Below, one piece after another: positions 1 to 64,000 of a stretch of 64,000 bases of DNA. Where the stretch lies: NCBI GenBank assembly GCA_000238815.2, contig AFXB01000010.1, positions 934,501-998,500 on the forward strand, read 5' to 3'. The stretch's first letter is position 1. Every line of letters begins with the position of its first letter. The notes under the pieces were generated by a model. It had not been told where the DNA came from and did not search any database. It saw only the letters and a program-made list of their open reading frames with translations. The translations under genes and the position numbers were made by a program. The stretch comes from SAR116 cluster alpha proteobacterium HIMB100 (GTDB taxonomy: Bacteria > Pseudomonadota > Alphaproteobacteria > Puniceispirillales > Puniceispirillaceae).

Positions 1-3
1 GAG

Positions 4-741
4 ATGCATAAGATTGTTGCTTTATGGGCGGTCCCGCGCTCTACCTCGACAGCTTTTGAATGGATGATGCGCCAGCGCGGCGATATTGACTGTCTGCATG
101 AGCCCTTTGGTGAGGCCTGGTATCAAGGTGAGGACCCGCTTTGGCCACGGCTGACAGCTGACTCAGTTCACACACCAGGGCTGACTCTCGAGACTGTTTG
201 GCAGTCCATGCTGGCAAAGGCGAAAAGACGTCCAGTCTTTTCAAAGGATTTTCCGCTCTATATCGATCATATGTGGGACGATGAGATGTTATCGCATTTC
301 ACACATTCTTTTCTCATCCGAAATCCAGCCATGACCATTACGTCCATGTATGATAAATGGCCTGATTTTCATGAAAAAGAGGTTGGTTTTGCTGAGCAGC
401 GCCAGCTTTTTGAGCGTATCTGGGATAAGACAGGTAGCCCGCCGCCAGTGATTGATTCAGATGATCTGTTGGAACATCCAGCGGTGATTGTGAAGAAATG
501 GTGTGATGCAGTTGGTCTGCCCTTTATCGATTCAGCTTTAAGCTGGGAACCAGGCGCGAGAGATGAAGTGAGCTGGTGGGATGGCGGCAGCTTCCATGCC
601 AATCTGCGTAATTCAGATGGGCTGAAACCACAGTCGCGCAAGAGCTACATCAAGATTGACGAGGCGCCAGATCGGGTGCGTGAGGTTTATGAGCGGGTCT
701 TGCCACATTATGAATTTATGCATCAACACCGCATCTGCTAA
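4..741 (+). CDS. P-loop sulfotransferase family protein
   Basis: This 245-residue cytoplasmic protein looks like a PAPS-dependent sulfotransferase. Near the N-terminus it has a phosphate-binding loop of the type PRSTSTAFEW (about residues 11-20), and a second PAPS 3'-phosphate motif follows in FLIRNPAMTITSMY, about residues 101-114. Such enzymes move sulfate from PAPS to a hydroxyl or amine acceptor and leave PAP. The acceptor cannot be read from the sequence. The next gene, 17 bases downstream, makes PAPS, which strongly supports the call. Only three bases precede the ATG, so the ribosome-binding site and any upstream operon members lie outside the window. Confidence 0.75.
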   Translation: MHKIVALWAVPRSTSTAFEWMMRQRGDIDCLHEPFGEAWYQGEDPLWPRLTADSVHTPGLTLETVWQSMLAKAKRRPVFSKDFPLYIDHMWDDEMLSHFTHSFLIRNPAMTITSMYDKWPDFHEKEVGFAEQRQLFERIWDKTGSPPPVIDSDDLLEHPAVIVKKWCDAVGLPFIDSALSWEPGARDEVSWWDGGSFHANLRNSDGLKPQSRKSYIKIDEAPDRVREVYERVLPHYEFMHQHRIC

Positions 742-758
742 GCCTGAGATAACGACCA

Positions 759-2468
759 ATGACCTATATTTATCATGACGAGCTATATGCACCAGCAGAC
801 CAACGTGAAACGCTGAAACAAAAGAGTGCAGCCTTACCTAGCTGGGATTTAACGCCGCGCCAGATTTGTGATCTTGAGCTGATTATGAATAGAGGCTTTT
901 ATCCTCTAACAGGATTTCTAGGCCGCGCAGATTATGAGGCGGTTTTATCCGATATGCGCCTTGCTGATGGCAGCCTCTGGCCCATACCGATAACCTTAGA
1001 TGTCAACGCGGCCTTTGCCGACAAATTGTCGATCGGTGATGAACTTGCTTTGCGTGATCAAGAAGGGGTCATTCTCGCAGTTTTGATTCTCTCTGATAAA
1101 TGGGTACCAGATAAGGCAATTGAGGCCGAACAGATATTTGGCGCTGATGATGTGGCTCATCCGGGCGTATCTTATCTGTATCACCAGGCTGGTGAAGTGT
1201 ATCTGGGTGGCCAGATAATAGGGTTGAGTCCACCCACCCATTATGATTTTAAACAGTATCGTTACGCTCCGAATGAATTAAAGAGGCAATTTGAAAAGCT
1301 GGGCTGGCATAAAATTGTGGCCTTCCAAACACGCAACCCCCTTCACCGCGCCCATCAAGAACTGACCTTTCGTGCGGCACGCGATGTTGGGGCAAATCTG
1401 CTGATCCATCCGGTGGTGGGCATGACAAAGCCAGGCGATGTAGATCACTTTACGCGTGTGCGTTGCTATGAATCTGTGCTTGACAAGTACCCTTCTTCGA
1501 CAACGGAAATGAGCCTGTTGAATCTGGCGATGCGGATGGCAGGCCCGCGCGAAGCAGTGTGGCATGGGCTTATTCGCAAAAACCATGGCTGCAGCCATAT
1601 GATCATTGGCCGCGATCACGCAGGACCAGGCAAGAATTCACATGGCGCTGATTTTTACGGCCCTTATGACGCTCAAAAGCTGTTTAAGAAGTATGGGCAT
1701 GAAATTGGCATCGAGATGGTCGATTTCAAAAACCTCGTCTATGTTCAGGAACGCGCCCAATATGAAGAAGAAGACACAATCGCTGATAAAGAAAACATCA
1801 CCATTTTATCCTTATCAGGCACTGAACTGAGGCGGCGGTTAAATGAAGGACTTGAGATACCAGATTGGTTCTCATTTAAAGAGGTTGTGAAGCAATTACG
1901 CGCCTCATATCCGCCGCGCGCTCAGCAAGGCTTTACCTTGTTATTCACCGGTTTATCAGGATCTGGTAAATCGACTATCGCCAATGCGGTGCGCACCAAA
2001 CTAATGGAACTGGGCGGCCGGCCTGTGACTTTGCTTGACGGGGACATTGTCCGCAAAAATCTTTCTTCTGAATTGGGATTTTCAAAAGAACATCGCGACT
2101 TGAATGTCAGGCGTATCGGGTTCGTGGCGGCCGAAATCACAAAGAACAGAGGAATCGCTATCTGTGCGCCAATCGCCCCCTATGCCACGACACGCCAAGC
2201 GGTGAGAGATGACGTTGAAGTCCATGGCGCGTTTATTGAAATTTATGTGGCAACCTCTCTAGAAGAATGTGAAAAGCGCGATCGAAAAGGCCTCTATCAA
2301 ATGGCGCGGGCTGGGAAAATTAAGGAATTTACGGGGATATCCGATCCCTATGAAGTGCCTGAAAACCCCGAATTAACCCTGGATACAGTTGGCGTTGATG
2401 TGGATTATTGCGCCCAGCAGGTGATCTTAAAGCTTGAGCAGCGGGGTTTGATTGGACTAACCAGATGA
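759..2468 (+). CDS. Bifunctional sulfate adenylyltransferase / APS kinase (PAPS synthetase)
   Basis: A 569-residue fusion. The N-terminal part is an ATP sulfurylase of the single-chain (Sat) type, with QTRNPLHRAH at about residues 188-197 and GRDHAGPGKNSHG further on, the two nucleotide- and sulfate-binding signatures. The C-terminal part, from about residue 390, is an APS kinase with the P-loop GLSGSGKST near residue 397 and the late signature FTGISDPYEVPENPEL. The protein therefore converts sulfate and ATP to APS and then PAPS in one chain. It sits between a sulfotransferase gene and a cysQ remnant, so PAPS probably serves sulfation; no sulfite-forming reductase is visible in the window. 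Its stop overlaps the ATG at 2465. Confidence 0.93.
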   Translation: MTYIYHDELYAPADQRETLKQKSAALPSWDLTPRQICDLELIMNRGFYPLTGFLGRADYEAVLSDMRLADGSLWPIPITLDVNAAFADKLSIGDELALRDQEGVILAVLILSDKWVPDKAIEAEQIFGADDVAHPGVSYLYHQAGEVYLGGQIIGLSPPTHYDFKQYRYAPNELKRQFEKLGWHKIVAFQTRNPLHRAHQELTFRAARDVGANLLIHPVVGMTKPGDVDHFTRVRCYESVLDKYPSSTTEMSLLNLAMRMAGPREAVWHGLIRKNHGCSHMIIGRDHAGPGKNSHGADFYGPYDAQKLFKKYGHEIGIEMVDFKNLVYVQERAQYEEEDTIADKENITILSLSGTELRRRLNEGLEIPDWFSFKEVVKQLRASYPPRAQQGFTLLFTGLSGSGKSTIANAVRTKLMELGGRPVTLLDGDIVRKNLSSELGFSKEHRDLNVRRIGFVAAEITKNRGIAICAPIAPYATTRQAVRDDVEVHGAFIEIYVATSLEECEKRDRKGLYQMARAGKIKEFTGISDPYEVPENPELTLDTVGVDVDYCAQQVILKLEQRGLIGLTR

Positions 2469-2828
2469 CAAGGGCCCTAACCACTTCCTGTCTGACAAGA
2501 CTGCCTGCGCTGCAACCTGCTATCTATCAGGCAGACCCAGTGATCGTAGCAATTCAGCAGCTTAAAATATCAGCACGCCTCAAACCAGATGGCTCGCCGG
2601 TTAGTGAAGCTCTTCGGCTCATCTTTGAAATTCTGTCTGGTGGCGGAAGGAGAGTCAGATGTTTATCATCGTTTTGGCCCGGCCATGGCATGGGATATGG
2701 TGGCTGGGGATGCAGTCACGCGCACGGCAGACGGAATCGTGAGCACGATTGATGACAGCTCTTATCTTCATGGCAACTGCCATTATCGCAACACGGCCTT
2801 TATTGCCTCAGGGAAGTGGGGTCCTTAA
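2465..2828 (+). pseudogene. cysQ: cysQ (PAP phosphatase) remnant with internal deletion and frameshift
   Basis: Two pieces of a 3'(2'),5'-bisphosphate nucleotidase are visible in different frames. From the ATG at 2465 about 48 codons resemble the CysQ N-terminus and end at KPDGSPVSEA. From about 2604, in the +1 frame, the C-terminus follows: GSSLKFCLVAEGESDVYHRF and then AWDMVAGDAV, ending at a TAA at 2826. Together they cover only about 120 of the usual 250-270 residues. The middle, with the metal-binding DPLDGT motif, is missing, so a working phosphatase is not possible. Intact CysQ would clear the PAP left by the sulfotransferase. Position inside the sulfation operon supports the identification. 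An assembly error that removed about 400 bases is the main alternative. Confidence 0.65.
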
Positions 2829-4075
2829 TGTCTGTGCGTGCTGAGCTCCATAAAATTGTTGAGGATAAAATGTGCCTTGGCTGCGGTCTGTGTGCCGCTC
2901 TTCACCCAGAGGTGATTGACATGGGCCGCAGCGAGGATGGCGATTTAAGGCCATATGCTAAAGATGGCTTTGATGATGAGGCAATGGCATTGGTAAGCCA
3001 GACCTGCCCCTCATTACGGCTTGAAGGCTTGCCTCTAGAGGTTGGAAAAATGGCTCCTTATCATGATAAGGTTTGGGGCCCCTATCATGAGATGAGTTTG
3101 GCTTATGCTCATAATAAAGCTGTACGCCATCAGGCTTCGACCGCGGGCATTTTGACAGCACTCGCCTGCTATTTGCTTGACGCTGATATGGTGGATGCGA
3201 TCATCCATGTGCGCGCAGCCGACGGCACCTCTGCGCCAGCTAATTTTGGTGTGGCAACCCTTAGCAGAACAGCTAAACAGGTGTTAGCCGCCTCAGGGTC
3301 GCGTTATGGGCCAACAGCAGCATTAATAGATATAGATCGCATTCTCTCATCTGGTGAGCGATTTGCCATCGTGGCAAAGCCGTGTGATTTAAACGCCTTG
3401 CGCAATCTGGCCCATCACGATGAACGGGTGAACAAACATATCCTTTATTGGCTGACCTTGCTCTGTGGCGGGTTTCAGCCTAATGAGGCTTTCCGGTCTT
3501 TTCTATCTGAACAAAGCCTCTCAGAAGAGGGGCTAAACGCCGTGCGCTATCGTGGTTTTGGCTGTCCGGGTCCGACCAGTATAACTTATAAAGATGGTCA
3601 CGAGGCAAGCTTTCATTATCTTGATTTCTGGGGTGAGGATGAAAGCCAATGGGCGATGCCGCTCCGATGTAAAATCTGTCCAGATGGGATAGGCGAAGCC
3701 GCAGATATTGTGGCCGGTGATGCGTGGGATGGTGCATCGCCGAACAGAGAAGCGAGCAAGACAGATCCTGGCTTTAACTCCGTCATTACCCGCACACAAA
3801 AAGGCGCCGCTTTGTATGAGGCCGCTATATCAGCAGGCCTCATTGTGAAGTCAGAACTGGTGGATTGTGATTTTATGAGCCGCCTTCAGCCACATCAGGT
3901 TACTAAAAAGCTGGCTGGTCAAGCCCGCATTGACGGCTTGCGTGATGCGGGATCTGTGGCCCCTGAGCTGATCAATCTGAGGGCAGAGGCCTTGTCAGAT
4001 TTGCTGGGCGCTGAGGATTATGATGCGCAGAAAAAGGGAGCAATGTTCCGCGCAAAAAAATTTAAAAGCGGCTAG
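2828..4075 (+). CDS. Coenzyme F420 hydrogenase/dehydrogenase beta subunit-like iron-sulfur protein
   Basis: A 415-residue protein of the FrhB/FdhB family. It begins with a ferredoxin-like cluster motif, CLGCGLCA, at residues 16-23, followed by a TCP around residue 60, and has a second cysteine cluster, CKICPDG, in the C-terminal half. The family binds iron-sulfur clusters and usually a flavin; members occur in hydrogenases, in chlorophyll metabolism and, often unexplained, in polysaccharide clusters. The ATG at 2828 was chosen because it overlaps the preceding TAA (TAATG) and has GGGAAGTGGGG upstream; a GTG 12 bases earlier is possible. The context suggests a part in making or modifying a sulfated product, but the reaction is unknown. 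Confidence 0.75.
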   Translation: MSVRAELHKIVEDKMCLGCGLCAALHPEVIDMGRSEDGDLRPYAKDGFDDEAMALVSQTCPSLRLEGLPLEVGKMAPYHDKVWGPYHEMSLAYAHNKAVRHQASTAGILTALACYLLDADMVDAIIHVRAADGTSAPANFGVATLSRTAKQVLAASGSRYGPTAALIDIDRILSSGERFAIVAKPCDLNALRNLAHHDERVNKHILYWLTLLCGGFQPNEAFRSFLSEQSLSEEGLNAVRYRGFGCPGPTSITYKDGHEASFHYLDFWGEDESQWAMPLRCKICPDGIGEAADIVAGDAWDGASPNREASKTDPGFNSVITRTQKGAALYEAAISAGLIVKSELVDCDFMSRLQPHQVTKKLAGQARIDGLRDAGSVAPELINLRAEALSDLLGAEDYDAQKKGAMFRAKKFKSG

Positions 4076-4345
4076 GCCATAGCCTCCCCAGAATCGTTGG
4101 GTACGCATTTTCGATGACCCAATGCGCTATCTCGTCTCATTGTCTTCAGGCAGATGACCAACCTTGAAGATTTATCATGTTCCAAGATTTCCTTAGGCAC
4201 TCGTCTGATGAAGTGGTGAGTTCCACGCCTCAATCGGCGAAAATGCTGTACCCTTTGTTGAACCTCAGCAAAACCACACACACACAGTTACACACCGAAA
4301 AGCTCGGGGTGCCGGTGGGTTGACGTGGGTGCAATGAAGAAGCGG
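4076..4345. other. Intergenic stretch with no recognised gene
   Basis: About 270 bases between the iron-sulfur protein gene and tRNA-Arg. A 69-codon minus-strand reading frame (4072-4281) rich in Arg and His can be drawn, but it has no family motif and no clear ribosome-binding site. A short CA repeat sits near 4275-4285. I see no promoter or terminator here that I can defend. Confidence 0.4.
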
Positions 4346-4422
4346 TGGCGCGCTCGAGAGGATTCGAACCCCTGACCCCCAGATTCGTAGTCTGGTGCTC
4401 TATCCAGCTGAGCTACGAGCGC
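4346..4422 (-). tRNA. tRNA-Arg (anticodon ACG)
   Basis: The minus strand folds as a full cloverleaf: acceptor GCGCTCG pairs with CGAGCGC, the anticodon stem CCAGA pairs with TCTGG around the loop CTACGAA, and the T arm contains GGTTCGAATCC. Anticodon ACG, read as ICG after deamination, decodes CGN arginine codons. The terminal CCA is encoded at 4348-4346. The 77-nucleotide length is normal. tRNA genes are common integration targets, and the sulfation operon lies on its 3' side. Confidence 0.97.
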
Positions 4423-4589
4423 ATCTTGCCTTGAATGTGCGGACGATAATCCACAAAGCGGCCGCCTGTCCAGTTTAAAATTCAGCTTCAGGCTTATTTC
4501 TTTGACAATTTTTTGGACATTTCTGCCTGTTTGGATGTACAACAGTCGCCAGCAGCCCGAGGCAAAATCAGAGTAAAGGCAGGTGCGCG

Positions 4590-5072
4590 GTGACATATGA
4601 TCAGAATAAAAATTTCCCGGTATCTTGGGAAGAGCTCCATCGGACATCAAAAGCACTTGCCTGGCGGCTGTTGGAACTGGGCCCGTTCAAGGGGATAATT
4701 GCCGTCACCAGAGGCGGGCTTGTCCCTGCGGCGATTGTGGCACGTGAACTGGAAATCCGGCTGATTGAAACCGCTTGTCTGGCATCTTATCATGCTCAGG
4801 AACGCGGTGAGGTAGAGGTGATGAAGGCCCCGGAGATGGCCGGAGATGGCGAAGGCTGGCTGATTATTGATGATCTTGTTGATACAGGGGAAACCGGCAA
4901 AATGCTTCGCCAATTACTGCCGAAAGCGCATTTTGCAACTGTTTACGCCAAGCCTCAGGGCCGGCCTGTGGTAGACACCTTTATCACTGAGGTTTCTCAG
5001 GATACCTGGATTTTCTTTCCCTGGGATCTGGAGCCGCGCCCGTCACGTCCAATCGCTGACAGTCAGGTCTGA
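4590..5072 (+). CDS. gpt: Xanthine (guanine) phosphoribosyltransferase
   Basis: A 160-residue purine salvage enzyme of the Gpt type, which converts xanthine or guanine and PRPP into XMP or GMP. It shows the PRPP-binding motif [15 protein letters not shown] (about residues 90-104), the early [16 protein letters not shown] segment and the typical C-terminal FFPWDLEP. Length matches the family. The start is a GTG at 4590, preceded by TAAAGGCAGG; no in-frame ATG would keep the N-terminus. Its 3' end overlaps the convergent sensor kinase gene by about 10 bases. Confidence 0.92.
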
Positions 5073-5830
5073 GCTGACAGACAGCTGGCCGGCAGTTGTA
5101 ATCTGAACTCGCTGCCCTGGTCTGTACTGCGTGACAGCCGGAGACGGCCGCCCAGCGCCATATCAAGACAGATCGCCAGCCCCAACCCATAGCCTGTGGG
5201 CTGGCCAGAGGCAAAAGCCCGGAACAAAGACTGGCGCATATCGGCGGCAATGCCCGGCCCGTTATCTGACACATCAATCACCGCCAGATGACCTGCATGC
5301 CAGATATCAATATTCAGAATTGTGGCCCCTGCCTGGCCTGCATTTCTGGCCAGATTGAACAATAATCTGTGGATCATCATTTTATCAATGTATAGCCTGT
5401 CTGGCCCTTGCCAGTTGATCTGCAGTTCAGTTGTGTTCTGCAAATCCTGAACCAGCTCCTCCACCGCCACAATTTGGGCTTCAGGCCTTGGTATTTCGGT
5501 CAGGTAATCAAGCATGTTCTGGCAGAGTAAAGATGCTTGTTCAGTTGCCTTTATCACGACAGGAGCGGCCTCTGAGACACGGGGATCACTGCTGTGTTCC
5601 AGCTGGTCAATCACCAGCATGGCCGAAGCCAGCATATTTCGTAAATCATGATTGATTTTGGCGACAGCCTCGCCGATATCGGCCAGCCTCTGGCGCTGGC
5701 GTATCGTCTGCCGCACCGCTGTGGACAGGCTCAGGATTTGCGTGCGCAAGCGCTGAATATCCTGATTATAAGATGATATGTCATCATCTGACGGCAGAAT
5801 CAGTTCAGGATCAGAAGCCAGGGCAGCCAT
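5063..5830 (-). CDS. Sensor histidine kinase, cytoplasmic kinase part (cut off from its membrane part by an amber codon)
   Basis: A 255-codon segment with the dimerisation/phosphoacceptor box [10 protein letters not shown] (His at about residue 61) and an HATPase domain: N box [14 protein letters not shown]1 box [10 protein letters not shown]2 box GYGLGLAI. It would phosphorylate itself on His and pass phosphate to a response regulator; no regulator lies beside it. It starts at an ATG three codons after an in-frame TAG (5839-5837). The same frame upstream encodes two membrane segments and a HAMP-like linker. The whole is therefore most simply one kinase of about 345 residues with a stop mutation. 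If translated alone, this part would be a soluble kinase lacking its sensor, with only a weak AGCAAGAG upstream. Confidence 0.75.
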
Positions 5831-5836
5831 CTCTTG

Positions 5837-6103
5837 CTACAGCTGGTGCAAGGCGCGCAAAAACAGACCATAAATCAGCAGAATAACACCCAGGCTGTGA
5901 ATGACGCCAAGGCTAAGAGCAAGGGCCGCAATAGGCATGAGCTCCACAAAAGGGCTGCCCAGCCCGGCAGCCGAAAAGCTGACCAAAACACAAAAGCTGG
6001 CCAGACTGGCAAAACTGAAGCTGATCAGGCTGATTTTCAAAAGGCTTTGCGCCTGAATCTTGCGCTTTATCATAAGTTTACTGTGGTTTCTGGCGGTTCT
6101 CAC
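5837..6103 (-). CDS. Membrane part of the interrupted sensor kinase
   Basis: An 88-codon segment with two hydrophobic stretches, about residues 21-45 and 57-82, joined by a very short outside loop, ending LFLRALHQL at a TAG. Reading through the TAG continues in frame into [12 protein letters not shown], which resembles the linker between the second membrane segment and the kinase core in alphaproteobacterial sensor kinases. The near absence of a periplasmic domain suggests sensing in the membrane or cytoplasm. It could also be a genuine small two-helix membrane protein translated separately. Confidence 0.5.
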   Translation of the reverse strand: MRTARNHSKLMIKRKIQAQSLLKISLISFSFASLASFCVLVSFSAAGLGSPFVELMPIAALALSLGVIHSLGVILLIYGLFLRALHQL

Positions 6104-6190
6104 CTTATGATCCTAAGCGAATTAACACCTTAATTTAAAGCCTAAAGCAAAAAAAGCGCATCTTTGGCAGCGCGCAAGGGGTAAATATTC

Positions 6191-6219
6191 TTGACATTTC
6201 CGTCTATTCACCGTATGAC
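6191..6219 (+). promoter_or_regulatory. Probable sigma-70 promoter of the rpmH operon
   Basis: A perfect -35 hexamer, TTGACA (6191-6196), is followed after 17 bases by TATGAC (6214-6219). It lies 54 bases before the rpmH start and is the strongest consensus-like promoter I noticed in the window, fitting a highly expressed ribosomal protein gene. Confidence 0.7.
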
Positions 6220-6272
6220 ACGGTCTCGTTATTCGTCAGATATAACCACTTTAAGGGAAAAGGAGCGACGAA

Positions 6273-6407
6273 ATGAAACGCACCTATCAGCCAAGTGTAC
6301 TTGTGCGTAAGCGTCGTCACGGTTTCAGATCAAGAATGGCCACTGTTGGGGGACGCCGCGTCATCCGCGCACGCCGCGCCAAGGGCCGGGCTCGTCTGTC
6401 TGCCTAA
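6273..6407 (+). CDS. rpmH: 50S ribosomal protein L34
   Basis: A 44-residue, very basic protein beginning [18 protein letters not shown] and containing the L34 hallmark [20 protein letters not shown]34 is a late-assembled small protein of the large ribosomal subunit that lies along 23S rRNA. The ribosome-binding site AAAAGGAGCGACG is strong and a consensus promoter lies upstream. It opens the conserved rpmH-rnpA-yidD-yidC cluster, with rnpA starting 67 bases later. Confidence 0.98.
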
Positions 6408-6474
6408 ATCAGGTACTGTTCAGCTGCGCCCTTAATTGTTGATACCCCGTGCGTTGTTCCGGCAAGGCGGGATC

Positions 6475-6921
6475 ATGACAAATCACAGCACTGATATCAC
6501 TAAACCTGCTTCTGGTGATGCCGCGCAGGATATTGCGCTCAGCAGGCTGCGCCAGCGGCGTGAATTTCTGTTTGTCCAGCATAACGGGGTCAGACAGGTC
6601 ACCCCTCATTTCATTTTACAGGCCGCGGTTCCTGCGCTGCGCCCTTGTGCATCCTCATCGCCCGCTACAGCCCGCCATATCAGAACAGGTCTGACAGCTT
6701 CAAAAAAAGTCGGCAATGCGGTTATCCGGAATCGGGCAAAACGGCGTATGCGCGCGCTAGTCGGCCAGCTGGTCCAGATGCAGACCCCCTCTCAGGCTGA
6801 TTATGTTTTGGTTGCGCGGCACAGTCTGGTCAACGCAGACTGGACAGTATTATGTGCGGATTTTACCATGGCGGTTGGCAAAGTGAACCGTAAGCTTCTG
6901 GCGACAGCTAAACAGGAATGA
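6475..6921 (+). CDS. rnpA: Ribonuclease P protein component
   Basis: A 148-residue basic protein that binds the RNase P RNA and helps it cut the 5' leader from precursor tRNAs. It carries the family's central RNR signature in [18 protein letters not shown] (about residues 78-95) and an N-terminal [10 protein letters not shown] segment. The start at ATG 6475 is preferred because GGCAAGGCGGG lies just upstream. An unusual Pro/Ser-rich insert (about residues 53-64) precedes the [10 protein letters not shown] strand. The TGA overlaps the yidD ATG (ATGA). Confidence 0.95.
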
Positions 6922-7175
6922 TGATCATAACAATGCGGTCTTCTGCTCATCCCTTCAGAAAACTATTTGCACGCCTGCTGCTGGTCCCTATATATATCTA
7001 TCGATATTTTATCTCGCCATTGCTGGGGGTGAAATGCCGGTTTGCGCCCAGCTGCTCTGCTTATGCGATAGAGGCGGTTGAAAAATATGGGGCGTTGCGT
7101 GGTGGATGGTTAGCCGTTAAACGTATTACCAGATGCCATCCGTTTGGCGGGTCTGGTTATGATCCTGTCCCTTAA
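6918..7175 (+). CDS. yidD: Membrane protein insertion efficiency factor YidD
   Basis: An 85-residue protein of the YidD family (PF01809). The core [20 protein letters not shown] (about residues 27-46) is diagnostic, followed by [12 protein letters not shown] and [14 protein letters not shown]. It is thought to sit at the inner membrane through an amphipathic helix and assist YidC in membrane protein insertion. Translation is coupled to rnpA by a four-base overlap; ATGs at 6918, 6921 and 6933 are all possible starts. yidC follows after 76 bases. Confidence 0.95.
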
Positions 7176-7251
7176 CTGTGCATCAGGGGCAGGAACAGGC
7201 AGGCAAAAGTTAAGTCTGCTGTAAGCATGTGAACATTGGGAAAAGCGAAAA

Positions 7252-9000
7252 ATGGCACCTGAAACACGAAATCTTATCGCTGCTATGTCTCTTTCACTGG
7301 CGATTCTTATTGGCTGGCAGCTTTATGTTGTCGAGCCGGAGATGCAGGCTGACAGGGCCGCCTTTGAAGCCCAGCAAACCCAGCAAGCCCAGACAAATTC
7401 CGCTGGCCAGCGTCCGCAGGCAGACGTTACGGCGGGTCAGACCACCGCTGCGCCAGTGGCCCAGGATACAGGCATACGGATCCAGATTGATGCGCCGCAA
7501 CTCAGCGGCTCATTCTCAACGATGGGCGGACGTATTGATGATGTGATTCTGAACGGTTATTTCGAAACCCAACAGGATGATGCCAGCCTGATTCACCTCT
7601 TTAAGCGGTTTGATTCGGATACGCCCTATTTCGCCGAATTCGGCTGGGTTGCAAGCGGCACAGACTCGCTTGCTTTGCCTGATGAACAAACCGTCTGGCA
7701 GGCTGACCGGCAAACCCTGACCCCTGACGCGCCTGTGACACTAAGCTATGATAATGGTGAAGGACTTGTCTTCACCCGCACACTTGCCATCAATGAAGAT
7801 TATCTGATTACCGTCACAGACAGCGTGGCCTCCAGCCGCTCAGAACCGGTGACTCTAAGCCCGTACAGCCTGTTGCGCCGCACCGATACACCAGACACAC
7901 TTGGTCTGTATATTCTGCATGAAGGCCCGCTTGGCGTATTTGATGAAACCCTGAGCGAAATGGATTATGATGATCTGCGGGATGCGGGCCGCAAGGGGCT
8001 GACATTTTCACCTGAACAGGCAGGCGGATGGATTGGGTTCACCGATAAATACTGGCTGGCCTCATTAATGCCTGTACAATCTGAAAGCGCATTTTATTCA
8101 ATGCGCTCCTTTTCATCTGCGACCCCAAAGGGCCCTGTAGATATTTATCAGACAGACATGCTGGGCGAAGCTTTACGGCTTGATCCCGGCCAGCAAATCA
8201 CCTGGCAGACCTATCTGTTTTCAGGCGCTAAAAAAGTCACCTCACTTGACCGCTATGCTGAAGAGCTGAATATTGCCAATTTTGACCTGGCGATTGATTT
8301 TGGCTGGTTTTACTTCCTGACCAAGCCCTTCTTCTATGCCATTTCCTGGTTGTTTGGTGTGTTTGGGAATTTTGGTCTGGCGATTATCGGCTTTACCATT
8401 ATTGTGCGGTTGTTATTATTTCCGCTGGCAAACAAATCTTACAAATCAATGGCGAAAATGCGTCATCTCGCGCCGAAAATCCAGAAAATGCGTGCCGATT
8501 ATGGTGATGACAAGCAACGTCTGAATAAAGAAATGATGGAGCTGTATAAGCGGGAAAAGGTTAATCCGGCTGCGGGCTGTCTGCCGATCTTGCTGCAAAT
8601 TCCGGTATTTTTTGCGCTGTATAAAGTTCTGTACGTATCCATTGAAATGCGGCATGCCCCGTTCTTTGGCTGGATTCAGGATTTGTCCGCGATTGACCCG
8701 ACCTCTATTTTCAATCTGTTCGGGCTGTTGCCTTACTCGGTTGATTTCATGCCGCAATTTTTGTCGATCGGCATCTGGCCGATTTTGATGGGGATTTCAA
8801 TGGCGGTCCAGATGCGCCTGAACCCGCCCCCACCTGACCCGATTCAGGCAAAAATTTTCCAGTGGATGCCTGTCTTCTTCACCTTTCTTCTTGCCGGTTT
8901 TCCGGCGGGTCTTGTGATTTATTGGACATGGAACAACATCCTGTCTGTTGCCCAGCAATGGTGGATTACAAGAAGCATAGAGAAACAGGCCAAAGCCTGA
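7252..9000 (+). CDS. yidC: Membrane protein insertase YidC
   Basis: A 582-residue inner-membrane insertase that works alone or with SecYEG. An N-terminal membrane helix (about residues 8-25) is followed by a Gln/Ala-rich linker and a large periplasmic beta domain (about 80-330). The conserved insertase core begins near residue 345, with GFTIIVRLLLFPLANKSYKS containing the key Arg of the hydrophilic groove, then the coiled-coil hairpin and NPAAGCLPILLQIPVFFALY. It ends with a short basic tail. Length and domain order are those of Gram-negative YidC. The start ATG has GGGAAAAGCG upstream. Confidence 0.97.
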   Translation: MAPETRNLIAAMSLSLAILIGWQLYVVEPEMQADRAAFEAQQTQQAQTNSAGQRPQADVTAGQTTAAPVAQDTGIRIQIDAPQLSGSFSTMGGRIDDVILNGYFETQQDDASLIHLFKRFDSDTPYFAEFGWVASGTDSLALPDEQTVWQADRQTLTPDAPVTLSYDNGEGLVFTRTLAINEDYLITVTDSVASSRSEPVTLSPYSLLRRTDTPDTLGLYILHEGPLGVFDETLSEMDYDDLRDAGRKGLTFSPEQAGGWIGFTDKYWLASLMPVQSESAFYSMRSFSSATPKGPVDIYQTDMLGEALRLDPGQQITWQTYLFSGAKKVTSLDRYAEELNIANFDLAIDFGWFYFLTKPFFYAISWLFGVFGNFGLAIIGFTIIVRLLLFPLANKSYKSMAKMRHLAPKIQKMRADYGDDKQRLNKEMMELYKREKVNPAAGCLPILLQIPVFFALYKVLYVSIEMRHAPFFGWIQDLSAIDPTSIFNLFGLLPYSVDFMPQFLSIGIWPILMGISMAVQMRLNPPPPDPIQAKIFQWMPVFFTFLLAGFPAGLVIYWTWNNILSVAQQWWITRSIEKQAKA

Positions 9001-9014
9001 GGCCGGGGCCAGTC

Positions 9015-9680
9015 ATGACAGCAGAGCCGTTCCAGTTTGATGGTCAGGAAATAGAAGCTGGGCGGCTTTTGTTTGCCGGGCAATGCGACTTTATCGCAGC
9101 GGCCCAGAACCTGCCTGCTCTGCCGCCGATCAGCTTGCCGGAAATCGCCTTTGCGGGCCGCTCAAATGTGGGAAAATCATCACTTGTTAACGCGCTGACT
9201 GGCCGCACCACTCTGGCCAGAACCTCGCAGACGCCCGGACGCACCAGACAGCTGGTCTTCTTTTCTCTGGCCAACCGGCTTCAGCTGGTTGACCTGCCAG
9301 GCTATGGTTATGCCAAAGCAGCGAAAACTGATATCAAGGCCTGGACCAAGCTGACCCGTAAATTTCTGGTTGGCCGGCAAAGTCTGCAGCGTATGCTGCT
9401 GCTGATAGACAGCCGCCGCGGTATCGGCCCGGCAGATAAAGAGATGATGAAGCTGATGGATGAATCAGCGGTATCCTGGGCTGTTGTGCTGACCAAGACA
9501 GACAAGCTGAAACCCACACAGGCCCAACAAATATACGATAAGACCCAACAGGAAATCAGCCGGCATGTGGCGGCTTTTCCGCATGTCTGGACCACCTCGT
9601 CACAAACAGGGGCAGGAATTGCTGAGCTGCGTGCCCATCTGGCCAGCCTCAGCCTGCCGCCATCTGACCGGTCAGGCTGA
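9015..9680 (+). CDS. engB: Ribosome biogenesis GTP-binding protein EngB/YsxC
   Basis: A 221-residue essential GTPase that helps assemble the 50S subunit. GTPase motifs are in order: G1 GRSNVGKSS (about residues 48-56), G2 around TSQTPGRTRQ, G3 DLPGYG, G4 TKTDK and G5 TSSQTGAG. The ATG at 9015 is 14 bases after the yidC stop and gives the standard family length; frames opening further upstream would run inside yidC. Adjacent to yidC as in many alphaproteobacteria. Confidence 0.95.
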   Translation: MTAEPFQFDGQEIEAGRLLFAGQCDFIAAAQNLPALPPISLPEIAFAGRSNVGKSSLVNALTGRTTLARTSQTPGRTRQLVFFSLANRLQLVDLPGYGYAKAAKTDIKAWTKLTRKFLVGRQSLQRMLLLIDSRRGIGPADKEMMKLMDESAVSWAVVLTKTDKLKPTQAQQIYDKTQQEISRHVAAFPHVWTTSSQTGAGIAELRAHLASLSLPPSDRSG

Positions 9681-9767
9681 CACGCAAACGCGCGTCTGGC
9701 ATCAGATTTGGTCTCTGGTATTTGCCTGCAGAGTTGCCTATAGTGAGGCGCGGCAGCACAACTGTTT

Positions 9768-10703
9768 ATGCGGACAACCACAAAGGATGACAAGACGGTG
9801 GCAGAACAAGCATCGGCAACACCAGAAGACTGGCTCCAGAAAGCAGGGATTTTAATTGAAGCTCTGCCGTATATGCGACGCTATGCGAATAAACCTGTGG
9901 TGGTGAAATTCGGCGGTCACGCGATGGGCGAACATGAATATGTGGCCAGCTTTGCCGCTGATATGACCTTGTTACGCCAGGTCGGGGCCCAGCCGATTAT
10001 TGTGCATGGCGGCGGCCCGCAAATTGGCGATATGCTGAATCGTCTGCAGATTGAATCAAATTTTGTAAATGGGCTGCGGGTAACAGATGAAGCAACAATT
10101 TCTGTTGTTGAAATGGTTCTGGCTGGCGGCATCAACAAAGCGCTGGTGGCAGCTATACATGCCGCAGGCGGGCGGGCCGTCGGCCTGTCTGGCAAAGATG
10201 GCCAGCTGATCACAGCCTCGAAACTGTCTGATGTCTCTGCCCAGTCAGACAGTCAGATTGAACAGGTTGATTTGGGGTTTGTCGGGCGGCCGGAAACCGT
10301 TGATCCGTCTGTCTTGCACGCGCTGTTGGGAGTCGGGATGATTCCGGTTGTTGCGCCTGTCGGGCTGGGTCTTGACGGCCAGACCTATAATATCAATGCA
10401 GATACCGCCGCTGGCGCCGTGGCCAGCGCGATGGCGGCAACCCGGCTGTTAATGCTGACCGATGTTGCAGGTGTGAAGGATAAACAAGGCAATCTGATCA
10501 GCCATTTGACAGTATCATCAGCCCGCCAGTTGATAACAGACGGGACCGTACAGGGCGGCATGATCCCGAAGGTTGAAACCTGTATCGATGCTGTTGAACA
10601 AGGTGCTGAGGCTGCGGTGATTCTGGATGGCCGCGCACCGCATGCTGTGCTGGTTGAGCTTTTTACAGAGCATGGGATTGGCACGCTGATCACAACAGAC
10701 TAA
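9768..10703 (+). CDS. argB: Acetylglutamate kinase
   Basis: A 311-residue amino-acid kinase that phosphorylates N-acetylglutamate in arginine biosynthesis. It has [11 protein letters not shown] (about residues 45-55), the nucleotide/substrate loop [11 protein letters not shown], and [12 protein letters not shown] near residue 207, all typical of ArgB. A GTG at 9798, with AAAGGATG ahead of it, would give a slightly shorter protein and is a credible alternative start. argG lies 36 kb away, so arginine genes are scattered. An imperfect GC-rich hairpin follows the gene at 10726-10753 but has no T-run. Confidence 0.95.
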
Positions 10704-10847
10704 ATTAACAAGATAATGGCGCCAGGCCCGCCCCTCTGAAAAGGAGGGCAGGCATGACCGGTCCGGTTCTTCAGAAGCTGAAGAGCTGTGTTCGGGGTGA
10801 AAAGGCCAACAGGGAATTGACCGGCGAGGAGAAAGGGCAGCACAATC

Positions 10848-11546
10848 ATGGATATGTCTGCTGAGATGATGAATGGAAAGGCTGTTTCTGGCCTTGATGC
10901 GTCAGCCGTAACTGACTGGGTATTTGATCTCGACAATACGATCTATCCTGCCCGGTCCAGCCTGTTTCCGCGTGTGGCTGAACGGATGACCCAATTTATT
11001 ATGACCCATTTTGATCTGGCAGAAGATCAGGCTGCCGAGATGAAAACACGTCTGTTTCGCACCTATGGCACGACGATGCGGGGCCTGATGGTTGAACATG
11101 ATATGGCCCCGGATGATTTTTTGCATTATGTGCATGAAATCGACCTGTCTGATGTCTCTGCTGATGCTGAACTGGACGGTTTGCTGGCGCGCCTTCCCGG
11201 CCGCAAACATATCTATACAAATGGCACGGTGCGCCACGCGACCCGGATATTGGACGCTTTTGGCATCCGTGATCATTTTGATTTTATTTTTGATATTGTC
11301 GCCTCAAATCATATTCCAAAGCCTGATCCGCAACCCTATGATCTGTTTGTCAGGCAAAGCGGTATTAACCCCCAAACCTCTGTCATGATAGAGGATATGG
11401 CGCGTAATCTTGAACCAGCAGCATCTCTGGGTATGCAGACGATATGGCTGGTCAGTGACCATGACTGGGCCGCAAAAGGGGCAGACAATAATTTTGTGCA
11501 CTATATCTCAGCTGATGTAAAACAATGTCTGGCAGACTTAAGCTGA
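10848..11546 (+). CDS. HAD-family pyrimidine 5'-nucleotidase-like phosphatase
   Basis: A 232-residue haloacid dehalogenase-superfamily protein. HAD motif I is WVFDLDNTIYP (about residues 24-34, nucleophile Asp), motif II lies in IYTNGT, and motifs III/IV in KPDPQPYD and MIEDMARNLEPA. The DxDNTxY form matches the pyrimidine 5'-nucleotidase (Sdt1/YjjG-like) branch, which dephosphorylates UMP, CMP or dTMP. It lies between argB and dapD, its usual place in alphaproteobacteria. AGGAGAAAGG precedes the ATG; a second ATG lies two codons in. Confidence 0.88.
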   Translation: MDMSAEMMNGKAVSGLDASAVTDWVFDLDNTIYPARSSLFPRVAERMTQFIMTHFDLAEDQAAEMKTRLFRTYGTTMRGLMVEHDMAPDDFLHYVHEIDLSDVSADAELDGLLARLPGRKHIYTNGTVRHATRILDAFGIRDHFDFIFDIVASNHIPKPDPQPYDLFVRQSGINPQTSVMIEDMARNLEPAASLGMQTIWLVSDHDWAAKGADNNFVHYISADVKQCLADLS

Positions 11547-11606
11547 ACAGCGCTGTCAAACCAGAAAGTCTGATCAGACAAACCGCCAAACCAAGGAGTA
11601 AACACT

Positions 11607-12467
11607 ATGAGCACCACAGATCTTGAAGCCGTTATTGATCAGGCTTTTGAGAACAGAGATCAGGTCACAGCACAGACTACCGGCGAAATACGCGAAGCGG
11701 TGACACAAGCGTTGGCTATGCTTGATGCTGGCCAGGCCCGTGTGGCTGAACCGACAGGCAATCATCAGTGGCAGGTGAATCAGTGGCTGAAAAAAGCGGT
11801 TCTGCTCTCTTTCCGTCTTAATGACATGGTTGTTATGGGCGGCGGGGCCAGCCATCCTGACGCTGGCGAGTCTGTCTGGTGGGACAAGGTGCCGTCAAAA
11901 TTCAGCGGGTGGGATTCGGCGCGCTTCAGTGAAGCTGGGTTTCGGGCTGTGCCCGGGTCAATTGTCAGGCAGTCAGCTTATATTGCGCCGTCGGTTGTTC
12001 TGATGCCCAGCTTTGTGAATTTGGGTGCTTATGTTGATAAGGGCACGATGGTTGATACCTGGGCAACGGTTGGGTCTTGTGCCCAGATTGGCAAGAATGT
12101 GCATCTGTCTGGTGGGGCAGGTATTGGCGGTGTGCTGGAGCCGCTTCAGGCCGGTCCGGTAATCATCGAAGATGATTGTTTTATCGGCGCACGTTCTGAA
12201 GTGGTTGAAGGTGTGGTTGTCGAACAGGGTGCGGTCTTGTCAATGGGTGTGTTTATCGGCGCCTCAACAAAGATTGTAAATCGCGAGACAGGCGAAATTC
12301 ACATCGGCCGGGTACCTGCCTTTTCTGTGGTTGTTCCTGGCGCTCTTCCTGGCCAGCCACGCGCTGATGGCAGCATCTCGCCGTCTTTGTCCTGTGCGGT
12401 GATCATCAAGCAGGTTGATGAAAAAACACGCTCGAAAACCTCTGTGAATGATCTGCTTCGTGACTGA
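11607..12467 (+). CDS. dapD: 2,3,4,5-tetrahydropyridine-2,6-dicarboxylate N-succinyltransferase
   Basis: A 286-residue enzyme of the succinylase branch of lysine and diaminopimelate biosynthesis, using succinyl-CoA. The C-terminal half is a left-handed beta helix of hexapeptide repeats (from [19 protein letters not shown], about residue 115, to the middle 200s), and [20 protein letters not shown] is typical. It probably forms a trimer. AAGGAG precedes the ATG. dapE follows 30 bases later, so the two steps around succinylation are co-transcribed. Confidence 0.97.
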
Positions 12468-12497
12468 CAAACACCCCCGTACTAAGGATGAAATGTG

Positions 12498-13652
12498 ATG
12501 GCTGATCTGTCTTATGAAGTCAGGCTGACCAGAGATCTGATCAGATGCCCGTCTGTCACCCCTGCTGAAGGCGGGGCACTTGATTTGCTGCAGGGCGAAC
12601 TGACCCGGATGGGGTTTGTCTGCACCCGGCTGCCCTTTGGTGACGGCGCGGCGCGGATTGATAATCTCTATGCGCGTCTGGGCGATGGTGCGCCGCATCT
12701 GGCGTTTGCGGGTCATACTGATGTGGTCCCTGCCGGCAACCAGGCGGCCTGGTCATATGGGCCTTTTGCCGGAGAGATAAAAGACGGGCTGATTTATGGC
12801 CGTGGGGCAGCAGATATGAAAGGCGGCATTGCGGCTTTTGTGGCAGCCGTCAAACGCTATCTTGATCAAAACAAACTGAACGGCAGCCTCAGCCTGATTA
12901 TCACAGGTGATGAAGAAGCTGACGCTGTTAACGGTACTGTGAAAATGGTCGATTGGCTGCAGCAGACGGACAACATCCCTAATTTTTGTCTGGTGGGCGA
13001 GCCGACCAACCCGTCTGTTTTGGGCCAGACGATAAAAAATGGCCGCCGCGGGTCTCTGACCTGCGCGCTAAGCGTAACGGGCCGCCAGGGGCATGTGGCC
13101 TATCCGCATCTGGCCAGCAATCCGGTGCCTGCGCTGTTTGCGATGTTGGCGCCGGTGAATTCAGCCAAGCTGGATGGGGGTACAGATTATTTCGGGCCCA
13201 GCACGGCTGAGGTGACTCATCTGAACATTGCTGATCCGGCCAGCAATGTGATCCCTGACCAGGCCTTTGCCCAGTTCAATATCCGGTTCAACACAGAACA
13301 TTCAACAGGCAGCCTGCAAGGCTGGCTGGATGAACATTTCAGCCGCGTCGCTGCCCAGCGCGACGTGCAGTATGAAGCGCGGTTCTGGTCAAATGCATCA
13401 CCCTTTATCACCGAGGCCAGCACCCATCTGGATGTTGTCAAAGCAGCGGTTGAAACAGTGACCGGTCAACGCCCGGAACTCTCGACAACCGGCGGCACAT
13501 CTGATGCGCGCTTTATCTCTCGGGTTTGTCCGGTTGCTGAATTTGGTTTGGTTGGCCAGACCATGCATCAGGTTGATGAACATGTCAGCCTGGCTGATAT
13601 TGAGACATTGACAGATATCTATTTTGAGATGATCAGGCAGATGGATAAATAA
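12498..13652 (+). CDS. dapE: Succinyl-diaminopimelate desuccinylase
   Basis: A 384-residue M20-family dizinc hydrolase that removes succinate from N-succinyl-L,L-diaminopimelate. Zinc and catalytic residues are visible: AGHTDVVPAG (His/Asp, about residues 73-82), GRGAADMKGG (bridging Asp), TGDEEADA (catalytic Glu and its zinc-binding neighbour), and a late His in GQTMHQVDEH. The ATG at 12498 is preferred over the GTG one codon earlier because AAGGATG is well spaced. A membrane protein gene starts three bases after the stop. Confidence 0.96.
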   Translation: MADLSYEVRLTRDLIRCPSVTPAEGGALDLLQGELTRMGFVCTRLPFGDGAARIDNLYARLGDGAPHLAFAGHTDVVPAGNQAAWSYGPFAGEIKDGLIYGRGAADMKGGIAAFVAAVKRYLDQNKLNGSLSLIITGDEEADAVNGTVKMVDWLQQTDNIPNFCLVGEPTNPSVLGQTIKNGRRGSLTCALSVTGRQGHVAYPHLASNPVPALFAMLAPVNSAKLDGGTDYFGPSTAEVTHLNIADPASNVIPDQAFAQFNIRFNTEHSTGSLQGWLDEHFSRVAAQRDVQYEARFWSNASPFITEASTHLDVVKAAVETVTGQRPELSTTGGTSDARFISRVCPVAEFGLVGQTMHQVDEHVSLADIETLTDIYFEMIRQMDK

Positions 13653-13655
13653 CAC

Positions 13656-14219
13656 ATGCACCCAAACCCTTCTTCACCACCTTCTGTTGTCCAGTGTCTG
13701 ATTTCTGCCTTTGATGTGGTTGCTGGGCGGGTCAAACCTGATAATGTGTTTGACTATTCTGCACAAGGGTTCTGGCAGGCGGTTCTGACCAATTGGGTGC
13801 TAGGCCTTGTCCTGGCGGTGGTCCCGCTTTTTGCTCTTGGTGGTGACTTTGTCATTTTGTTCATGGTCATCTCTCTGGTGTCGATACTGCTCTATTGCTT
13901 ACTGGTCTGGCATGCGCTTGTGTGGATGGGCCGGACAGGTCGCTTTACTCGTTTTCTGGTGCCTTATTTGTGGGTAGGGGCTTTGCAAATAGTGCTGTTT
14001 GGTCTGGTCACGGTCGCCTTGCAAATGACAGGTCTGGCGCTGCTGCAGATTTTGATCCTGCCGATTGCGGTATGGATTTTGATCTGGCTGTTCAGGCTGG
14101 CCCGGGACCAGATTGGTGTTTCGGCCTTTGCGGCGGTTTGTTTTGTGGTCAGCCGGTTTGCGGTTGAACTGATTATTGGCTTGCTGGCCGGGGTAAAGAC
14201 CGGTATCGGGCTCGGCTAA
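13656..14219 (+). CDS. Membrane protein of unknown function downstream of dapE
   Basis: A 187-residue protein with about five hydrophobic segments (near residues 42-62, 66-86, 104-124, 126-148 and 155-180) and no catalytic motif that I recognise. The layout resembles small Yip1-like integral membrane proteins. It starts three bases after dapE and is probably translated from the same mRNA. Whether it has a role in lysine or cell-wall precursor metabolism is unknown. Confidence 0.6.
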   Translation: MHPNPSSPPSVVQCLISAFDVVAGRVKPDNVFDYSAQGFWQAVLTNWVLGLVLAVVPLFALGGDFVILFMVISLVSILLYCLLVWHALVWMGRTGRFTRFLVPYLWVGALQIVLFGLVTVALQMTGLALLQILILPIAVWILIWLFRLARDQIGVSAFAAVCFVVSRFAVELIIGLLAGVKTGIGLG

Positions 14220-14236
14220 CCATCGGGCCTGCCGGT

Positions 14237-15010
14237 TCAGGCAGACGGATACTGAATATCTGTTAAATACAGCCCATATGCGGGTGCGGTTGGTCCGGCC
14301 TGGCGGCGATCTTTGGCATCACGGATACGTACAAATTCATCGATGGACCATTTGCCGATGCCAACCTGTACCAGGCTGCCGGTGATGTTTCTGATCTGAT
14401 GATATAAAAAAGACCGTGCCCGCGCGGTGATGTGGATTTCATCTCCGCTACAGCGCACAGACATCTCATCCATTGTGCGGAGCGGTGAATTTGCCTGACA
14501 TCCTGCTGCCCGAAAGCTGGAAAAATCATATCGCCCGATCAGGCTTTGTGCCGCCTTGTGCATGGCCTCAACATCCAGCTTGGCACGATGATGCCAGGCC
14601 TGATTGCGGCGCAATGCGGACGGGGTGTCCCGGCTGATCAGCCGATACAGATAGGCCCGCTGAACCGCATCAAAACGGGCATGAAAATCATCTGCAACCT
14701 GTTGGGCGGATAATACCGCGACTTGCGGTGTCTCCAGCCAGGCATTCAGCCCGCGCACCACGGCGGTCTCGCTTAAATGACCCGGCACATCCAGATGGGC
14801 TGCCTGGCCTGTGGCATGCACACCAGCATCGGTGCGGCCTGATCCCTGCACCAGGGTTGGGTGGGTAGTCAGCTTTTCGGCCGCCTGTTCCAGATAGCCT
14901 TGCACTGACGGCCCATTATCCTGACGCTGCCAGCCCACCAGATCTGTGCCGTCATATTCAATGCGGATCAGCATCCGTTTGATCGAGGTGTTGACGGCAG
15001 TCTTGCTCAT
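14237..15010 (-). CDS. truA: tRNA pseudouridine(38-40) synthase
   Basis: A 257-residue TruA that isomerises uridines 38-40 in the anticodon arm of many tRNAs. The catalytic Asp lies in GSGRTDAGVHATGQ (about residues 57-70), and YEYRLISRDTP-like and SFLYHQIRNITGSLV segments complete the fold. Its ATG overlaps the fmt stop by four bases (ATGA), so the def-fmt-truA run on this strand is probably one operon. Confidence 0.96.
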   Translation of the reverse strand: MSKTAVNTSIKRMLIRIEYDGTDLVGWQRQDNGPSVQGYLEQAAEKLTTHPTLVQGSGRTDAGVHATGQAAHLDVPGHLSETAVVRGLNAWLETPQVAVLSAQQVADDFHARFDAVQRAYLYRLISRDTPSALRRNQAWHHRAKLDVEAMHKAAQSLIGRYDFSSFRAAGCQANSPLRTMDEMSVRCSGDEIHITARARSFLYHQIRNITGSLVQVGIGKWSIDEFVRIRDAKDRRQAGPTAPAYGLYLTDIQYPSA

Positions 15011-15996
15011 TTTGTCTCTGTCAATGACTGGCCGGGGCGAAGGGCATGACCATTCAGCCAGGCCTGTGCTGTCATTGCCTTTTTGCCCGCAGGTTGCAGC
15101 ATACCGATGTCCAAAGCGGTGTTCTGCCCACAGCTCAGCATTAACCCGCCCTCATCTGACAGGCCGAAAAATTGTCCTGGCGGCAGGGGCTGACCTTTTG
15201 TCTGCATGGATCGGGCCTGCATCAGCTTCAGACGGCCAAAATCTGTTTCAATAAATGCGCCGGGATAAGGTGAATAGGCGTTAATCTTCCGCTGCAGGAT
15301 GTCTGCAGGCTGATCAAGATCAATCTGGCTGTCTGCAGATGAAATTTTATGTGCATAGGTCACACCCTCATCTGGCTGGGCTTCTGGCCGGGCTGTCCCT
15401 GACTGTATCTTATCCAGAGTGACACACAGCAATCCGGCTGTCTGCTCTGCCAAAATATCATGCAGCTGGCCTGCGGTCATATCCTCTGTGATGGCGGTGT
15501 GGCTGGTGTCAATGACAGGCCCTGTATCCAGGCCTTTTTGCATCAGCATGGTGGATATGCCTGTGTCTGTGTCACCTGCTTCAATCGCGCGTTGTATTGG
15601 GGCGGCCCCGCGCCATCTGGGCAAGAGCGAGGCATGTCCGTTAATACAGCCATAGACAGGGATATCAAGCACAGCTTGTGGCAGCAACAGACCATAAGCC
15701 ACCACCACAAACAGATCAGCCTTAAGGTCAGCCAGCTGATTTTGGGTATCTGTATGTTTCAGTGTCTCTGGCCAATAACAAGGCAGATTGAGCTGCTCAG
15801 CGGCTGCCCCGACGGCAGTTGGCCTCAGCTTCAGGCCCCGGCCAGATTTGCGTGGCGGCTGTGTATAAACAGCCCTCACATCATATTTTTCTGTCAGACG
15901 CCTCAGGCTGGGTACAGCAAATTCCGGGCTGCCCATGAAAACAACAGACAGCTTTGGTACAGGGCCTGGTCGGTCAGGGCAGTTCAGATCAGTCAT
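15007..15996 (-). CDS. fmt: Methionyl-tRNA formyltransferase
   Basis: A 329-residue enzyme that formylates initiator Met-tRNA using 10-formyl-tetrahydrofolate. The N-terminal Rossmann domain begins VVFMGSPEFAVPSL (about residues 19-32). The catalytic block is NGHASLLPRWRGAAPIQRAI, followed by GDTDTGIS and a C-terminal OB-like domain that binds tRNA. It lies directly after def, whose product later removes the same formyl group, and its end overlaps truA. Confidence 0.97.
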   Translation of the reverse strand: MTDLNCPDRPGPVPKLSVVFMGSPEFAVPSLRRLTEKYDVRAVYTQPPRKSGRGLKLRPTAVGAAAEQLNLPCYWPETLKHTDTQNQLADLKADLFVVVAYGLLLPQAVLDIPVYGCINGHASLLPRWRGAAPIQRAIEAGDTDTGISTMLMQKGLDTGPVIDTSHTAITEDMTAGQLHDILAEQTAGLLCVTLDKIQSGTARPEAQPDEGVTYAHKISSADSQIDLDQPADILQRKINAYSPYPGAFIETDFGRLKLMQARSMQTKGQPLPPGQFFGLSDEGGLMLSCGQNTALDIGMLQPAGKKAMTAQAWLNGHALRPGQSLTETK

Positions 15997-15997
15997 A

Positions 15998-16504
15998 TTA
16001 TGTGCGGCTGTCCTTCATCACTTTGCGCCAGATCATATCACGTTTCAAACGAGAGAGATGATCAATAAACAAAACTCCGTTCAGATGGTCAATTTCATGC
16101 TGGACACAGGCAGCCAGCAAGCCTGTTGCCTGCATTTCCTGCTTCACCCCGTCACTGTCCAGATAGGCGACATGAACCTCTGCCGGCCGTTTAACCTCAG
16201 CATTATGGCCCGGGATGGACAAACAGCCTTCTTCCATTTTGGCTGTCTCATCAGATCGCCAGATAATTTCCGGGTTGAACATCTTCCATAACGCTGGCAC
16301 CTCATCCTCACGGGCACAATCCATTACAATCACCCGCTTCAGAATCCCGACCTGATTCGCGGCAAGGCCAATCCCGGGGGCATCATACATGGTGTCAGCC
16401 ATGTCATCTGCCAGCGTTAAAATTTCATCTGTAATTTCATCAACAGGTTCAGCAACCTGACGAAGAACGGGCCGGGGGACCAGCACCAAAGGCAATATAG
16501 CCAT
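15998..16504 (-). CDS. def: Peptide deformylase
   Basis: A 168-residue metalloprotease that removes the N-formyl group from new proteins. All three family motifs are present: GIGLAANQVG (about residues 44-53), EEGCLSIPG with the metal-binding Cys, and QHEIDHLNG with two metal-binding His and the catalytic Glu. Length is normal. Its stop is one base from the fmt start, so coupling is likely. Confidence 0.97.
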   Translation of the reverse strand: MAILPLVLVPRPVLRQVAEPVDEITDEILTLADDMADTMYDAPGIGLAANQVGILKRVIVMDCAREDEVPALWKMFNPEIIWRSDETAKMEEGCLSIPGHNAEVKRPAEVHVAYLDSDGVKQEMQATGLLAACVQHEIDHLNGVLFIDHLSRLKRDMIWRKVMKDSRT

Positions 16505-16645
16505 AATCAGACACCTTCACATTTCATAGGGCGGACCAGAGATAAACTGGCCAGTACTATGAATAATTGTATGAATTTGTGCAAGGTTGCTTCAGCAGCA
16601 CGCTGCTCATTTCAGATGAAATCAAATCATAAAGCTGATAGGCTG

Positions 16646-17794
16646 ATGCCTATGTCAGAGCTTCTTGTTATTTTCCCCTGGGCCCTGTTGGGTGGGGGCG
16701 TAATTGTATTGATTGTGCTGCTGCTCAGACGCCCGCCGGCGTCTGGTCAGGACACATCAGAGCTGGCTGATCTGCGCGGTCAGCTGGCGATGCTGAGCCA
16801 GCATAACCAGCAACAGCAGCAGGCCCAGATTGATCAGATGGCTGCCTTGTCTAAGCGGCTTGAAGATTCGCTTGCTGGGATGAGCCAGCGCATGGGGCAG
16901 TCCTTGCAGGATCAGACGGAGAAGACACATAAAAATCTCACTGATTTATCTGCGCGGCTGGCTGTGATTGATGCGGCGAATGCCAAAATTTCTGAACTGA
17001 CCGGCCAGGTCACCCAGCTGCATAATATTCTGGCCAATAAAACGGACAGAGGCGCTTTTGGCGAGGTTCAGCTGGAAAATCTGGTGCGTAATGTGCTGCC
17101 GCCTAATGCCTATGAATTCCAGTTTCAGCTGTCAAACGGGCGGCGGGCCGATTGTGTGCTGAAACTGCCTAACCCGCCTGGTGATATCATCATTGATTCG
17201 AAATTTCCGCTGGAAGCCTGGCATCAGCTGCAAAGGGCTGAAGATGAACCAGCCCGGCGGGCAGCCCGCAAACAATTAGGCGCAGATGTGCTCAAACATG
17301 TCCGGGATATTCAGGACCGCTATATTATTGCCGGGGAAACAGCTGAATCAGCCTGTATGTTTCTGCCGTCAGAAGCGGTTTATGCTGAACTTCATGCGCA
17401 TCTTCCCGATATTGTTGAAAAATCTTATTCGGCCCGGGTCTGGATTGTTTCGCCAACCACAATGATGGCCACCTTAAATACGGTAAGGGCCATTTTGCGG
17501 GATGCACGCATGCGGGAACAGACAGCCTTGATCCAAAAGGAAATCGGTGTGCTGATTACCGATATTGAACGTCTGGATAAGCGGGTTGATAATCTGGATA
17601 AACATTTTGAACTGGCGGTGCGTGATGTGCGCGAGATTAAAACCTCAACAGGTAAAATCACCTCACGCGGACGGCGTATCGAAGATTATGATGTCAGCGA
17701 TACCCCGCCTGAACCGGTGCTTCCCTCACAGCCAGACAAGCTGCCTGCTGACACAACGAACACTGTGTCAAAAAAAACCGATAACAGCCTATAA
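16646..17794 (+). CDS. rmuC: DNA recombination protein RmuC homologue
   Basis: A 382-residue protein with one N-terminal membrane helix (about residues 7-27), a Gln-rich coiled coil (about 35-125) and the RmuC core, including [21 protein letters not shown] and [12 protein letters not shown], with a possible nuclease-like fold. RmuC limits some DNA rearrangements; its exact activity is unsettled. I chose ATG 16646; ATG 16652 is equally possible, and the frame stays open upstream to 16559. It converges on recR, overlapping it by about six bases. Confidence 0.88.
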
Positions 17795-18412
17795 CCGGCT
17801 TCTGGCTTTCATGGCCTGGGCCAATGTGCCGTCATCCAGATAGTTCAGCTCGCCACCAACGGGCACGCCATGGGCCAGACGGGTGACCTTGACCGGCAGA
17901 TGCTCCAGCCGTTCGGCAATATAATGGGCGGTTGTCTGCCCATCCACTGTTGCGGATGTTGCCAGGATGATTTCCCCTTTTTCATCTGCCGGGTCTGTCT
18001 GCGGATGCGCCTCAATCCGGGCCACCCGCTGGATCAGCCTGTCAATACCCAGCTCACGCGGGCCGCGCCCGTCCAGGGCGCTTAATGTGCCGCCCAGCAC
18101 ATGATACAGGCCTGAAAAAATCCCTGCACGCTCTATCGCCCATAAATCAGACACATCCTCAACCACACAAATCCGGCGGCTGTCTCGCCGTGTATCGCGG
18201 CACAGGCTGCAGGTGTCACTTAAATCCAGATTGCCACAATCAACACAGGTGCGCACGGTCCGGGCCGCATGGTCCATTTCAGCGGCCAGGGGCAGCATGA
18301 TCTGGTCACGGTTCTTCAGCAGATATAATGCCGTCCGACGGGCTGAACGCGGGCCCAGTCCAGGCAGGCGCGCCAGCCGTTGAATCAGCTGATCAAGAGG
18401 GTTCTGCGCCAT
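17789..18412 (-). CDS. recR: Recombination protein RecR
   Basis: A 207-residue RecFOR-pathway protein that helps load RecA at gaps. Features in order: an N-terminal helix-hairpin-helix ([20 protein letters not shown]), a four-cysteine zinc motif [16 protein letters not shown] (about residues 56-71), and a Toprim domain starting [14 protein letters not shown]. Length is standard. It is the last gene of the ffs-dnaX-ybaB-recR block on this strand. Confidence 0.97.
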
Positions 18413-18438
18413 AACTCGTCCTTATCTGGATGAAGATC

Positions 18439-18762
18439 TCAGAAGGGCAAGGACAGGCCTGGCGGCAGCGGCAGCCCGCCTGTCAGCTGCTTCAGCGCCT
18501 CAGCCTTTTTTGTATCTGCTTCTGATTTTGCATTATTTACCGCCAGCATCACCAATTCGGCCACTGCCTCACCATCACCGTCAGCCAGCAGCTCATCAGC
18601 GATAATCAGCTCAACAATCTCACCTTTGCCAGACAGGGTGGCAATCACTGCACCGCCGCCAACAGAGCTTTGAAACCGGCTAGCGTCGATCTCTTTTGTC
18701 ATCTCTTCCATGCGGGCCTGCATGTCCTGGACTTTTTTCATCATGCCGCCAAGATTACGCAT
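18439..18762 (-). CDS. YbaB/EbfC family nucleoid-associated protein
   Basis: A 107-residue small protein with an N-terminal amphipathic helix (MMKKVQDMQARMEEMTKEID) and the conserved core GKGEIVELIIADELL. Family members are dimers that bind DNA and shape the nucleoid. The start overlaps the end of dnaX by eight bases, and recR follows 26 bases later; the dnaX-ybaB-recR order is widely conserved. Confidence 0.94.
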   Translation of the reverse strand: MRNLGGMMKKVQDMQARMEEMTKEIDASRFQSSVGGGAVIATLSGKGEIVELIIADELLADGDGEAVAELVMLAVNNAKSEADTKKAEALKQLTGGLPLPPGLSLPF

Positions 18763-20515
18763 TATTCACCTCATCATTTAGCTGATCATCAAAGGCCGGG
18801 CTGTGCGGACGCACAGCTGTGATTTCGGCTCCTTCAAACTGGTCAAGAACAGCTTTAACCACCGGATGGGCGGCCACAGCTTGTTTGGCCTGTTCATCTG
18901 CCTGCCTGTCCAGTTCGGCCAGGGTGGCGCCCCCTTGCTCCTGCGCGGCAGACACCAGCCAGGGCTGGCCACTTTTCTGGCTCATAAACCGGGCCAGCTG
19001 GCCAAGCAACGCTTCAGATACATCGCCGTCAATCTGCACCTCCAGCTTGCCAGCAGACAGGCTGACCAGCCGCAGATGTTTGCGCAGGCGCGCAGCAAGG
19101 ATTTTTTCCCCTTCCTCATCAAGGCAAGCGGCAATCTGCTGCAGCGATGAAAACATGTTCCCGCTCTCAGCGTGTATTTCCGGGCTGGCCTGACGGACAG
19201 ACTGTTGATCTGGATTTGCCTGCAGCTCTGCTTCTGCTGCGCGGTAAGCGGTCACCTGTGCTTCGGTCACCTGTACTGTGGCCGGTGCAGGCGACTGGGC
19301 AACAGGCGCAGATGGCGCAGCTGCCTGAACAGCAGCAGAGGGCGTATCCGGGCGATGGTGCGGGGCGTCCGGCAGGGATTTAATAATTTCAGCCGGGGTC
19401 GGCATAGGCGCGATATGGGCCAGCCTGATCAGCACCATCTGTGCCGCTGTTTTCGGGTTTGGCGCGTCTCTTAACTCACGGTGACCGGCCAGCAACACCT
19501 GCCAGGCCCGGCCCAGACGTGCGATCCCTGTCTTGGCGATATCAGCCAGTATCTGGCGTTGCGTTTCCGGCTGATCTGTATTTTCTGCACCACTTGCCAT
19601 CAGGCTGGCCAGATGCACCATATCCAGCATATCTGCCAGCAAAACATCTGCCTCTGCCCCCCCGGCATCAGCCGTACTGTATAAGGCCAGTGCGTCACTG
19701 ATCTTCCCCTCAAGACAAGCTTGCAGCATGTTCAGGATCAGATCTGTATTGGCCTGACCCAGCATATCCAGAACCGCTTGTTCTGCGATATCATCGGCAC
19801 TCATCGCTGCGGCCTGATCAAGCAGGGAAAGCGCATCTCTGACTGACCCTTCTGACGCTTTGGCGATATGCGCCAGCACATCGCCAGAGGCTTTGATGCC
19901 TTCTTGTTCAGAAATTGCGGACAGATGTTGACGCATCACATCAACCGGCACACGGCGCAGATCAAAGCGCTGGCATCTGGATAAAATGGTGACTGGGACT
20001 TTGCGGATTTCGGTTGTCGCAAAAATAAATTTCACATTATCAGGCGGCTCTTCCAGCGTTTTCAGCAGCGCGTTGAACGCACTGCGGGACAGCATATGAA
20101 CCTCATCAATAATATAGATTTTAAAGCGGGCAGAGACTGGCCGGTACGCCGCCCCGTCAATGATATCACGCACATCATCCACACCAGTATTGCTGGCCGC
20201 ATCCATTTCCAGAACATCGATATGGCGTCCGTCATTGATATCTCTGCACGGTCCGCACTGGCCACAAGGTGACATGGTCGGCCCGCCTGCACCGTCAGCC
20301 CCCTCACAATTCAGCCCCTTTGCCAGAATCCGCGCAGTTGATGTTTTGCCGACACCGCGCACACCGGTCAGGATAAAGGCATGTGCCAACCGGCCCAGCG
20401 CGATGGCATTGTTCAGCGTCTGTACAAGGGCGTCCTGCCCGATCATATGGGCAAATGATGCGGGTCTGTATTTACGGGCCAGAACTCGGTAGGGCTGTGA
20501 TGATGTATCTGTCAT
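18755..20515 (-). CDS. dnaX: DNA polymerase III subunits gamma and tau
   Basis: A 586-residue clamp-loader ATPase. The AAA+ part has Walker A GVRGVGKTS (about residues 50-58), a zinc module with Cys residues in MSPCGQCGPC, Walker B YIIDEVHML and the SRC sensor ILSRCQRFDLRR. A long Ala/Pro/Gln-rich linker (about 380-450) leads to the tau C-terminal domain that contacts the polymerase. I did not find an obvious slippery A-run with a strong stem that would give a short gamma form. The SRP RNA gene lies about 115 bases upstream. Confidence 0.97.
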   Translation of the reverse strand: MTDTSSQPYRVLARKYRPASFAHMIGQDALVQTLNNAIALGRLAHAFILTGVRGVGKTSTARILAKGLNCEGADGAGGPTMSPCGQCGPCRDINDGRHIDVLEMDAASNTGVDDVRDIIDGAAYRPVSARFKIYIIDEVHMLSRSAFNALLKTLEEPPDNVKFIFATTEIRKVPVTILSRCQRFDLRRVPVDVMRQHLSAISEQEGIKASGDVLAHIAKASEGSVRDALSLLDQAAAMSADDIAEQAVLDMLGQANTDLILNMLQACLEGKISDALALYSTADAGGAEADVLLADMLDMVHLASLMASGAENTDQPETQRQILADIAKTGIARLGRAWQVLLAGHRELRDAPNPKTAAQMVLIRLAHIAPMPTPAEIIKSLPDAPHHRPDTPSAAVQAAAPSAPVAQSPAPATVQVTEAQVTAYRAAEAELQANPDQQSVRQASPEIHAESGNMFSSLQQIAACLDEEGEKILAARLRKHLRLVSLSAGKLEVQIDGDVSEALLGQLARFMSQKSGQPWLVSAAQEQGGATLAELDRQADEQAKQAVAAHPVVKAVLDQFEGAEITAVRPHSPAFDDQLNDEVNNA

Positions 20516-20631
20516 GGCATATAGACTACCGGGTTATTATCAGCCTGACCAGACCCGCAGGCCGTTTGTCTGAACATCAGCTCTACAGCATGCAGGCAGG
20601 GTGAAGAACGGGGCAAAACTGTCTGGTAAAT

Positions 20632-20723
20632 GAAAGGCTGGATGACCCGTCTGAAACAAGCTGTGGCTGCTTCCTTTCGGACCTGACCTGGGTCAACCTG
20701 ACCAATCGTCCACCCAACCTTCC
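20632..20723 (-). ncRNA. ffs: Signal recognition particle 4.5S RNA
   Basis: The minus strand carries the universally conserved SRP domain IV core: GGTCAGGTCCGAAAGGAAGC, with the apical loop and the symmetric internal loop that bind Ffh. The ends pair over about 14 bases (GGAAGGTTGGGTGG against the complement at 20632-20645), giving a single long hairpin of about 92 nucleotides. It lies just upstream of dnaX in the same orientation, its common place in proteobacteria. End positions come from the helix and may be off by a few bases. Confidence 0.9.
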
Positions 20724-20797
20724 GCCCCGGATTATGCGCCAGTTGCGCTTGTTAAACAAGCCTTTTCAACGGGGTTCAGCTGATATTTATAGACCGC

Positions 20798-21637
20798 TCA
20801 GCCGCGGTTTGCCGGATAGCTGCCCAGGACTTTAATACCGCCATCGGTACAATAAAACTGCAGCTCTTCTAAGGCCTGTTTCATGGCGGGGCTGTCAATA
20901 TGCCCTTCACAATCCACGTAAAACCGGGCGGCTTTCATCGATCCGTTCAGCATATAGGATTCCAGCTTGGTCAGATTGATGCTGTTGGTCGCAAATCCGC
21001 CCAGACATTTATATAAGACCGCTGGCACAGACCTGACCTCAAAAATCAGTGTTGTCATCGTCGGGCCATTCTGGTCAGGGGCAACGATGAACTCTCTGGA
21101 CATCACCAAAAACCGGGTAGTGTTGGTGTTTTCATCCAGAATATCGGCATCCAGGACATCCAGATTATAGATCTCGGCCGCTAGGGCTGAGGCGACTGCA
21201 CCCACATGCCGGTCACCGCGGGCGGCAATATCTTTGGCAGCGCCAGCTGTATCCATATGAATAACAGGCCTTATGCCACGGGCCAGAAGGGATTTGCGGC
21301 ATTGCGCCAGCCCTTGTTCATGGCTGTGCACTTCTGTGACCTGATCAGCTGTTGTGCCTTTGATTCCTAACAGCTTGTGATGAACAGGCTGGTAATGCTC
21401 ACCAACGATAAACAAACCTGATTCGGGCAGCAGATGATGAATATCAGCCACCCGTCCTGCGGTTGAATTTTCTACCGGTACCATGGCAAGGTCTGCTGCG
21501 CCTGTCTGTACCGCAGAAATCATATCAGAAAAACTGTCACATGGCAGCGGGGTGAAGTCAGGTGCATGCGCCTGACAGGCCATATGGGAATAGGCCCCTG
21601 GCACGCCCTGGAAGGCTATGTTTTGCTGTTCTGCCAT
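20798..21637 (-). CDS. pheA: Prephenate dehydratase
   Basis: A 279-residue monofunctional enzyme that turns prephenate into phenylpyruvate for phenylalanine synthesis. The periplasmic-binding-like catalytic domain starts IAFQGVPGAYSHMA and holds the catalytic Thr in the motif NTTRFLVMS (about residue 176). A C-terminal ACT domain with LTKLESYMLNGSMKAARFYV would sense phenylalanine. No chorismate mutase domain is fused. kdsB lies upstream on the same strand, 73 bases away. Confidence 0.95.
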   Translation of the reverse strand: MAEQQNIAFQGVPGAYSHMACQAHAPDFTPLPCDSFSDMISAVQTGAADLAMVPVENSTAGRVADIHHLLPESGLFIVGEHYQPVHHKLLGIKGTTADQVTEVHSHEQGLAQCRKSLLARGIRPVIHMDTAGAAKDIAARGDRHVGAVASALAAEIYNLDVLDADILDENTNTTRFLVMSREFIVAPDQNGPTMTTLIFEVRSVPAVLYKCLGGFATNSINLTKLESYMLNGSMKAARFYVDCEGHIDSPAMKQALEELQFYCTDGGIKVLGSYPANRG

Positions 21638-21710
21638 CTTCTGCCTCTTTTGCCTTTATGCGTGGTTTATGTACTCTGTTTTGTCAGGCTTTTCAAATTT
21701 GTTCAGGGGG

Positions 21711-22460
21711 TCAGCCCAAACGGGCACGCGCAGCAGCCAGATCTTCTGCTGTATCAATGCCGCCCGGGGCGTCTTCAACAACCGCCACGCCAATATGCAT
21801 GCCGGCTTCTAATGCGCGCAGCTGCTCAAGCTTTTCAGATATTTCAAGAGGTGAAGGCGGCAGTGCCACAAATTGCGCCAGGGCTGGCCGGCGCCAGCCA
21901 TAAAGCCCGATATGATGGTAACAAGGGGCAGGCCCGTCCGGGATTGCGGCGCGGCTGAAATACAGCGCTCTGCCGGATGTCTGATCGCGGTCAGGAAAAC
22001 TGACCACTGCTTTCACGATTTGCGCCTTTGCAGCCTCTTCAGCTGTTGCTGGTGCGACAAGGGTAGTCAGATCCCATGCCGGATTATCCAATAAGCGGGC
22101 CAGATGATGCAGCAGCTGCGGGTCAAGTTCCGGCAAGTCGCCCTGCAGATTGATCACAGCCTGATATTTGCCTGCCTCATCTATGTGGCATAATGCCTCA
22201 TATATCCGGTCTGAACCTGAGGGGTGATCAGCTGCCGTCAGCACCGCCTCTCCCCCGCTTGACTGTATGGCTGCCTTTATCTCTTCACTGTCCGTGGCCA
22301 CCACAACAGGCCCCAGGTCAGCGGCCATAGCTTTCTCCCAGACGTGCCAAATCATGGGTTTTCCGGCGATTTCAGCAAGCGGCTTTCCAGGCAGTCTGCT
22401 GGCGGCCATGCGGGCTGGTATCAGGGTCAGGATATCGCGTGTCATCAGGCTGGACTTCAT
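21711..22460 (-). CDS. kdsB: 3-deoxy-manno-octulosonate cytidylyltransferase
   Basis: A 249-residue CMP-Kdo synthetase that activates Kdo for lipopolysaccharide core synthesis. The nucleotide-binding start LIPARMAASRLPGKPLAEI, the motif AVINLQGDLPELD and HHIGLYGWRR are typical. The start is uncertain: I chose ATG 22460; ATG 22445 (MTRDILTLIPAR) or a GTG at 22490 are possible, and none has a strong ribosome-binding site. It implies a Kdo-containing outer membrane, in line with the lipid A gene at 30637. Confidence 0.93.
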   Translation of the reverse strand: MKSSLMTRDILTLIPARMAASRLPGKPLAEIAGKPMIWHVWEKAMAADLGPVVVATDSEEIKAAIQSSGGEAVLTAADHPSGSDRIYEALCHIDEAGKYQAVINLQGDLPELDPQLLHHLARLLDNPAWDLTTLVAPATAEEAAKAQIVKAVVSFPDRDQTSGRALYFSRAAIPDGPAPCYHHIGLYGWRRPALAQFVALPPSPLEISEKLEQLRALEAGMHIGVAVVEDAPGGIDTAEDLAAARARLG

Positions 22461-22690
22461 TATGGAACAGAACTGGCCATACGTTTTCACATTTTGAACA
22501 GGCTGGCAAAGAAAAAGACGGGGCGGCCGCGGTCTGACAACACTTGAGGCGCGCGTGAATTTGCGCTATCACACCCATATCAAGGAAGTCAGTCTGGCAG
22601 GCACGCCAGGGTGACATGTTCGTGGACACTGCCTGGCGACCAGCTGATAGGGAAGACAGGCTATTCACAGCCCTGGGGATGCAAAAAAGT

Positions 22691-23257
22691 ATGGATGATT
22701 TGAAATTTAACAAAGTCGCTGCCGGTTTTCTGATGGCTGCGCTGATCGCAATGGGTGGGTATAAAATCTCAGAAATGCTGGTGCCACATAAAAAGCTGGC
22801 CCAGAATGCTTACCCAATCGAAGTCACGCAACAGGTTGCGTCTGCATCTGCTGCGCCTGCACCAACAGGGCCTGAACCTGTGTTGGCGTTGCTGGCAAAT
22901 GCTGATGTTGCAGCAGGCCAGAAAGTGGCGAAGAAATGTACAGCCTGTCATGTGTTCGAAAAAGGCGGCCAGAATAAAGTGGGTCCGGCTTTGTGGAACA
23001 TTGTGAATGCGCCGAAAGGCCAGATCGACGGCTTTGCCTATTCCCAAGCTTTGGCCGGATTTGGCGGGGCGTGGGATTATGTGGCGCTGAACGCATTCTT
23101 CTACAAGCCGAAAGCCTATATTTCCGGTACAAAAATGAATTTTGCCGGCCTGAAAAAGCCCGCTGACAGAGCCAATCTGATCGCCTATCTCAGAAGCCAG
23201 GCCGACCAGCCTGCTGCTCTGCCCACCAGCGACGAGATTGCCGCAGAGACGCAATGA
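22691..23257 (+). CDS. Membrane-anchored c-type cytochrome (CycM-like)
   Basis: A 188-residue protein with an uncleaved N-terminal membrane anchor (about residues 9-30), an Ala/Pro-rich linker and a class I cytochrome c domain. The heme-binding site is CTACH (about residue 83) and the probable distal Met is in GTKMNFAGL. Such cytochromes carry electrons from the bc1 complex to terminal oxidases on the periplasmic side. ATG 22691 gives the typical anchor length; 22679 is an alternative. The stop overlaps the next start (ATGA). Confidence 0.88.
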   Translation: MDDLKFNKVAAGFLMAALIAMGGYKISEMLVPHKKLAQNAYPIEVTQQVASASAAPAPTGPEPVLALLANADVAAGQKVAKKCTACHVFEKGGQNKVGPALWNIVNAPKGQIDGFAYSQALAGFGGAWDYVALNAFFYKPKAYISGTKMNFAGLKKPADRANLIAYLRSQADQPAALPTSDEIAAETQ

Positions 23258-24054
23258 CGGGTGATGATCAGACTCAAGCAGAGATAGAGGCGCTTCTGGC
23301 GCATCTGCCCCGCTTGAGCCGCCCGCTCATCAAACGCTATTTCCGGTCCGGATTTGCGGTTGACCAGAAACCAGATAACAGCCCGGTAACCATTGCTGAC
23401 CGAGCTGTGGAAGCCGAATTGCATCAGGCCATTTCAGAACGCTTTCCTGCACATGCGATCATTGGCGAAGAACAGGGCGGAAAAGCTGATCAACAGATCT
23501 GCTGGGTGATTGACCCGATTGACGGCACCCGCGCCTTTGTCATCGGAAAACCGCTATTTGGCACACTTGTCGGTGTTGCGCGGGGCGGGGTACCTTTTGC
23601 CGGTTTGATTGATATGCCCGGCCTTGATGAAACCTATCTTACGCAAAACAGCCACAGCTATCTGATCACATCTGAAGGGCGGACAAAGCTGGCCACAAGC
23701 ACCTGCTGTCATCTGCGCGATGCCCAGATTGCCACCACCAGCCCAGAAGCCTTTAACCCAGACGGGCTGGCCCGGTTCAACCGGCTGAGCCAGCTCTGCC
23801 GCTCTTCTCATTATGGCGGGGATTGTTATAATTATGCGCTGCTTGCGGCAGGGCATCTGGATATCGTGATGGAACACCAGCTGGCCACACATGATTTTAT
23901 GGCGCTTATTCCTGTTCTGGAAGGGGCAGGCGCAATCGTAACGGACTGGTCCGGCCAGCGGCCGCATCTGTCTTCTGACGGCTCTTTGCTGGTTGCGGCC
24001 ACAGCTGAGCTGCATGATGCGGCTCTGGCCTCAGTCAATCAGGCGCTGTCATGA
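23254..24054 (+). CDS. HisN-like inositol monophosphatase-family phosphatase
   Basis: A 266-residue metal-dependent phosphatase. The magnesium-binding motifs are IIGEEQGG (about residues 69-76), VIDPIDGTRAFV and the late GGDCYNYALLAAGHLDIV. These fit the histidinol-phosphatase (HisN) branch better than CysQ or SuhB, so the likely substrate is histidinol phosphate. It could also cover PAP hydrolysis weakly, which matters because cysQ at 2465 is broken. It overlaps the cytochrome gene upstream and the dehydrogenase downstream by four bases each. Confidence 0.8.
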   Translation: MTGDDQTQAEIEALLAHLPRLSRPLIKRYFRSGFAVDQKPDNSPVTIADRAVEAELHQAISERFPAHAIIGEEQGGKADQQICWVIDPIDGTRAFVIGKPLFGTLVGVARGGVPFAGLIDMPGLDETYLTQNSHSYLITSEGRTKLATSTCCHLRDAQIATTSPEAFNPDGLARFNRLSQLCRSSHYGGDCYNYALLAAGHLDIVMEHQLATHDFMALIPVLEGAGAIVTDWSGQRPHLSSDGSLLVAATAELHDAALASVNQALS

Positions 24055-24992
24055 TCATCATCGTTTATCATGACAGCAGCGGCGAGACAGAAAAACAAGA
24101 TCGCTGGGCAGAACGTCTTCGCCAGAGGCTGGGTCCGGTCAGGCTGGTTGCCCTTACCTCGTCTGAAGCAGAACAAGCCGAAATTGCGCTGGTCTGGTCA
24201 CCACCGCCAGGACGCTTGCGCCAGCTGGGCGCTTTGAAACTGATTGTGTCTCTTGGGCAGGGTGTTGATCATCTGCTCTCGGATCCGCTTCTGCCTGATG
24301 ATGTGCCTGTCGTCCGTTTGGTTGATCCGAATATGTCACATGCGCTCAGCCAGTGGGTGAGCCTGGTTCTGCTGGATTACCTGCGTGATGGTCCGGCCTA
24401 TCGAAAGGCAGCTGCTGAACGTCGGTTTGACAGCCTGCCGCAGCGCCAGAGTGAAGGTCTGCCGGTTGCGGTTTATGGGCTGGGGGCGATTGGCGCTGTG
24501 ATCGCCAGGCGGCTGGATGCGCTGGGGTTCGCTGTTCAGGGCTGGTCACGCCAGCCGCGCGATATGGGTCCGTCTGTTCAGACCCGACATGGGCCGGACG
24601 GGTTTGCCCAGATGCTTTCTGACTGCGTGGTTCACATCTGTATCCTGCCGCTGACAGCCGAAACCAAAGGTCTGTTTGATGCGCGCAGCTTTGCACAGAT
24701 GCCGGCCGGATCTTACTTTATCAATGGTGGCCGCGGCCGGCAGGTGAATGAAGCTGATCTTCTGGACGCGGTTCAGTCTGGTCACCTTGACGGGGCGGCG
24801 TTGGATGTGTTTGCGGTTGAACCTTTACCGCAGGCGCATCCGTTCTGGTCTGAAGACCGGATTTCCATCTGGCCGCATGTGGCCGCACAGACCAATCCCG
24901 ATACAGCAGCTGATCAGGTCGCACGCGCTATACGGGTGGTTCTGGATGGCGGCGTTCCGGACCATAAGGTCGATAAGGACAGAGGTTACTGA
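24051..24992 (+). CDS. D-2-hydroxyacid dehydrogenase (glyoxylate/hydroxypyruvate reductase A-like)
   Basis: A 313-residue NAD(P)-dependent enzyme. The cofactor-binding loop VAVYGLGAIGAVIARRL lies at about residues 140-156. The catalytic residues are the Arg in FINGGRGRQVN, a Glu in FAVEPLPQAHPFW and the His in WPHVAAQT. The spacing matches the GhrA branch, which reduces glyoxylate or hydroxypyruvate. It is translationally coupled to the hisN-like gene. A role in glyoxylate or serine-cycle side metabolism is an inference. Confidence 0.85.
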   Translation: MIIIVYHDSSGETEKQDRWAERLRQRLGPVRLVALTSSEAEQAEIALVWSPPPGRLRQLGALKLIVSLGQGVDHLLSDPLLPDDVPVVRLVDPNMSHALSQWVSLVLLDYLRDGPAYRKAAAERRFDSLPQRQSEGLPVAVYGLGAIGAVIARRLDALGFAVQGWSRQPRDMGPSVQTRHGPDGFAQMLSDCVVHICILPLTAETKGLFDARSFAQMPAGSYFINGGRGRQVNEADLLDAVQSGHLDGAALDVFAVEPLPQAHPFWSEDRISIWPHVAAQTNPDTAADQVARAIRVVLDGGVPDHKVDKDRGY

Positions 24993-26398
24993 GCCGCGTC
25001 AGCCAGTTTTTTGATATATGCAAAGCTGGTCCGTAACCCCATTGCCTCGCCGCCTTTTGGCCGGCCGGGCTGGGCAGATAGGTTCCAGGCCATCACGTCA
25101 ATATGGGCCCAGTTGACCGTGCGGCCTGTAAACCGGCGCAAGAATAATGCCGCGGTGATCGCGCCGCCATATCCCCCTGCATTTCCGGTACTTGATAATC
25201 CGGCCTGACCTGAATCCAGATACCGGTCATAGGCGTCAAACAAGGGCAGCTGCCAGACCGGGTCATGCAGCTCAGCACCCAGTGCCATAAGCGTCTGTCC
25301 TGTTTCTGGCTGGTTACAGAATAAGGCCGGGCATTCTGTGCCCAGTGCGATCCGGGCGGCCCCGGTCAATGTTGCGAAATCCAGCAAGAAGGCGGGCTCA
25401 GGATGGGTTTCATCCTGCAAGGCATGATATAATGCATCAGCCAGAACCAGGCGGCCTTCTGCATCTGTATTGCCCACTTCAACAGCGATACCTGCAGCTG
25501 TATCGATCACATCCAGCGGGCGCATGGACTGCGCCGAAATGGCATTTTCGGCGGCTGCGATCAGGACCCGCAACCGGCAGGCTACGCCGGCGGTCATCAG
25601 TGCAGCAGCGATGCCTAATACATGCGCAGCCCCACCCATATCTTTTTTCATAATCTCCATGGCTTTAGATGGTTTGATATCCAGCCCGCCACTGTCAAAA
25701 CTGATACCTTTGCCGACCAGAGTGATCGCAGGACCGCTGTCGCCCCAGTTCAGCTCAATCATTCGCGGGCCGATTTCTGCGGCGCGGCCGACAATATGCA
25801 ATGCTGGTGCATAGTCCGGCAATGCCGCGCCAGAAACGACCTTAATTTCTGCGGAACAGGCCTCAGCCACTTCACGGGCAGCAGCCTCAATCCCTTCCGG
25901 CGTCATTTGATTTGCAGGGCGGTTCACCATTTCACGCGAAATATGCGTGCCCAGAACAAGTGCAGAGCTGTCTGTGCTGATCTGTGTTTCATCCAACGCC
26001 AGAAGCGGCAGCTTCTTATCTCTGTCATCTTGCTTATGCGGTGCATAACGATATTGGGCCAGACCCCAGCCCAGCTGAAGTGTGCTCAAATCTGTTTCCG
26101 GCGCAAAGCTCAGATCAGGGGCCCAGCTTTTGATTGGCAGGGCGGTTGCGGCGCCGGCAATATCCCATAACGTCGCCTGGCCTGTGATCACGACGGCCCC
26201 GGCTATCTCTCCGCTTTGATCTGGCAGACAGATATGACGGCCAGGCTTGGCGGTAAAGCTGTTGGCTGTCATCCACTGCTGTTGCTGCTCGCTTCTGGCG
26301 GCCATGAAGGCCTCAAACTGGTGCTCTTCAACAACAAATAAAGTCAGGCTGTCCTCAGAAAAAGGGGTCAGCCCGGTTCGGCAGGAAAGTATGGTCAT
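24986..26398 (-). CDS. Leucyl aminopeptidase family protein (M17)
   Basis: A 470-residue cytosolic dimetal exopeptidase. Metal ligands and catalytic residues are visible in GKGISFDSGGLDIKPSKAME, KKDMGGAAHV and the hallmark NTDAEGRLVLADAL. The sequence is more divergent than classical PepA. The ATG at 26398 was chosen over an earlier TTG because it gives the usual N-terminus. It converges on the hydroxyacid dehydrogenase with a short 3' overlap. Confidence 0.9.
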   Translation of the reverse strand: MTILSCRTGLTPFSEDSLTLFVVEEHQFEAFMAARSEQQQQWMTANSFTAKPGRHICLPDQSGEIAGAVVITGQATLWDIAGAATALPIKSWAPDLSFAPETDLSTLQLGWGLAQYRYAPHKQDDRDKKLPLLALDETQISTDSSALVLGTHISREMVNRPANQMTPEGIEAAAREVAEACSAEIKVVSGAALPDYAPALHIVGRAAEIGPRMIELNWGDSGPAITLVGKGISFDSGGLDIKPSKAMEIMKKDMGGAAHVLGIAAALMTAGVACRLRVLIAAAENAISAQSMRPLDVIDTAAGIAVEVGNTDAEGRLVLADALYHALQDETHPEPAFLLDFATLTGAARIALGTECPALFCNQPETGQTLMALGAELHDPVWQLPLFDAYDRYLDSGQAGLSSTGNAGGYGGAITAALFLRRFTGRTVNWAHIDVMAWNLSAQPGRPKGGEAMGLRTSFAYIKKLADAAQ

Positions 26399-26431
26399 GA
26401 CTCTGGCCCTGTTACGCAAAAACCAAGCGGG

Positions 26432-27775
26432 TCATCTGGACTGTTCGGGCGTTGCAAGACGCAAGACAGATGGCAGGAACGACGCCAGATAAATACCGCG
26501 GATGATAAGGTAGAGAATAAACACAGACAACAGACCGTCAAGGTGATAGCGGTCAAAAAGACTGACCAGAGCGGCGAACACGCCAAAGGCCAGAATCATA
26601 CCGTTCCGCATATGATGGCTGCTGGCTGCCCCGACATAAACCCCGTCCATCTGGAACGCCAGAAACGCGGCAACGGGCATGGCCAGCCCCCATATCCATA
26701 TCTCTGCGGTCATCTGCAGCAAGGCCGCCTGGCTGGTCAATAGCGGCAACAGAACCGGCTCACACAAATATAAAAAACCCGTAATGACGATGGCGGCTGC
26801 ACCGGCCAGAATACAGCTGCGCCAGATGATCAGGCGCAAGCCTGCCGGATGTGCTGCGCCGATAAACTGGCCTGTCAGCGCTTCGGTGGCATGGGCAAAT
26901 CCATCAAGGCCAAAGGCAATAAAGCCAAACAGAACCAGCATGATCTGCAGGCTTGCCAACTCGGCATCTCCTAATGTGGCTGCCTTGGCAAGCAAAATGG
27001 CTTCAACAGCCCAGATCAACAAAGTCCGCAAAGAGAGATCCCGGGCAATGGCCAGCATGGCTGTCCATTTTGCTGTGCTGAACAGCTGATAGACAGGCAG
27101 CTTTGCGATGGCGCGCTGTAATGGTTGTCCTGGCCGCAATACGATTCCGGCCATCAGCATAAGCCCGGCCCATTCCGCACAGACAGACGCCAGCGCAACC
27201 CCCTCCACCTGCCAGGACAGGCCCAGAACAAAGGTAAGGTTCAGCGCAATATTCAGCATATTCACAAATAACAGCTGCACCATGCATAGCCGCATTTTCT
27301 GCAGCCCAAACAGGCTGCCCAGCATTACCGCATTGGCCAAGGTGGCGGGCAGGCCCCAAATCCGCACGCTGAAATAGGTCTGCATATGCTCCAACGATGC
27401 CGCTGAGGCGTCCAGCATCAGCCCTGTTGCAGATAAGATCATCGGCAGACATCCGATCAGACCAAAACCGCCAACAGCTGCAACCATCTGGCCGCGCAGG
27501 AAAATACCGGCTACCTCATTCATCTGACCAGCCCCAGCTGCCAGAGCGGTCAGACCGGTTGTCCCCATCCTTAAAAAGCCAAAAGCCAGATATAAAAAAT
27601 TAAAGACCAGCCCGCCTAACGCCACGCCGCCAATAAAAGCCGGATCAGGCAGATGACCCATCATTGCCACATCCACAGCCCCCACCAGAGGCAGCGACAT
27701 ATTGGATATCATGACCGGCCAGGATAACCGCCAGATATGCCGATAGGATGTCTGTGCATCCAGCCTCACTGTCAT
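26432..27775 (-). CDS. MATE-family multidrug/sodium antiporter
   Basis: A 447-residue protein with about twelve hydrophobic segments in two similar halves and the MATE start IWRLSWPVMISNMSLPLVGA with an early Asp (about residue 31). MATE proteins (NorM/DinF type) expel cationic compounds using sodium or proton gradients. The DinF-like branch is suggested by GLTALAAGAGQ and the short termini. The substrate cannot be predicted. Confidence 0.9.
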   Translation of the reverse strand: MTVRLDAQTSYRHIWRLSWPVMISNMSLPLVGAVDVAMMGHLPDPAFIGGVALGGLVFNFLYLAFGFLRMGTTGLTALAAGAGQMNEVAGIFLRGQMVAAVGGFGLIGCLPMILSATGLMLDASAASLEHMQTYFSVRIWGLPATLANAVMLGSLFGLQKMRLCMVQLLFVNMLNIALNLTFVLGLSWQVEGVALASVCAEWAGLMLMAGIVLRPGQPLQRAIAKLPVYQLFSTAKWTAMLAIARDLSLRTLLIWAVEAILLAKAATLGDAELASLQIMLVLFGFIAFGLDGFAHATEALTGQFIGAAHPAGLRLIIWRSCILAGAAAIVITGFLYLCEPVLLPLLTSQAALLQMTAEIWIWGLAMPVAAFLAFQMDGVYVGAASSHHMRNGMILAFGVFAALVSLFDRYHLDGLLSVFILYLIIRGIYLASFLPSVLRLATPEQSR

Positions 27776-27979
27776 TACATGCCGGTCCTTGGCTTTGGGG
27801 TTCGTACTGTTTTAAGCAGGCGCAGACTACACCAAACAACGATGTTTTTCCATTACCTTGGACCGCGGAACAACAAGCTGCTCTGCAGGGCGGTGATGCC
27901 ACTGGTAACAGGACGGTATATAGGCTAAATTCACCTCATCATTCTGGTTCAGATCTTTAACAAGCGTAAACGAACGTCC

Positions 27980-29677
27980 ATGTCATTTTCCGCAGAACAA
28001 AGTGAAGCCGACGGGCAGAGGCGATTTGCCGGTTTCATTTACCGCCGCTCGACCCTCTGGCTTGTTCTTGGCCTGATCATGTTGGCTGTTTTGATCGGTC
28101 ATCAAACGTTAGGTGTGATTGACAGGGATGAAGCCCGCTTTGCACAAGCCAGCAAACAAATGCTGACCAGCGGTGATTTCATAACACCCTATTTTATGGA
28201 TGAGCTGCGCGCAAAAAAGCCGATTGCGATTTATTGGCTTCAGGCCTCTTCAGCAGCGCTGTTCGGCACAACCGATATTGCCAGCTACCGGCTGCCCAGC
28301 CTGGCCGGGCTGATCCTCAGCCTGTTTCTGGTCTATAAATTCAGCCAGTCCTTATGGCCATCTTCTGTTGCCCCGGTTCAGGCGATGGTCTCGGTGATGT
28401 TGTTGGCCGCCTCTCCTTTACTGATTGCTGAAGCTCATCTGGCCAAGACAGATTCTGTTTTATTAGCTGCCTTGCTGGCCCAGCAACTTCTGTTATGGCG
28501 GCTATATCGGGATCGGGCTGAAGCTGATATTACCGGTCCGTGGCTGGGGTTCTGGGTGTGTTTATCCATCGGCATTTTGCTGAAAGGGCCGATTGCCCCA
28601 TTGCTGGCCTTCACCACCTGCCTTGGCCTTGTCGTGGTGGACAGGCAGGCGGCTTGGCTGAAACGTCTGCATAGTTTCAAAGGCCTGTTTGTCACCTGTT
28701 GTCTTGTTCTGCCCTGGGCCATTGCGGTGACCGCGGCGACAGATGGGGCGTTTTTGGATATCGCCATTAAGGGTGATTTTTTATCCAAGGTACAGTCTGC
28801 TCAGGAATCACATGGTGCGCCACCCGGGACATATCTGGGCTTATTGGGGCTGTTATTCTGGCCGGGTATTGCTTTTGCGGGCTTTATCGCCTGGCTGGGC
28901 CGCCGTCTGTGGCGTGAAGATGCAGCCCGCTTCTGCCTGGTCTGGTTTGTGGGCTATTGGCTGGTGATCGAATTTGTGCCGACAAAGCTGCCACATTACA
29001 TTCTGCCCGCTCTGCCCGCATTGGGGCTGCTTTGTGGCTATGCGTTGACCCGGACCATGCCGCCGCCGTCTCGGGCAATGATTGTGATTTCCGATTTTCT
29101 GTTTGGCCTCAGCGGTCTGTTCGGGCTGGTGCTCGCTGCAGCTCTTCTCTGGGCATCTGTTCGGTTTGGCGGGGCTGCGGGCGGGGCATCTTTTTTATCT
29201 GCTGTCGTGGCTGCGGGGCTGATTGGGCTGTGTCTGTGGCGGTTATGGTGTTGGCGACGTCATCGCCGGATCACAGATTTATTTGCGGTGTTGGGCGGCG
29301 GCATTATTGTGCATATCCTTGCGGTTGCGGGGGTGGTTGCCGGGGCGTCAGCCATTCATATTTCTGGCCGACTGGCGGATCAGATCCATAAATTATCTGG
29401 TCGTCCGGCGGCGATCGGGCTGGTTGGGTATCATGAACCATCGGCTGTATTTCATCTTGGCCGTGATGTGTTCCTGCTCGAGGCCAGCGAGGCGGCCTTA
29501 TTCATGGCTGATGCAACAGACGGGCTGGCTGTGGTTGAACAGGCCGCACAAGCGCCATTTTTGGACACAGCAGCAAAGCTGGATTTGGAGCTTGTCATCA
29601 AAGGTCGGGTCAGCGGATTTACCGTGGCCAGAGGGCGGGATGTTGACTTGATCTTATATCAGCGCGCCAGCCGATAA
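27980..29677 (+). CDS. ArnT-like glycosyltransferase (GT39/GT83 family), inner membrane
   Basis: A 565-residue integral membrane transferase. The first periplasmic loop holds the catalytic acidic pair in DRDEARFAQASKQM (about residues 49-62), as in ArnT. There are about ten to twelve membrane helices and a soluble C-terminal domain from about residue 440. ArnT-like enzymes move a sugar from an undecaprenyl phosphate carrier to lipid A or another glycan outside. The next two genes encode a carrier-charging GT2 enzyme and an LAB_N membrane protein, which together form a modification operon. Confidence 0.85.
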   Translation: MSFSAEQSEADGQRRFAGFIYRRSTLWLVLGLIMLAVLIGHQTLGVIDRDEARFAQASKQMLTSGDFITPYFMDELRAKKPIAIYWLQASSAALFGTTDIASYRLPSLAGLILSLFLVYKFSQSLWPSSVAPVQAMVSVMLLAASPLLIAEAHLAKTDSVLLAALLAQQLLLWRLYRDRAEADITGPWLGFWVCLSIGILLKGPIAPLLAFTTCLGLVVVDRQAAWLKRLHSFKGLFVTCCLVLPWAIAVTAATDGAFLDIAIKGDFLSKVQSAQESHGAPPGTYLGLLGLLFWPGIAFAGFIAWLGRRLWREDAARFCLVWFVGYWLVIEFVPTKLPHYILPALPALGLLCGYALTRTMPPPSRAMIVISDFLFGLSGLFGLVLAAALLWASVRFGGAAGGASFLSAVVAAGLIGLCLWRLWCWRRHRRITDLFAVLGGGIIVHILAVAGVVAGASAIHISGRLADQIHKLSGRPAAIGLVGYHEPSAVFHLGRDVFLLEASEAALFMADATDGLAVVEQAAQAPFLDTAAKLDLELVIKGRVSGFTVARGRDVDLILYQRASR

Positions 29678-29791
29678 GGTTATGCTCTGTGTATGATGCG
29701 GCTCATTGACCTGAACGGGCTGGGCCGTTATAGCATGTCACAGGGGCACAGCTTTGCCTGCTGCACCAGTATTGATTACATCGGGACCATA

Positions 29792-30637
29792 ATGCCAGTG
29801 ACCGCTCCGCCAGAAATTTCTGTTCTTGTGCCTGTGATGAACGAACAGGGGAATATCCGGCCGCTGATTGACGAGATTGTAGCAGTCTATACCGGTCGCC
29901 AGTTTGAGATTATCTATATTGATGATGGCAGTGACGATGGCACGGCTGACGAGCTGAGCCGCGCTGCAGCTGAAATTGACCAGCTTCGGGTCTTCACCCA
30001 CCAGCGCCGTTCAGGCCAGTCAGCCGCGCTGCGGACAGGTCTGCTTGAGGCCCGCGCCCCATTGATCGCTGTGCTTGATGGCGATGGCCAGAATATTCCG
30101 TCTGACCTGCCTGCTCTGGAAGCAGCGTTGCTGGATATGCGTCCGGCTCAGGGTATGGCCGGGGGGGTGCGTGTCGCACGCAAAGATACCGGTATTCGTC
30201 GCCAGGCCTCTGCTTTTGCCAGAGGGGCGCGCCGCAGCCTGTTGCGCGATGATCATCCTGACAGCGGCTGCGGGATTAAAATCGTTGATCGTGAACTCTT
30301 TATGAAGCTGCCTTTTTTCAATCATATGCACAGGTTCATGCCGACCCTGGTCAGGGGTGAAGGCGGGACTGTGCTGGCGGTTCCTGTTGGCCATAGGGCA
30401 CGCACCGTCGGCCAGTCGAAATATGGTATTTTGGACCGGCTGATTGTGGGCATAGCCGATCTGGTAGGCGTGATCTGGCTGATGCGGCGGCGCGCGCATC
30501 CCGGCGCGGTTACTGAATTGCCCAAACCTGCCTCTCTGGCCAAGGCCGCAAAGCCGAAATCAGCAGGCCGGGCAAAACCCAAATCAGGGACCAAAGCCAA
30601 GTCTGCCGGCAAAAAACCATCACAGAAACGGGGCTGA
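29792..30637 (+). CDS. GT2 glycosyltransferase (polyprenyl-phosphate sugar synthase-like) with Lys/Ala-rich tail
   Basis: A 281-residue GT-A enzyme with ISVLVPVMNEQGN, IDDGSDDGTADEL and DGDGQN (DXD), as in DPM1- and ArnC-like enzymes that load a sugar onto polyprenyl phosphate on the cytoplasmic face. DSGCGIKIVDRELFMKLPFF is also typical. There is no C-terminal membrane anchor. Instead the last 40 residues are a Lys/Ala/Pro-rich basic tail that may bind the membrane surface. I chose ATG 29792, with CGGGACC upstream; the frame is open to 29693. The stop overlaps the next start. Confidence 0.85.
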   Translation: MPVTAPPEISVLVPVMNEQGNIRPLIDEIVAVYTGRQFEIIYIDDGSDDGTADELSRAAAEIDQLRVFTHQRRSGQSAALRTGLLEARAPLIAVLDGDGQNIPSDLPALEAALLDMRPAQGMAGGVRVARKDTGIRRQASAFARGARRSLLRDDHPDSGCGIKIVDRELFMKLPFFNHMHRFMPTLVRGEGGTVLAVPVGHRARTVGQSKYGILDRLIVGIADLVGVIWLMRRRAHPGAVTELPKPASLAKAAKPKSAGRAKPKSGTKAKSAGKKPSQKRG

Positions 30638-31005
30638 TGATGCTGGATATGATGTCATTTGCAATCGGTGAATCAGCGCTTTTGCTGGGCCGGGCTTTGT
30701 TGGCCCTGCTGCCCTTTCTGCCGCAATCACTGGCCACACAGCCTGAACAGCTGATGATTATTATCGGTTTTGCAGGTCAGGGTCTGTTTGCCATGCGGTT
30801 TATCATTCAATGGCTGAAATCAGAAGGTGAGGGCCGATCTGTGATCCCGCTGGCCTTCTGGTATTTTTCCATTGGCGGTGGCATGGTCCTGTTTTTATAT
30901 GCGTTATGGCGCAAAGATCCTGTGATCATTTGTGGCCAGGGGCTTGGCCTGTTTATCTATCTGCGGAATTTATATCTGATTTATCGCGAACGTGCCCAGG
31001 GCTGA
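30637..31005 (+). CDS. Lipid A biosynthesis N-terminal domain (LAB_N) membrane protein
   Basis: A 122-residue protein with three to four membrane helices matching the domain found at the start of some LpxB proteins: IIGFAGQGLFAMRFIIQWLK and SVIPLAFWYFSIGGG. Free-standing versions occur next to GT2 and ArnT-like genes and may help move or bind the lipid-linked sugar. It has no catalytic LpxB part. Its ATG overlaps the TGA of the GT2 gene. Start could also be at the fourth or fifth Met-proximal codon. Confidence 0.88.
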   Translation: MMLDMMSFAIGESALLLGRALLALLPFLPQSLATQPEQLMIIIGFAGQGLFAMRFIIQWLKSEGEGRSVIPLAFWYFSIGGGMVLFLYALWRKDPVIICGQGLGLFIYLRNLYLIYRERAQG

Positions 31006-31021
31006 TCGCGGCCAGCCGGGA

Positions 31022-31441
31022 TTACAGGCTGGTCTCTCCCATCGCCAGTATAAGCTGCCAGTCCTGTTCTGAAACCGGGACCACAGATAACCGTGACTGC
31101 CGCACCAGGGCCAGCTTAGCCAGCCGCGGCTCAGCCTTGATCTCAGCAAGCGTTACAGGCTTTTTCATGTCTTTTATGGCTCTTACCGTGACCATGCCGA
31201 ACCGGCCGGTGGGGTCGGTCGGGTCCAGATGCCAGGGGGCGATCACATCAACAATACCCACAATTCGTTTTTCATTCACCGAATGATAAAAAAAGCCTAA
31301 ATCGCCAACCTGCATGGCTTTCATGTTATTGCCGGCCTGATGATTGCGCACACCGTCCCAGCCCTCGCCTGCATCCGCTTTGTCCAGCTGGTCCTGCCAT
31401 GACCATGTTCCGGGTTCTGATTTAAACAGCCAATATGCCAT
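31022..31441 (-). CDS. EVE domain protein
   Basis: A 139-residue single-domain protein beginning MAYWLFKSEPGTWSWQDQLD, with GVRNHQAGNNMKAM and DLGFFYHS, all typical of the EVE/thymocyte nuclear protein 1 family. These PUA-like domains bind modified bases in DNA or RNA. No restriction or modification gene lies beside it, so this is probably the housekeeping type. It converges on the LAB_N gene. Confidence 0.93.
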   Translation of the reverse strand: MAYWLFKSEPGTWSWQDQLDKADAGEGWDGVRNHQAGNNMKAMQVGDLGFFYHSVNEKRIVGIVDVIAPWHLDPTDPTGRFGMVTVRAIKDMKKPVTLAEIKAEPRLAKLALVRQSRLSVVPVSEQDWQLILAMGETSL

Positions 31442-31471
31442 AATACAGCCTTTCTTTTTTATCAGACAGGG

Positions 31472-32455
31472 TTATTCCTGTCCGGCCTGCCGGGACAGCA
31501 AGGCGGTGATCCGCGCGTGGATATCTGCGTGTCTGTTCACAATGTCATCTACCGCAAAACAGATCGGCAGTTCAATAGATTCATGCTCTGCACGGGCCCG
31601 CAGCGTGGCAGCGGAAAACCGGCCCTCAGCCAGGGATGGCGGCACCGCCTCACCTCTGCCAAGGGCAAGCCCAAATGCCATATTTCGTGAATGCGGACCA
31701 GAACAGGATAACACCAGATCGCCCATACCGGCCAGGCCGGATATGGTCCGGCTGTCTGCACCTAAATGTTCGGCCAGCCGCATGGTTTCGGCCAGGCCTC
31801 TTGTGATCAGTCCGGCCCGGGCGTTATCGCCCAGCCCCTGACCTGTGCAAATGCCGGCGGCTATGGCGATCACATTTTTCACCGCTCCGCCTAACGCAGC
31901 CCCGATGATATCTGTGCCTTGATACAGCCTCAGGCTGCTGGCCGAAAAATGAACGGCAATTTCAGCAGTTAAATCTGTCGATCGGCTGGCCGCCAGTAAA
32001 GCGGTGGGCAGATCAGATAAAACCTCATCAGCAAATGACGGGCCGGTCAGCACTGCCACTGGCCGTCCCTTAAGCAGGGAAGCTGCATATTCGGGTAAAA
32101 ACAGGCCACCTTTGTGGGCATCACTGACAAGGCCCTTAGCACAAAGCACAACCGCCGTCCCCGCCCCGGCATAGGCTTGTATCTGTGCCAGGCTGTCTGC
32201 ATGGGCAGATACAGGCAGAACAAGATAAATAACATCTGCTTTACCCAGGCAGGCGGCTTCATCCGTCACTGTAAAGCCAGGCAGGTCTGTTATCGCGGGT
32301 AATTGGCGGATGTGACCACGGGCCAAATCAGCTGCCGTCTGTGCTGATCTGACCAGAATCTGGCACTTCAGGTCTTTGTTCTGGCGCAGCTGATGCGCCA
32401 GGGCAGCTCCCCAGCTGCCGCCACCCATAACCACAATATTTGTGTTCTGTCTCAT
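31472..32455 (-). CDS. gpsA: Glycerol-3-phosphate dehydrogenase [NAD(P)+]
   Basis: A 327-residue enzyme that reduces dihydroxyacetone phosphate to sn-glycerol 3-phosphate for phospholipid synthesis. The dinucleotide motif is VVMGGGSWGAALAHQL (about residues 8-23). Catalytic Lys residues are in LCAKGL and in GGAVKNVIAIAAG, and LITRGLAEM-type and GLAGMGDLVLSC segments follow. It lies just downstream of tsaD on the same strand, a common pairing. Confidence 0.96.
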   Translation of the reverse strand: MRQNTNIVVMGGGSWGAALAHQLRQNKDLKCQILVRSAQTAADLARGHIRQLPAITDLPGFTVTDEAACLGKADVIYLVLPVSAHADSLAQIQAYAGAGTAVVLCAKGLVSDAHKGGLFLPEYAASLLKGRPVAVLTGPSFADEVLSDLPTALLAASRSTDLTAEIAVHFSASSLRLYQGTDIIGAALGGAVKNVIAIAAGICTGQGLGDNARAGLITRGLAETMRLAEHLGADSRTISGLAGMGDLVLSCSGPHSRNMAFGLALGRGEAVPPSLAEGRFSAATLRARAEHESIELPICFAVDDIVNRHADIHARITALLSRQAGQE

Positions 32456-32500
32456 GCTGCTGACTATAGGCCCTTTTGACGGGAAAGGAAAACCACCATC

Positions 32501-33565
32501 TTAGCCGCGCACACCCCGGCCAGGCGGTGGGGCGGCCGCCTCATCAAGGGGCCAGCGCGGCCGTGGCGCAAAACACAGCGTACTGGTTTTGCCGGCCTGC
32601 AGATATTCATGTCCGGCCCAGGCAATCATGGCCCCATTATCTGTACACAGGCGGGGCGGCGGGATGATGATCTGAAACTGATAGGCCTCTGCCAAATGCT
32701 GCAACGCATTGCCGATAGACTGATTAGCGGCAACGCCGCCTGCGATCACCAGACGGCGTTCATCATGCTCTGCTGCAAATTGGATCAGGGCTTGTTTTAC
32801 ACGGTCAGACAGACAGTCTGTAATGGCTTTTTGCAAGCTGGCGGCAAAATCATTCACATCTGCTGAACCTGCTTCAGATGCTTTTGCCCACCGCATAGCA
32901 AGGGCGGTCTTCAGGCCAGAGAAAGAAAAATGACAATCTTTTGCCCCTTTTCGTGGCCGGGGCAGATCAACAGCAGAGGGGTTGCCGCTTCTTGCCGCTG
33001 CTTCAATTGCAGGCCCGCCCGGATAGCCCAGCCCCAATACCGCCGCGCCCTTGTCAAAGGCTTCTCCGGCGGCATCATCCATGGTTGTGCCGAGCCGCTG
33101 ATACTGGCCAGGCCCCAACACGCTGAGCAATTGAGTATGGCCGCCAGAAACCAAAAGCAGCAGATAAGGATAAGGCACTTCATCTGTCAGCCGGGCGGTC
33201 AGCGCATGCCCCTCTAAGTGATTGATCGCAAAATAAGGGATGTCCAGGGCCGAGGCAATGGCTTTTGCGGTCATGGTGCCAACCAGAACCCCGCCGATAA
33301 GGCCCGGCCCGCCTGTTGCAGCAATCCCGTCCAGATCAGACAGGCTGCATCCGGCTTTTGTACAGACTGCCTCAATCACGCTGTCAATGACATCCAAATG
33401 CTGGCGTGCGGCAATTTCAGGAACCACACCTCCATGCATAGCATGCTGGTCTGCTGAAGAAGCAATATGCTCTGCTAGAATGGTCCGGTCAGATCGCACC
33501 AAAGCAGCAGCTGTTTCATCACAGCTGCTTTCAAGACCAAGGATAAGGGTTGGGGTGTCTGTCAT
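32501..33565 (-). CDS. tsaD: tRNA N6-adenosine threonylcarbamoyltransferase
   Basis: A 354-residue Kae1/TsaD protein that makes t6A37 in tRNAs reading ANN codons. It begins LILGLESSCDETAAALV; the metal-binding His pair is in INHLEGHALTARL (about residues 115-127); nucleotide-binding parts are LVSGGHTQL and VAGGVAANQ (seen as VIAGGVAANQS). Length is typical. The promoter region upstream holds a long inverted repeat and an orphan terminator, described separately. Confidence 0.96.
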   Translation of the reverse strand: MTDTPTLILGLESSCDETAAALVRSDRTILAEHIASSADQHAMHGGVVPEIAARQHLDVIDSVIEAVCTKAGCSLSDLDGIAATGGPGLIGGVLVGTMTAKAIASALDIPYFAINHLEGHALTARLTDEVPYPYLLLLVSGGHTQLLSVLGPGQYQRLGTTMDDAAGEAFDKGAAVLGLGYPGGPAIEAAARSGNPSAVDLPRPRKGAKDCHFSFSGLKTALAMRWAKASEAGSADVNDFAASLQKAITDCLSDRVKQALIQFAAEHDERRLVIAGGVAANQSIGNALQHLAEAYQFQIIIPPPRLCTDNGAMIAWAGHEYLQAGKTSTLCFAPRPRWPLDEAAAPPPGRGVRG

Positions 33566-33739
33566 AAATCAGGTGATAACGGAAATCGTTGAGCAGGTAA
33601 ATGGGCGCGCATAAATCGGGCCGGTTAGCTGTGTTCTGCTTTACGCGACAAGCGGTCACCGCATCTTTAAGGCATGAAAACAGACCGGGCCGGAACAACG
33701 GGCCATTAATTTGTTTTGTGTAAACCATTTCTTAACACC

Positions 33740-33768
33740 TTTTTGTTATCGTGAGCAGATAACAAAAA
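33740..33768. repeat. Perfect 11-bp inverted repeat upstream of tsaD
   Basis: TTTTTGTTATC (33740-33750) and GATAACAAAAA (33758-33768) are exact complements around the 7-base loop GTGAGCA. The outer part is A/T only, but TTGTTATC/GATAACAA is specific enough to be an operator for a dimeric regulator. It lies 175 bases before tsaD and overlaps the T-run of the minus-strand terminator. Regulator unknown. Confidence 0.5.
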
Positions 33769-33823
33769 AACGAAAACCGCATCAGAACTCATCCGGGTCT
33801 GGCGTGATGCTGATGGCGCGGTT
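33764..33823 (-). terminator. Orphan Rho-independent terminator reading leftward
   Basis: On the minus strand AACCGC pairs with GCGGTT, CATCAG-type inner helices (ATCAG/CTGAT and CATC/GATG) stack inside, and the hairpin is followed by TTTTCGTTTTTTT. This is a good intrinsic terminator for a leftward transcript. No recognised leftward gene lies upstream of it, because hemC points the other way, so it may end a small RNA or the small reading frame at 33967-33782. Confidence 0.6.
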
Positions 33824-33967
33824 TGAAGAAGTGCTATCTCTTGGGGAAAGTGGGCATTCGGGGAAGATAGTTTGACCATGCTGAAACAAACAGCCTTGCA
33901 TGGCCTGCACCTGTCCGCCTGTCTCTTCATAAGATGAGGTTGCCGAATAACGTCTGAAAGATAACAT
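33782..33967 (-). CDS. Candidate small gene of unknown function (61 residues) or small RNA
   Basis: A 61-codon minus-strand frame from MLSFRRYSATSSYEE to SITPDPDEF, ending inside the orphan terminator hairpin. It matches no family I know, has no strong ribosome-binding site, and its promoter is unclear. The reason to list it is position: an intrinsic terminator right at its end argues that something is transcribed leftward here. A non-coding RNA is at least as likely as a protein. The rest of 33566-34033 has nothing else I can name. Confidence 0.25.
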   Translation of the reverse strand: MLSFRRYSATSSYEETGGQVQAMQGCLFQHGQTIFPECPLSPRDSTSSNRAISITPDPDEF

Positions 33968-34033
33968 TTTACGCAACGGAACGCCGTAAGTTCTGGCTTT
34001 ACATCTGGCTGTAACTTGTGGGAAGAAAGCCCC

Positions 34034-34969
34034 ATGATGGACAGCTCTCAGACAGATTTTCGGCATGCGCCTCTTATTCTTGCCAGCAGGGAATCTCAAT
34101 TGGCCCTTGCCCAGACCCAGCAGGTGCGTGATGCGCTCAGCGCTGTTCCGACTGAAATTTTAGGGCTGTCAACCACAGGTGATGAGGTTCTTGACCGGCC
34201 TTTGGTTGAAGTGGGCGGCAAAGGTGTTTTCATCAAGACATTAGAAGCTGCATTACTGGACGGCCGGGCAGATGCAGCTGTACATTCGTTAAAAGATATG
34301 GAAACCCAGCTTGCGTCTTGCACAAAAATAGCGGCGGTTCTGCCCCGCGAAGTCAGGGGTGATGCGTTGGTCGGGCCCTATCCGTCGCTTGACGATTTGC
34401 CCGATGGTGCGCATATCGGGACTGCCTCAGTGCGGCGGGCGGCGCTGTTGCGTCATTATCGCCCTGATCTGAAAATCGGCCTTTTGCGCGGCAATGTGAA
34501 CAGCCGTCTGCGCCGTCTGGAGGCAGGAGAGTTTGACGCCATAATTCTTGCTGTTGCCGGGCTGAACCGCCTGCAGCTGGACTGCGCTTTCACCCCACTG
34601 GATGAACAGATTATGCCTGCTGCTGCAGCACAAGGGGCAATCGCTGTTCAGGTTGCTCTTGGGGGCGCACGGGCAGACGCTGTTCAGACCGCATTATCAG
34701 CTCTGAATTGTGCGGATACACAAACATGCGTTACGGCGGAACGGGCTGTTCTGGCAGCTTTGGACGGGTCCTGCCGCACCCCCATTTCGGCAATGGCTGA
34801 TCTTGACCAGATGGGCAGCCTGCGTGTGAAAGCAGCGGTCTTGTCCACCGATGGCCAGCAGAAATTTACCGCTGAGGGTGAAGGCAGCCGCGATGATGCT
34901 GCGGCTATCGGAACAGCCCTTGGTGAAAAATTACTGCAGGATTGCGGGGGGCGCGCATTCCTGGCCTGA
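34034..34969 (+). CDS. hemC: Hydroxymethylbilane synthase (porphobilinogen deaminase)
   Basis: A 311-residue enzyme that joins four porphobilinogens into hydroxymethylbilane for heme and cobalamin-type tetrapyrroles. It has LASRESQLALAQTQQV at the start, the dipyrromethane-cofactor Cys in ALDGSCRTPISA (about residue 242), and VHSLKDMETQL. ATG 34034 follows GGAAGAAAG at normal spacing; a TTG six codons earlier is less likely. hemD follows after 25 bases. Confidence 0.96.
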   Translation: MMDSSQTDFRHAPLILASRESQLALAQTQQVRDALSAVPTEILGLSTTGDEVLDRPLVEVGGKGVFIKTLEAALLDGRADAAVHSLKDMETQLASCTKIAAVLPREVRGDALVGPYPSLDDLPDGAHIGTASVRRAALLRHYRPDLKIGLLRGNVNSRLRRLEAGEFDAIILAVAGLNRLQLDCAFTPLDEQIMPAAAAQGAIAVQVALGGARADAVQTALSALNCADTQTCVTAERAVLAALDGSCRTPISAMADLDQMGSLRVKAAVLSTDGQQKFTAEGEGSRDDAAAIGTALGEKLLQDCGGRAFLA

Positions 34970-34994
34970 TCGTTCTGATGCTGGAGGAAAACAG

Positions 34995-35738
34995 ATGATC
35001 CTTTGTCTGCGCCCTGAGCCTGACTGCACAGCAGATGTCACAGAATTGAGGGCACGGGGCATCAACGCCCTGCCGCTGCCGATGCTGACCATTCATTATT
35101 CTGGCACGGCAACTGAACAAATCTCTCATCACGAAAACATCGCTGGTTATCAGGGTGTTGTTATCACCAGCAAACAAGCCAGCCGCTATCTGTCTGATCA
35201 GGCAGGCCAGCTGACGCAATTGGCCGGTTTGCCGTTCTGGTGTGTGGGCAAGGGCAGTGCAGAGATTTTGCGCCCTGGCGGTTATCAGCTGGCCTTTACC
35301 GGCACCGGCACAGCTCGCGATCTGGCGGATGTAATCAGCCAGCGTGTCCCTGCTGGTGATGGCCCGTTATTGTGGTTATCTGGCCGGGATATTCATTTCG
35401 ATATCGGCGCTGCACTTGCGCAAGCGCAAATTTCAGTTGACCGGCTGATCATCTATCAGGCTGATGCGGCCACCCCGTCAGGCGCAGCTGTTCAGGACCA
35501 ACTGGCCTCTGGCAAGCCTGTAGCGGCAATGGTGTTTTCTGCGCGCACATTATCCCGGTTTGACAGCTGGCTTCGTGAACAGATGGCCTTTGTGCACAGA
35601 AATGAAATCAACATTTTGGCGGCCAGCGCTGCACTTGCTGAACAGGCGCGTCTGGCCGGATTTGCCGTCTGTCAGGCAAGGCGCCCTGACCGGCATGCTG
35701 TTTTGCAGCTGTGTCAGGACTGGTCTGACCAGATCTAA
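34995..35738 (+). CDS. hemD: Uroporphyrinogen-III synthase
   Basis: A 247-residue enzyme that closes hydroxymethylbilane with inversion of ring D. HemD sequences are very divergent; support comes from the two-lobed pattern, the segments GVVITSKQASRYL and VMVFSARTLSRF-like, and above all from its place directly after hemC. GGAGGAAA lies just ahead of the ATG at 34995. Longer frames opening at 34851 would overlap hemC and are not needed. Confidence 0.88.
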   Translation: MILCLRPEPDCTADVTELRARGINALPLPMLTIHYSGTATEQISHHENIAGYQGVVITSKQASRYLSDQAGQLTQLAGLPFWCVGKGSAEILRPGGYQLAFTGTGTARDLADVISQRVPAGDGPLLWLSGRDIHFDIGAALAQAQISVDRLIIYQADAATPSGAAVQDQLASGKPVAAMVFSARTLSRFDSWLREQMAFVHRNEINILAASAALAEQARLAGFAVCQARRPDRHAVLQLCQDWSDQI

Positions 35739-35846
35739 ACAAGCTGATCATGAAAATCGCGTCTAGAAATTGACCTTGACCGGCTCTGCAGGAATAATCA
35801 GAACAAGACCTGTTTGACTTAATCTGTTTGGAGATCTGCTGCTTAG

Positions 35847-36548
35847 ATGGCAAAGACCCGCGCAACACACAAAACTACATCATCTGCAGACACCCCTGCA
35901 GCAGAGACGGTGATTGACGGCAGGCTGGCCGGTGATGGTCTGCTGTCACGTTTGCGCCAGCACTCGCCAGTGACGGCCGGGCTGGCGGCGGCGGTCATGC
36001 TTGCTTTGAGCCTGTCTGCATGGCCCTATATCGCGCCTTATCTGACTGCGCCCTCAGATGATCCATGGCAGCTGTCTGTGGAACAAGAGCTGGCAGATTT
36101 GCGCTCTGAACTGGCTGTGCTTGGTGCGCGGCAGGAAAAAATCACACAGGGGCTGCAGGGGCTGCAGGCTGGCCAGGCTGAGCTTGATGAAACGATGGCA
36201 GATCTGGTCCGGTCCATGGCCCAATCGGTTGAGAAAGTTACAGCAGCGATTGACCGGTTTGATCAACAAATCGCGTATCTCAGCGAACAATCGTCAGCCA
36301 GCAGCGCTGAATCCCAACAGGCTCAGCCTGCCGCTGTATCTGCCCAAACAGACCAGCAGACCAGCCTGACTGATCCCGCCTCTTCAGATCAGCCCGCCTC
36401 CCGGCAAGACAGCTCTGCCGACGGCTCCGGGCTGTTGCCGGAATTGTCTGTGCCGGATGTCTCTGGCTTGTGGCAGGGGCTGTCAGAGTGGTTTGGCGGG
36501 CTTTTTTCTGTTGATCGCATCTCTCGTGAACAAAGTGAGCAGCGATGA
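35847..36548 (+). CDS. Mitofilin-like single-pass membrane protein between hemD and hemY
   Basis: A 233-residue protein with one membrane helix (about residues 43-64), a coiled coil (about 75-150) and a Ser/Gln/Ala-rich region before a short C-terminal segment with WQGLSEWFGGLFSV. This place between hemD and hemY is held in many alphaproteobacteria by a Mic60/mitofilin homologue that shapes intracytoplasmic membranes. This one is shorter, and the C-terminal mitofilin signature is not obvious, so homology is suggested by architecture and position only. Its stop overlaps the hemY start. Confidence 0.55.
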   Translation: MAKTRATHKTTSSADTPAAETVIDGRLAGDGLLSRLRQHSPVTAGLAAAVMLALSLSAWPYIAPYLTAPSDDPWQLSVEQELADLRSELAVLGARQEKITQGLQGLQAGQAELDETMADLVRSMAQSVEKVTAAIDRFDQQIAYLSEQSSASSAESQQAQPAAVSAQTDQQTSLTDPASSDQPASRQDSSADGSGLLPELSVPDVSGLWQGLSEWFGGLFSVDRISREQSEQR

Positions 36549-37933
36549 TCCGTCTGGCGGCATTTCTGGTGTTTTGTGCAGCAGCAGCGCTGCTGTCCAG
36601 ATGGTTGTCTGCCCAGGAAGGCGTCACTGTAATCAGCTGGCTGGGCTGGCGGATTGAGGTGATGACCAGCCTGCTTGTTGCGGGCCTGGGCCTTGCGCTT
36701 GCGGTGTTATTTCTGCTGCTCAGGCTGATCACAACCATGCTCAGCTGGCCGTCCTGGCTTGGCCATAATTGGCGGGCGCGGCGCCGCAGCCGGGGCGAAG
36801 ATGCGCTTGGTCAGGGTATGGTCGCCTTTGCTGCAGGTGATGTGAAAGAAGCACGAAAACTGGCGCGGCGGGCGGAAAAATTGCTGGGACAGGCGGTGTT
36901 GCCGAATCTGCTTTCTGCGCAAACTGCTCATGCTGCAGGCGATGACAAGGCGGCGTTACGGTATTTCAAATCCTTATCGGCACAGGATGACACGGCCTAT
37001 TTTGGGCATTTGGGGCTGATGCGGCTTTATCAAGGTCAGGGGCAGACTGAAAAAAGCACTGCTGCGGCCAAGGCTGCATTGGCCTTGAAAGATAACTCAG
37101 CACCGGCACATCTGGTGTTATTGGCTGAAGATTTAAAAGCTGAACACTGGAAGTCTGCTTTAGACAGGCTGGATGTGCTGATGAAACAGACCAAGGCCGG
37201 GTCCACATCTGATGCCTCATTTCTGCCTTCTGATATTGCTCATTTTGCGCCCGGGCAATTGAATAATCCTGAATTGCTGGCAGCTCATTTATGTTTGCGG
37301 CTTGCTGAACGCAGCGATGATGAACCCCTGCAGACGAAATATCTGACACAAGCATTGCACTGGTCGCCGCAGTTCCTCGAGGCGACCGTCAGGCTGGCCC
37401 AACAGGAACGCACCTCTTCTCCGCGCAAAGCCTTAAAGCGTGTCGAGGCCGCATTTAAGGCTGCGCCGCATGACCGCCTGGCCAGACTGATTGCGGATAT
37501 CTCACACGATAATGATGGCCAGCTTGTGGCCCGGCTCTCTGCTCTGGCAGAACAGGCCACAGACACAGATGAAGCCCGCCTGCTAGTGGCACAAGCGGCA
37601 CTCGAGAGGGGGATTTGGGCCTCAGCCTCAGCGGCGCTTGATGCGGTATCTGCACAAGGGCGGACAAACCAGTATTTCTTGCTGAATGCCGAGCTTTCAG
37701 ATAAGCGGGCAAAATCACTTGGTCAGGAACCGGACAGCGCATCTGTTGCTGAACGCGAAGGGGCCTTGCTGGCCGCCGCACATGCGCCGCGCAACCGGCG
37801 CTGGCAGTGCGCGGGGTGCGGGACGGTGCTGCCGCAATGGCAGATGGTGTGCCCCGCTTGTGCTGTGATAGGTCAGATTGATCACATGCCGGCTGCGCGC
37901 ACAGCGCTGCCCGTATCGGGTAACGCGTCCTGA
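36545..37933 (+). CDS. hemY: HemY-like TPR membrane protein with C-terminal zinc ribbon
   Basis: A 462-residue protein with two N-terminal membrane helices (about residues 4-20 and 38-62) and a TPR superhelix through about residue 400. It is the HemY of alpha- and gammaproteobacterial heme operons (not the oxidase of the same name). The end has a rubredoxin-like zinc ribbon, CAGCGTVLPQ with CPAC about 14 residues later, reminiscent of LapB. LapB-type domains control LPS synthesis by guiding proteolysis; whether this protein acts in heme or envelope control is unclear. Confidence 0.85.
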   Translation: MIRLAAFLVFCAAAALLSRWLSAQEGVTVISWLGWRIEVMTSLLVAGLGLALAVLFLLLRLITTMLSWPSWLGHNWRARRRSRGEDALGQGMVAFAAGDVKEARKLARRAEKLLGQAVLPNLLSAQTAHAAGDDKAALRYFKSLSAQDDTAYFGHLGLMRLYQGQGQTEKSTAAAKAALALKDNSAPAHLVLLAEDLKAEHWKSALDRLDVLMKQTKAGSTSDASFLPSDIAHFAPGQLNNPELLAAHLCLRLAERSDDEPLQTKYLTQALHWSPQFLEATVRLAQQERTSSPRKALKRVEAAFKAAPHDRLARLIADISHDNDGQLVARLSALAEQATDTDEARLLVAQAALERGIWASASAALDAVSAQGRTNQYFLLNAELSDKRAKSLGQEPDSASVAEREGALLAAAHAPRNRRWQCAGCGTVLPQWQMVCPACAVIGQIDHMPAARTALPVSGNAS

Positions 37934-38374
37934 CAAAGCCTGTTTTTTTGGGTGAATAAGGGGTGTTAAATCATTTGTCAGAAAGGCAATTGGTTTGTAG
38001 GATAGCGGGTGTGCGGTGTGGGCGGAGCCAGAGGCTGAGGGCTATGAGATAAAGCTGCGCTGAGCAGCTCTCATCTCTCATCACATCCTCTTGTGATATT
38101 AACCATTCGCTGGACCTCTGATTCGGCCAGAAGCTGACAGGCTCCAGCGGCTCATACAGCGAATCACCCAGCAGAACGCCAGATCAGATAGAAGACTGTT
38201 TTGCAGGACCGCAAAGAAGTGCTATGGTGGCTCATTCATCTATTCCTTGGTTGTGTTCTGCCCTCTGGCCTGACCTGCTTTAGACAACAAATCTGGCTGT
38301 CTGGCGCAATATGGCTTTGTCATTCAAGAAGGGCTGTGACAAACTCTTGTCCTGAAAGATGTGGAGGTATGTTC
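37934..38374 (+). promoter_or_regulatory. Long structured leader ahead of acuI, possible RNA regulator
   Basis: About 440 bases without a recognisable gene. The part from 38044 to 38164 holds several exact helices: ATGAGA (38044-38049) with TCTCAT (38069-38074), enclosing GCTG/CAGC; ATCACA (38080-38085) with TGTGAT (38092-38097); and a mutually exclusive pair, CGCTGGA (38108-38114) with TCCAGCG (38143-38149) versus ATTCGCTG (38105-38112) with CAGCGAAT (38157-38164). The last two share bases and so cannot form together, as in a switch or attenuator. It matches no riboswitch class I know. Confidence 0.4.
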
Positions 38375-39364
38375 ATGTTCAAAGCTGTTGTGATGAATCA
38401 GGCCGAAGATGGCCGCTCTGTTCTGTCTATTGAAGAGCTGGATGACGGGTTTCTCTCTTCTGAGGGCGAGGTGCGCGTTGCGGTGCGCTATGCGGGCCTG
38501 AATTATAAAGATGGCTTATGTCTGAATGGTAAGGGCGGGCTGATTCGCCAGTTTCCGCGGATTCCGGGTGTTGAATTCGCGGGCGAGGTTCTAGACAGCA
38601 GCGATCCACGCTATGAGGCAGGGGATCAGGTGATCGCGACCGGTTCGCGCATAGGCGAGGTTTGGCATGGTGGCTATGCTGAAAAGGCCTGTGTGAAGGC
38701 AGACTGGCTGGTGCCTCTTCCTGATGGGCTTGATTTGCGTCAGTCAATGATTTTCGGTACCGCAGGGATAACAGCTGTATTTGCGCTGCAGGCACTGGAA
38801 TGTCACGGCCTAAGCCCGGAAAAGGGCGAGGTTCTGGTCACCGGCGCTGCGGGCGGTGTGGGCTCATTTTCCATCGCATTACTGGCGGCTCTTGGCTATG
38901 ATGTGGCTGCTGTGACTGGCCGGATTGAAGAATCAGGTGGCTATCTGAGCGAGCTAGGTGCAAAAACATTGGTCCCGCGCAGCGACCTTGCCGAAGCAAT
39001 TGCACGGCCTTTGGAATCAGAACGCTGGGCAGGCTGTATTGATAATGTCGGAGGCGAGATGCTGGCGCGGATCCTCGGTCAGCTGAATTATGGCTGTTCG
39101 GCTGCGGCAATCGGGAATGCAGGCGGCCTTCAGGTGCCGGCCAGTGTGATCCCCTTCCTGCTGCGCGGAATTAACCTGTTAGGTATTGATTCGGTGAATC
39201 AGCCTTATGATAACCGGGTCCAGGCTTGGGCGCGGCTGGCGGCGGATTTCCCGTTGGACAAACTGGACAGCATCGCAACGGAAATCGGGCTTGATGATTT
39301 GGAACAGGCCAGTCAGGATATACTGAACGGGAAAATTCAGGGCCGCTATGTTGTACGCCTGTAG
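38375..39364 (+). CDS. acuI: Acryloyl-CoA reductase (NADPH), AcuI type
   Basis: A 329-residue medium-chain reductase of the YhdH/AcuI family, which reduces acryloyl-CoA to propionyl-CoA and thereby removes toxic acrylate derived from DMSP. It has GLNYKDGLCLNGKGGLI (about residues 43-59), the cofactor loop VTGAAGGVGSFSIALLAALG and SARPLESERWAGCIDNVGG-like C-terminal features. No zinc-binding set is present, as expected. The ATG at 38375 is chosen over that at 38369 because GGAGG (38363) is then correctly spaced. dddP lies downstream on the same strand. Confidence 0.93.
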   Translation: MFKAVVMNQAEDGRSVLSIEELDDGFLSSEGEVRVAVRYAGLNYKDGLCLNGKGGLIRQFPRIPGVEFAGEVLDSSDPRYEAGDQVIATGSRIGEVWHGGYAEKACVKADWLVPLPDGLDLRQSMIFGTAGITAVFALQALECHGLSPEKGEVLVTGAAGGVGSFSIALLAALGYDVAAVTGRIEESGGYLSELGAKTLVPRSDLAEAIARPLESERWAGCIDNVGGEMLARILGQLNYGCSAAAIGNAGGLQVPASVIPFLLRGINLLGIDSVNQPYDNRVQAWARLAADFPLDKLDSIATEIGLDDLEQASQDILNGKIQGRYVVRL

Positions 39365-39450
39365 GGATCTGCAGGCAGAAATAGGGTGAAATACAGACGT
39401 CTTTTTTTAGCGGTTCCGGTTACAGTGAACAGCAAAAAGGACAATAAGAT

Positions 39451-39606
39451 ATGCCCTATATTCAAAATGTAGCCTTTCAGTATGAAACCGACCAAGCGCT
39501 TGCGGGGCGCCTGCATCTGCCGCGGGGACCCTTTCGCGGGGTATCGTTGTTAGCACATTGTTTTACTTGTTCCAAAGACATCACCGCGGCCAGCTTATGC
39601 AGCTAG
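39451..39606 (+). pseudogene. N-terminal fragment of an alpha/beta hydrolase (OsmC-fusion type)
   Basis: Fifty-one codons start at ATG 39451, with AAAAGGAC upstream, and end at TAG 39604. The translation contains LAGRLHLPRGPFRGVSLLAH followed by CFTCSKDI, the first strand and turn of bifunctional alpha/beta-hydrolase/OsmC proteins, which are normally about 400 residues. The nucleophile, the rest of the hydrolase and the OsmC domain are absent. The remainder up to dddP has no match to it, so it is a truncated relic. The intact start and ribosome-binding site suggest recent decay, or expression of a short peptide. Confidence 0.6.
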
Positions 39607-39638
39607 CGGATAAATGTCCGGTCCATAAAACTCTGGAA

Positions 39639-39663
39639 GCAGGGGTTCAGATAAAGCCCCTGC
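39639..39663. other. Hairpin between the hydrolase relic and dddP
   Basis: GCAGGGG (39639-39645) and CCCCTGC (39657-39663) pair exactly around an 11-base loop. No T-run follows on either strand, so it is not a classical terminator. It may separate acuI and dddP transcripts or slow RNA decay. Confidence 0.35.
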
Positions 39664-39772
39664 AAGGTGGAACAGTATAAGGGCTGATGGCCTCTGGATA
39701 GCGCATTTATCTCTATTTTTGTCGCTTGTTGAACGGGATGGTGCAAAATTCCGCCTCAAGCTTATTAAATAG

Positions 39773-39786
39773 TGGGTCTGGACCCA
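39773..39786. promoter_or_regulatory. Palindromic operator candidate before dddP
   Basis: TGGGTC-TG-GACCCA is a perfect inverted repeat whose right end is 14 bases before the GGAGG of dddP and 27 before its ATG. Such a site could bind a dimeric repressor that senses DMSP or acrylate. No regulator gene (AcuR-like or LysR-type) lies in the neighbourhood, so this is a pattern-based proposal. Confidence 0.35.
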
Positions 39787-39812
39787 TCAGTATAAGTCAA
39801 GGAGGGAACGCA

Positions 39813-41141
39813 ATGGATTCAGTATTTGTCGGGTCCAACCGGAAGATTGACCCTTCACGGCGCGTACATTTGAAAGCAGATGGTACGCCAGATATAAATG
39901 ATCGTGTGGAAATCGGACCGACAGCCCTTGCCTTTTCTGAATGGGCAGCCGCCGGACTGACGCCGCCGGATATGCCGTCTTTGCGGGATTATCGCTTGGC
40001 ACGTCTGCAACAACAGATTCAAAAACAGGATTGCGCAGGTCTGCTCTTGTTTGATCCGCTGAATATCCGCTATGCAACAGACACCACCAACATGCAATTA
40101 TGGACCACCCATAATGCGGCACGGGCCTGTTTTGTGCCGCCATCAGGCAAGGTTATCTTGTTTGATTTTCACAATTGTGAACATCTCTCAGCGCATCTGC
40201 CGCTTATTGCCGAGGTCAGAGGCGGGGCCTCCTTTTTCTATTTTGAAACCGGCAACCGCACAGATGAACATGCCGCCGCCTTTATCAGCCAGATAACAGA
40301 TCTGATGGCAACCTATGCGCCAGGCAATAAACGCCTTGCCGTGGACAAGATTGAAACGGCGGGCTATGCGGCCTTATTGGCAAGCGGGATAGATGTTTTG
40401 GAAGGTCAGGTGCTGACCGAACATGCCCGGGCCATCAAGAATGAAAATGAGCTGAACGCCATGCGCTGCGCGATTTATGCCTGCGAGCAGGCTGTCGCGG
40501 AAATGCGCCAGGCAGTCAGGCCGGGCGTGACGGAAAATGATGTCTGGGCTGAACTTCACGCAGGTAATATCCGGCGTGGCGGGGAATGGATTGAAACCCG
40601 GATTCTGGCTTCTGGACCGCGCACAAACCCCTGGTTCCAGGAATGTGGACCACGGGTGATGGACGCTGGTGACATGCTGGCTTTTGATACCGACCTTGTT
40701 TCGACTTATGGCTATTGCTGTGATATTTCACGCAGCTGGATTGTGGGGGATGTGGCGCCAACAGATGAACAAAAGCGGCTCTATCAGCTGGCTTATGATC
40801 ATGTGATGACCAATATTGACCTGCTGCAGCCAGGGATGAGCTTTGCCGAGGTCACTGCCAAGGCGCACCGTCTGCCCGAAGAATTTCGCGCTCTGCGTTA
40901 TGGGGTTCTGGCGCATGGGATTGGGCTATGTGATGAATATCCGTCTATCCGCTATCCTGAAGATGTGGATGATCACGGCTATGACGGTGAAGTGGAAGTC
41001 GGCATGACCTTATGTGTGGAAGCTTATATCGGGGCTGAAGGCGGGCGCGAAGGGGTCAAGCTGGAAGAACAGGTGGTGATCACACAAAATGGTGCAGAAG
41101 CTTTATCCAGCTATCCTTATGAAGATGCGCTGTTGGGCTGA
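39813..41141 (+). CDS. dddP: DMSP lyase DddP (M24 peptidase-fold)
   Basis: A 442-residue enzyme that cleaves dimethylsulfoniopropionate into dimethyl sulfide and acrylate. It belongs to the M24 (pita-bread) fold but aligns with DddP rather than with prolidases: RKIDPSR near residue 8, IEIGPTxLAFxEW, DPLNIRYATDTTNMQLW and GGEWIETRILASGPRTNPWF. All six metal-ligand positions are kept: Asp292, Asp294, Asp304, His368, Glu403, Glu418. GGAGG at 39801 sets the start. acuI lies upstream for acrylate detoxification. A general Xaa-Pro peptidase is unlikely given the near-continuous DddP-specific segments. Confidence 0.94.
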   Translation: MDSVFVGSNRKIDPSRRVHLKADGTPDINDRVEIGPTALAFSEWAAAGLTPPDMPSLRDYRLARLQQQIQKQDCAGLLLFDPLNIRYATDTTNMQLWTTHNAARACFVPPSGKVILFDFHNCEHLSAHLPLIAEVRGGASFFYFETGNRTDEHAAAFISQITDLMATYAPGNKRLAVDKIETAGYAALLASGIDVLEGQVLTEHARAIKNENELNAMRCAIYACEQAVAEMRQAVRPGVTENDVWAELHAGNIRRGGEWIETRILASGPRTNPWFQECGPRVMDAGDMLAFDTDLVSTYGYCCDISRSWIVGDVAPTDEQKRLYQLAYDHVMTNIDLLQPGMSFAEVTAKAHRLPEEFRALRYGVLAHGIGLCDEYPSIRYPEDVDDHGYDGEVEVGMTLCVEAYIGAEGGREGVKLEEQVVITQNGAEALSSYPYEDALLG

Positions 41142-41164
41142 TACAGCCGGCAGACGAACGGGGG

Positions 41165-41707
41165 TCAGGATTTGCGGACAAAGCCGATATGCGGCAGGTT
41201 GCGGCCTTGCTGGGCATAATCAATGCCATAGCCAATCACAAATTCATCAGGAATGTCAAAGCCTGTCCAGCGCACATCTACCTCAACCTCACGCCGTGAC
41301 GGTTTGTTCAGCAAGGTACAGACAGACAGGGTTTTCGGCTTGCGGGTCTGCATAATCTGCAGAACCTGCGCCAGGGTGTGGCCGGTATCAATGATATCTT
41401 CAACCACCAACACATCTCTGTTTCCAATTGATGTTTCCAGATCTTTGATAATCCGCACCTGACGGCTGGATTCCATTTCATTGCCATAGCTGGATACAGT
41501 CATGAAATCGACTTCAACCGGCAGGTTCAGCCGTCTGACCAGATCAGCAATGAAAATAAAGGAACCACGTAACAGCCCAATGACCACCAGCTGTTCTGAG
41601 GTCTGATATGTATCTGAAATGTCTTTTGCCAGATGATTTAAACGGGCTTTTATTTCTGACTCTGAAATCAGAATTTCAACATGCTCATCATTTACAAAAA
41701 CGGACAT
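41165..41707 (-). CDS. hpt: Hypoxanthine phosphoribosyltransferase
   Basis: A 180-residue salvage enzyme that makes IMP (and GMP) from the base and PRPP. The PRPP loop is [18 protein letters not shown] (about residues 93-110); [14 protein letters not shown] and [10 protein letters not shown] are typical HPRT segments. The ATG at 41707 follows GAGAG; longer starts add a tail unlike the family. It converges on dddP with 23 bases between stops. Together with gpt (4590) the genome has two purine PRTases. Confidence 0.95.
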
Positions 41708-41973
41708 GGCTACTCTCACTTGCCGTGGACAGGCCGCCACCCCTGACGGTCATGTGGTTATGGCGGGCGCACCTATCATAACATGCCCTGCTGTGCTGAC
41801 CAGCAAAATCAGCTGTCTTTGCGGGCTGCCCGGCCGATACCAGGCGGCTTTGTGATGAAAAGCACTGGACTTGTCTTCGCCCTCTTCAGTAGTCTTGAAG
41901 ATGCACATGATAAGTGCGGCCGGACCTGAACATAAGGTCGGCGCCTGTTCAGTTCATATGAAGGAGAAGTTGA

Positions 41974-42840
41974 GTGGCAAAAGTCGCATTCTTAGGGTTA
42001 GGCGTAATGGGCTATCCAATGGCCGGGCATCTGCAGGCAGCAGGCCATCAGGTCACAGTCTATAATCGGACTGCTGAAAAAGCAGATAAATGGGTTACTG
42101 AACATGGCGGCGACAAGGCGAACACGCCTGCCGATGCGGCCAGGGGCTGTGAATTTATCTTTGCTTGCGTGGGTGATGATGCTGATATCCGTTCTGTGAC
42201 AACAGGCCCTGATGGCGCGTTCCAGACAATGGACGCAGGGGCTGTCTTTGTGGATAACACCACTGCTTCTGCTGATGTGGCACGTGAATTATATGCTGCT
42301 GCCCGCGCAGCTGGCCTGCATTTCATTGATGCGCCTGTGTCCGGTGGCCAGGCCGGGGCTGAAGGTGGCAAACTGACCGTGATGTGCGGCGGGGATGATG
42401 CTGCCTATAACCGGGCAGAACCGCTGATGGGCTGCTATGGGGCGCGGGTCACGCATATGGGGGCGGCCGGGGCAGGCCAGCTGACCAAAATGGTTAATCA
42501 GATATGTATCGCTGGTCTTGTGCAGGGCCTGTCAGAAGCGCTGAATTTCGGCCAGAATGCTGGCCTTGATATGGATAAGGTGCTGGGCGTTGTCTCTGGC
42601 GGTGCGGCCCAGTCCTGGCAGATGGAAAATCGTGGCACGACTATGGTCAGGGACGAATTTGATTTTGGGTTTGCGGTTGACTGGATGCGCAAAGATTTAC
42701 GGATTTGTCTGGCTGAAGCGACCCAGAACGGCTCTCAATTACCGGTCACCGCTCTGGTTGCTCAATTTTACGCCGCCCTGTCTGAGCGCGGCTTTGGACG
42801 GAATGATACCTCCAGCCTGATCAGGCTGCTGAAAAACTAG
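41974..42840 (+). CDS. Beta-hydroxyacid dehydrogenase (3-hydroxyisobutyrate dehydrogenase family)
   Basis: A 288-residue NAD(P)-dependent dehydrogenase. It has the N-terminal cofactor loop VAFLGLGVMGYPMAGHL (about residues 4-20), the substrate motif FIDAPVSGGQAGAEGGKLTV, and the catalytic Lys in GAGQLTKMVNQ (about residue 173). Substrates in this family include 3-hydroxyisobutyrate, tartronate semialdehyde/glycerate and 3-hydroxypropionate; the sequence alone does not decide. The GTG start has GAAGGAGAAG in front. It converges on an aldehyde dehydrogenase gene. Confidence 0.88.
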   Translation: MAKVAFLGLGVMGYPMAGHLQAAGHQVTVYNRTAEKADKWVTEHGGDKANTPADAARGCEFIFACVGDDADIRSVTTGPDGAFQTMDAGAVFVDNTTASADVARELYAAARAAGLHFIDAPVSGGQAGAEGGKLTVMCGGDDAAYNRAEPLMGCYGARVTHMGAAGAGQLTKMVNQICIAGLVQGLSEALNFGQNAGLDMDKVLGVVSGGAAQSWQMENRGTTMVRDEFDFGFAVDWMRKDLRICLAEATQNGSQLPVTALVAQFYAALSERGFGRNDTSSLIRLLKN

Positions 42841-42869
42841 ATATCTCAGCCTGGCAGAGGCGGCGTTGT

Positions 42870-44324
42870 TCAGACGCCGCCAACCACCATCAGCTTCATT
42901 TCCAGAAATTCATCAATCCCGTATTTGGATCCCTCACGGCCCAGCCCAGAGGCCTTGACCCCGCCAAATGGGCCAACCTCAGATGAATAGGCCCCTGTAT
43001 TGGCGATCACCATACCATATTCCAGCGCCTCTGATACGCGGAACAGGCGGGCTGTATCCTTGGTGAAGAAATAAGCAGCCAGCCCGAAAATAGTATCATT
43101 GGCGGCGGTGACAGCTTCTTCTTCGGTCTCAAACTTGAACAGAGCGGCAACAGGTCCGAAGGTTTCCTCACCATATAAATCCATCTCTGATGTGGCCCCG
43201 GTCAGCACGGTTGGCTGGAAAAATGTACCGCCTTTTTCATGAGGGGCCCCGCCGGTGAGCACCTGCCCGCCTTTATTTTTGGCATCTTCAATATGACGGC
43301 TGATTTTATCAAATCCCTGCTGGTCAATAATAGGGCCCTGGGCAACCCCGTCTTCAAACCCGTCCCCGACTTTCATGGCCGCCACTTTTTCAGTCAGCGC
43401 CTTGGCAAAGGCATCATGAATTCCGGCCTGGACGAAAATCCGGTTGGCACATACACATGTCTGGCCGGCATTTCTATATTTTGACGCAATCGCCCCGTCT
43501 ACAGCTTCGTCCAAATCGGCATCATCAAACACAATCAATGGCGCATTTCCGCCCAGCTCAAGGCTGATTTTCTTGATTGTGTCTGCGGACTGACGCATCA
43601 GAATCCGGCCAACCTCTGTTGATCCGGTAAAGGTGATTTTGCGCACACGTTCATCTGCACATAAAGCTTCTCCCATCGCCGGGGCATCCATGCCGGTAAC
43701 AATATTAATCACACCATCGGGGAAGCCGGCCCGCTTGGCCAGTTCGGCCAGCGCCAGGGCGGATAAAGGGGTTTGTTCAGCAGGTTTCAGCACACAGGTA
43801 CAGCCTGCCGCCAGCCCGGGGGATAATTTACGTGTGATCATCGCATTTGGGAAATTCCACGGGGTAATCGCACCAAACACGCCGACCGGCTGTTTCAGGA
43901 CCAGGAATTTTTTATCTGGAAACGGGCTTTCCAGCACATCCCCTGTCACCCGTTTGGCTTCTTCTGCAAACCAGTCAATGAAACTTGTGCCATACAGAAT
44001 TTCGCCTTTGGCTTCGGCCAGGGGCTTGCCCATTTCAGCCGTCAGAATGATGGCCAGGTCATCGGCATGCTCAAGGCATAAATCATTCCAGCGGCGCAGA
44101 ATGGCGGCACGCTCCTTGGCTGTGGTGGCGGCCCATCCTTTGCGGGCGGCTTCAGCTGCCTCAATTGCCGCGGTGATCCCGTCGGCCCCGAAATCGGCAA
44201 CCTCAGCTACGGTTTCGCCGCTAGACGGGTTCTGCACGGCAAACCGTTTATCCTGAGGGGGGCTGACAAACTGGCCATTAATAAATGCATCTGTTTTCAG
44301 CAAAGACGGATCAGAAAGTTTCAT
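42870..44324 (-). CDS. Succinate-semialdehyde dehydrogenase, NAD(P)-dependent (GabD-like)
   Basis: A 484-residue aldehyde dehydrogenase. Catalytic residues are the Cys in NAGQTCVCANRIFV (about residue 289) and the Glu in LELGGNAPLIV; the cofactor site FTGSTEVGRILM is also present. The family-level match is closest to GabD, which oxidises succinate semialdehyde to succinate. Malonate- or glutarate-semialdehyde cannot be excluded. A perfect 8-bp hairpin (42859-42881) overlaps its 3' end, in the gap shared with the convergent dehydrogenase gene. Confidence 0.9.
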   Translation of the reverse strand: MKLSDPSLLKTDAFINGQFVSPPQDKRFAVQNPSSGETVAEVADFGADGITAAIEAAEAARKGWAATTAKERAAILRRWNDLCLEHADDLAIILTAEMGKPLAEAKGEILYGTSFIDWFAEEAKRVTGDVLESPFPDKKFLVLKQPVGVFGAITPWNFPNAMITRKLSPGLAAGCTCVLKPAEQTPLSALALAELAKRAGFPDGVINIVTGMDAPAMGEALCADERVRKITFTGSTEVGRILMRQSADTIKKISLELGGNAPLIVFDDADLDEAVDGAIASKYRNAGQTCVCANRIFVQAGIHDAFAKALTEKVAAMKVGDGFEDGVAQGPIIDQQGFDKISRHIEDAKNKGGQVLTGGAPHEKGGTFFQPTVLTGATSEMDLYGEETFGPVAALFKFETEEEAVTAANDTIFGLAAYFFTKDTARLFRVSEALEYGMVIANTGAYSSEVGPFGGVKASGLGREGSKYGIDEFLEMKLMVVGGV

Positions 44325-44622
44325 GGGCTGTGTCCTTCACTAACAATATATGAACGTAATAAAATCTCGCGCGCCGCATAGCTTCACGTCTTCTTCAGCC
44401 ATGCGTAAAACCGAACATCGCCATGATAATGACCAGACAAAATTCTACAAGCCAGATTTTCAGGCCGTGATATTCTGTTTTTCTGTGCTCTGGAATTTTT
44501 ATAAAACGGGTTTATCTTTAGAAGCGAATGTAGCATATCTATGCGTGTGAATGACCCTCATTAAAGCCCGCAGACTGACCGTGCCTTACGGCTGTCTTCT
44601 GGTCACCAACAAGGAGATAAAG
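44325..44622. other. Divergent regulatory region between gabD-like gene and sodB
   Basis: About 300 bases without a gene. The A/T-rich part near 44490-44530 probably holds the sodB promoter. A small palindrome, GCATA-TC-TATGC, lies at 44533-44544 and could be an operator. No protein-coding frame here has supporting features. Confidence 0.3.
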
Positions 44623-45228
44623 ATGGCTTTCGAACTACCTGAACTGCCTTATGCTTATGATGCTCTTGCCGCAGGCGGTATGAGCCAGGAAACCATGGAA
44701 TTTCACCATGATCTGCATCACAAAGCTTATGTTGATAATGGCAATAAGCTGATTGCGGGGACTGAGTGGGAAAACAGCTCACTTGAACAGATTATTACCG
44801 GAACCTATCAGTCAGGTGCGGTTGCCCAGAATGGCATCTTCAATAACGCCTCCCAGCATTGGAATCATATCCAGTTCTGGGAAATGATGGGCCCGTCAGG
44901 CCGGCAAATGCCGTCTGAGCTGGACGCAGCGTTGAATGCTCAGTTCGGATCTATTGACGCGTTCAAAGAACAATTTGTTGCAGCTGGTGTAGGCCAGTTT
45001 GGTTCTGGCTGGTGCTGGCTGGTCCAGAATGCAGATGGCAGCCTGGCGATCACCAAAACAGAAAATGGCGTGAACCCGCTATGTTTTGGCCAGACCGCAT
45101 TATTGGGATGTGATGTATGGGAACATTCCTACTATATCGATTTCAGAAACAAACGCCCGGCTTACCTGACTAATTTCCTGGACAATCTGGTGAATTGGGA
45201 AAATGTTGCTGCACGGATGGCAGGCTGA
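44623..45228 (+). CDS. sodB: Superoxide dismutase, iron type
   Basis: A 201-residue cytoplasmic Fe/Mn superoxide dismutase. Metal ligands are the His in EFHHDLHHKAYVDN (about residue 27), His in ASQHWNHIQFW (about residue 74), and Asp/His in DVWEHSYYIDFRNKRPAYL. The Gln in NNASQHWNH and the overall pattern favour iron as cofactor. AAGGAGATAAAG precedes the ATG. A strong intrinsic terminator follows, so it is transcribed alone. Confidence 0.96.
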   Translation: MAFELPELPYAYDALAAGGMSQETMEFHHDLHHKAYVDNGNKLIAGTEWENSSLEQIITGTYQSGAVAQNGIFNNASQHWNHIQFWEMMGPSGRQMPSELDAALNAQFGSIDAFKEQFVAAGVGQFGSGWCWLVQNADGSLAITKTENGVNPLCFGQTALLGCDVWEHSYYIDFRNKRPAYLTNFLDNLVNWENVAARMAG

Positions 45229-45264
45229 TCTGTCTGCTGTATAGCAGCCTTTATCTGAATCCTG

Positions 45265-45295
45265 GCCCTGCCGGTTGCGGCAGGGCTTTTTTTTT
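45265..45295 (+). terminator. Rho-independent terminator of sodB
   Basis: GCCCTGCC (45265-45272) pairs exactly with GGCAGGGC (45279-45286) around GGTTGC, followed by nine T. It is the clearest terminator in the window. Confidence 0.93.
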
Positions 45296-45425
45296 CGCGC
45301 CATGCCGCGGTCTGATTCTGGCCAAAATTTGGTCTGCAAATCACCGTATTTATCGCAAATCTTAATCAGCGTAAGATAGGGGCATCTGTGTATACACGGA
45401 TAATAAGAAAGAAAGGACCACTTCT

Positions 45426-45653
45426 ATGGCAATGATTGTGCTCACGATTGCGATTTTAACCGGGGTTTCCACACCGCAATATAAAGAATACGCTAAACAT
45501 TCAAACGGCAATGCTGACTATATGGTTGGCTACGTTGCCCCCTGCAATACCGGGCTTCGCGATTCAGGCTATGCACTTGCCCCGACCCGCTTTGTCTTGT
45601 TCAAGCAAAAGCCACTGGATGATGAAGCTTCAGGCCCGGTCTGCGATGAATAA
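45426..45653 (+). CDS. Small protein of unknown function (75 residues)
   Basis: A short gene with its own ribosome-binding site, GAAAGGACC, and its own space between a terminator and the convergent argG. The product starts with a hydrophobic stretch (MAMIVLTIAILTGVSTPQ) that could be a signal peptide or an anchor, and has two Cys (about residues 40 and 73) that could form a disulfide outside. I do not recognise the family. A perfect palindrome, GTGTATACAC (45388-45397), lies 29 bases before the start and may control it. Confidence 0.55.
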   Translation: MAMIVLTIAILTGVSTPQYKEYAKHSNGNADYMVGYVAPCNTGLRDSGYALAPTRFVLFKQKPLDDEASGPVCDE

Positions 45654-45678
45654 GCGCTGATTTTGCTGGGCTGCTGAC

Positions 45679-46905
45679 CTATGGCATTAATTTGCGGCGT
45701 GCTGATTCCAGCACCCGCAACCGCAGGGCGTTCAGCCGGATAAAGCCATGCGCGTCATGATGATCATAATCCGCCGCACCTTCTTCAAAAGTCACCAGCT
45801 CTTCTGAATATAATGAATTTGGCGATGTGCGCCCGGTGATGATCACATTACCCTTATACAGCTTCAGCTGTACCTCGCCATTCACCATATGCTGGCAGTT
45901 ATCAATTGCGGCCTGCAGCATTTCGCGTTCTGGTGAGAACCAGAACCCGTTATAGACCAGCTCGGCATAACGCGGCATCAGCTCATCTTTTAAATGTGCT
46001 GCGCCTCTGTCGAGGGTGATCGATTCAATGGCCCGGCGCGCCGCCAGCAAGACTGTGCCGCCCGGGGTTTCGTAAATGCCTCTGGACTTCATGCCAACAA
46101 ATCTGTTTTCTACCAGATCAAGCCGGCCCACAGCATTTTCGCCGCCCAGCCGGTTTAATTCAGTGAGTAGGGTGGCTGGTGACATGCTGACATTATTGAT
46201 CGCAACCGGATCGCCGCCTTTAAAGGTTATTGAAATTTCGGTGGCGGTATCAGGGGCCGCCTCTGGCGAGACAGTGCGCGAAAACACATAATCTTCAGGC
46301 GCAATCGCTGGATCCTCTAAAACCTTTCCTTCTGCTGAAATATGCAGCAGATTTGCATCCACACTGAACGGGGCCTCACCGCGTTTGTCTTTTGGCACGG
46401 GAATCTGGTTGGCTTCGGCATAGGCGATCAGCTTGGTCCGCGAGGCCAGGTCCCATTCCCGCCAGGGTGCGATCACCTTAATATCAGGCTGCAGCGCATA
46501 ATAGCCCAGCTCAAAACGGACCTGATCATTGCCTTTGCCGGTCGCCCCATGAGAGACCGCATCAGCGCCGACTTCCCGGGCGATCTCGATCTGGCGTTTG
46601 GCGATCAGGGGCCGGGCAATTGATGTGCCCAACAGATACAGCCCCTCATAAAGCGCGTTTGCCCTGAACATCGGGAACACATAATCAGACACAAATTCTT
46701 CGCGTAAATCTTCGATATAAATCTGTTTGATGCCTAATAGCTTTGCTTTTTCGCGGGCAGGGTCAATATCCTCACCCTGGCCCAGATCAGCTGTAAATGT
46801 CACCACCTCGCATGCATAGGTTTCCTGCAGCCACTTCAGAATCACTGAGGTGTCAAGGCCGCCTGAATAGGCCAGAACAACTTTCTTTACCTTATCGCCT
46901 GACAT
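45679..46905 (-). CDS. argG: Argininosuccinate synthase
   Basis: A 408-residue enzyme that joins citrulline and aspartate using ATP in arginine synthesis. It has the N-type ATP pyrophosphatase loop [19 protein letters not shown] (about residues 8-26), the substrate segment [15 protein letters not shown] and [14 protein letters not shown]. Length is typical. It is transcribed alone here. Confidence 0.97.
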
Positions 46906-47023
46906 GTTGCTGTCTCCTTATTCCTGATCATACAGCCTGCGGGTTTGCGTGTTGCGCCCTTCTTAGCAGAAAACAGCCAGCCAGAGGAACCGCTTTTTAC
47001 CCCGATATATGATGAGCCGAGGC

Positions 47024-49606
47024 TCAGAGCGTTTCCCGCAAATAAGACGCAGGCCGGAAGGACAGGCTGCGCATTGCCCCAATCAGCCCTAAAATGGTGG
47101 TCACAGCAGCGCCAATAAAGGCTGTAGATAAAATCAGCGGCAGATTAAAGATAAAGTCAGACTTGATGAATAAGACGATCAATGACCAGCTTACGGCTGT
47201 GCCGATCACACAGGCCACCAGCGCGGTCAGGATACCCAGCAATGCATATTCAAACAGCCAGGACAGAATAATATCCAGCCGCCGTGCGCCCAACACTTTC
47301 AGGATAATGGAATCAGAAATACGCTGCGCTTCGGATGTGGCCACACTTCCCGCCAGCACCGCCAGCCCCGATAACAGCGTCACAGCAGCGGTCAGCTGGA
47401 TGGCATTGCCCAGCAGATTCAGTACTTTTTCAACTGTGCTGACCGCCTGGCGGACGGACAAAGCCGAAATGTTGCTGAATTCTGTGGTCACTGCCTGTTC
47501 AATATCTGATGCGGCCTGATCTGAAGCTGATTTTGTGGTCGCGATCCAGCTATGCGGGGCGTTATCCAGAATGCCAGGTGACATAATGAACACAAAATTA
47601 ATCTGGAAACTTTCCCAGGCGACCTCACGTGTGTTGGCAATTTCGCCGGTGATCTCCCGCCCCAGAATATTCAAACTCACCTGATCGCCGATTGCCAGGC
47701 CAAAATCCTCGGCCATTTCATCTGTCACTGATAATAAGGGCGGGCCTGTATAATCAGATGGCCACCAGCTTCCTTTGACAATCTTGCCCCCTTCTGGCGG
47801 GGTTGCCTGCCAGGTCAGGGCCCTGTCGCCGCGCAACACCCATCCGCTCTCTACATCCTTATCTATCTGGCTGGCAGGCACACCATCAAGGGCGGTTACC
47901 CGGCCCCGCAGCATAGGTGTTTTTTCAACCAGACTATCTGGTGCTTTGGCGGCCACCAGTGCCAGGAACGGATCAATCTGATCAGGCTGAATATCAATGA
48001 AAAACCAATCCGGGGCCTGGCCCTCTGCCCGGCCGTTCAGCTGGCTGATCAGATTGTGCTGGCTCGAGGTCACCGCCACCAATACAGACAGGCCCAGGCC
48101 AAAGGCAAGAATGATAGAGCGCAGTGGCGAGCCTTGCCGCGTAATGGCTGACAGCGCCAGCCGCGCAGGGATATAGCGGGGCGGTCTGACCAGCCGCAGG
48201 CCTCTTAACACCGCTTCACCAAGACCGCTGAGCAGCAACAGGCTGACCCCGGTCCCCACAAGGAAGCTGAGGGATAAAATGATATTGGCTGTGGCCAGCA
48301 AGGCCAGACCAAGCAGGCCCGCACAGCAAAGGGCCACGGCCAGTACAACCCGCTTTCCCGGCCACCCAGAGGGTGTTGAGGCCAAAGTTCTGAACAGATG
48401 TGCTGCCCGGATAAATTGGGTGCGTGACAAGGGCCAGAGCGCAAACACCAATGTCGTCAGCAAACCAAAGGCACCGGCAATGGCTAACGGTCGCGGATAT
48501 AAAGTTGGCGCCAGCGGCACATTCACATAACCAGAAAATAACTCTGCTGTCAGAAACGGAGTCAGTCCGGCCAGCACCAGGCCAGCGGCAATGCCTAGGC
48601 TGGCCATCGCCAGGACCTGCAGCATATACACCCTGAAAATCAGGCGTGAGGTTGCCCCCACACATTTCAAGGTAGCGATCACCGTCATCCGGCTCTGCAG
48701 CCAGGCACGGACTGCCCCGCTGACCCCCAGACCGCCAATCAGCAGCGCGGTCAGGCTGACTAGCATTAAAAACAGCTCAGCCCGTTCTATGAACCGCTCA
48801 AACCCGCCTGCTGCTGCATCTGTCTGGCGCAGGCGTACATGGCTGTTTTCAACAGCTTCCGCAAGGCGGCTTGTCAGTTGATCCAGCTGGCTAGTCTGTT
48901 TCATTATGGCCCGATGCCGGTAGGTGATAAAGGCACCTTCCTGTTGCAGGCCCGATGCTTTCAATGTCGCTGTGCTGACCAGAAGACGTGGCCCGAAGCT
49001 GACAAAGCTGATCGCCTGATCAGGTTCTGATTCAAGCGTGGCGGTGATGGTCACTGAAATGTCACCCAGGGTCGCCCTATCGCCGACAGCCAGGCCGGTT
49101 GTGCGTAACAGGGCTGGATCAACAACAGCCCCAAATCCGTCTAATGCGCGCGCTAAGGGTTGTGTCGGTGCCAGCTCAACCGTACCCACCAGAGGGTAGG
49201 CCTCATCTACCGCCTTCAGCTCCACCAGCTTGCGCTCTTGCCGTGCTGTCTGTGCTGCAGCTGTGCCCAGCATAGCGCGCATCTGAACAATCTGGGATGT
49301 ATCTGCCTGCTGTCTGACCATCGCCAGCAGCTCATCATCTGGCGCAAGGTGCAGGCTGGACAGTTCAAAATCACCGCCCAGAAGCGTACGCGCATTATCA
49401 GCGATGCCGGTCCGCATTGATTCAGCAACAGACCCCACCGCGCCGATCGCCGCCACCCCCAACATCAGGGCGGCCAGAAAAATCCGGAACCGCATCACAG
49501 AATGGCGCAGCTCGCATCTGGCAAACTGCCAGGCCAGGGCCCAGCTGTCATTATGCGGATTTTGAGGCAGTGTCACGGCCTGCTGATGGGGTTCTGACAA
49601 GGGCAT
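47024..49606 (-). CDS. ABC transporter permease, YbbP/FtsX-type
   Basis: An 860-residue membrane protein with the MacB/FtsX-type layout: an N-terminal helix (about residues 39-60), a large periplasmic domain, three helices (about 265-400), four further central helices (about 415-510), a second periplasmic domain, and three C-terminal helices (about 735-850). It pairs with the ATPase gene 30 bases upstream on the same strand. YbbAP-TesA systems are thought to extract or export hydrophobic compounds from the membrane; the substrate here is unknown. Confidence 0.9.
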
Positions 49607-49636
49607 ATCTTCAGACCTTATGTTTGATGAAACGCT

Positions 49637-50383
49637 TTATTCTGCAGGGCCGGCCAGGCGGTCATCGACCAGCCGGCCATCTGCCATATGTAACAGCCGT
49701 TCACATTGCCCGGCCAACGCCTCATCATGTGTTATAAGCACAAGCGCGGCCTCCACACTTTTTGCAGCGGCGAATAATTGGGTGATCACCTGCTGGCCTG
49801 TGGCACTGTCCAGATTGCCTGTCGGCTCATCAGCCAGCAGAATTTTCGGCCGCGGGGCAATTGCCCGGGCAATCGCCACACGCTGCTGCTCACCACCAGA
49901 CAGCTGGTTGGGAAGATGATTCAGCCGATGCCCTAGACCAAGTGCTGACAAAGCTTCACTGGCTTTGCTCTTGGCATCAGCCTGGCCTGACAGCTCCAGC
50001 GGCACCGCCACATTCTGCAAGGCGGTCATTGACGGGATCAGCCGGAACGCCTGAAACACAATGCCCACATTATCGCGGCGCAGCCCGGCCAGGCTGTCTT
50101 CATTCAACTGTGTTGTGTCCTGGCCTGTCAGTATCGCTTGTCCTGAACTCAGCGCTTCCAGGCCAGACATCACCATCAGCAGGCTTGTTTTGCCTGCACC
50201 TGACGGGCCGACCACGGCCACATGCTGCCCGCCCGGGATGGTCAGGTTGATCCCCTTCAGAATATCTGTTGTGCCTGACTGGCTGCGCAGGCGCAGCCAT
50301 GCATCTTTCAGCTCAATAACAGCTGATCGCTGGTTGGCTTGATTTGACGGTGCTGACGCATTATCTCTGGCTGGTGAGGGCAT
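49637..50383 (-). CDS. ABC transporter ATP-binding protein, YbbA-type
   Basis: A 248-residue ATPase of the LolD/MacB class. It has Walker [12 protein letters not shown] (about residues 59-69), the Q-loop near [13 protein letters not shown], signature [15 protein letters not shown], Walker [13 protein letters not shown] and the H-loop ITHDEAL. It is co-transcribed with the YbbP-like permease and is divergent from the esterase gene tesA, the arrangement found in many proteobacteria. Confidence 0.93.
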
Positions 50384-50500
50384 CCCGTAATCCTGTGCTG
50401 TGCTATGTAAGTCTGGTTGAGGGGAAAGACAGTTAAAATGACTGACGGCCCTTTTGGTCTATATGGGCGTCACAGGCAGGTCTGCCAAGGCAGGGTGAAC

Positions 50501-51154
50501 ATGTTTTCTGCGAAAAATTTTTGTCAAGCCAGTGCTCAACGGCTGCTGACTTTTGCGGCCGCGGCGGTGATGCTGATGGCCAGCCTGTCTGGTGCTGCGG
50601 CCCAGCAAAAATTAATGGTTTATGGGGATTCGCTTGTTGCGGGCTATGGGCTTGATGCGGGGCTTGGGTTTCCAGAACAGCTGCAATCAGCCCTTACTGC
50701 TGCGGGACGGGACATCAGGGTGCTGAATGCAGGCGTGTCTGGTGACACGACCGCTGGTGGTCTGGCCCGTCTTGACTGGGCCCTTGCTGATCGGCCGGAT
50801 GCAATCATTATTGTGCTGGGCGGCAATGATTTATTGCGCGGGCTGAACCCTGCACAAACCCGAGATAATCTGCGGGCTATGCTGACACGCCTGCGCATGC
50901 AGGACATTGCGGTATTGTTGTGCGGTATGCTGGCCCCGGTCAATCTTGGCCCGGACTACAGACAACAATTCGATTCTATATATCCTGATCTGGCCACAGA
51001 ATTTGGCCTCGAGCTTTATCCGTTTTTTCTGGAAGGGGTGGCGCTTAACCCCCGCTTAAATCTGCTGGACGGGCTGCACCCGAATACACAAGGGGTGGCT
51101 GCAATCACCACGAATATTCTGCCTTATGTTACCCGTCTTCTGGATAAGGAATGA
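50501..51154 (+). CDS. tesA: Secreted SGNH/GDSL esterase, TesA-like
   Basis: A 217-residue periplasmic lipase/lysophospholipase. After a signal peptide (about residues 1-35, ending AAA) comes the nucleophile block VYGDSLVAGYGL, then Gly in NAGVSGDTTAGG, Asn in GGNDLLRG and the DGLHPN catalytic Asp-His pair. The ATG at 50501 gives the signal peptide directly; longer frames (50417, 50438) only add residues ahead of it. It probably works with the divergent YbbAP transporter. Confidence 0.92.
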   Translation: MFSAKNFCQASAQRLLTFAAAAVMLMASLSGAAAQQKLMVYGDSLVAGYGLDAGLGFPEQLQSALTAAGRDIRVLNAGVSGDTTAGGLARLDWALADRPDAIIIVLGGNDLLRGLNPAQTRDNLRAMLTRLRMQDIAVLLCGMLAPVNLGPDYRQQFDSIYPDLATEFGLELYPFFLEGVALNPRLNLLDGLHPNTQGVAAITTNILPYVTRLLDKE

Positions 51155-51630
51155 CCAATATGACCCGGCCTGACGAGACCGCAAACCGCCTTGCTTCTGA
51201 CGGCCCTGCTCTGGCCCGCATTCTGGGCTATGCCGGGGCGATACCGTTTTTGGGATGCGGTTTTGCGGGCTTGTCGGGCGCTGATATAGCCGGATTTGAC
51301 CCTGCTCGTCTGCTAATCAGCTATGCGGCGGTTATTCTCAGCTTCTTGGGCGGGCTGCATTGGGGGCGGGTGGCCTCTGCTGCTGTCCCTGACCGGTCAG
51401 CTGGCCTGTGGCTGATCTGGTCTGTCCTCCCGTCTTTAATTGGCTGGGCGGCGTTGTTATTGCCTGTTTATCTGGCGGCCATTATGCTGGCGGCCTGTTT
51501 TCTGGCTGCCCTGATGATTGACCTCAAGCTGATCGCTCAGCAGAGATGGGCAGCCTGGATGCACAGACTGCGGCTGCACCTCACTGTGGTGGCCACAGCC
51601 AGCCTGTTCAGTATCTATATCTGGGGGTAG
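51151..51630 (+). CDS. DUF3429 family membrane protein
   Basis: A 159-residue protein with four to five membrane helices and the DUF3429 patterns ILGYAGAIPFLG and VILSFLGGLHWG (about residues 69-80). The function of the family is unknown. It overlaps tesA by four bases (ATGA) and is probably made from the same mRNA. It ends four bases from the convergent anti-sigma gene. Confidence 0.82.
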   Translation: MTNMTRPDETANRLASDGPALARILGYAGAIPFLGCGFAGLSGADIAGFDPARLLISYAAVILSFLGGLHWGRVASAAVPDRSAGLWLIWSVLPSLIGWAALLLPVYLAAIMLAACFLAALMIDLKLIAQQRWAAWMHRLRLHLTVVATASLFSIYIWG

Positions 51631-51633
51631 GGC

Positions 51634-52299
51634 TCAGTTCACCAGCAGGTTCAGAACACGGCCAATCGGACCGGTCAGCCTGATCTGACCCTCATTCACG
51701 GCATAGACGATACATTCACCATCATCATCTGCAACAGGCTGATGCTCGCCACCGGCTTCTTGTATCGAAATATCACCAGGGCTATAGCTGCCGGTCTCAT
51801 CCGTAAAACCGCCAGACAGAACCAGCGTGACTTCTGCGCCTGTATGGGTATGAATAGGCACGGCTGTCCCCGGGGCGATGCGATAAATTTTCGCCTGACC
51901 GCCGCTTTCGCCAAAATCGATATCGGCTTCCATGATACCGATACCTGCGCGCCGCCAGCTTTTCTTGCAATCTGCAGATGGCACATAATTGGCAACCGGA
52001 CGCGGCAGCCATTCATTGTGCGAATGTATTTTTGCGCTGTCCTTATGTGTATCTGTGTCGTGACGGCCCAGCTGAGACATCACATTTTCAAGCGCCCCTT
52101 CTGACAAAGAGACCGGCTCGCAATCTTCCAGCAGAATGCCGCCTAGCTGCATCAGCATGCGCATGGACTGGCTGCTTTCCTCATTCATCGCCAGATGGGT
52201 CTCGACCAGGATCTCAAGCGGGCGTGACAAAGCCCCTGTTGCGTAATCAAGCAACAGCGCGTCGAGGATCTGTGTGTTCAAGGTCGCCTGTTCATTCAT
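51634..52299 (-). CDS. chrR: ChrR-family anti-sigma factor with cupin domain (N-terminal zinc site degenerate)
   Basis: A 221-residue partner of the ECF sigma factor encoded just upstream (ATGA overlap). The C-terminal cupin keeps all four metal ligands, His150, His152, Glu156 and His186, with the same spacing as Rhodobacter ChrR (141, 143, 147, 177). The N-terminal sigma-binding domain aligns (LDALLLDYATGAL, ETHLAM), but of its four known zinc ligands only His35 remains; the others are Gln10, Asn39 and Ser42. ChrR releases its sigma factor on singlet oxygen or organic peroxide stress. Whether this version binds sigma without the zinc is unknown. Confidence 0.9.
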   Translation of the reverse strand: MNEQATLNTQILDALLLDYATGALSRPLEILVETHLAMNEESSQSMRMLMQLGGILLEDCEPVSLSEGALENVMSQLGRHDTDTHKDSAKIHSHNEWLPRPVANYVPSADCKKSWRRAGIGIMEADIDFGESGGQAKIYRIAPGTAVPIHTHTGAEVTLVLSGGFTDETGSYSPGDISIQEAGGEHQPVADDDGECIVYAVNEGQIRLTGPIGRVLNLLVN

Positions 52300-52958
52300 G
52301 GCTTCCAAATTCCTTCAGGCTCATCCAAATGCGCCCGTAATCTGTTCAGCGCTAGCCTAATTCGTGATTTCACCGTGCCGAGAGGGACGCCGCTCTCATC
52401 TGCGATTTCCCTGTGTGACTTTTCTTCGTAATACGCAGAAAAGATCATTTTGGCTTGCTCTTCGGGTAAATTTTTCAAAGCGTGGCGAATTTTCTTCTCT
52501 TCTTGCTGTCTGAAGACAAAAATATCGCTGGTTTCAACATCATCTGGGGCCAGACTCGGATCAGTCATATCAGGCAAAGGCCGGTTTTCGCGGCGCAGGC
52601 GGTCAATACGCTTGTTGCGGGCAATGGTGAAAATCCATGTGCTGGCGCCTGACTGGCGGACATCATATGTCTCTGCACGCCGCCAGACCATAATCATGGC
52701 TTCCTGCGCCACCTCCTCAGCCACAGATTCATCTGTGCCCAGCCGCAGCAGGAAAGATTTGATTCGCGGCGCAAAATGTTCAAATAATTCGGCAAATGCA
52801 GTACGGTCTCGTTCGCGGCCAACGCGCACGAGCAAGGTATCCCATTTTGTCAAACCTTTCGATTTGACAGGTGTATAGCCAGTTCCCATATCCCTAGTTA
52901 ACGGGACTGCCGGTGTGGTTACAAGGTTTAAATCCATTTCCGGTACGTTTTTATCCAT
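52296..52958 (-). CDS. ECF-type RNA polymerase sigma factor (ChrR-associated)
   Basis: A 220-residue sigma factor. Region 2 runs FAELFEHFAPRIKSFLLRLG to QEAMIMVWRRAETYD, with STWIFTIARNKRIDRLRREN for promoter melting and -10 recognition. Region 4 has the helix-turn-helix EKSHREIADESGVPLGTVKS. Linkage to a ChrR anti-sigma factor places it in the group typified by Rhodobacter RpoE, which responds to singlet oxygen. I took ATG 52958 with GGAAAG upstream rather than a GTG five codons earlier. Confidence 0.93.
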   Translation of the reverse strand: MDKNVPEMDLNLVTTPAVPLTRDMGTGYTPVKSKGLTKWDTLLVRVGRERDRTAFAELFEHFAPRIKSFLLRLGTDESVAEEVAQEAMIMVWRRAETYDVRQSGASTWIFTIARNKRIDRLRRENRPLPDMTDPSLAPDDVETSDIFVFRQQEEKKIRHALKNLPEEQAKMIFSAYYEEKSHREIADESGVPLGTVKSRIRLALNRLRAHLDEPEGIWKP

Positions 52959-53135
52959 TTTGACGCTTTCCACTCATCAAAAAACAAGAACCGGACATGA
53001 AATTGCCCTTTTTTCTCGGTAACTGATGCATGAAAAAGCCTTGCTCCCTGATTAAAGTTTTGCGATTCTTCACGGCGTGGGCTATGGGCCTTTTCATAAT
53101 CTGGTAAATTACGGCGTTTAAATGCGGGGAAAATC

Positions 53136-53657
53136 ATGACAGGCAGATATGTTGTCGCAGTTTTTGGTCTTTTTTTGACGGCTATGGTTCTGGGCACAGG
53201 CCCGGCCGAAGCAAAAACCGAAGAGCTGAAAGGGTTCAAAGACTGGATGGTCTATAAACAGGAAACCGGCAAAGGCCGGATCTGTTTCATGTCCAGTGTG
53301 CCGAAAAAACTGCGTGGTGATTATGAAAGGGCAAACCGCGGCGAAACCCGGGTTTTTGTGTCTCACGGACCGGGCAAGGCTGAACGGAATGTGGTGTCTG
53401 TGCTTGCCGGCTACCGCTATAAAAAACAGAGCGAGGTTGTTTTTTCCATTGATAAGAAAAAATCAACCCTCTTCACATTGGATAACCGGGCCTGGTCACA
53501 GGGACCAGAAGACGATATGAAGCTGATCGCGGCGATGAAGCGCGGCTCAAAACTGATCGTGACCGGCACATCCAGCCGTAATAACAAAACCATTGATGAA
53601 TATTCGCTTTCGGGCTTTACCGCGGCGAAATCATTTCTCGATAAAGCCTGCCCGTAA
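53136..53657 (+). CDS. Invasion-associated locus B (IalB)-like exported protein
   Basis: A 173-residue protein with a cleavable signal peptide (about residues 1-26, GPAEA) and a small domain with one conserved Cys near CFMSSVPKKL and another at the C-terminus (KACP), as in the IalB family of periplasmic or surface proteins. Function is unclear outside Bartonella. It is divergent from the sigma factor gene and may share its control. GGGGAAAATC precedes the ATG. Confidence 0.75.
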   Translation: MTGRYVVAVFGLFLTAMVLGTGPAEAKTEELKGFKDWMVYKQETGKGRICFMSSVPKKLRGDYERANRGETRVFVSHGPGKAERNVVSVLAGYRYKKQSEVVFSIDKKKSTLFTLDNRAWSQGPEDDMKLIAAMKRGSKLIVTGTSSRNNKTIDEYSLSGFTAAKSFLDKACP

Positions 53658-53689
53658 AAAGCAGGCCGCACAGATAAAGGGCAGATAAG

Positions 53690-54796
53690 GTGAACCAGAC
53701 CCTGGATCAGGCCAGAACGCCGTTATTGGGCCTGTCACTGACAGAGCTTGAAGAACAGGTCAGCCGGCTGCAATTGCCGCGGTTTCGGGCGCGTCAATTA
53801 TGGCGGTGGGTCTGGCGTCACGGCTTGACTGAATTTGCTGATATGACGGATTTGGGCAAACCTGTTCAAACGTTGTTGTCTCAGCATTTTCACGCGGACC
53901 GGCCATCTGTCACACGCCGCCAGGATTCATCAGACGGGACCATTAAATGGCTGATCAGGCTGGCTGACGGTCAGGAAGCAGAAACCGTCTATATCCCTGA
54001 TTCGGACAGGGGCACATTGTGTATTTCCTCACAAGTGGGCTGTACCTTGACCTGTTCATTCTGTCATACCGGGACCCAGCGTCTGGTCCGCAATCTCAGC
54101 GTTGATGAAATTTGTGGCCAGGTTCTGCTGGCGATGGACGAGCTGGGTGACTGGCCTGCGGGCAAGCCTGACCGGCGGCTGACTAATATTGTGCTGATGG
54201 GGATGGGGGAGCCCTTATATAATTACGATAATGTGGCCAAGGCGCTGAAAACAATTATGAGCGGCGAGGGCATTGCCTTATCAAAGCGCCGGGTGACCTT
54301 GTCGACCTCAGGCATTGTTCCGGAAATCAAAAAATGTGGTGATGAGCTGGGCGTCAATCTGGCCATTTCTTTACATGCGGTGCGGGATGATCTGCGTGAC
54401 CAGCTGGTGCCGATTAACCGCAAATATAATCTGCAGACATTGATCGACGCGGTCAGGGCCTATCCGGGCCTGTCGAACGCGCGCCGGGTGACATGGGAAT
54501 ATGTGATGCTGGCCGGTGTCAATGATTCAGAAGCAGATGCCAAAGCTTTGGTCCAGCTGATCAAAGGCATCCCCTCAAAGATCAATTTGATTCCGTTTAA
54601 TCCCTGGCCAGGCACAGATCACAGCTGTTCTAATGATGAAGCGATTGATAAATTTGCCAAAATTGTCATGAAAGCCGGCTACGCCTCACCAGTCAGAACC
54701 CCGCGCGGGCGCGACATCCTGGCTGCCTGTGGCCAGCTGAAATCTGACTCTGTTCGTCTGCGCGCTTCCCAGAGGGCTGCGGCCGGGCTGATGTGA
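53690..54796 (+). CDS. rlmN: 23S rRNA (adenine2503-C2)/tRNA A37 methyltransferase RlmN
   Basis: A 368-residue radical SAM enzyme. The cluster motif is CTLTCSFC (about residues 114-121), with a SAM-binding [12 protein letters not shown]; the catalytic Cys of the family is in AACGQLKSD near the C-terminus. It methylates A2503 of 23S rRNA and A37 of some tRNAs. The GTG at 53690, after AGATAAGG, is the best start. It follows the IalB-like gene by 32 bases. Confidence 0.96.
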
Positions 54797-54935
54797 CCTT
54801 TTGTCGACTGAACCGGCTGTCACTTCTACTTGAATCCAATCCCGATCATCATTAACTTAGAAGGGGTGGGGAAGAGTGATGATAACTTCTCCCCTGATTT
54901 ATGAAACCCATTTTTCATCTCAAAAGGAGCTTGAA

Positions 54936-55655
54936 ATGCAGGAAAACCGTTACGCGTCATCTGTGGCCGGCCAATCCGTCTCGATTGATGCCGGTTTACG
55001 CAGCTACATGCTGGGCGTCTATAATCATATGACAACTGCCCTTGCTTTGACTGGCTTTGCCGCTTTTGGCACAAAGCTGATGGTTCAGGCTAATCCCGCC
55101 TTTGGCCAGCTGTTATTTGGCACACCTCTGATGTATGTCATCATGTTTGCCCCACTGGCGATGGTGATGTGGATCAGCTTCCGGATCAACAGCATGTCTC
55201 CGGCCAAGGCCCGGACCCTGTTTTATATCTATGCCACGGTGATGGGGCTGTCCTTATCCACAATTCTGTTTGCCTTCACCGGTGCCAGCGTGGCCAGAGC
55301 CTTTTTCATTACCGCAGGTGCATTTGCTGCCCTGTCCTTATATGGCTACACAACAAAACGTGATCTGACAGCACTTGGTGGCTTTTTGATTGTTGGCGTG
55401 GTTGGGCTGATTCTGGCCTCTATCGTCAATATCTTCCTAGGCTCATCAGGGCTTGAATTTCTGATCTCTGTTGTGGGTGTGTTTTTGTTTGCGGGCCTGA
55501 CTGCCTATGATACGCAGAAAATCAAATCGATTTATTATGCAGGTGACAGCCGCGAAGTCGCGGGCCGCAAATCGATTCACGGTGCGCTGACACTCTATCT
55601 GGATTTCATCAACATGTTCTTGTTTATGGTCCAGCTTCTGGGCAACCGCGAATAG
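54936..55655 (+). CDS. Bax inhibitor-1/YccA family membrane protein
   Basis: A 239-residue protein with seven membrane helices and the family features YMLGVYNHMTTALALTGF (about residues 26-43), GLTAYDTQKIKSIYY and HGALTLYLDFINMF. Bacterial members (YccA/YbhL) interact with FtsH or act as calcium-leak channels. AAAAGGAGCTTGAA sets the ATG at 54936. An intrinsic terminator follows at 55693. Confidence 0.93.
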   Translation: MQENRYASSVAGQSVSIDAGLRSYMLGVYNHMTTALALTGFAAFGTKLMVQANPAFGQLLFGTPLMYVIMFAPLAMVMWISFRINSMSPAKARTLFYIYATVMGLSLSTILFAFTGASVARAFFITAGAFAALSLYGYTTKRDLTALGGFLIVGVVGLILASIVNIFLGSSGLEFLISVVGVFLFAGLTAYDTQKIKSIYYAGDSREVAGRKSIHGALTLYLDFINMFLFMVQLLGNRE

Positions 55656-55692
55656 GCACACAAAACGGTATGCCGTTTTGCTGATCAGTTTG

Positions 55693-55727
55693 GCCCGAGG
55701 CATCATCATGATGGCTCGGGCTTTTTT
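55693..55727 (+). terminator. Rho-independent terminator after the YccA-like gene
   Basis: GCCCGAG (55693-55699) pairs with CTCGGGC (55715-55721) around an inner CATCATGATG-type helix, followed by six T. Just before it, CAAAACGG/CCGTTTTG (55661-55680) forms another perfect 8-bp hairpin. It separates the YccA-like gene from fbp. Confidence 0.88.
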
Positions 55728-55779
55728 GTCTGACCATCTGGTCATATCACCCCATCCCTTTTTTCTGTGGCGCAGCTTT

Positions 55780-56751
55780 ATGATAATTTCTGTTTCTGAT
55801 CACATGGATTTACACAGCTTTGTAAAGACCACCGCCGGGGGCACATTATCCCCTGTTGTTCAGGCCTCTCTTCTTGGCCTTGCTGAGGCTTCTGTTCATA
55901 TTGCCCGGCTGGCGGCACAAAACGGGCTTGGCCAGACCGCGCTGGGGGATGTCACAGGGGCGGAAAATGCGGACGGGGATAATCAAAAGGCCCTGGACGT
56001 TATGGCTGATCAGCTGATCGAACAGGCCCTTCAGCATGCCGGGCTTCATGCTTATTTGTCTGAAGAACGTGAACAGGCTGTTATGTTCTCTTCAGAAGCT
56101 GATCTGGTCTGTGCCTGTGATCCGCTGGACGGCTCGTCTAATATTGACACCAACCTGACTATTGGCACGATTTTTTCGATTTATCCGCGATCTGGCGGGT
56201 CGTTGCTGCGGCCAGGGCGGGAACAGCTGGCTGCTGGCTTTTTTGCTTATGGCCCGCAAACCGCTCTTATCCTGACGTGCGGCGAGGGCACAATGGCCTT
56301 TTGTCTGGATGATACAGGCAGCTACAGATTGATGGACTGGCAGGTGGCAATTCCAGAAGCAACATCTGAATTTGCCATTAACGCGGCCAATCAGCGTTAT
56401 TGGACGGCCCGAACCCAGCGCTATATTGCCCAGCTTCTGGCTGGTGCTGAAGGCGTGCGGGATAAAAATTTCAATATGCGCTGGGCCGGGTCTCTAGTGG
56501 CGGACAGCTGGCGTATCCTGCGCCGTGGCGGGGTGTTTTTATATCCAGAAGACAGCCGCCCCGGCTATCAGACCGGGCGTCTGCGTCTGGTTTATGAAGC
56601 CAATCCGATCAGCTTTCTGATTGAACAGGCAGGCGGGCTTGCCACTGACGGACAGCAGAATATTCTGGATATCCCCCCTGAACATCTGCATCAGCGCATC
56701 CCGTTTGTTTTTGGCTCTGCTGAAGAGGTGGAGTGTTATAAAACCATCTGA
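55780..56751 (+). CDS. fbp: Fructose-1,6-bisphosphatase, class I
   Basis: A 323-residue gluconeogenic phosphatase. The metal site is CDPLDGSSNIDTNLTIGTIF (about residues 109-128), and the substrate parts FLYPEDSRPG and YEANPISFLIEQAGG are typical. Starts upstream of 55727 would lie in the terminator, so ATG 55780 or 55804 is used; neither has a strong ribosome-binding site. The aldolase gene follows, so the pair serves gluconeogenesis (no RuBisCO is seen here). Confidence 0.94.
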   Translation: MIISVSDHMDLHSFVKTTAGGTLSPVVQASLLGLAEASVHIARLAAQNGLGQTALGDVTGAENADGDNQKALDVMADQLIEQALQHAGLHAYLSEEREQAVMFSSEADLVCACDPLDGSSNIDTNLTIGTIFSIYPRSGGSLLRPGREQLAAGFFAYGPQTALILTCGEGTMAFCLDDTGSYRLMDWQVAIPEATSEFAINAANQRYWTARTQRYIAQLLAGAEGVRDKNFNMRWAGSLVADSWRILRRGGVFLYPEDSRPGYQTGRLRLVYEANPISFLIEQAGGLATDGQQNILDIPPEHLHQRIPFVFGSAEEVECYKTI

Positions 56752-56845
56752 ATCTGATAAAATGATATGTATTTATAATTGCGGATTCGGGCAAAAAAGC
56801 GCATTGTCTGAACGGGAAGAACAGCGTTAATCAGGTGAGACCATC

Positions 56846-57910
56846 ATGCTTGTAACCCTCAGACAGATTTTGGACCATGCTGCTGAACACAGCTATGGTG
56901 TGCCGGCGTTTAACATTAATAATATGGAACAGGGGCTGGCGATCTTAAAAGCTGCTGATGCTGTTGATGCGCCGGTTATCCTTCAGGCCAGCCGCGGTGC
57001 CAGGGGGTATGCTGGTGATCAGATGCTGCAGCATCTGATCAAAGGGCTGGTGGCGATGTATCCGCATATTCCGATTTGCATGCATCAGGATCATGGCAAT
57101 TCTGCTGCGACCTGTATGACAGCGATTCAATATGGCTTTACCTCAGTGATGATGGATGGCTCATTGGAAGCAGATGGCAAAAGCCCGGCCTCTTATGATT
57201 ATAATGTTCAGATCACCTCAGATGTCACCCAGATGGCGCATCATGGCGGCGTGTCTGTTGAAGGTGAATTGGGCGTGCTGGGCTCACTGGAAACCGGAAT
57301 GGGTGACCAGGAAGATGGCCATGGCGCAGAAGGCAAACTTTCTGAAGATCAGCTTCTGACTGACCCGGAACAGGCGGTTGATTTTGTACGTGCGACCCAG
57401 GTTGATGCGCTGGCGATTGCCATGGGAACCAGCCATGGCGCTTATAAATTTTCACGCCAGCCCGACGGGGATATTCTGGCCATGCATGTTATCGAAGATA
57501 TTCACCGCCGCCTGCCGGATACGCATCTGGTCATGCATGGCTCATCGTCTGTGCCTCAGGAATTGCAGGATATCTTTAATGAATTTGGTGGCGAAATGCC
57601 CCAGACCTATGGCGTGCCCATAAGCGAAATTGAACGTGGCATCAAACATGGCGTGCGCAAAGTGAATATTGATACGGACTGCCGTCTGGCGATGGCCAGC
57701 ATCATCCGCAAAGTCGCCCGGCAAAACCCGTCTGAATTTGATTTGCGTAAATTCCTGAAACCAGCTGCGGACGCGATGCAAGATTTATGTCGCGACCGGT
57801 TTGAACGGTTTGGCACAGCGGGCAACGCGCATAAGATTAAACCGGTGGCGCTGGCAGATATGGCGGCCCGTTATGCGTCTGGCAGCATGGCCCCGAAAAT
57901 TTCAGCTTAA
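56846..57910 (+). CDS. fba: Fructose-bisphosphate aldolase, class II
   Basis: A 354-residue zinc-dependent aldolase of the CbbA-like group. Zinc ligands are in MHQDHGNSA (about residues 79-87), [13 protein letters not shown] and MHGSSSVP, and the phosphate-binding NIDTDCRLA lies near residue 277. It reversibly splits fructose 1,6-bisphosphate. It follows fbp by 94 bases in the same direction. Its last codons overlap the convergent epimerase-like gene. Confidence 0.96.
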
Positions 57911-58774
57911 CGCGCTGTCCTGTTCAGCTTCGAAAATCGCCTTCAGCCCGCTTTCATAATCCGGATACAAAAGCTCAAGCCCCAATTCCGGGCCGATAAT
58001 TCGTGATTTTATGCGGCGCTGTGCGGCATAAAAACTGCGGGCCATCTCGCTCATCTCTGCCTCGGCAAAGGGGATCGCTTGTGGCGGTTGCATGTCCAGC
58101 AGCCGGGCGGCATAGCCGATCACCTCTGCTTGTGAGGCTGGTTTATGATCAGCTAAATTGATGATCCGGCCGCGGCGCGGCGTCGCCATGGCCGCTTCGA
58201 TCACACGGCTGATATCGGTCTGATGAATGCGGTTAAACACGTGCCCGGGCTTGTCAATGATGCGTGCTTTGCCGGCTGGCAGATCCTCTAGCGCATTGCG
58301 GCCTGGCCCGTAAATACCGGCCAGTCTGAAAATCTCCGCCTGGCAAGTCTCCTGCCAGCGCTGCTCTGCGGCCAGCCGGTTTTTGCCCCGGGCGCTTACC
58401 GGTGCAGCAGCTGTATCTTCATCAACCCATCCTTCAGGCTGATCAGGATAGACCGACGTGGCAGACAGGTAGCCTGTCCATCCGGTAAAGGCGACAAGAT
58501 CATCTGCATAATGCGCTAAAACCGGATCATGGCCAGCTTGCGGGGCAATGCAGGACAGAAGATGAGTGGCTGTGGTCAGATGTGCGGCCAGCTGGACAGG
58601 AACAGACTCTGTGCTGAAGGGCAACAGGCACCAGCTATCCGGCACATGCCGGGCCAGCTGTTCTGGCTGGCGGGTGGTCGCGGTAATTTGCCAGCCTGTC
58701 GCACTCAGCCGTCTTGCCAGATGCTGCCCGACATAACCCAGGCCAAAAATGAAAATATGGGGCTGCGTGCTCAC
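57902..58774 (-). CDS. NAD(P)-dependent epimerase/dehydratase-like protein (YeeZ type)
   Basis: A 290-residue extended short-chain dehydrogenase with the nucleotide loop [15 protein letters not shown] (about residues 9-23). The usual YxxxK catalytic pair is not evident; STSVYPD is followed by [11 protein letters not shown], which may supply Tyr and Lys at unusual spacing. YeeZ-like proteins have no assigned reaction. The start is a GTG. Confidence 0.8.
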
Positions 58775-58799
58775 CTGACTCCGGGGCGGCTACAGGCCC

Positions 58800-59318
58800 T
58801 CAGGCCTGTGCAAATTTTGTGTGCTGACCTGCCATCCGCATGATCCCGTAAAACAGGCCGGAAAAGAACAGGGTACTGGCCAGCGTATTGCCGAAGAAAG
58901 GCAGCGCCGCAACATAACAGGCCATCATCCCTTCAGCGGTCAGCGGATAAAACCCGCTGCCCAGCCAGACACCAAAATTGGTCGTGATGAAAAACAGGGC
59001 TGATGAGGCCAGTGCCAAGCCGCCAATCCTCGGCAAAACAGCAGAAGTGCGGCGCAGGATATGGCTCATCACCACGCTGGCAGCAACCGCGCCATAGACC
59101 CACACCATAGAGCTGTGCAGACCGATAATCACATCTGCCAACACCATGGCAACAATCGGCAGGGCAATCGCACTCCACAAATCACGGGCGAAATAAGGCG
59201 CGAAAACAGCAACCGCCAATATCGGGGTAAAATTCGGTGGATGCGGGATGACCCGGCTTGCCACCAAAAAGCAAATCAAGGACAGAAATCCGCCAGCTAA
59301 TTTCTTATCGAATGTCAT
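58800..59318 (-). CDS. DUF6580 membrane protein, candidate cobalamin uptake component
   Basis: A 172-residue protein with five to six membrane helices. It opens like small S-component-type transporters: RVIPHPPNFTPILAVAVFAP (about residues 22-41), then FFITTNFGVWLGSGFYPLTA and ACYVAALPFFGNT. It lies 118 bases downstream of the riboswitch-controlled btuB on the same strand and is likely co-transcribed. DUF6580 has no proven function; a role in carrying cobalamin or a precursor across the inner membrane is an inference from context. GGAGCAAAATAAA precedes the ATG. Confidence 0.75.
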   Translation of the reverse strand: MTFDKKLAGGFLSLICFLVASRVIPHPPNFTPILAVAVFAPYFARDLWSAIALPIVAMVLADVIIGLHSSMVWVYGAVAASVVMSHILRRTSAVLPRIGGLALASSALFFITTNFGVWLGSGFYPLTAEGMMACYVAALPFFGNTLASTLFFSGLFYGIMRMAGQHTKFAQA

Positions 59319-59436
59319 TTTATTTTGCTCCTTCCCGATTTCGGTTTTTTACACCCTGCAGTCACCATAAGTGGCAATTCAGCTGGCATCAATCTAAAAT
59401 CGACCATCAACCAGCTTAATTGCGACATGACGGATC

Positions 59437-61302
59437 TTAATAGGTTACCGGAAAATTATATCGCAAAGTCAGATAAACACTACGCCCTGCTGTTGTATAT
59501 TGTCTGGTGGTTTCATATTTGGCATCAAAAATATTTTCTGCCTTGACCAGTATATCTGTCGTGTCGGTCAGATTATGCAGCATATTTGCATCAAATCTGA
59601 CATAGCTGGACATCTCGCCACCAACACCTAACCGCCGTCCGGAATAGGTTACTTTGGTTCCGAACAGGTAATCATCAACCTGTTTGGACAGGTATAGGCT
59701 GCCAAAGGATTTTGCTCGTTTTTGCAAGGATTTCGGGCCAGTGGCAGCATCTTTCAGTTTTGGCTCCTGAAACGTCATGCTCAGCGTGTAATCAACAAAA
59801 TCTGTTGTGCCGTCAATATTGATTTCTGCGCCTTTATTTTCACTTTTTCCAACATTGTAATATGTGGGGAAGCTATATTCGATTGCGTTTTTTGTGCTGG
59901 TTGAAAACAGTGTTGACCGGAATAATGTGCGGTCTGATATCACGCTTACAGATAGCTCATCTGTTGTGTGTTTTTCGGCATTCAGGCCCGGGGCAACAGA
60001 ATGCTCATAGGCATCCGGGGCGCGAAACCCTGTTGACCGGCTGATCGCCGCTTTGACTTGTTCGGTGAAACGATATCCATATCCTGCCAGTGCCGAGTTA
60101 TGCTTTACCGTCTTTTTTGCACCGGTATCATGCGCGAATTCCACATCATCTGACCGAATATTGGCTTGTAAACTATGTGGTCCTGATATCAGCTGATAAC
60201 CGGCAAACACGGCCTGGCCGTTGCGCTCAGATGGTGTGGTGTTTGACTTGTAATCAGCAGTGGCCACATCAATACCCTGCGTTATGGTGTGAAGGACATC
60301 TCCGGACTGTACACGCGAAATATTCACCAGCTTGTAAGAGGACTGGTCGCCCTTTTTCTTGGTTCCGGCTGTGCCATTGGTTAATTCATCACGCTGGTGC
60401 GTATCCTTGTTATATGTCAACTGCAGATTGATCAGCTCTTTGTCTGCATATTCATAGTGGGCTGAAAAATCGGTATTGGTTGACTCAAACTCATGCAGAT
60501 TGGTTGCTGGTGTAAAAGAATTATCATAATCACCCTTGCTGTCGGCCTGCCTGAATGAGGCGGCGACATTTGATCGTGCAGACAGCCTTTTCGCGACAGA
60601 TACCGCATAATTCTCGCGGGAAAAGCCATCTTTGTCTGGGTTTGTGGCTCCCCATGATGAAGTCGCGGTCTGTGCGTTATAACCCTCTGTGTCATAACGT
60701 GATGCGGTAAAGGTTACGTCGACATCCCCGATGCGCCGTGACAAGCCTGCATCAAATTCATCTGTGCCGTAACTTCCTGTGGTGGCAGATACATATCCTG
60801 TATCACGCATTTTACCCGCCTTTGTGATCACATTAATCACCCCGCCGATGGCCCCTTCACCATAAAGCGCGGACGCATTACCCTTCAGAACCTCTATGCT
60901 CTGAATTTCTGTCAGGGACATATCCGGCAGAATCACATTTCCATACAGGTCTGTTTGCACTTTAATGCCGTCAATCAGCAAAACATAATTCTTGCTGGCC
61001 TGGCCGCGCAGAAATACAGATAAATTTCCGCCGGGACCACCTGAACGGGTCACTTCAATCCCTGTTTTCTGGCTGATCAGCTCACCAAATGATGTGGCTG
61101 CTGACGATTCGATTTCTTGTTGTGTGATCACATCTGTGCTCAGCAGAACATCACTTAACGGGGTGTCCTGATAACTGGCGATAGACACCACCGGATTGAT
61201 GACCAGATAATTTGCGGTGCTGTTATCATCTGCAGATGCGCTGAACGCTGTGCCCAGCAAACCAGCAAGAGCAGTGGGAAAAAGGCGTGAGATAGGTGTC
61301 AT
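59437..61302 (-). CDS. btuB: TonB-dependent outer-membrane receptor, BtuB type
   Basis: A 621-residue receptor. After a signal peptide (about residues 1-24) comes a TonB-box-like stretch, a plug domain with DVLLSTDVITQQEI, VFLRGQASKNYVLLIDGI and ALYGEGAIGGVINVITK, then a beta barrel with DAKYETTRQYTTAGRSVYLT and a terminal aromatic strand (YNFPVTY). The ligand is predicted as cobalamin because a B12 riboswitch lies directly upstream. GGGGAGGACC just before ATG 61302 is the ribosome-binding site. Confidence 0.92.
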   Translation of the reverse strand: MTPISRLFPTALAGLLGTAFSASADDNSTANYLVINPVVSIASYQDTPLSDVLLSTDVITQQEIESSAATSFGELISQKTGIEVTRSGGPGGNLSVFLRGQASKNYVLLIDGIKVQTDLYGNVILPDMSLTEIQSIEVLKGNASALYGEGAIGGVINVITKAGKMRDTGYVSATTGSYGTDEFDAGLSRRIGDVDVTFTASRYDTEGYNAQTATSSWGATNPDKDGFSRENYAVSVAKRLSARSNVAASFRQADSKGDYDNSFTPATNLHEFESTNTDFSAHYEYADKELINLQLTYNKDTHQRDELTNGTAGTKKKGDQSSYKLVNISRVQSGDVLHTITQGIDVATADYKSNTTPSERNGQAVFAGYQLISGPHSLQANIRSDDVEFAHDTGAKKTVKHNSALAGYGYRFTEQVKAAISRSTGFRAPDAYEHSVAPGLNAEKHTTDELSVSVISDRTLFRSTLFSTSTKNAIEYSFPTYYNVGKSENKGAEINIDGTTDFVDYTLSMTFQEPKLKDAATGPKSLQKRAKSFGSLYLSKQVDDYLFGTKVTYSGRRLGVGGEMSSYVRFDANMLHNLTDTTDILVKAENIFDAKYETTRQYTTAGRSVYLTLRYNFPVTY

Positions 61303-61435
61303 TTTGGTCCTCCCCGGAACATAAGTCATGAAGTGTCGGGGAGTAAAAAAAACGCTCCACGACGGTGAGTGTGCGTCACCATCACGGAAAATGCCTGTCC
61401 GTTGTCTTGGTCATACCTCGTGACCCGACTAGGTG

Positions 61436-61592
61436 CTGGTCTGGCAGGTCTCCTGACTTCTAGCTCTGCGTGGTGTTATGCCTTCCCGTCATGGTGCTGA
61501 CAGTGGCGCAATATAACAACACTCGCTAGTCACAGTTGCGAGGACAGTCGCAGATTAAAGGTGGTATGCCCGTTCCTGCGTTCCCTTTTCAT
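61436..61592 (-). promoter_or_regulatory. Cobalamin riboswitch
   Basis: The minus strand holds the B12 box GCCACTGTCAGC (61510-61499 region), an upstream AAAGGGAACGCAGG segment and the 3' AGTCAGGAGACCTGCCAGAC segment, the three best conserved parts of the adenosylcobalamin riboswitch, in order and at normal distance. It lies 134 bases ahead of btuB and should turn it off when B12 is plentiful. Ends are approximate. Confidence 0.93.
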
Positions 61593-61593
61593 C

Positions 61594-61622
61594 ATGTTTC
61601 CATGAACCAGACTATTGTCAAG
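61594..61622 (-). promoter_or_regulatory. Probable promoter of the riboswitch-btuB transcript
   Basis: A perfect TTGACA (61622-61617 on the minus strand) is followed by CATGAT or a similar weak -10 near 61597-61592. Transcription would begin just ahead of the riboswitch. The -10 is poor, so confidence is modest. Confidence 0.4.
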
Positions 61623-62508
61623 GATACAGGTTGAGCAAAGGTTGCAGAGGTGAAATTCGACATGAAGTTTTCAACAGGCGACCAGCTCAGCTTGCAAGCC
61701 ACAGATAAAAACGCCTCTTAATATCGGCCTCAGAATACAGATTTATCCATATCCAGCCGGGTGACCAGGCGGCCGAAAAACAGCTCTATTTCTATGCGCA
61801 CAGGCACCATCAGCCCCGGGAACAGCTCAGCCACAAACGCCTTGATATCTTCTGGATCAGGGTCGTCCTCAGCCAGCTGCGAATCACGCCAATGCCCGCC
61901 CAACGGCACACTGGTGATGCCACAAACTTTTGTATTACCGGCATAAGCAAAGGCTCTGTCTGGCTCCAGACGGGCTGTGCCCAAATCTGTAAACCCCAGA
62001 TCTGCACGCCGCCTGCCATCATAAATCGAAAAATTATGCGTACAGGGCGCGCCTGCCTGCAGCTTGTCCAGCATGGTCATCATGGCGCTGAACGGGTCAG
62101 TTACATTCCGCCGCATCTCATCTGTCACCGGAAAGACCTTCTGTGTGTCCGGCGGCGGCTGGGCGGTGGTCAGGGCTTGTGTGCCATCTTCAGACCAATA
62201 GGTTTCCGCCAGGCTGGTCTCGCCGCCATAGGCACTGGCGATCACCAGCTGTGTGGCCTGCCAGCCGGCCGTGCCGCGGCGCGACCGCAGGCTGACATAA
62301 CCTGCAAAATCAGCCACCAGGCTGGCCAGCCCTTTGGCCGTTGATTCGCCATGCATAAAGAACTGATCCGCACCGATTGACCAGCGGGCCTGGCTGGTGC
62401 CGACATCTGTTTCACCCCATTCAGTATGATAGATAAATTCATAGCTCTTTGTTTGCTCATCTGCCTGTGCCTGCACAGGGCCTGTCCCGCCGATGGCACT
62501 CAGAACCG

Positions 62509-64000
<1,492 letters not shown>

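Follow-up and report, generated by a model that had tools for sequence, protein, structure and literature searches.

DUF6580, a candidate solitary cobalamin importer encoded behind a riboswitch-controlled btuB gene in a SAR116 alphaproteobacterium

Many bacteria use vitamin B12 without being able to synthesize it, and in a considerable share of them, to our knowledge, no inner-membrane importer has been named. The window analysed here, a stretch of 64,000 nucleotides from the genome of SAR116 cluster alphaproteobacterium HIMB100, raises this problem in compact form. Within it, a cobalamin riboswitch precedes btuB, which encodes an outer-membrane receptor, and the next gene on the minus strand encodes a small membrane protein of the family DUF6580 (PF20221). 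We ask how cobalamin crosses the inner membrane of such a bacterium, and whether DUF6580 could be the carrier.

The elements of the locus are collected in Table 1. An earlier note, made from the letters of this DNA alone, had described a clear cobalamin riboswitch ahead of btuB, followed not by btuFCD but by a small membrane protein of five or six helices. Profile searches bear out both statements, with a full-length aptamer match and a DUF6580 score well above the curated cut-off of the family; btuFCD is absent from the window locus. A whole-genome search returned a single RF00174 riboswitch, the one upstream of btuB. The terminator-like hairpin lies between the aptamer and the btuB start and probably serves the riboswitch as a transcriptional expression platform. 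As listed, the btuB reading frame spans 59437–61329(-), and its true start is likely an internal methionine at 61302, since a Shine–Dalgarno sequence, GGGGAGGACC, precedes that codon. TIGR01779 ranked first among the NCBIfam families for the product at 292 bits, below its equivalog cut-off of 599.7, and a Pfam Plug domain is present; we apply the name BtuB to this sub-cut-off receptor because of the riboswitch, the rank of TIGR01779 and the operon context. The two genes are separated by 118 nt, and DUF6580 has a good Shine–Dalgarno sequence (GGAAGGAG). A scan of this gap on the same strand returned no terminator-like or promoter-like site, so a single btuB–DUF6580 transcript is likely. The Rfam scan of the window also returned a small SRP RNA at 20629–20723(-) (43.4 bits) and a tRNA gene at 4349–4422(-).

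Table 1 Features of the riboswitch–btuB–DUF6580 locus, in coordinates of the window.
Feature	Position	Strand	Evidence
Cobalamin riboswitch aptamer, RF00174	61426-61626	(-)	cmscan 103.7 bits (gathering threshold 31.5), E 7e-25; model 1-189 of 189
Terminator-like hairpin	61389-61355	(-)	Terminator scan: 14 pairs, 8-T tail CGTTTTTTTT
btuB, TonB-dependent cobalamin outer-membrane receptor (likely start)	59437-61302	(-)	TIGR01779, Plug domain, sequence
DUF6580 protein, 172 aa, six membrane helices, S-component-like fold	58800-59318	(-)	PF20221 148.8 bits (curated cut-off 27); AlphaFold2

The host genome (2.46 Mb, alphaproteobacterial, SAR116-type order; completeness 100% by tool estimate) encodes methylmalonyl-CoA mutase and a two-domain B12-binding (corrinoid methyltransfer) protein adjoining a pterin-binding protein. 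Searches of this genome detected neither the ring-synthesis marker CbiC/CobH nor a BtuC-type (FecCD) permease nor CbiQ/EcfT (the ECF T-component). Because B12-dependent proteins are present and none of these three markers was detected, the host most likely needs external B12, and most likely has no recognised inner-membrane importer for it other than the DUF6580 candidate. The earlier note had proposed that DUF6580 is a carrier working without a dedicated ABC system, and the results for FecCD and CbiQ/EcfT agree with that proposal.

Comparison of 61 genomes of the order indicates what stands behind btuB in relatives. DUF6580 was found in 15 of them, beside btuB in every case, and the riboswitch is visible at 14 of these loci; a contig end cuts the remaining one, in G007. 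Four genomes (G000, G001, G007 and G021) have the gene order btuB–DUF6580–SDR–FBA. Two members of the same family (G009 and G016) have btuB–btuF–btuC–btuD–SDR–FBA behind the same riboswitch, so that the slot between btuB and the SDR and aldolase genes holds a FecCD permease gene flanked by genes for a periplasmic binding protein and an ABC ATPase, that is, btuFCD. At 20 riboswitch–btuB loci the sequence extends far enough to show the next genes; among these, DUF6580 follows at 14 and btuF(CD) at six (one of the six ends after btuF), with no locus carrying both and none carrying neither; three further riboswitch–btuB loci end at contig ends and stand outside this count. CbiC was detected in none of the 15 DUF6580 genomes versus 29 of the 46 others in the order (Fisher p = 9e-6, a guide rather than an exact probability since the genomes are related).

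The arrangement varies. In three SAR116 genomes (L019, L021 and L022) the riboswitch and btuB are followed by a small TonB_C-domain protein, with DUF6580 convergent to both, and DUF6580 is likewise convergent to btuB at three loci from Pelagibacteraceae/Alphaproteobacteria (L117, L118 and L120); the riboswitch transcript therefore does not cover DUF6580 as a gene at these loci. Order genomes without btuB place the riboswitch ahead of HupE–CobW–CobN, CbtA or ZnuABC-like genes. In one genome of the same genus (G004, locus L077) the riboswitch is followed, with no btuB, by a CbiM-like protein at 1594–2349 (PF01891, 49 bits), which belongs to an S-component-type family, immediately precedes the same aldolase gene and represents a third occupant of the riboswitch slot. 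Five CbiC-bearing relatives (G012 at locus L088, G054, G002, G025 and G030) carry the riboswitch before a ZnuABC-like ABC transporter with an ABC-3 permease and a ZnuA binding protein, a candidate cobalt importer.

Outside the order, three confident DUF6580 genes turned up among 398 evenly sampled Pseudomonadota genomes, and in each case btuB immediately precedes the gene and is itself preceded by a B12 riboswitch. In G419 (L237:4503–4595) the riboswitch before btuB–DUF6580 is of the AdoCbl-II class (RF01689) and not RF00174; the DUF6580 gene of locus L235 was identified by direct translation and Pfam. A scan of the collection detected relatives in SAR86, Pelagibacteraceae, Marinimicrobia, Ignavibacteria, Bacteroidota, Balneolota, Planctomycetes and Patescibacteria, with an RF00174 match in 38 of 50 such genomes. 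Plasmid records contained no relative. DUF6580 was present in 82 of 198 sampled Bacteroidota genomes.

Across phyla, a B12 gene lies within five genes of DUF6580 at 40 of 74 loci. When BtuB, PduO, NrdJ-like, MetH, CobS, CobC-like, DUF71, DUF5074 and DUF4430 are counted as B12-linked families (neighbour representatives being identified by Pfam), they make up 59 of the 402 genes at distances of one to three from DUF6580 versus 2 of the 265 at distances of six or more, with a p of 6e-12 that is optimistic because the families were picked after the neighbours were known. Most of these families belong to B12 metabolism, and we take DUF5074 and DUF4430 to be linked to it as well. Neighbours in other phyla include pduO, nrdJ-like, cobS, metH and DUF71 genes, and in Patescibacteria the order nrdJ-like, DUF4430, DUF6580, pduO recurs. 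The nrdJ-like neighbour is predicted to encode NrdJ (class II) because of its barrel and TSCPD domains and the neighbouring PduO. At five loci, mostly from Patescibacteria (L139, L144, L156, L160 and L186), a small DUF4430 protein (PF14478) precedes DUF6580, with nrdJ-like and pduO genes at several; this protein could be a surface B12-binding partner of DUF6580. One Ignavibacteriae locus (L214, about 6400–11100) reads riboswitch–btuB–DUF71–btuF–DUF6580, with btuC and btuD not seen there, and the binding protein BtuF is apparently paired with DUF6580.

The 30 best-scoring Bacteroidota loci often show YceI-like genes, and not B12 genes, next to DUF6580, and the B12 linkage of the family is therefore not universal. 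At four loci of the Bacteroidota-phylum sample (L240, L241, L247 and L251) DUF6580 belongs to a conserved cluster with a YceI-like protein, a 3-methyladenine-glycosylase-like protein and a DUF4956-like membrane protein, and no B12 genes were found near it; none were found near it at Balneolota-type and some other loci either. The link between DUF6580 and B12 control across genomes that the earlier note had named as a check was thus recovered for all 15 DUF6580 genomes of the order and all three confident Pseudomonadota genes outside it, and in more partial form across the phyla.

Some of these neighbours bear on the choice of substrate. A number of Bacteroidota DUF6580 genes follow the salvage genes cobS and a CobC-like phosphatase, DUF71, which has been linked to B12 salvage (PMC3541065), occurs near DUF6580 at three loci, and cobinamide is accepted by CbrT and BtuM as well (PMC5997447, PMC6072759). 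This would fit a protein whose substrate is not cobalamin but cobalt or a precursor or fragment of the corrinoid (cobinamide, alpha-ribazole or a lower ligand). We consider this unlikely. DUF6580 exactly replaces btuFCD, and it pairs with BtuB, PduO, NrdJ-like and MetH genes. Cobalt import was rejected on the ground that the DUF6580 genomes of the order have no corrin-synthesis marker and would have little use for the metal; in other genomes, HupE, CbtA or ZnuABC-like genes fill the riboswitch slot. Cobalamin itself stays the predicted substrate.

Evidence on the proposed transport protein comes from its predicted structure. An AlphaFold2 model built from 69 sequences, which replaced a 12-sequence model with weaker structural matches, has a mean pLDDT of 92.8, a pTM of 0.87 and six membrane helices. 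Searched with Foldseek against 350,542 PDB chains, it matched best to BtuM with cyanocobalamin (8c7p; E 0.019, probability 1.00, TM 0.69/0.67), followed by the S-components 4huq chain S, ThiT, FolT and PanT. These top five matches have probabilities of 0.69–1.00 and weak E values (0.02–0.7), and together they point to the six-helix S-component fold. A phmmer search of the PDB with the single window protein gave no match, and a DUF6580 profile run against PDB sequences gave, at E ≤ 10, a single one, chain A of 6fnp (E 0.029), which is ECF-CbrT, a B12-specific ECF transporter (PMC5997447). Pfam models of S-components matched a few members of the family (PF12822 in 2 of 69, best E 1.1e-4; PF07155 in 4 of 69, best E 0.002). 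With Foldseek E values of 0.02 or weaker and an E of 0.029 for CbrT, homology to any single S-component is suggestive, not proven. The S-component-like look that had been remarked on from the sequence nevertheless finds support in the fold search, with suggestive matches in the profile searches, and the upper of the two helix counts is the one seen in the model.

Over 87 DUF6580 sequences, Arg22, Asn29, Phe109, Asn114, Tyr124 and Phe141 are invariant, and conservation is 99% for each of Pro25, His26 and Trp118, 98% for Asp62, 82% for Cys134 and 80% for His68 (with 11% Tyr in that column). Judged from the order of the helices, loop 3 (residues 66–70, GLHSS) contains His68 but no conserved Cys, and loop 1 contains His26 and Asn29; Cys134 belongs to a later helix (128–137). 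We hypothesize that His26 and Asn29 of loop 1 and His68 of loop 3 may participate in corrinoid binding.

The S-component fold could also mean that DUF6580 works with an unrecognised ABC energizing module and not alone, and solitary CbrT indeed gives no growth without its ECF module (PMC5997447). This reading appears quite improbable. CbiQ/EcfT is absent from 60 of 62 DUF6580 genomes, the host included, which disfavours a hidden ECF partner; no ATPase gene was found to recur beside DUF6580; and BtuM and, in rare organisms, BioY work without a module (PMC6072759). The same paper describes E. coli as having no ECF module. Full-scoring FecCD permeases are present in 8 of the 62 genomes, a result that counts against DUF6580 as the importer. 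Weak FecCD matches in many genomes (about 18–41 bits) were considered as BtuC and set aside; they are partial, fall in frames of about 270–300 aa and were read as ABC-3/Znu-type permeases.

The host genome also has a 490-bit match to SbmA_BacA, and a mycobacterial BacA transports cobalamin (PMC10960864). Cobalamin might thus enter by an SbmA/BacA-type protein, with DUF6580 as an accessory that, for example, modifies the corrinoid or holds it in the membrane. We give this very little credence. SbmA_BacA occurs in 58 of the 61 order genomes, with or without CbiC or btuFCD, and therefore does not track the trait; E. coli, a control of the search, has SbmA_BacA too, yet 1 nM cobalamin does not sustain growth of its btuF btuC metE mutant (PMC5997447). 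That DUF6580 serves some unrelated purpose in the membrane and stands behind btuB by chance, as its YceI-like and DNA-glycosylase-like neighbours in some Bacteroidota might suggest, can be given almost no weight: the linkage recurs across several phyla, in differing surroundings, with diverged btuB genes and under two classes of riboswitch, and both the neighbour distance profile and the exchange of btuFCD for DUF6580 contradict a chance placement.

We propose, at a probability of roughly 0.85, that DUF6580 is a solitary, S-component-like inner-membrane cobalamin importer forming a B12-uptake operon with BtuB, a prediction drawn from sequence comparison and a structural model. On this reading, a marine alphaproteobacterium auxotrophic for B12 would use the unit as its operon for cobalamin uptake. 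Under cobalamin shortage, the riboswitch would let transcription past the terminator, and btuB and DUF6580 would be made together. BtuB, with TonB, would bring cobalamin across the outer membrane into the periplasm, where DUF6580 alone would bind it and carry it across the inner membrane with neither BtuFCD nor an ECF module, in the way proposed for BtuM. Uptake driven by trapping in the cell, through adenosylation or enzyme binding, might apply. The candidate carrier of the earlier note has in this way gained in strength from evidence beyond the window, and DUF6580 would very probably supply the inner-membrane step of B12 import that is otherwise unaccounted for in many bacteria with neither B12 synthesis nor the usual import machine.

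More tentatively, DUF6580 might be a major and hitherto overlooked family of cobalamin importers that act alone, spread over Bacteroidota, marine SAR116, SAR11-type bacteria, SAR86, Marinimicrobia, Ignavibacteria and Patescibacteria, with His and not Cys binding the corrinoid cobalt and with Patescibacteria taking B12 from a surface DUF4430 protein; this full extension we regard as somewhat doubtful. Assigning a predicted function in B12 import to a widespread family would close part of the importer gap, and B12 dependence could be predicted better for communities of the ocean, groundwater and the gut.

No paper naming DUF6580 or PF20221 was found in the literature library searched, and BtuN received only an incidental mention there. 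Among known systems, BtuFCD occupies the slot of DUF6580 behind riboswitch–btuB in relatives, but it is an unrelated three-gene ABC system of the FecCD type, whereas DUF6580 is a single small protein. ThiT (3rlb), FolT (4z7f), RibU (5kc0) and PanT (6zg3) share the fold, yet their TM-scores fall below that of BtuM and they serve other vitamins. ECF transporters employ an EcfT (CbiQ) partner, which was not detected in the host genome. CbrT, the S-component of Lactobacillus delbrueckii ECF-CbrT (6fnp, PMC5997447), is the sole PDB sequence match of the DUF6580 profile, and its cluster nrdJ–cbrS–cbrT–pduO resembles the Patescibacteria arrangement; however, CbrT requires an ECF module, and DUF6580 genomes mostly have no EcfT.

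The closest likeness is to BtuM of Thiobacillus denitrificans (8c7p; Rempel et al. 2018, PMC6072759), which is also a protein of about 20 kDa with six helices and the S-component fold, linked to BtuB and found in auxotrophic Gram-negative bacteria that have no ECF module. In BtuM, an invariant Cys80 in loop 3 binds cobalt (PMC6072759), whereas DUF6580 has His68 and no conserved Cys in the loop that corresponds by helix order rather than by superposition. The DUF6580 profile did not return the BtuM sequence from the PDB even at E ≤ 10, and DUF6580, unlike BtuM, also occurs in Bacteroidota and Patescibacteria. By two tests, the loop-3 Cys and the sequence match, DUF6580 is thus not a BtuM, yet it probably works like BtuM, and it would add a second natural case of how an S-component-like protein may move a very large molecule without an ATPase.
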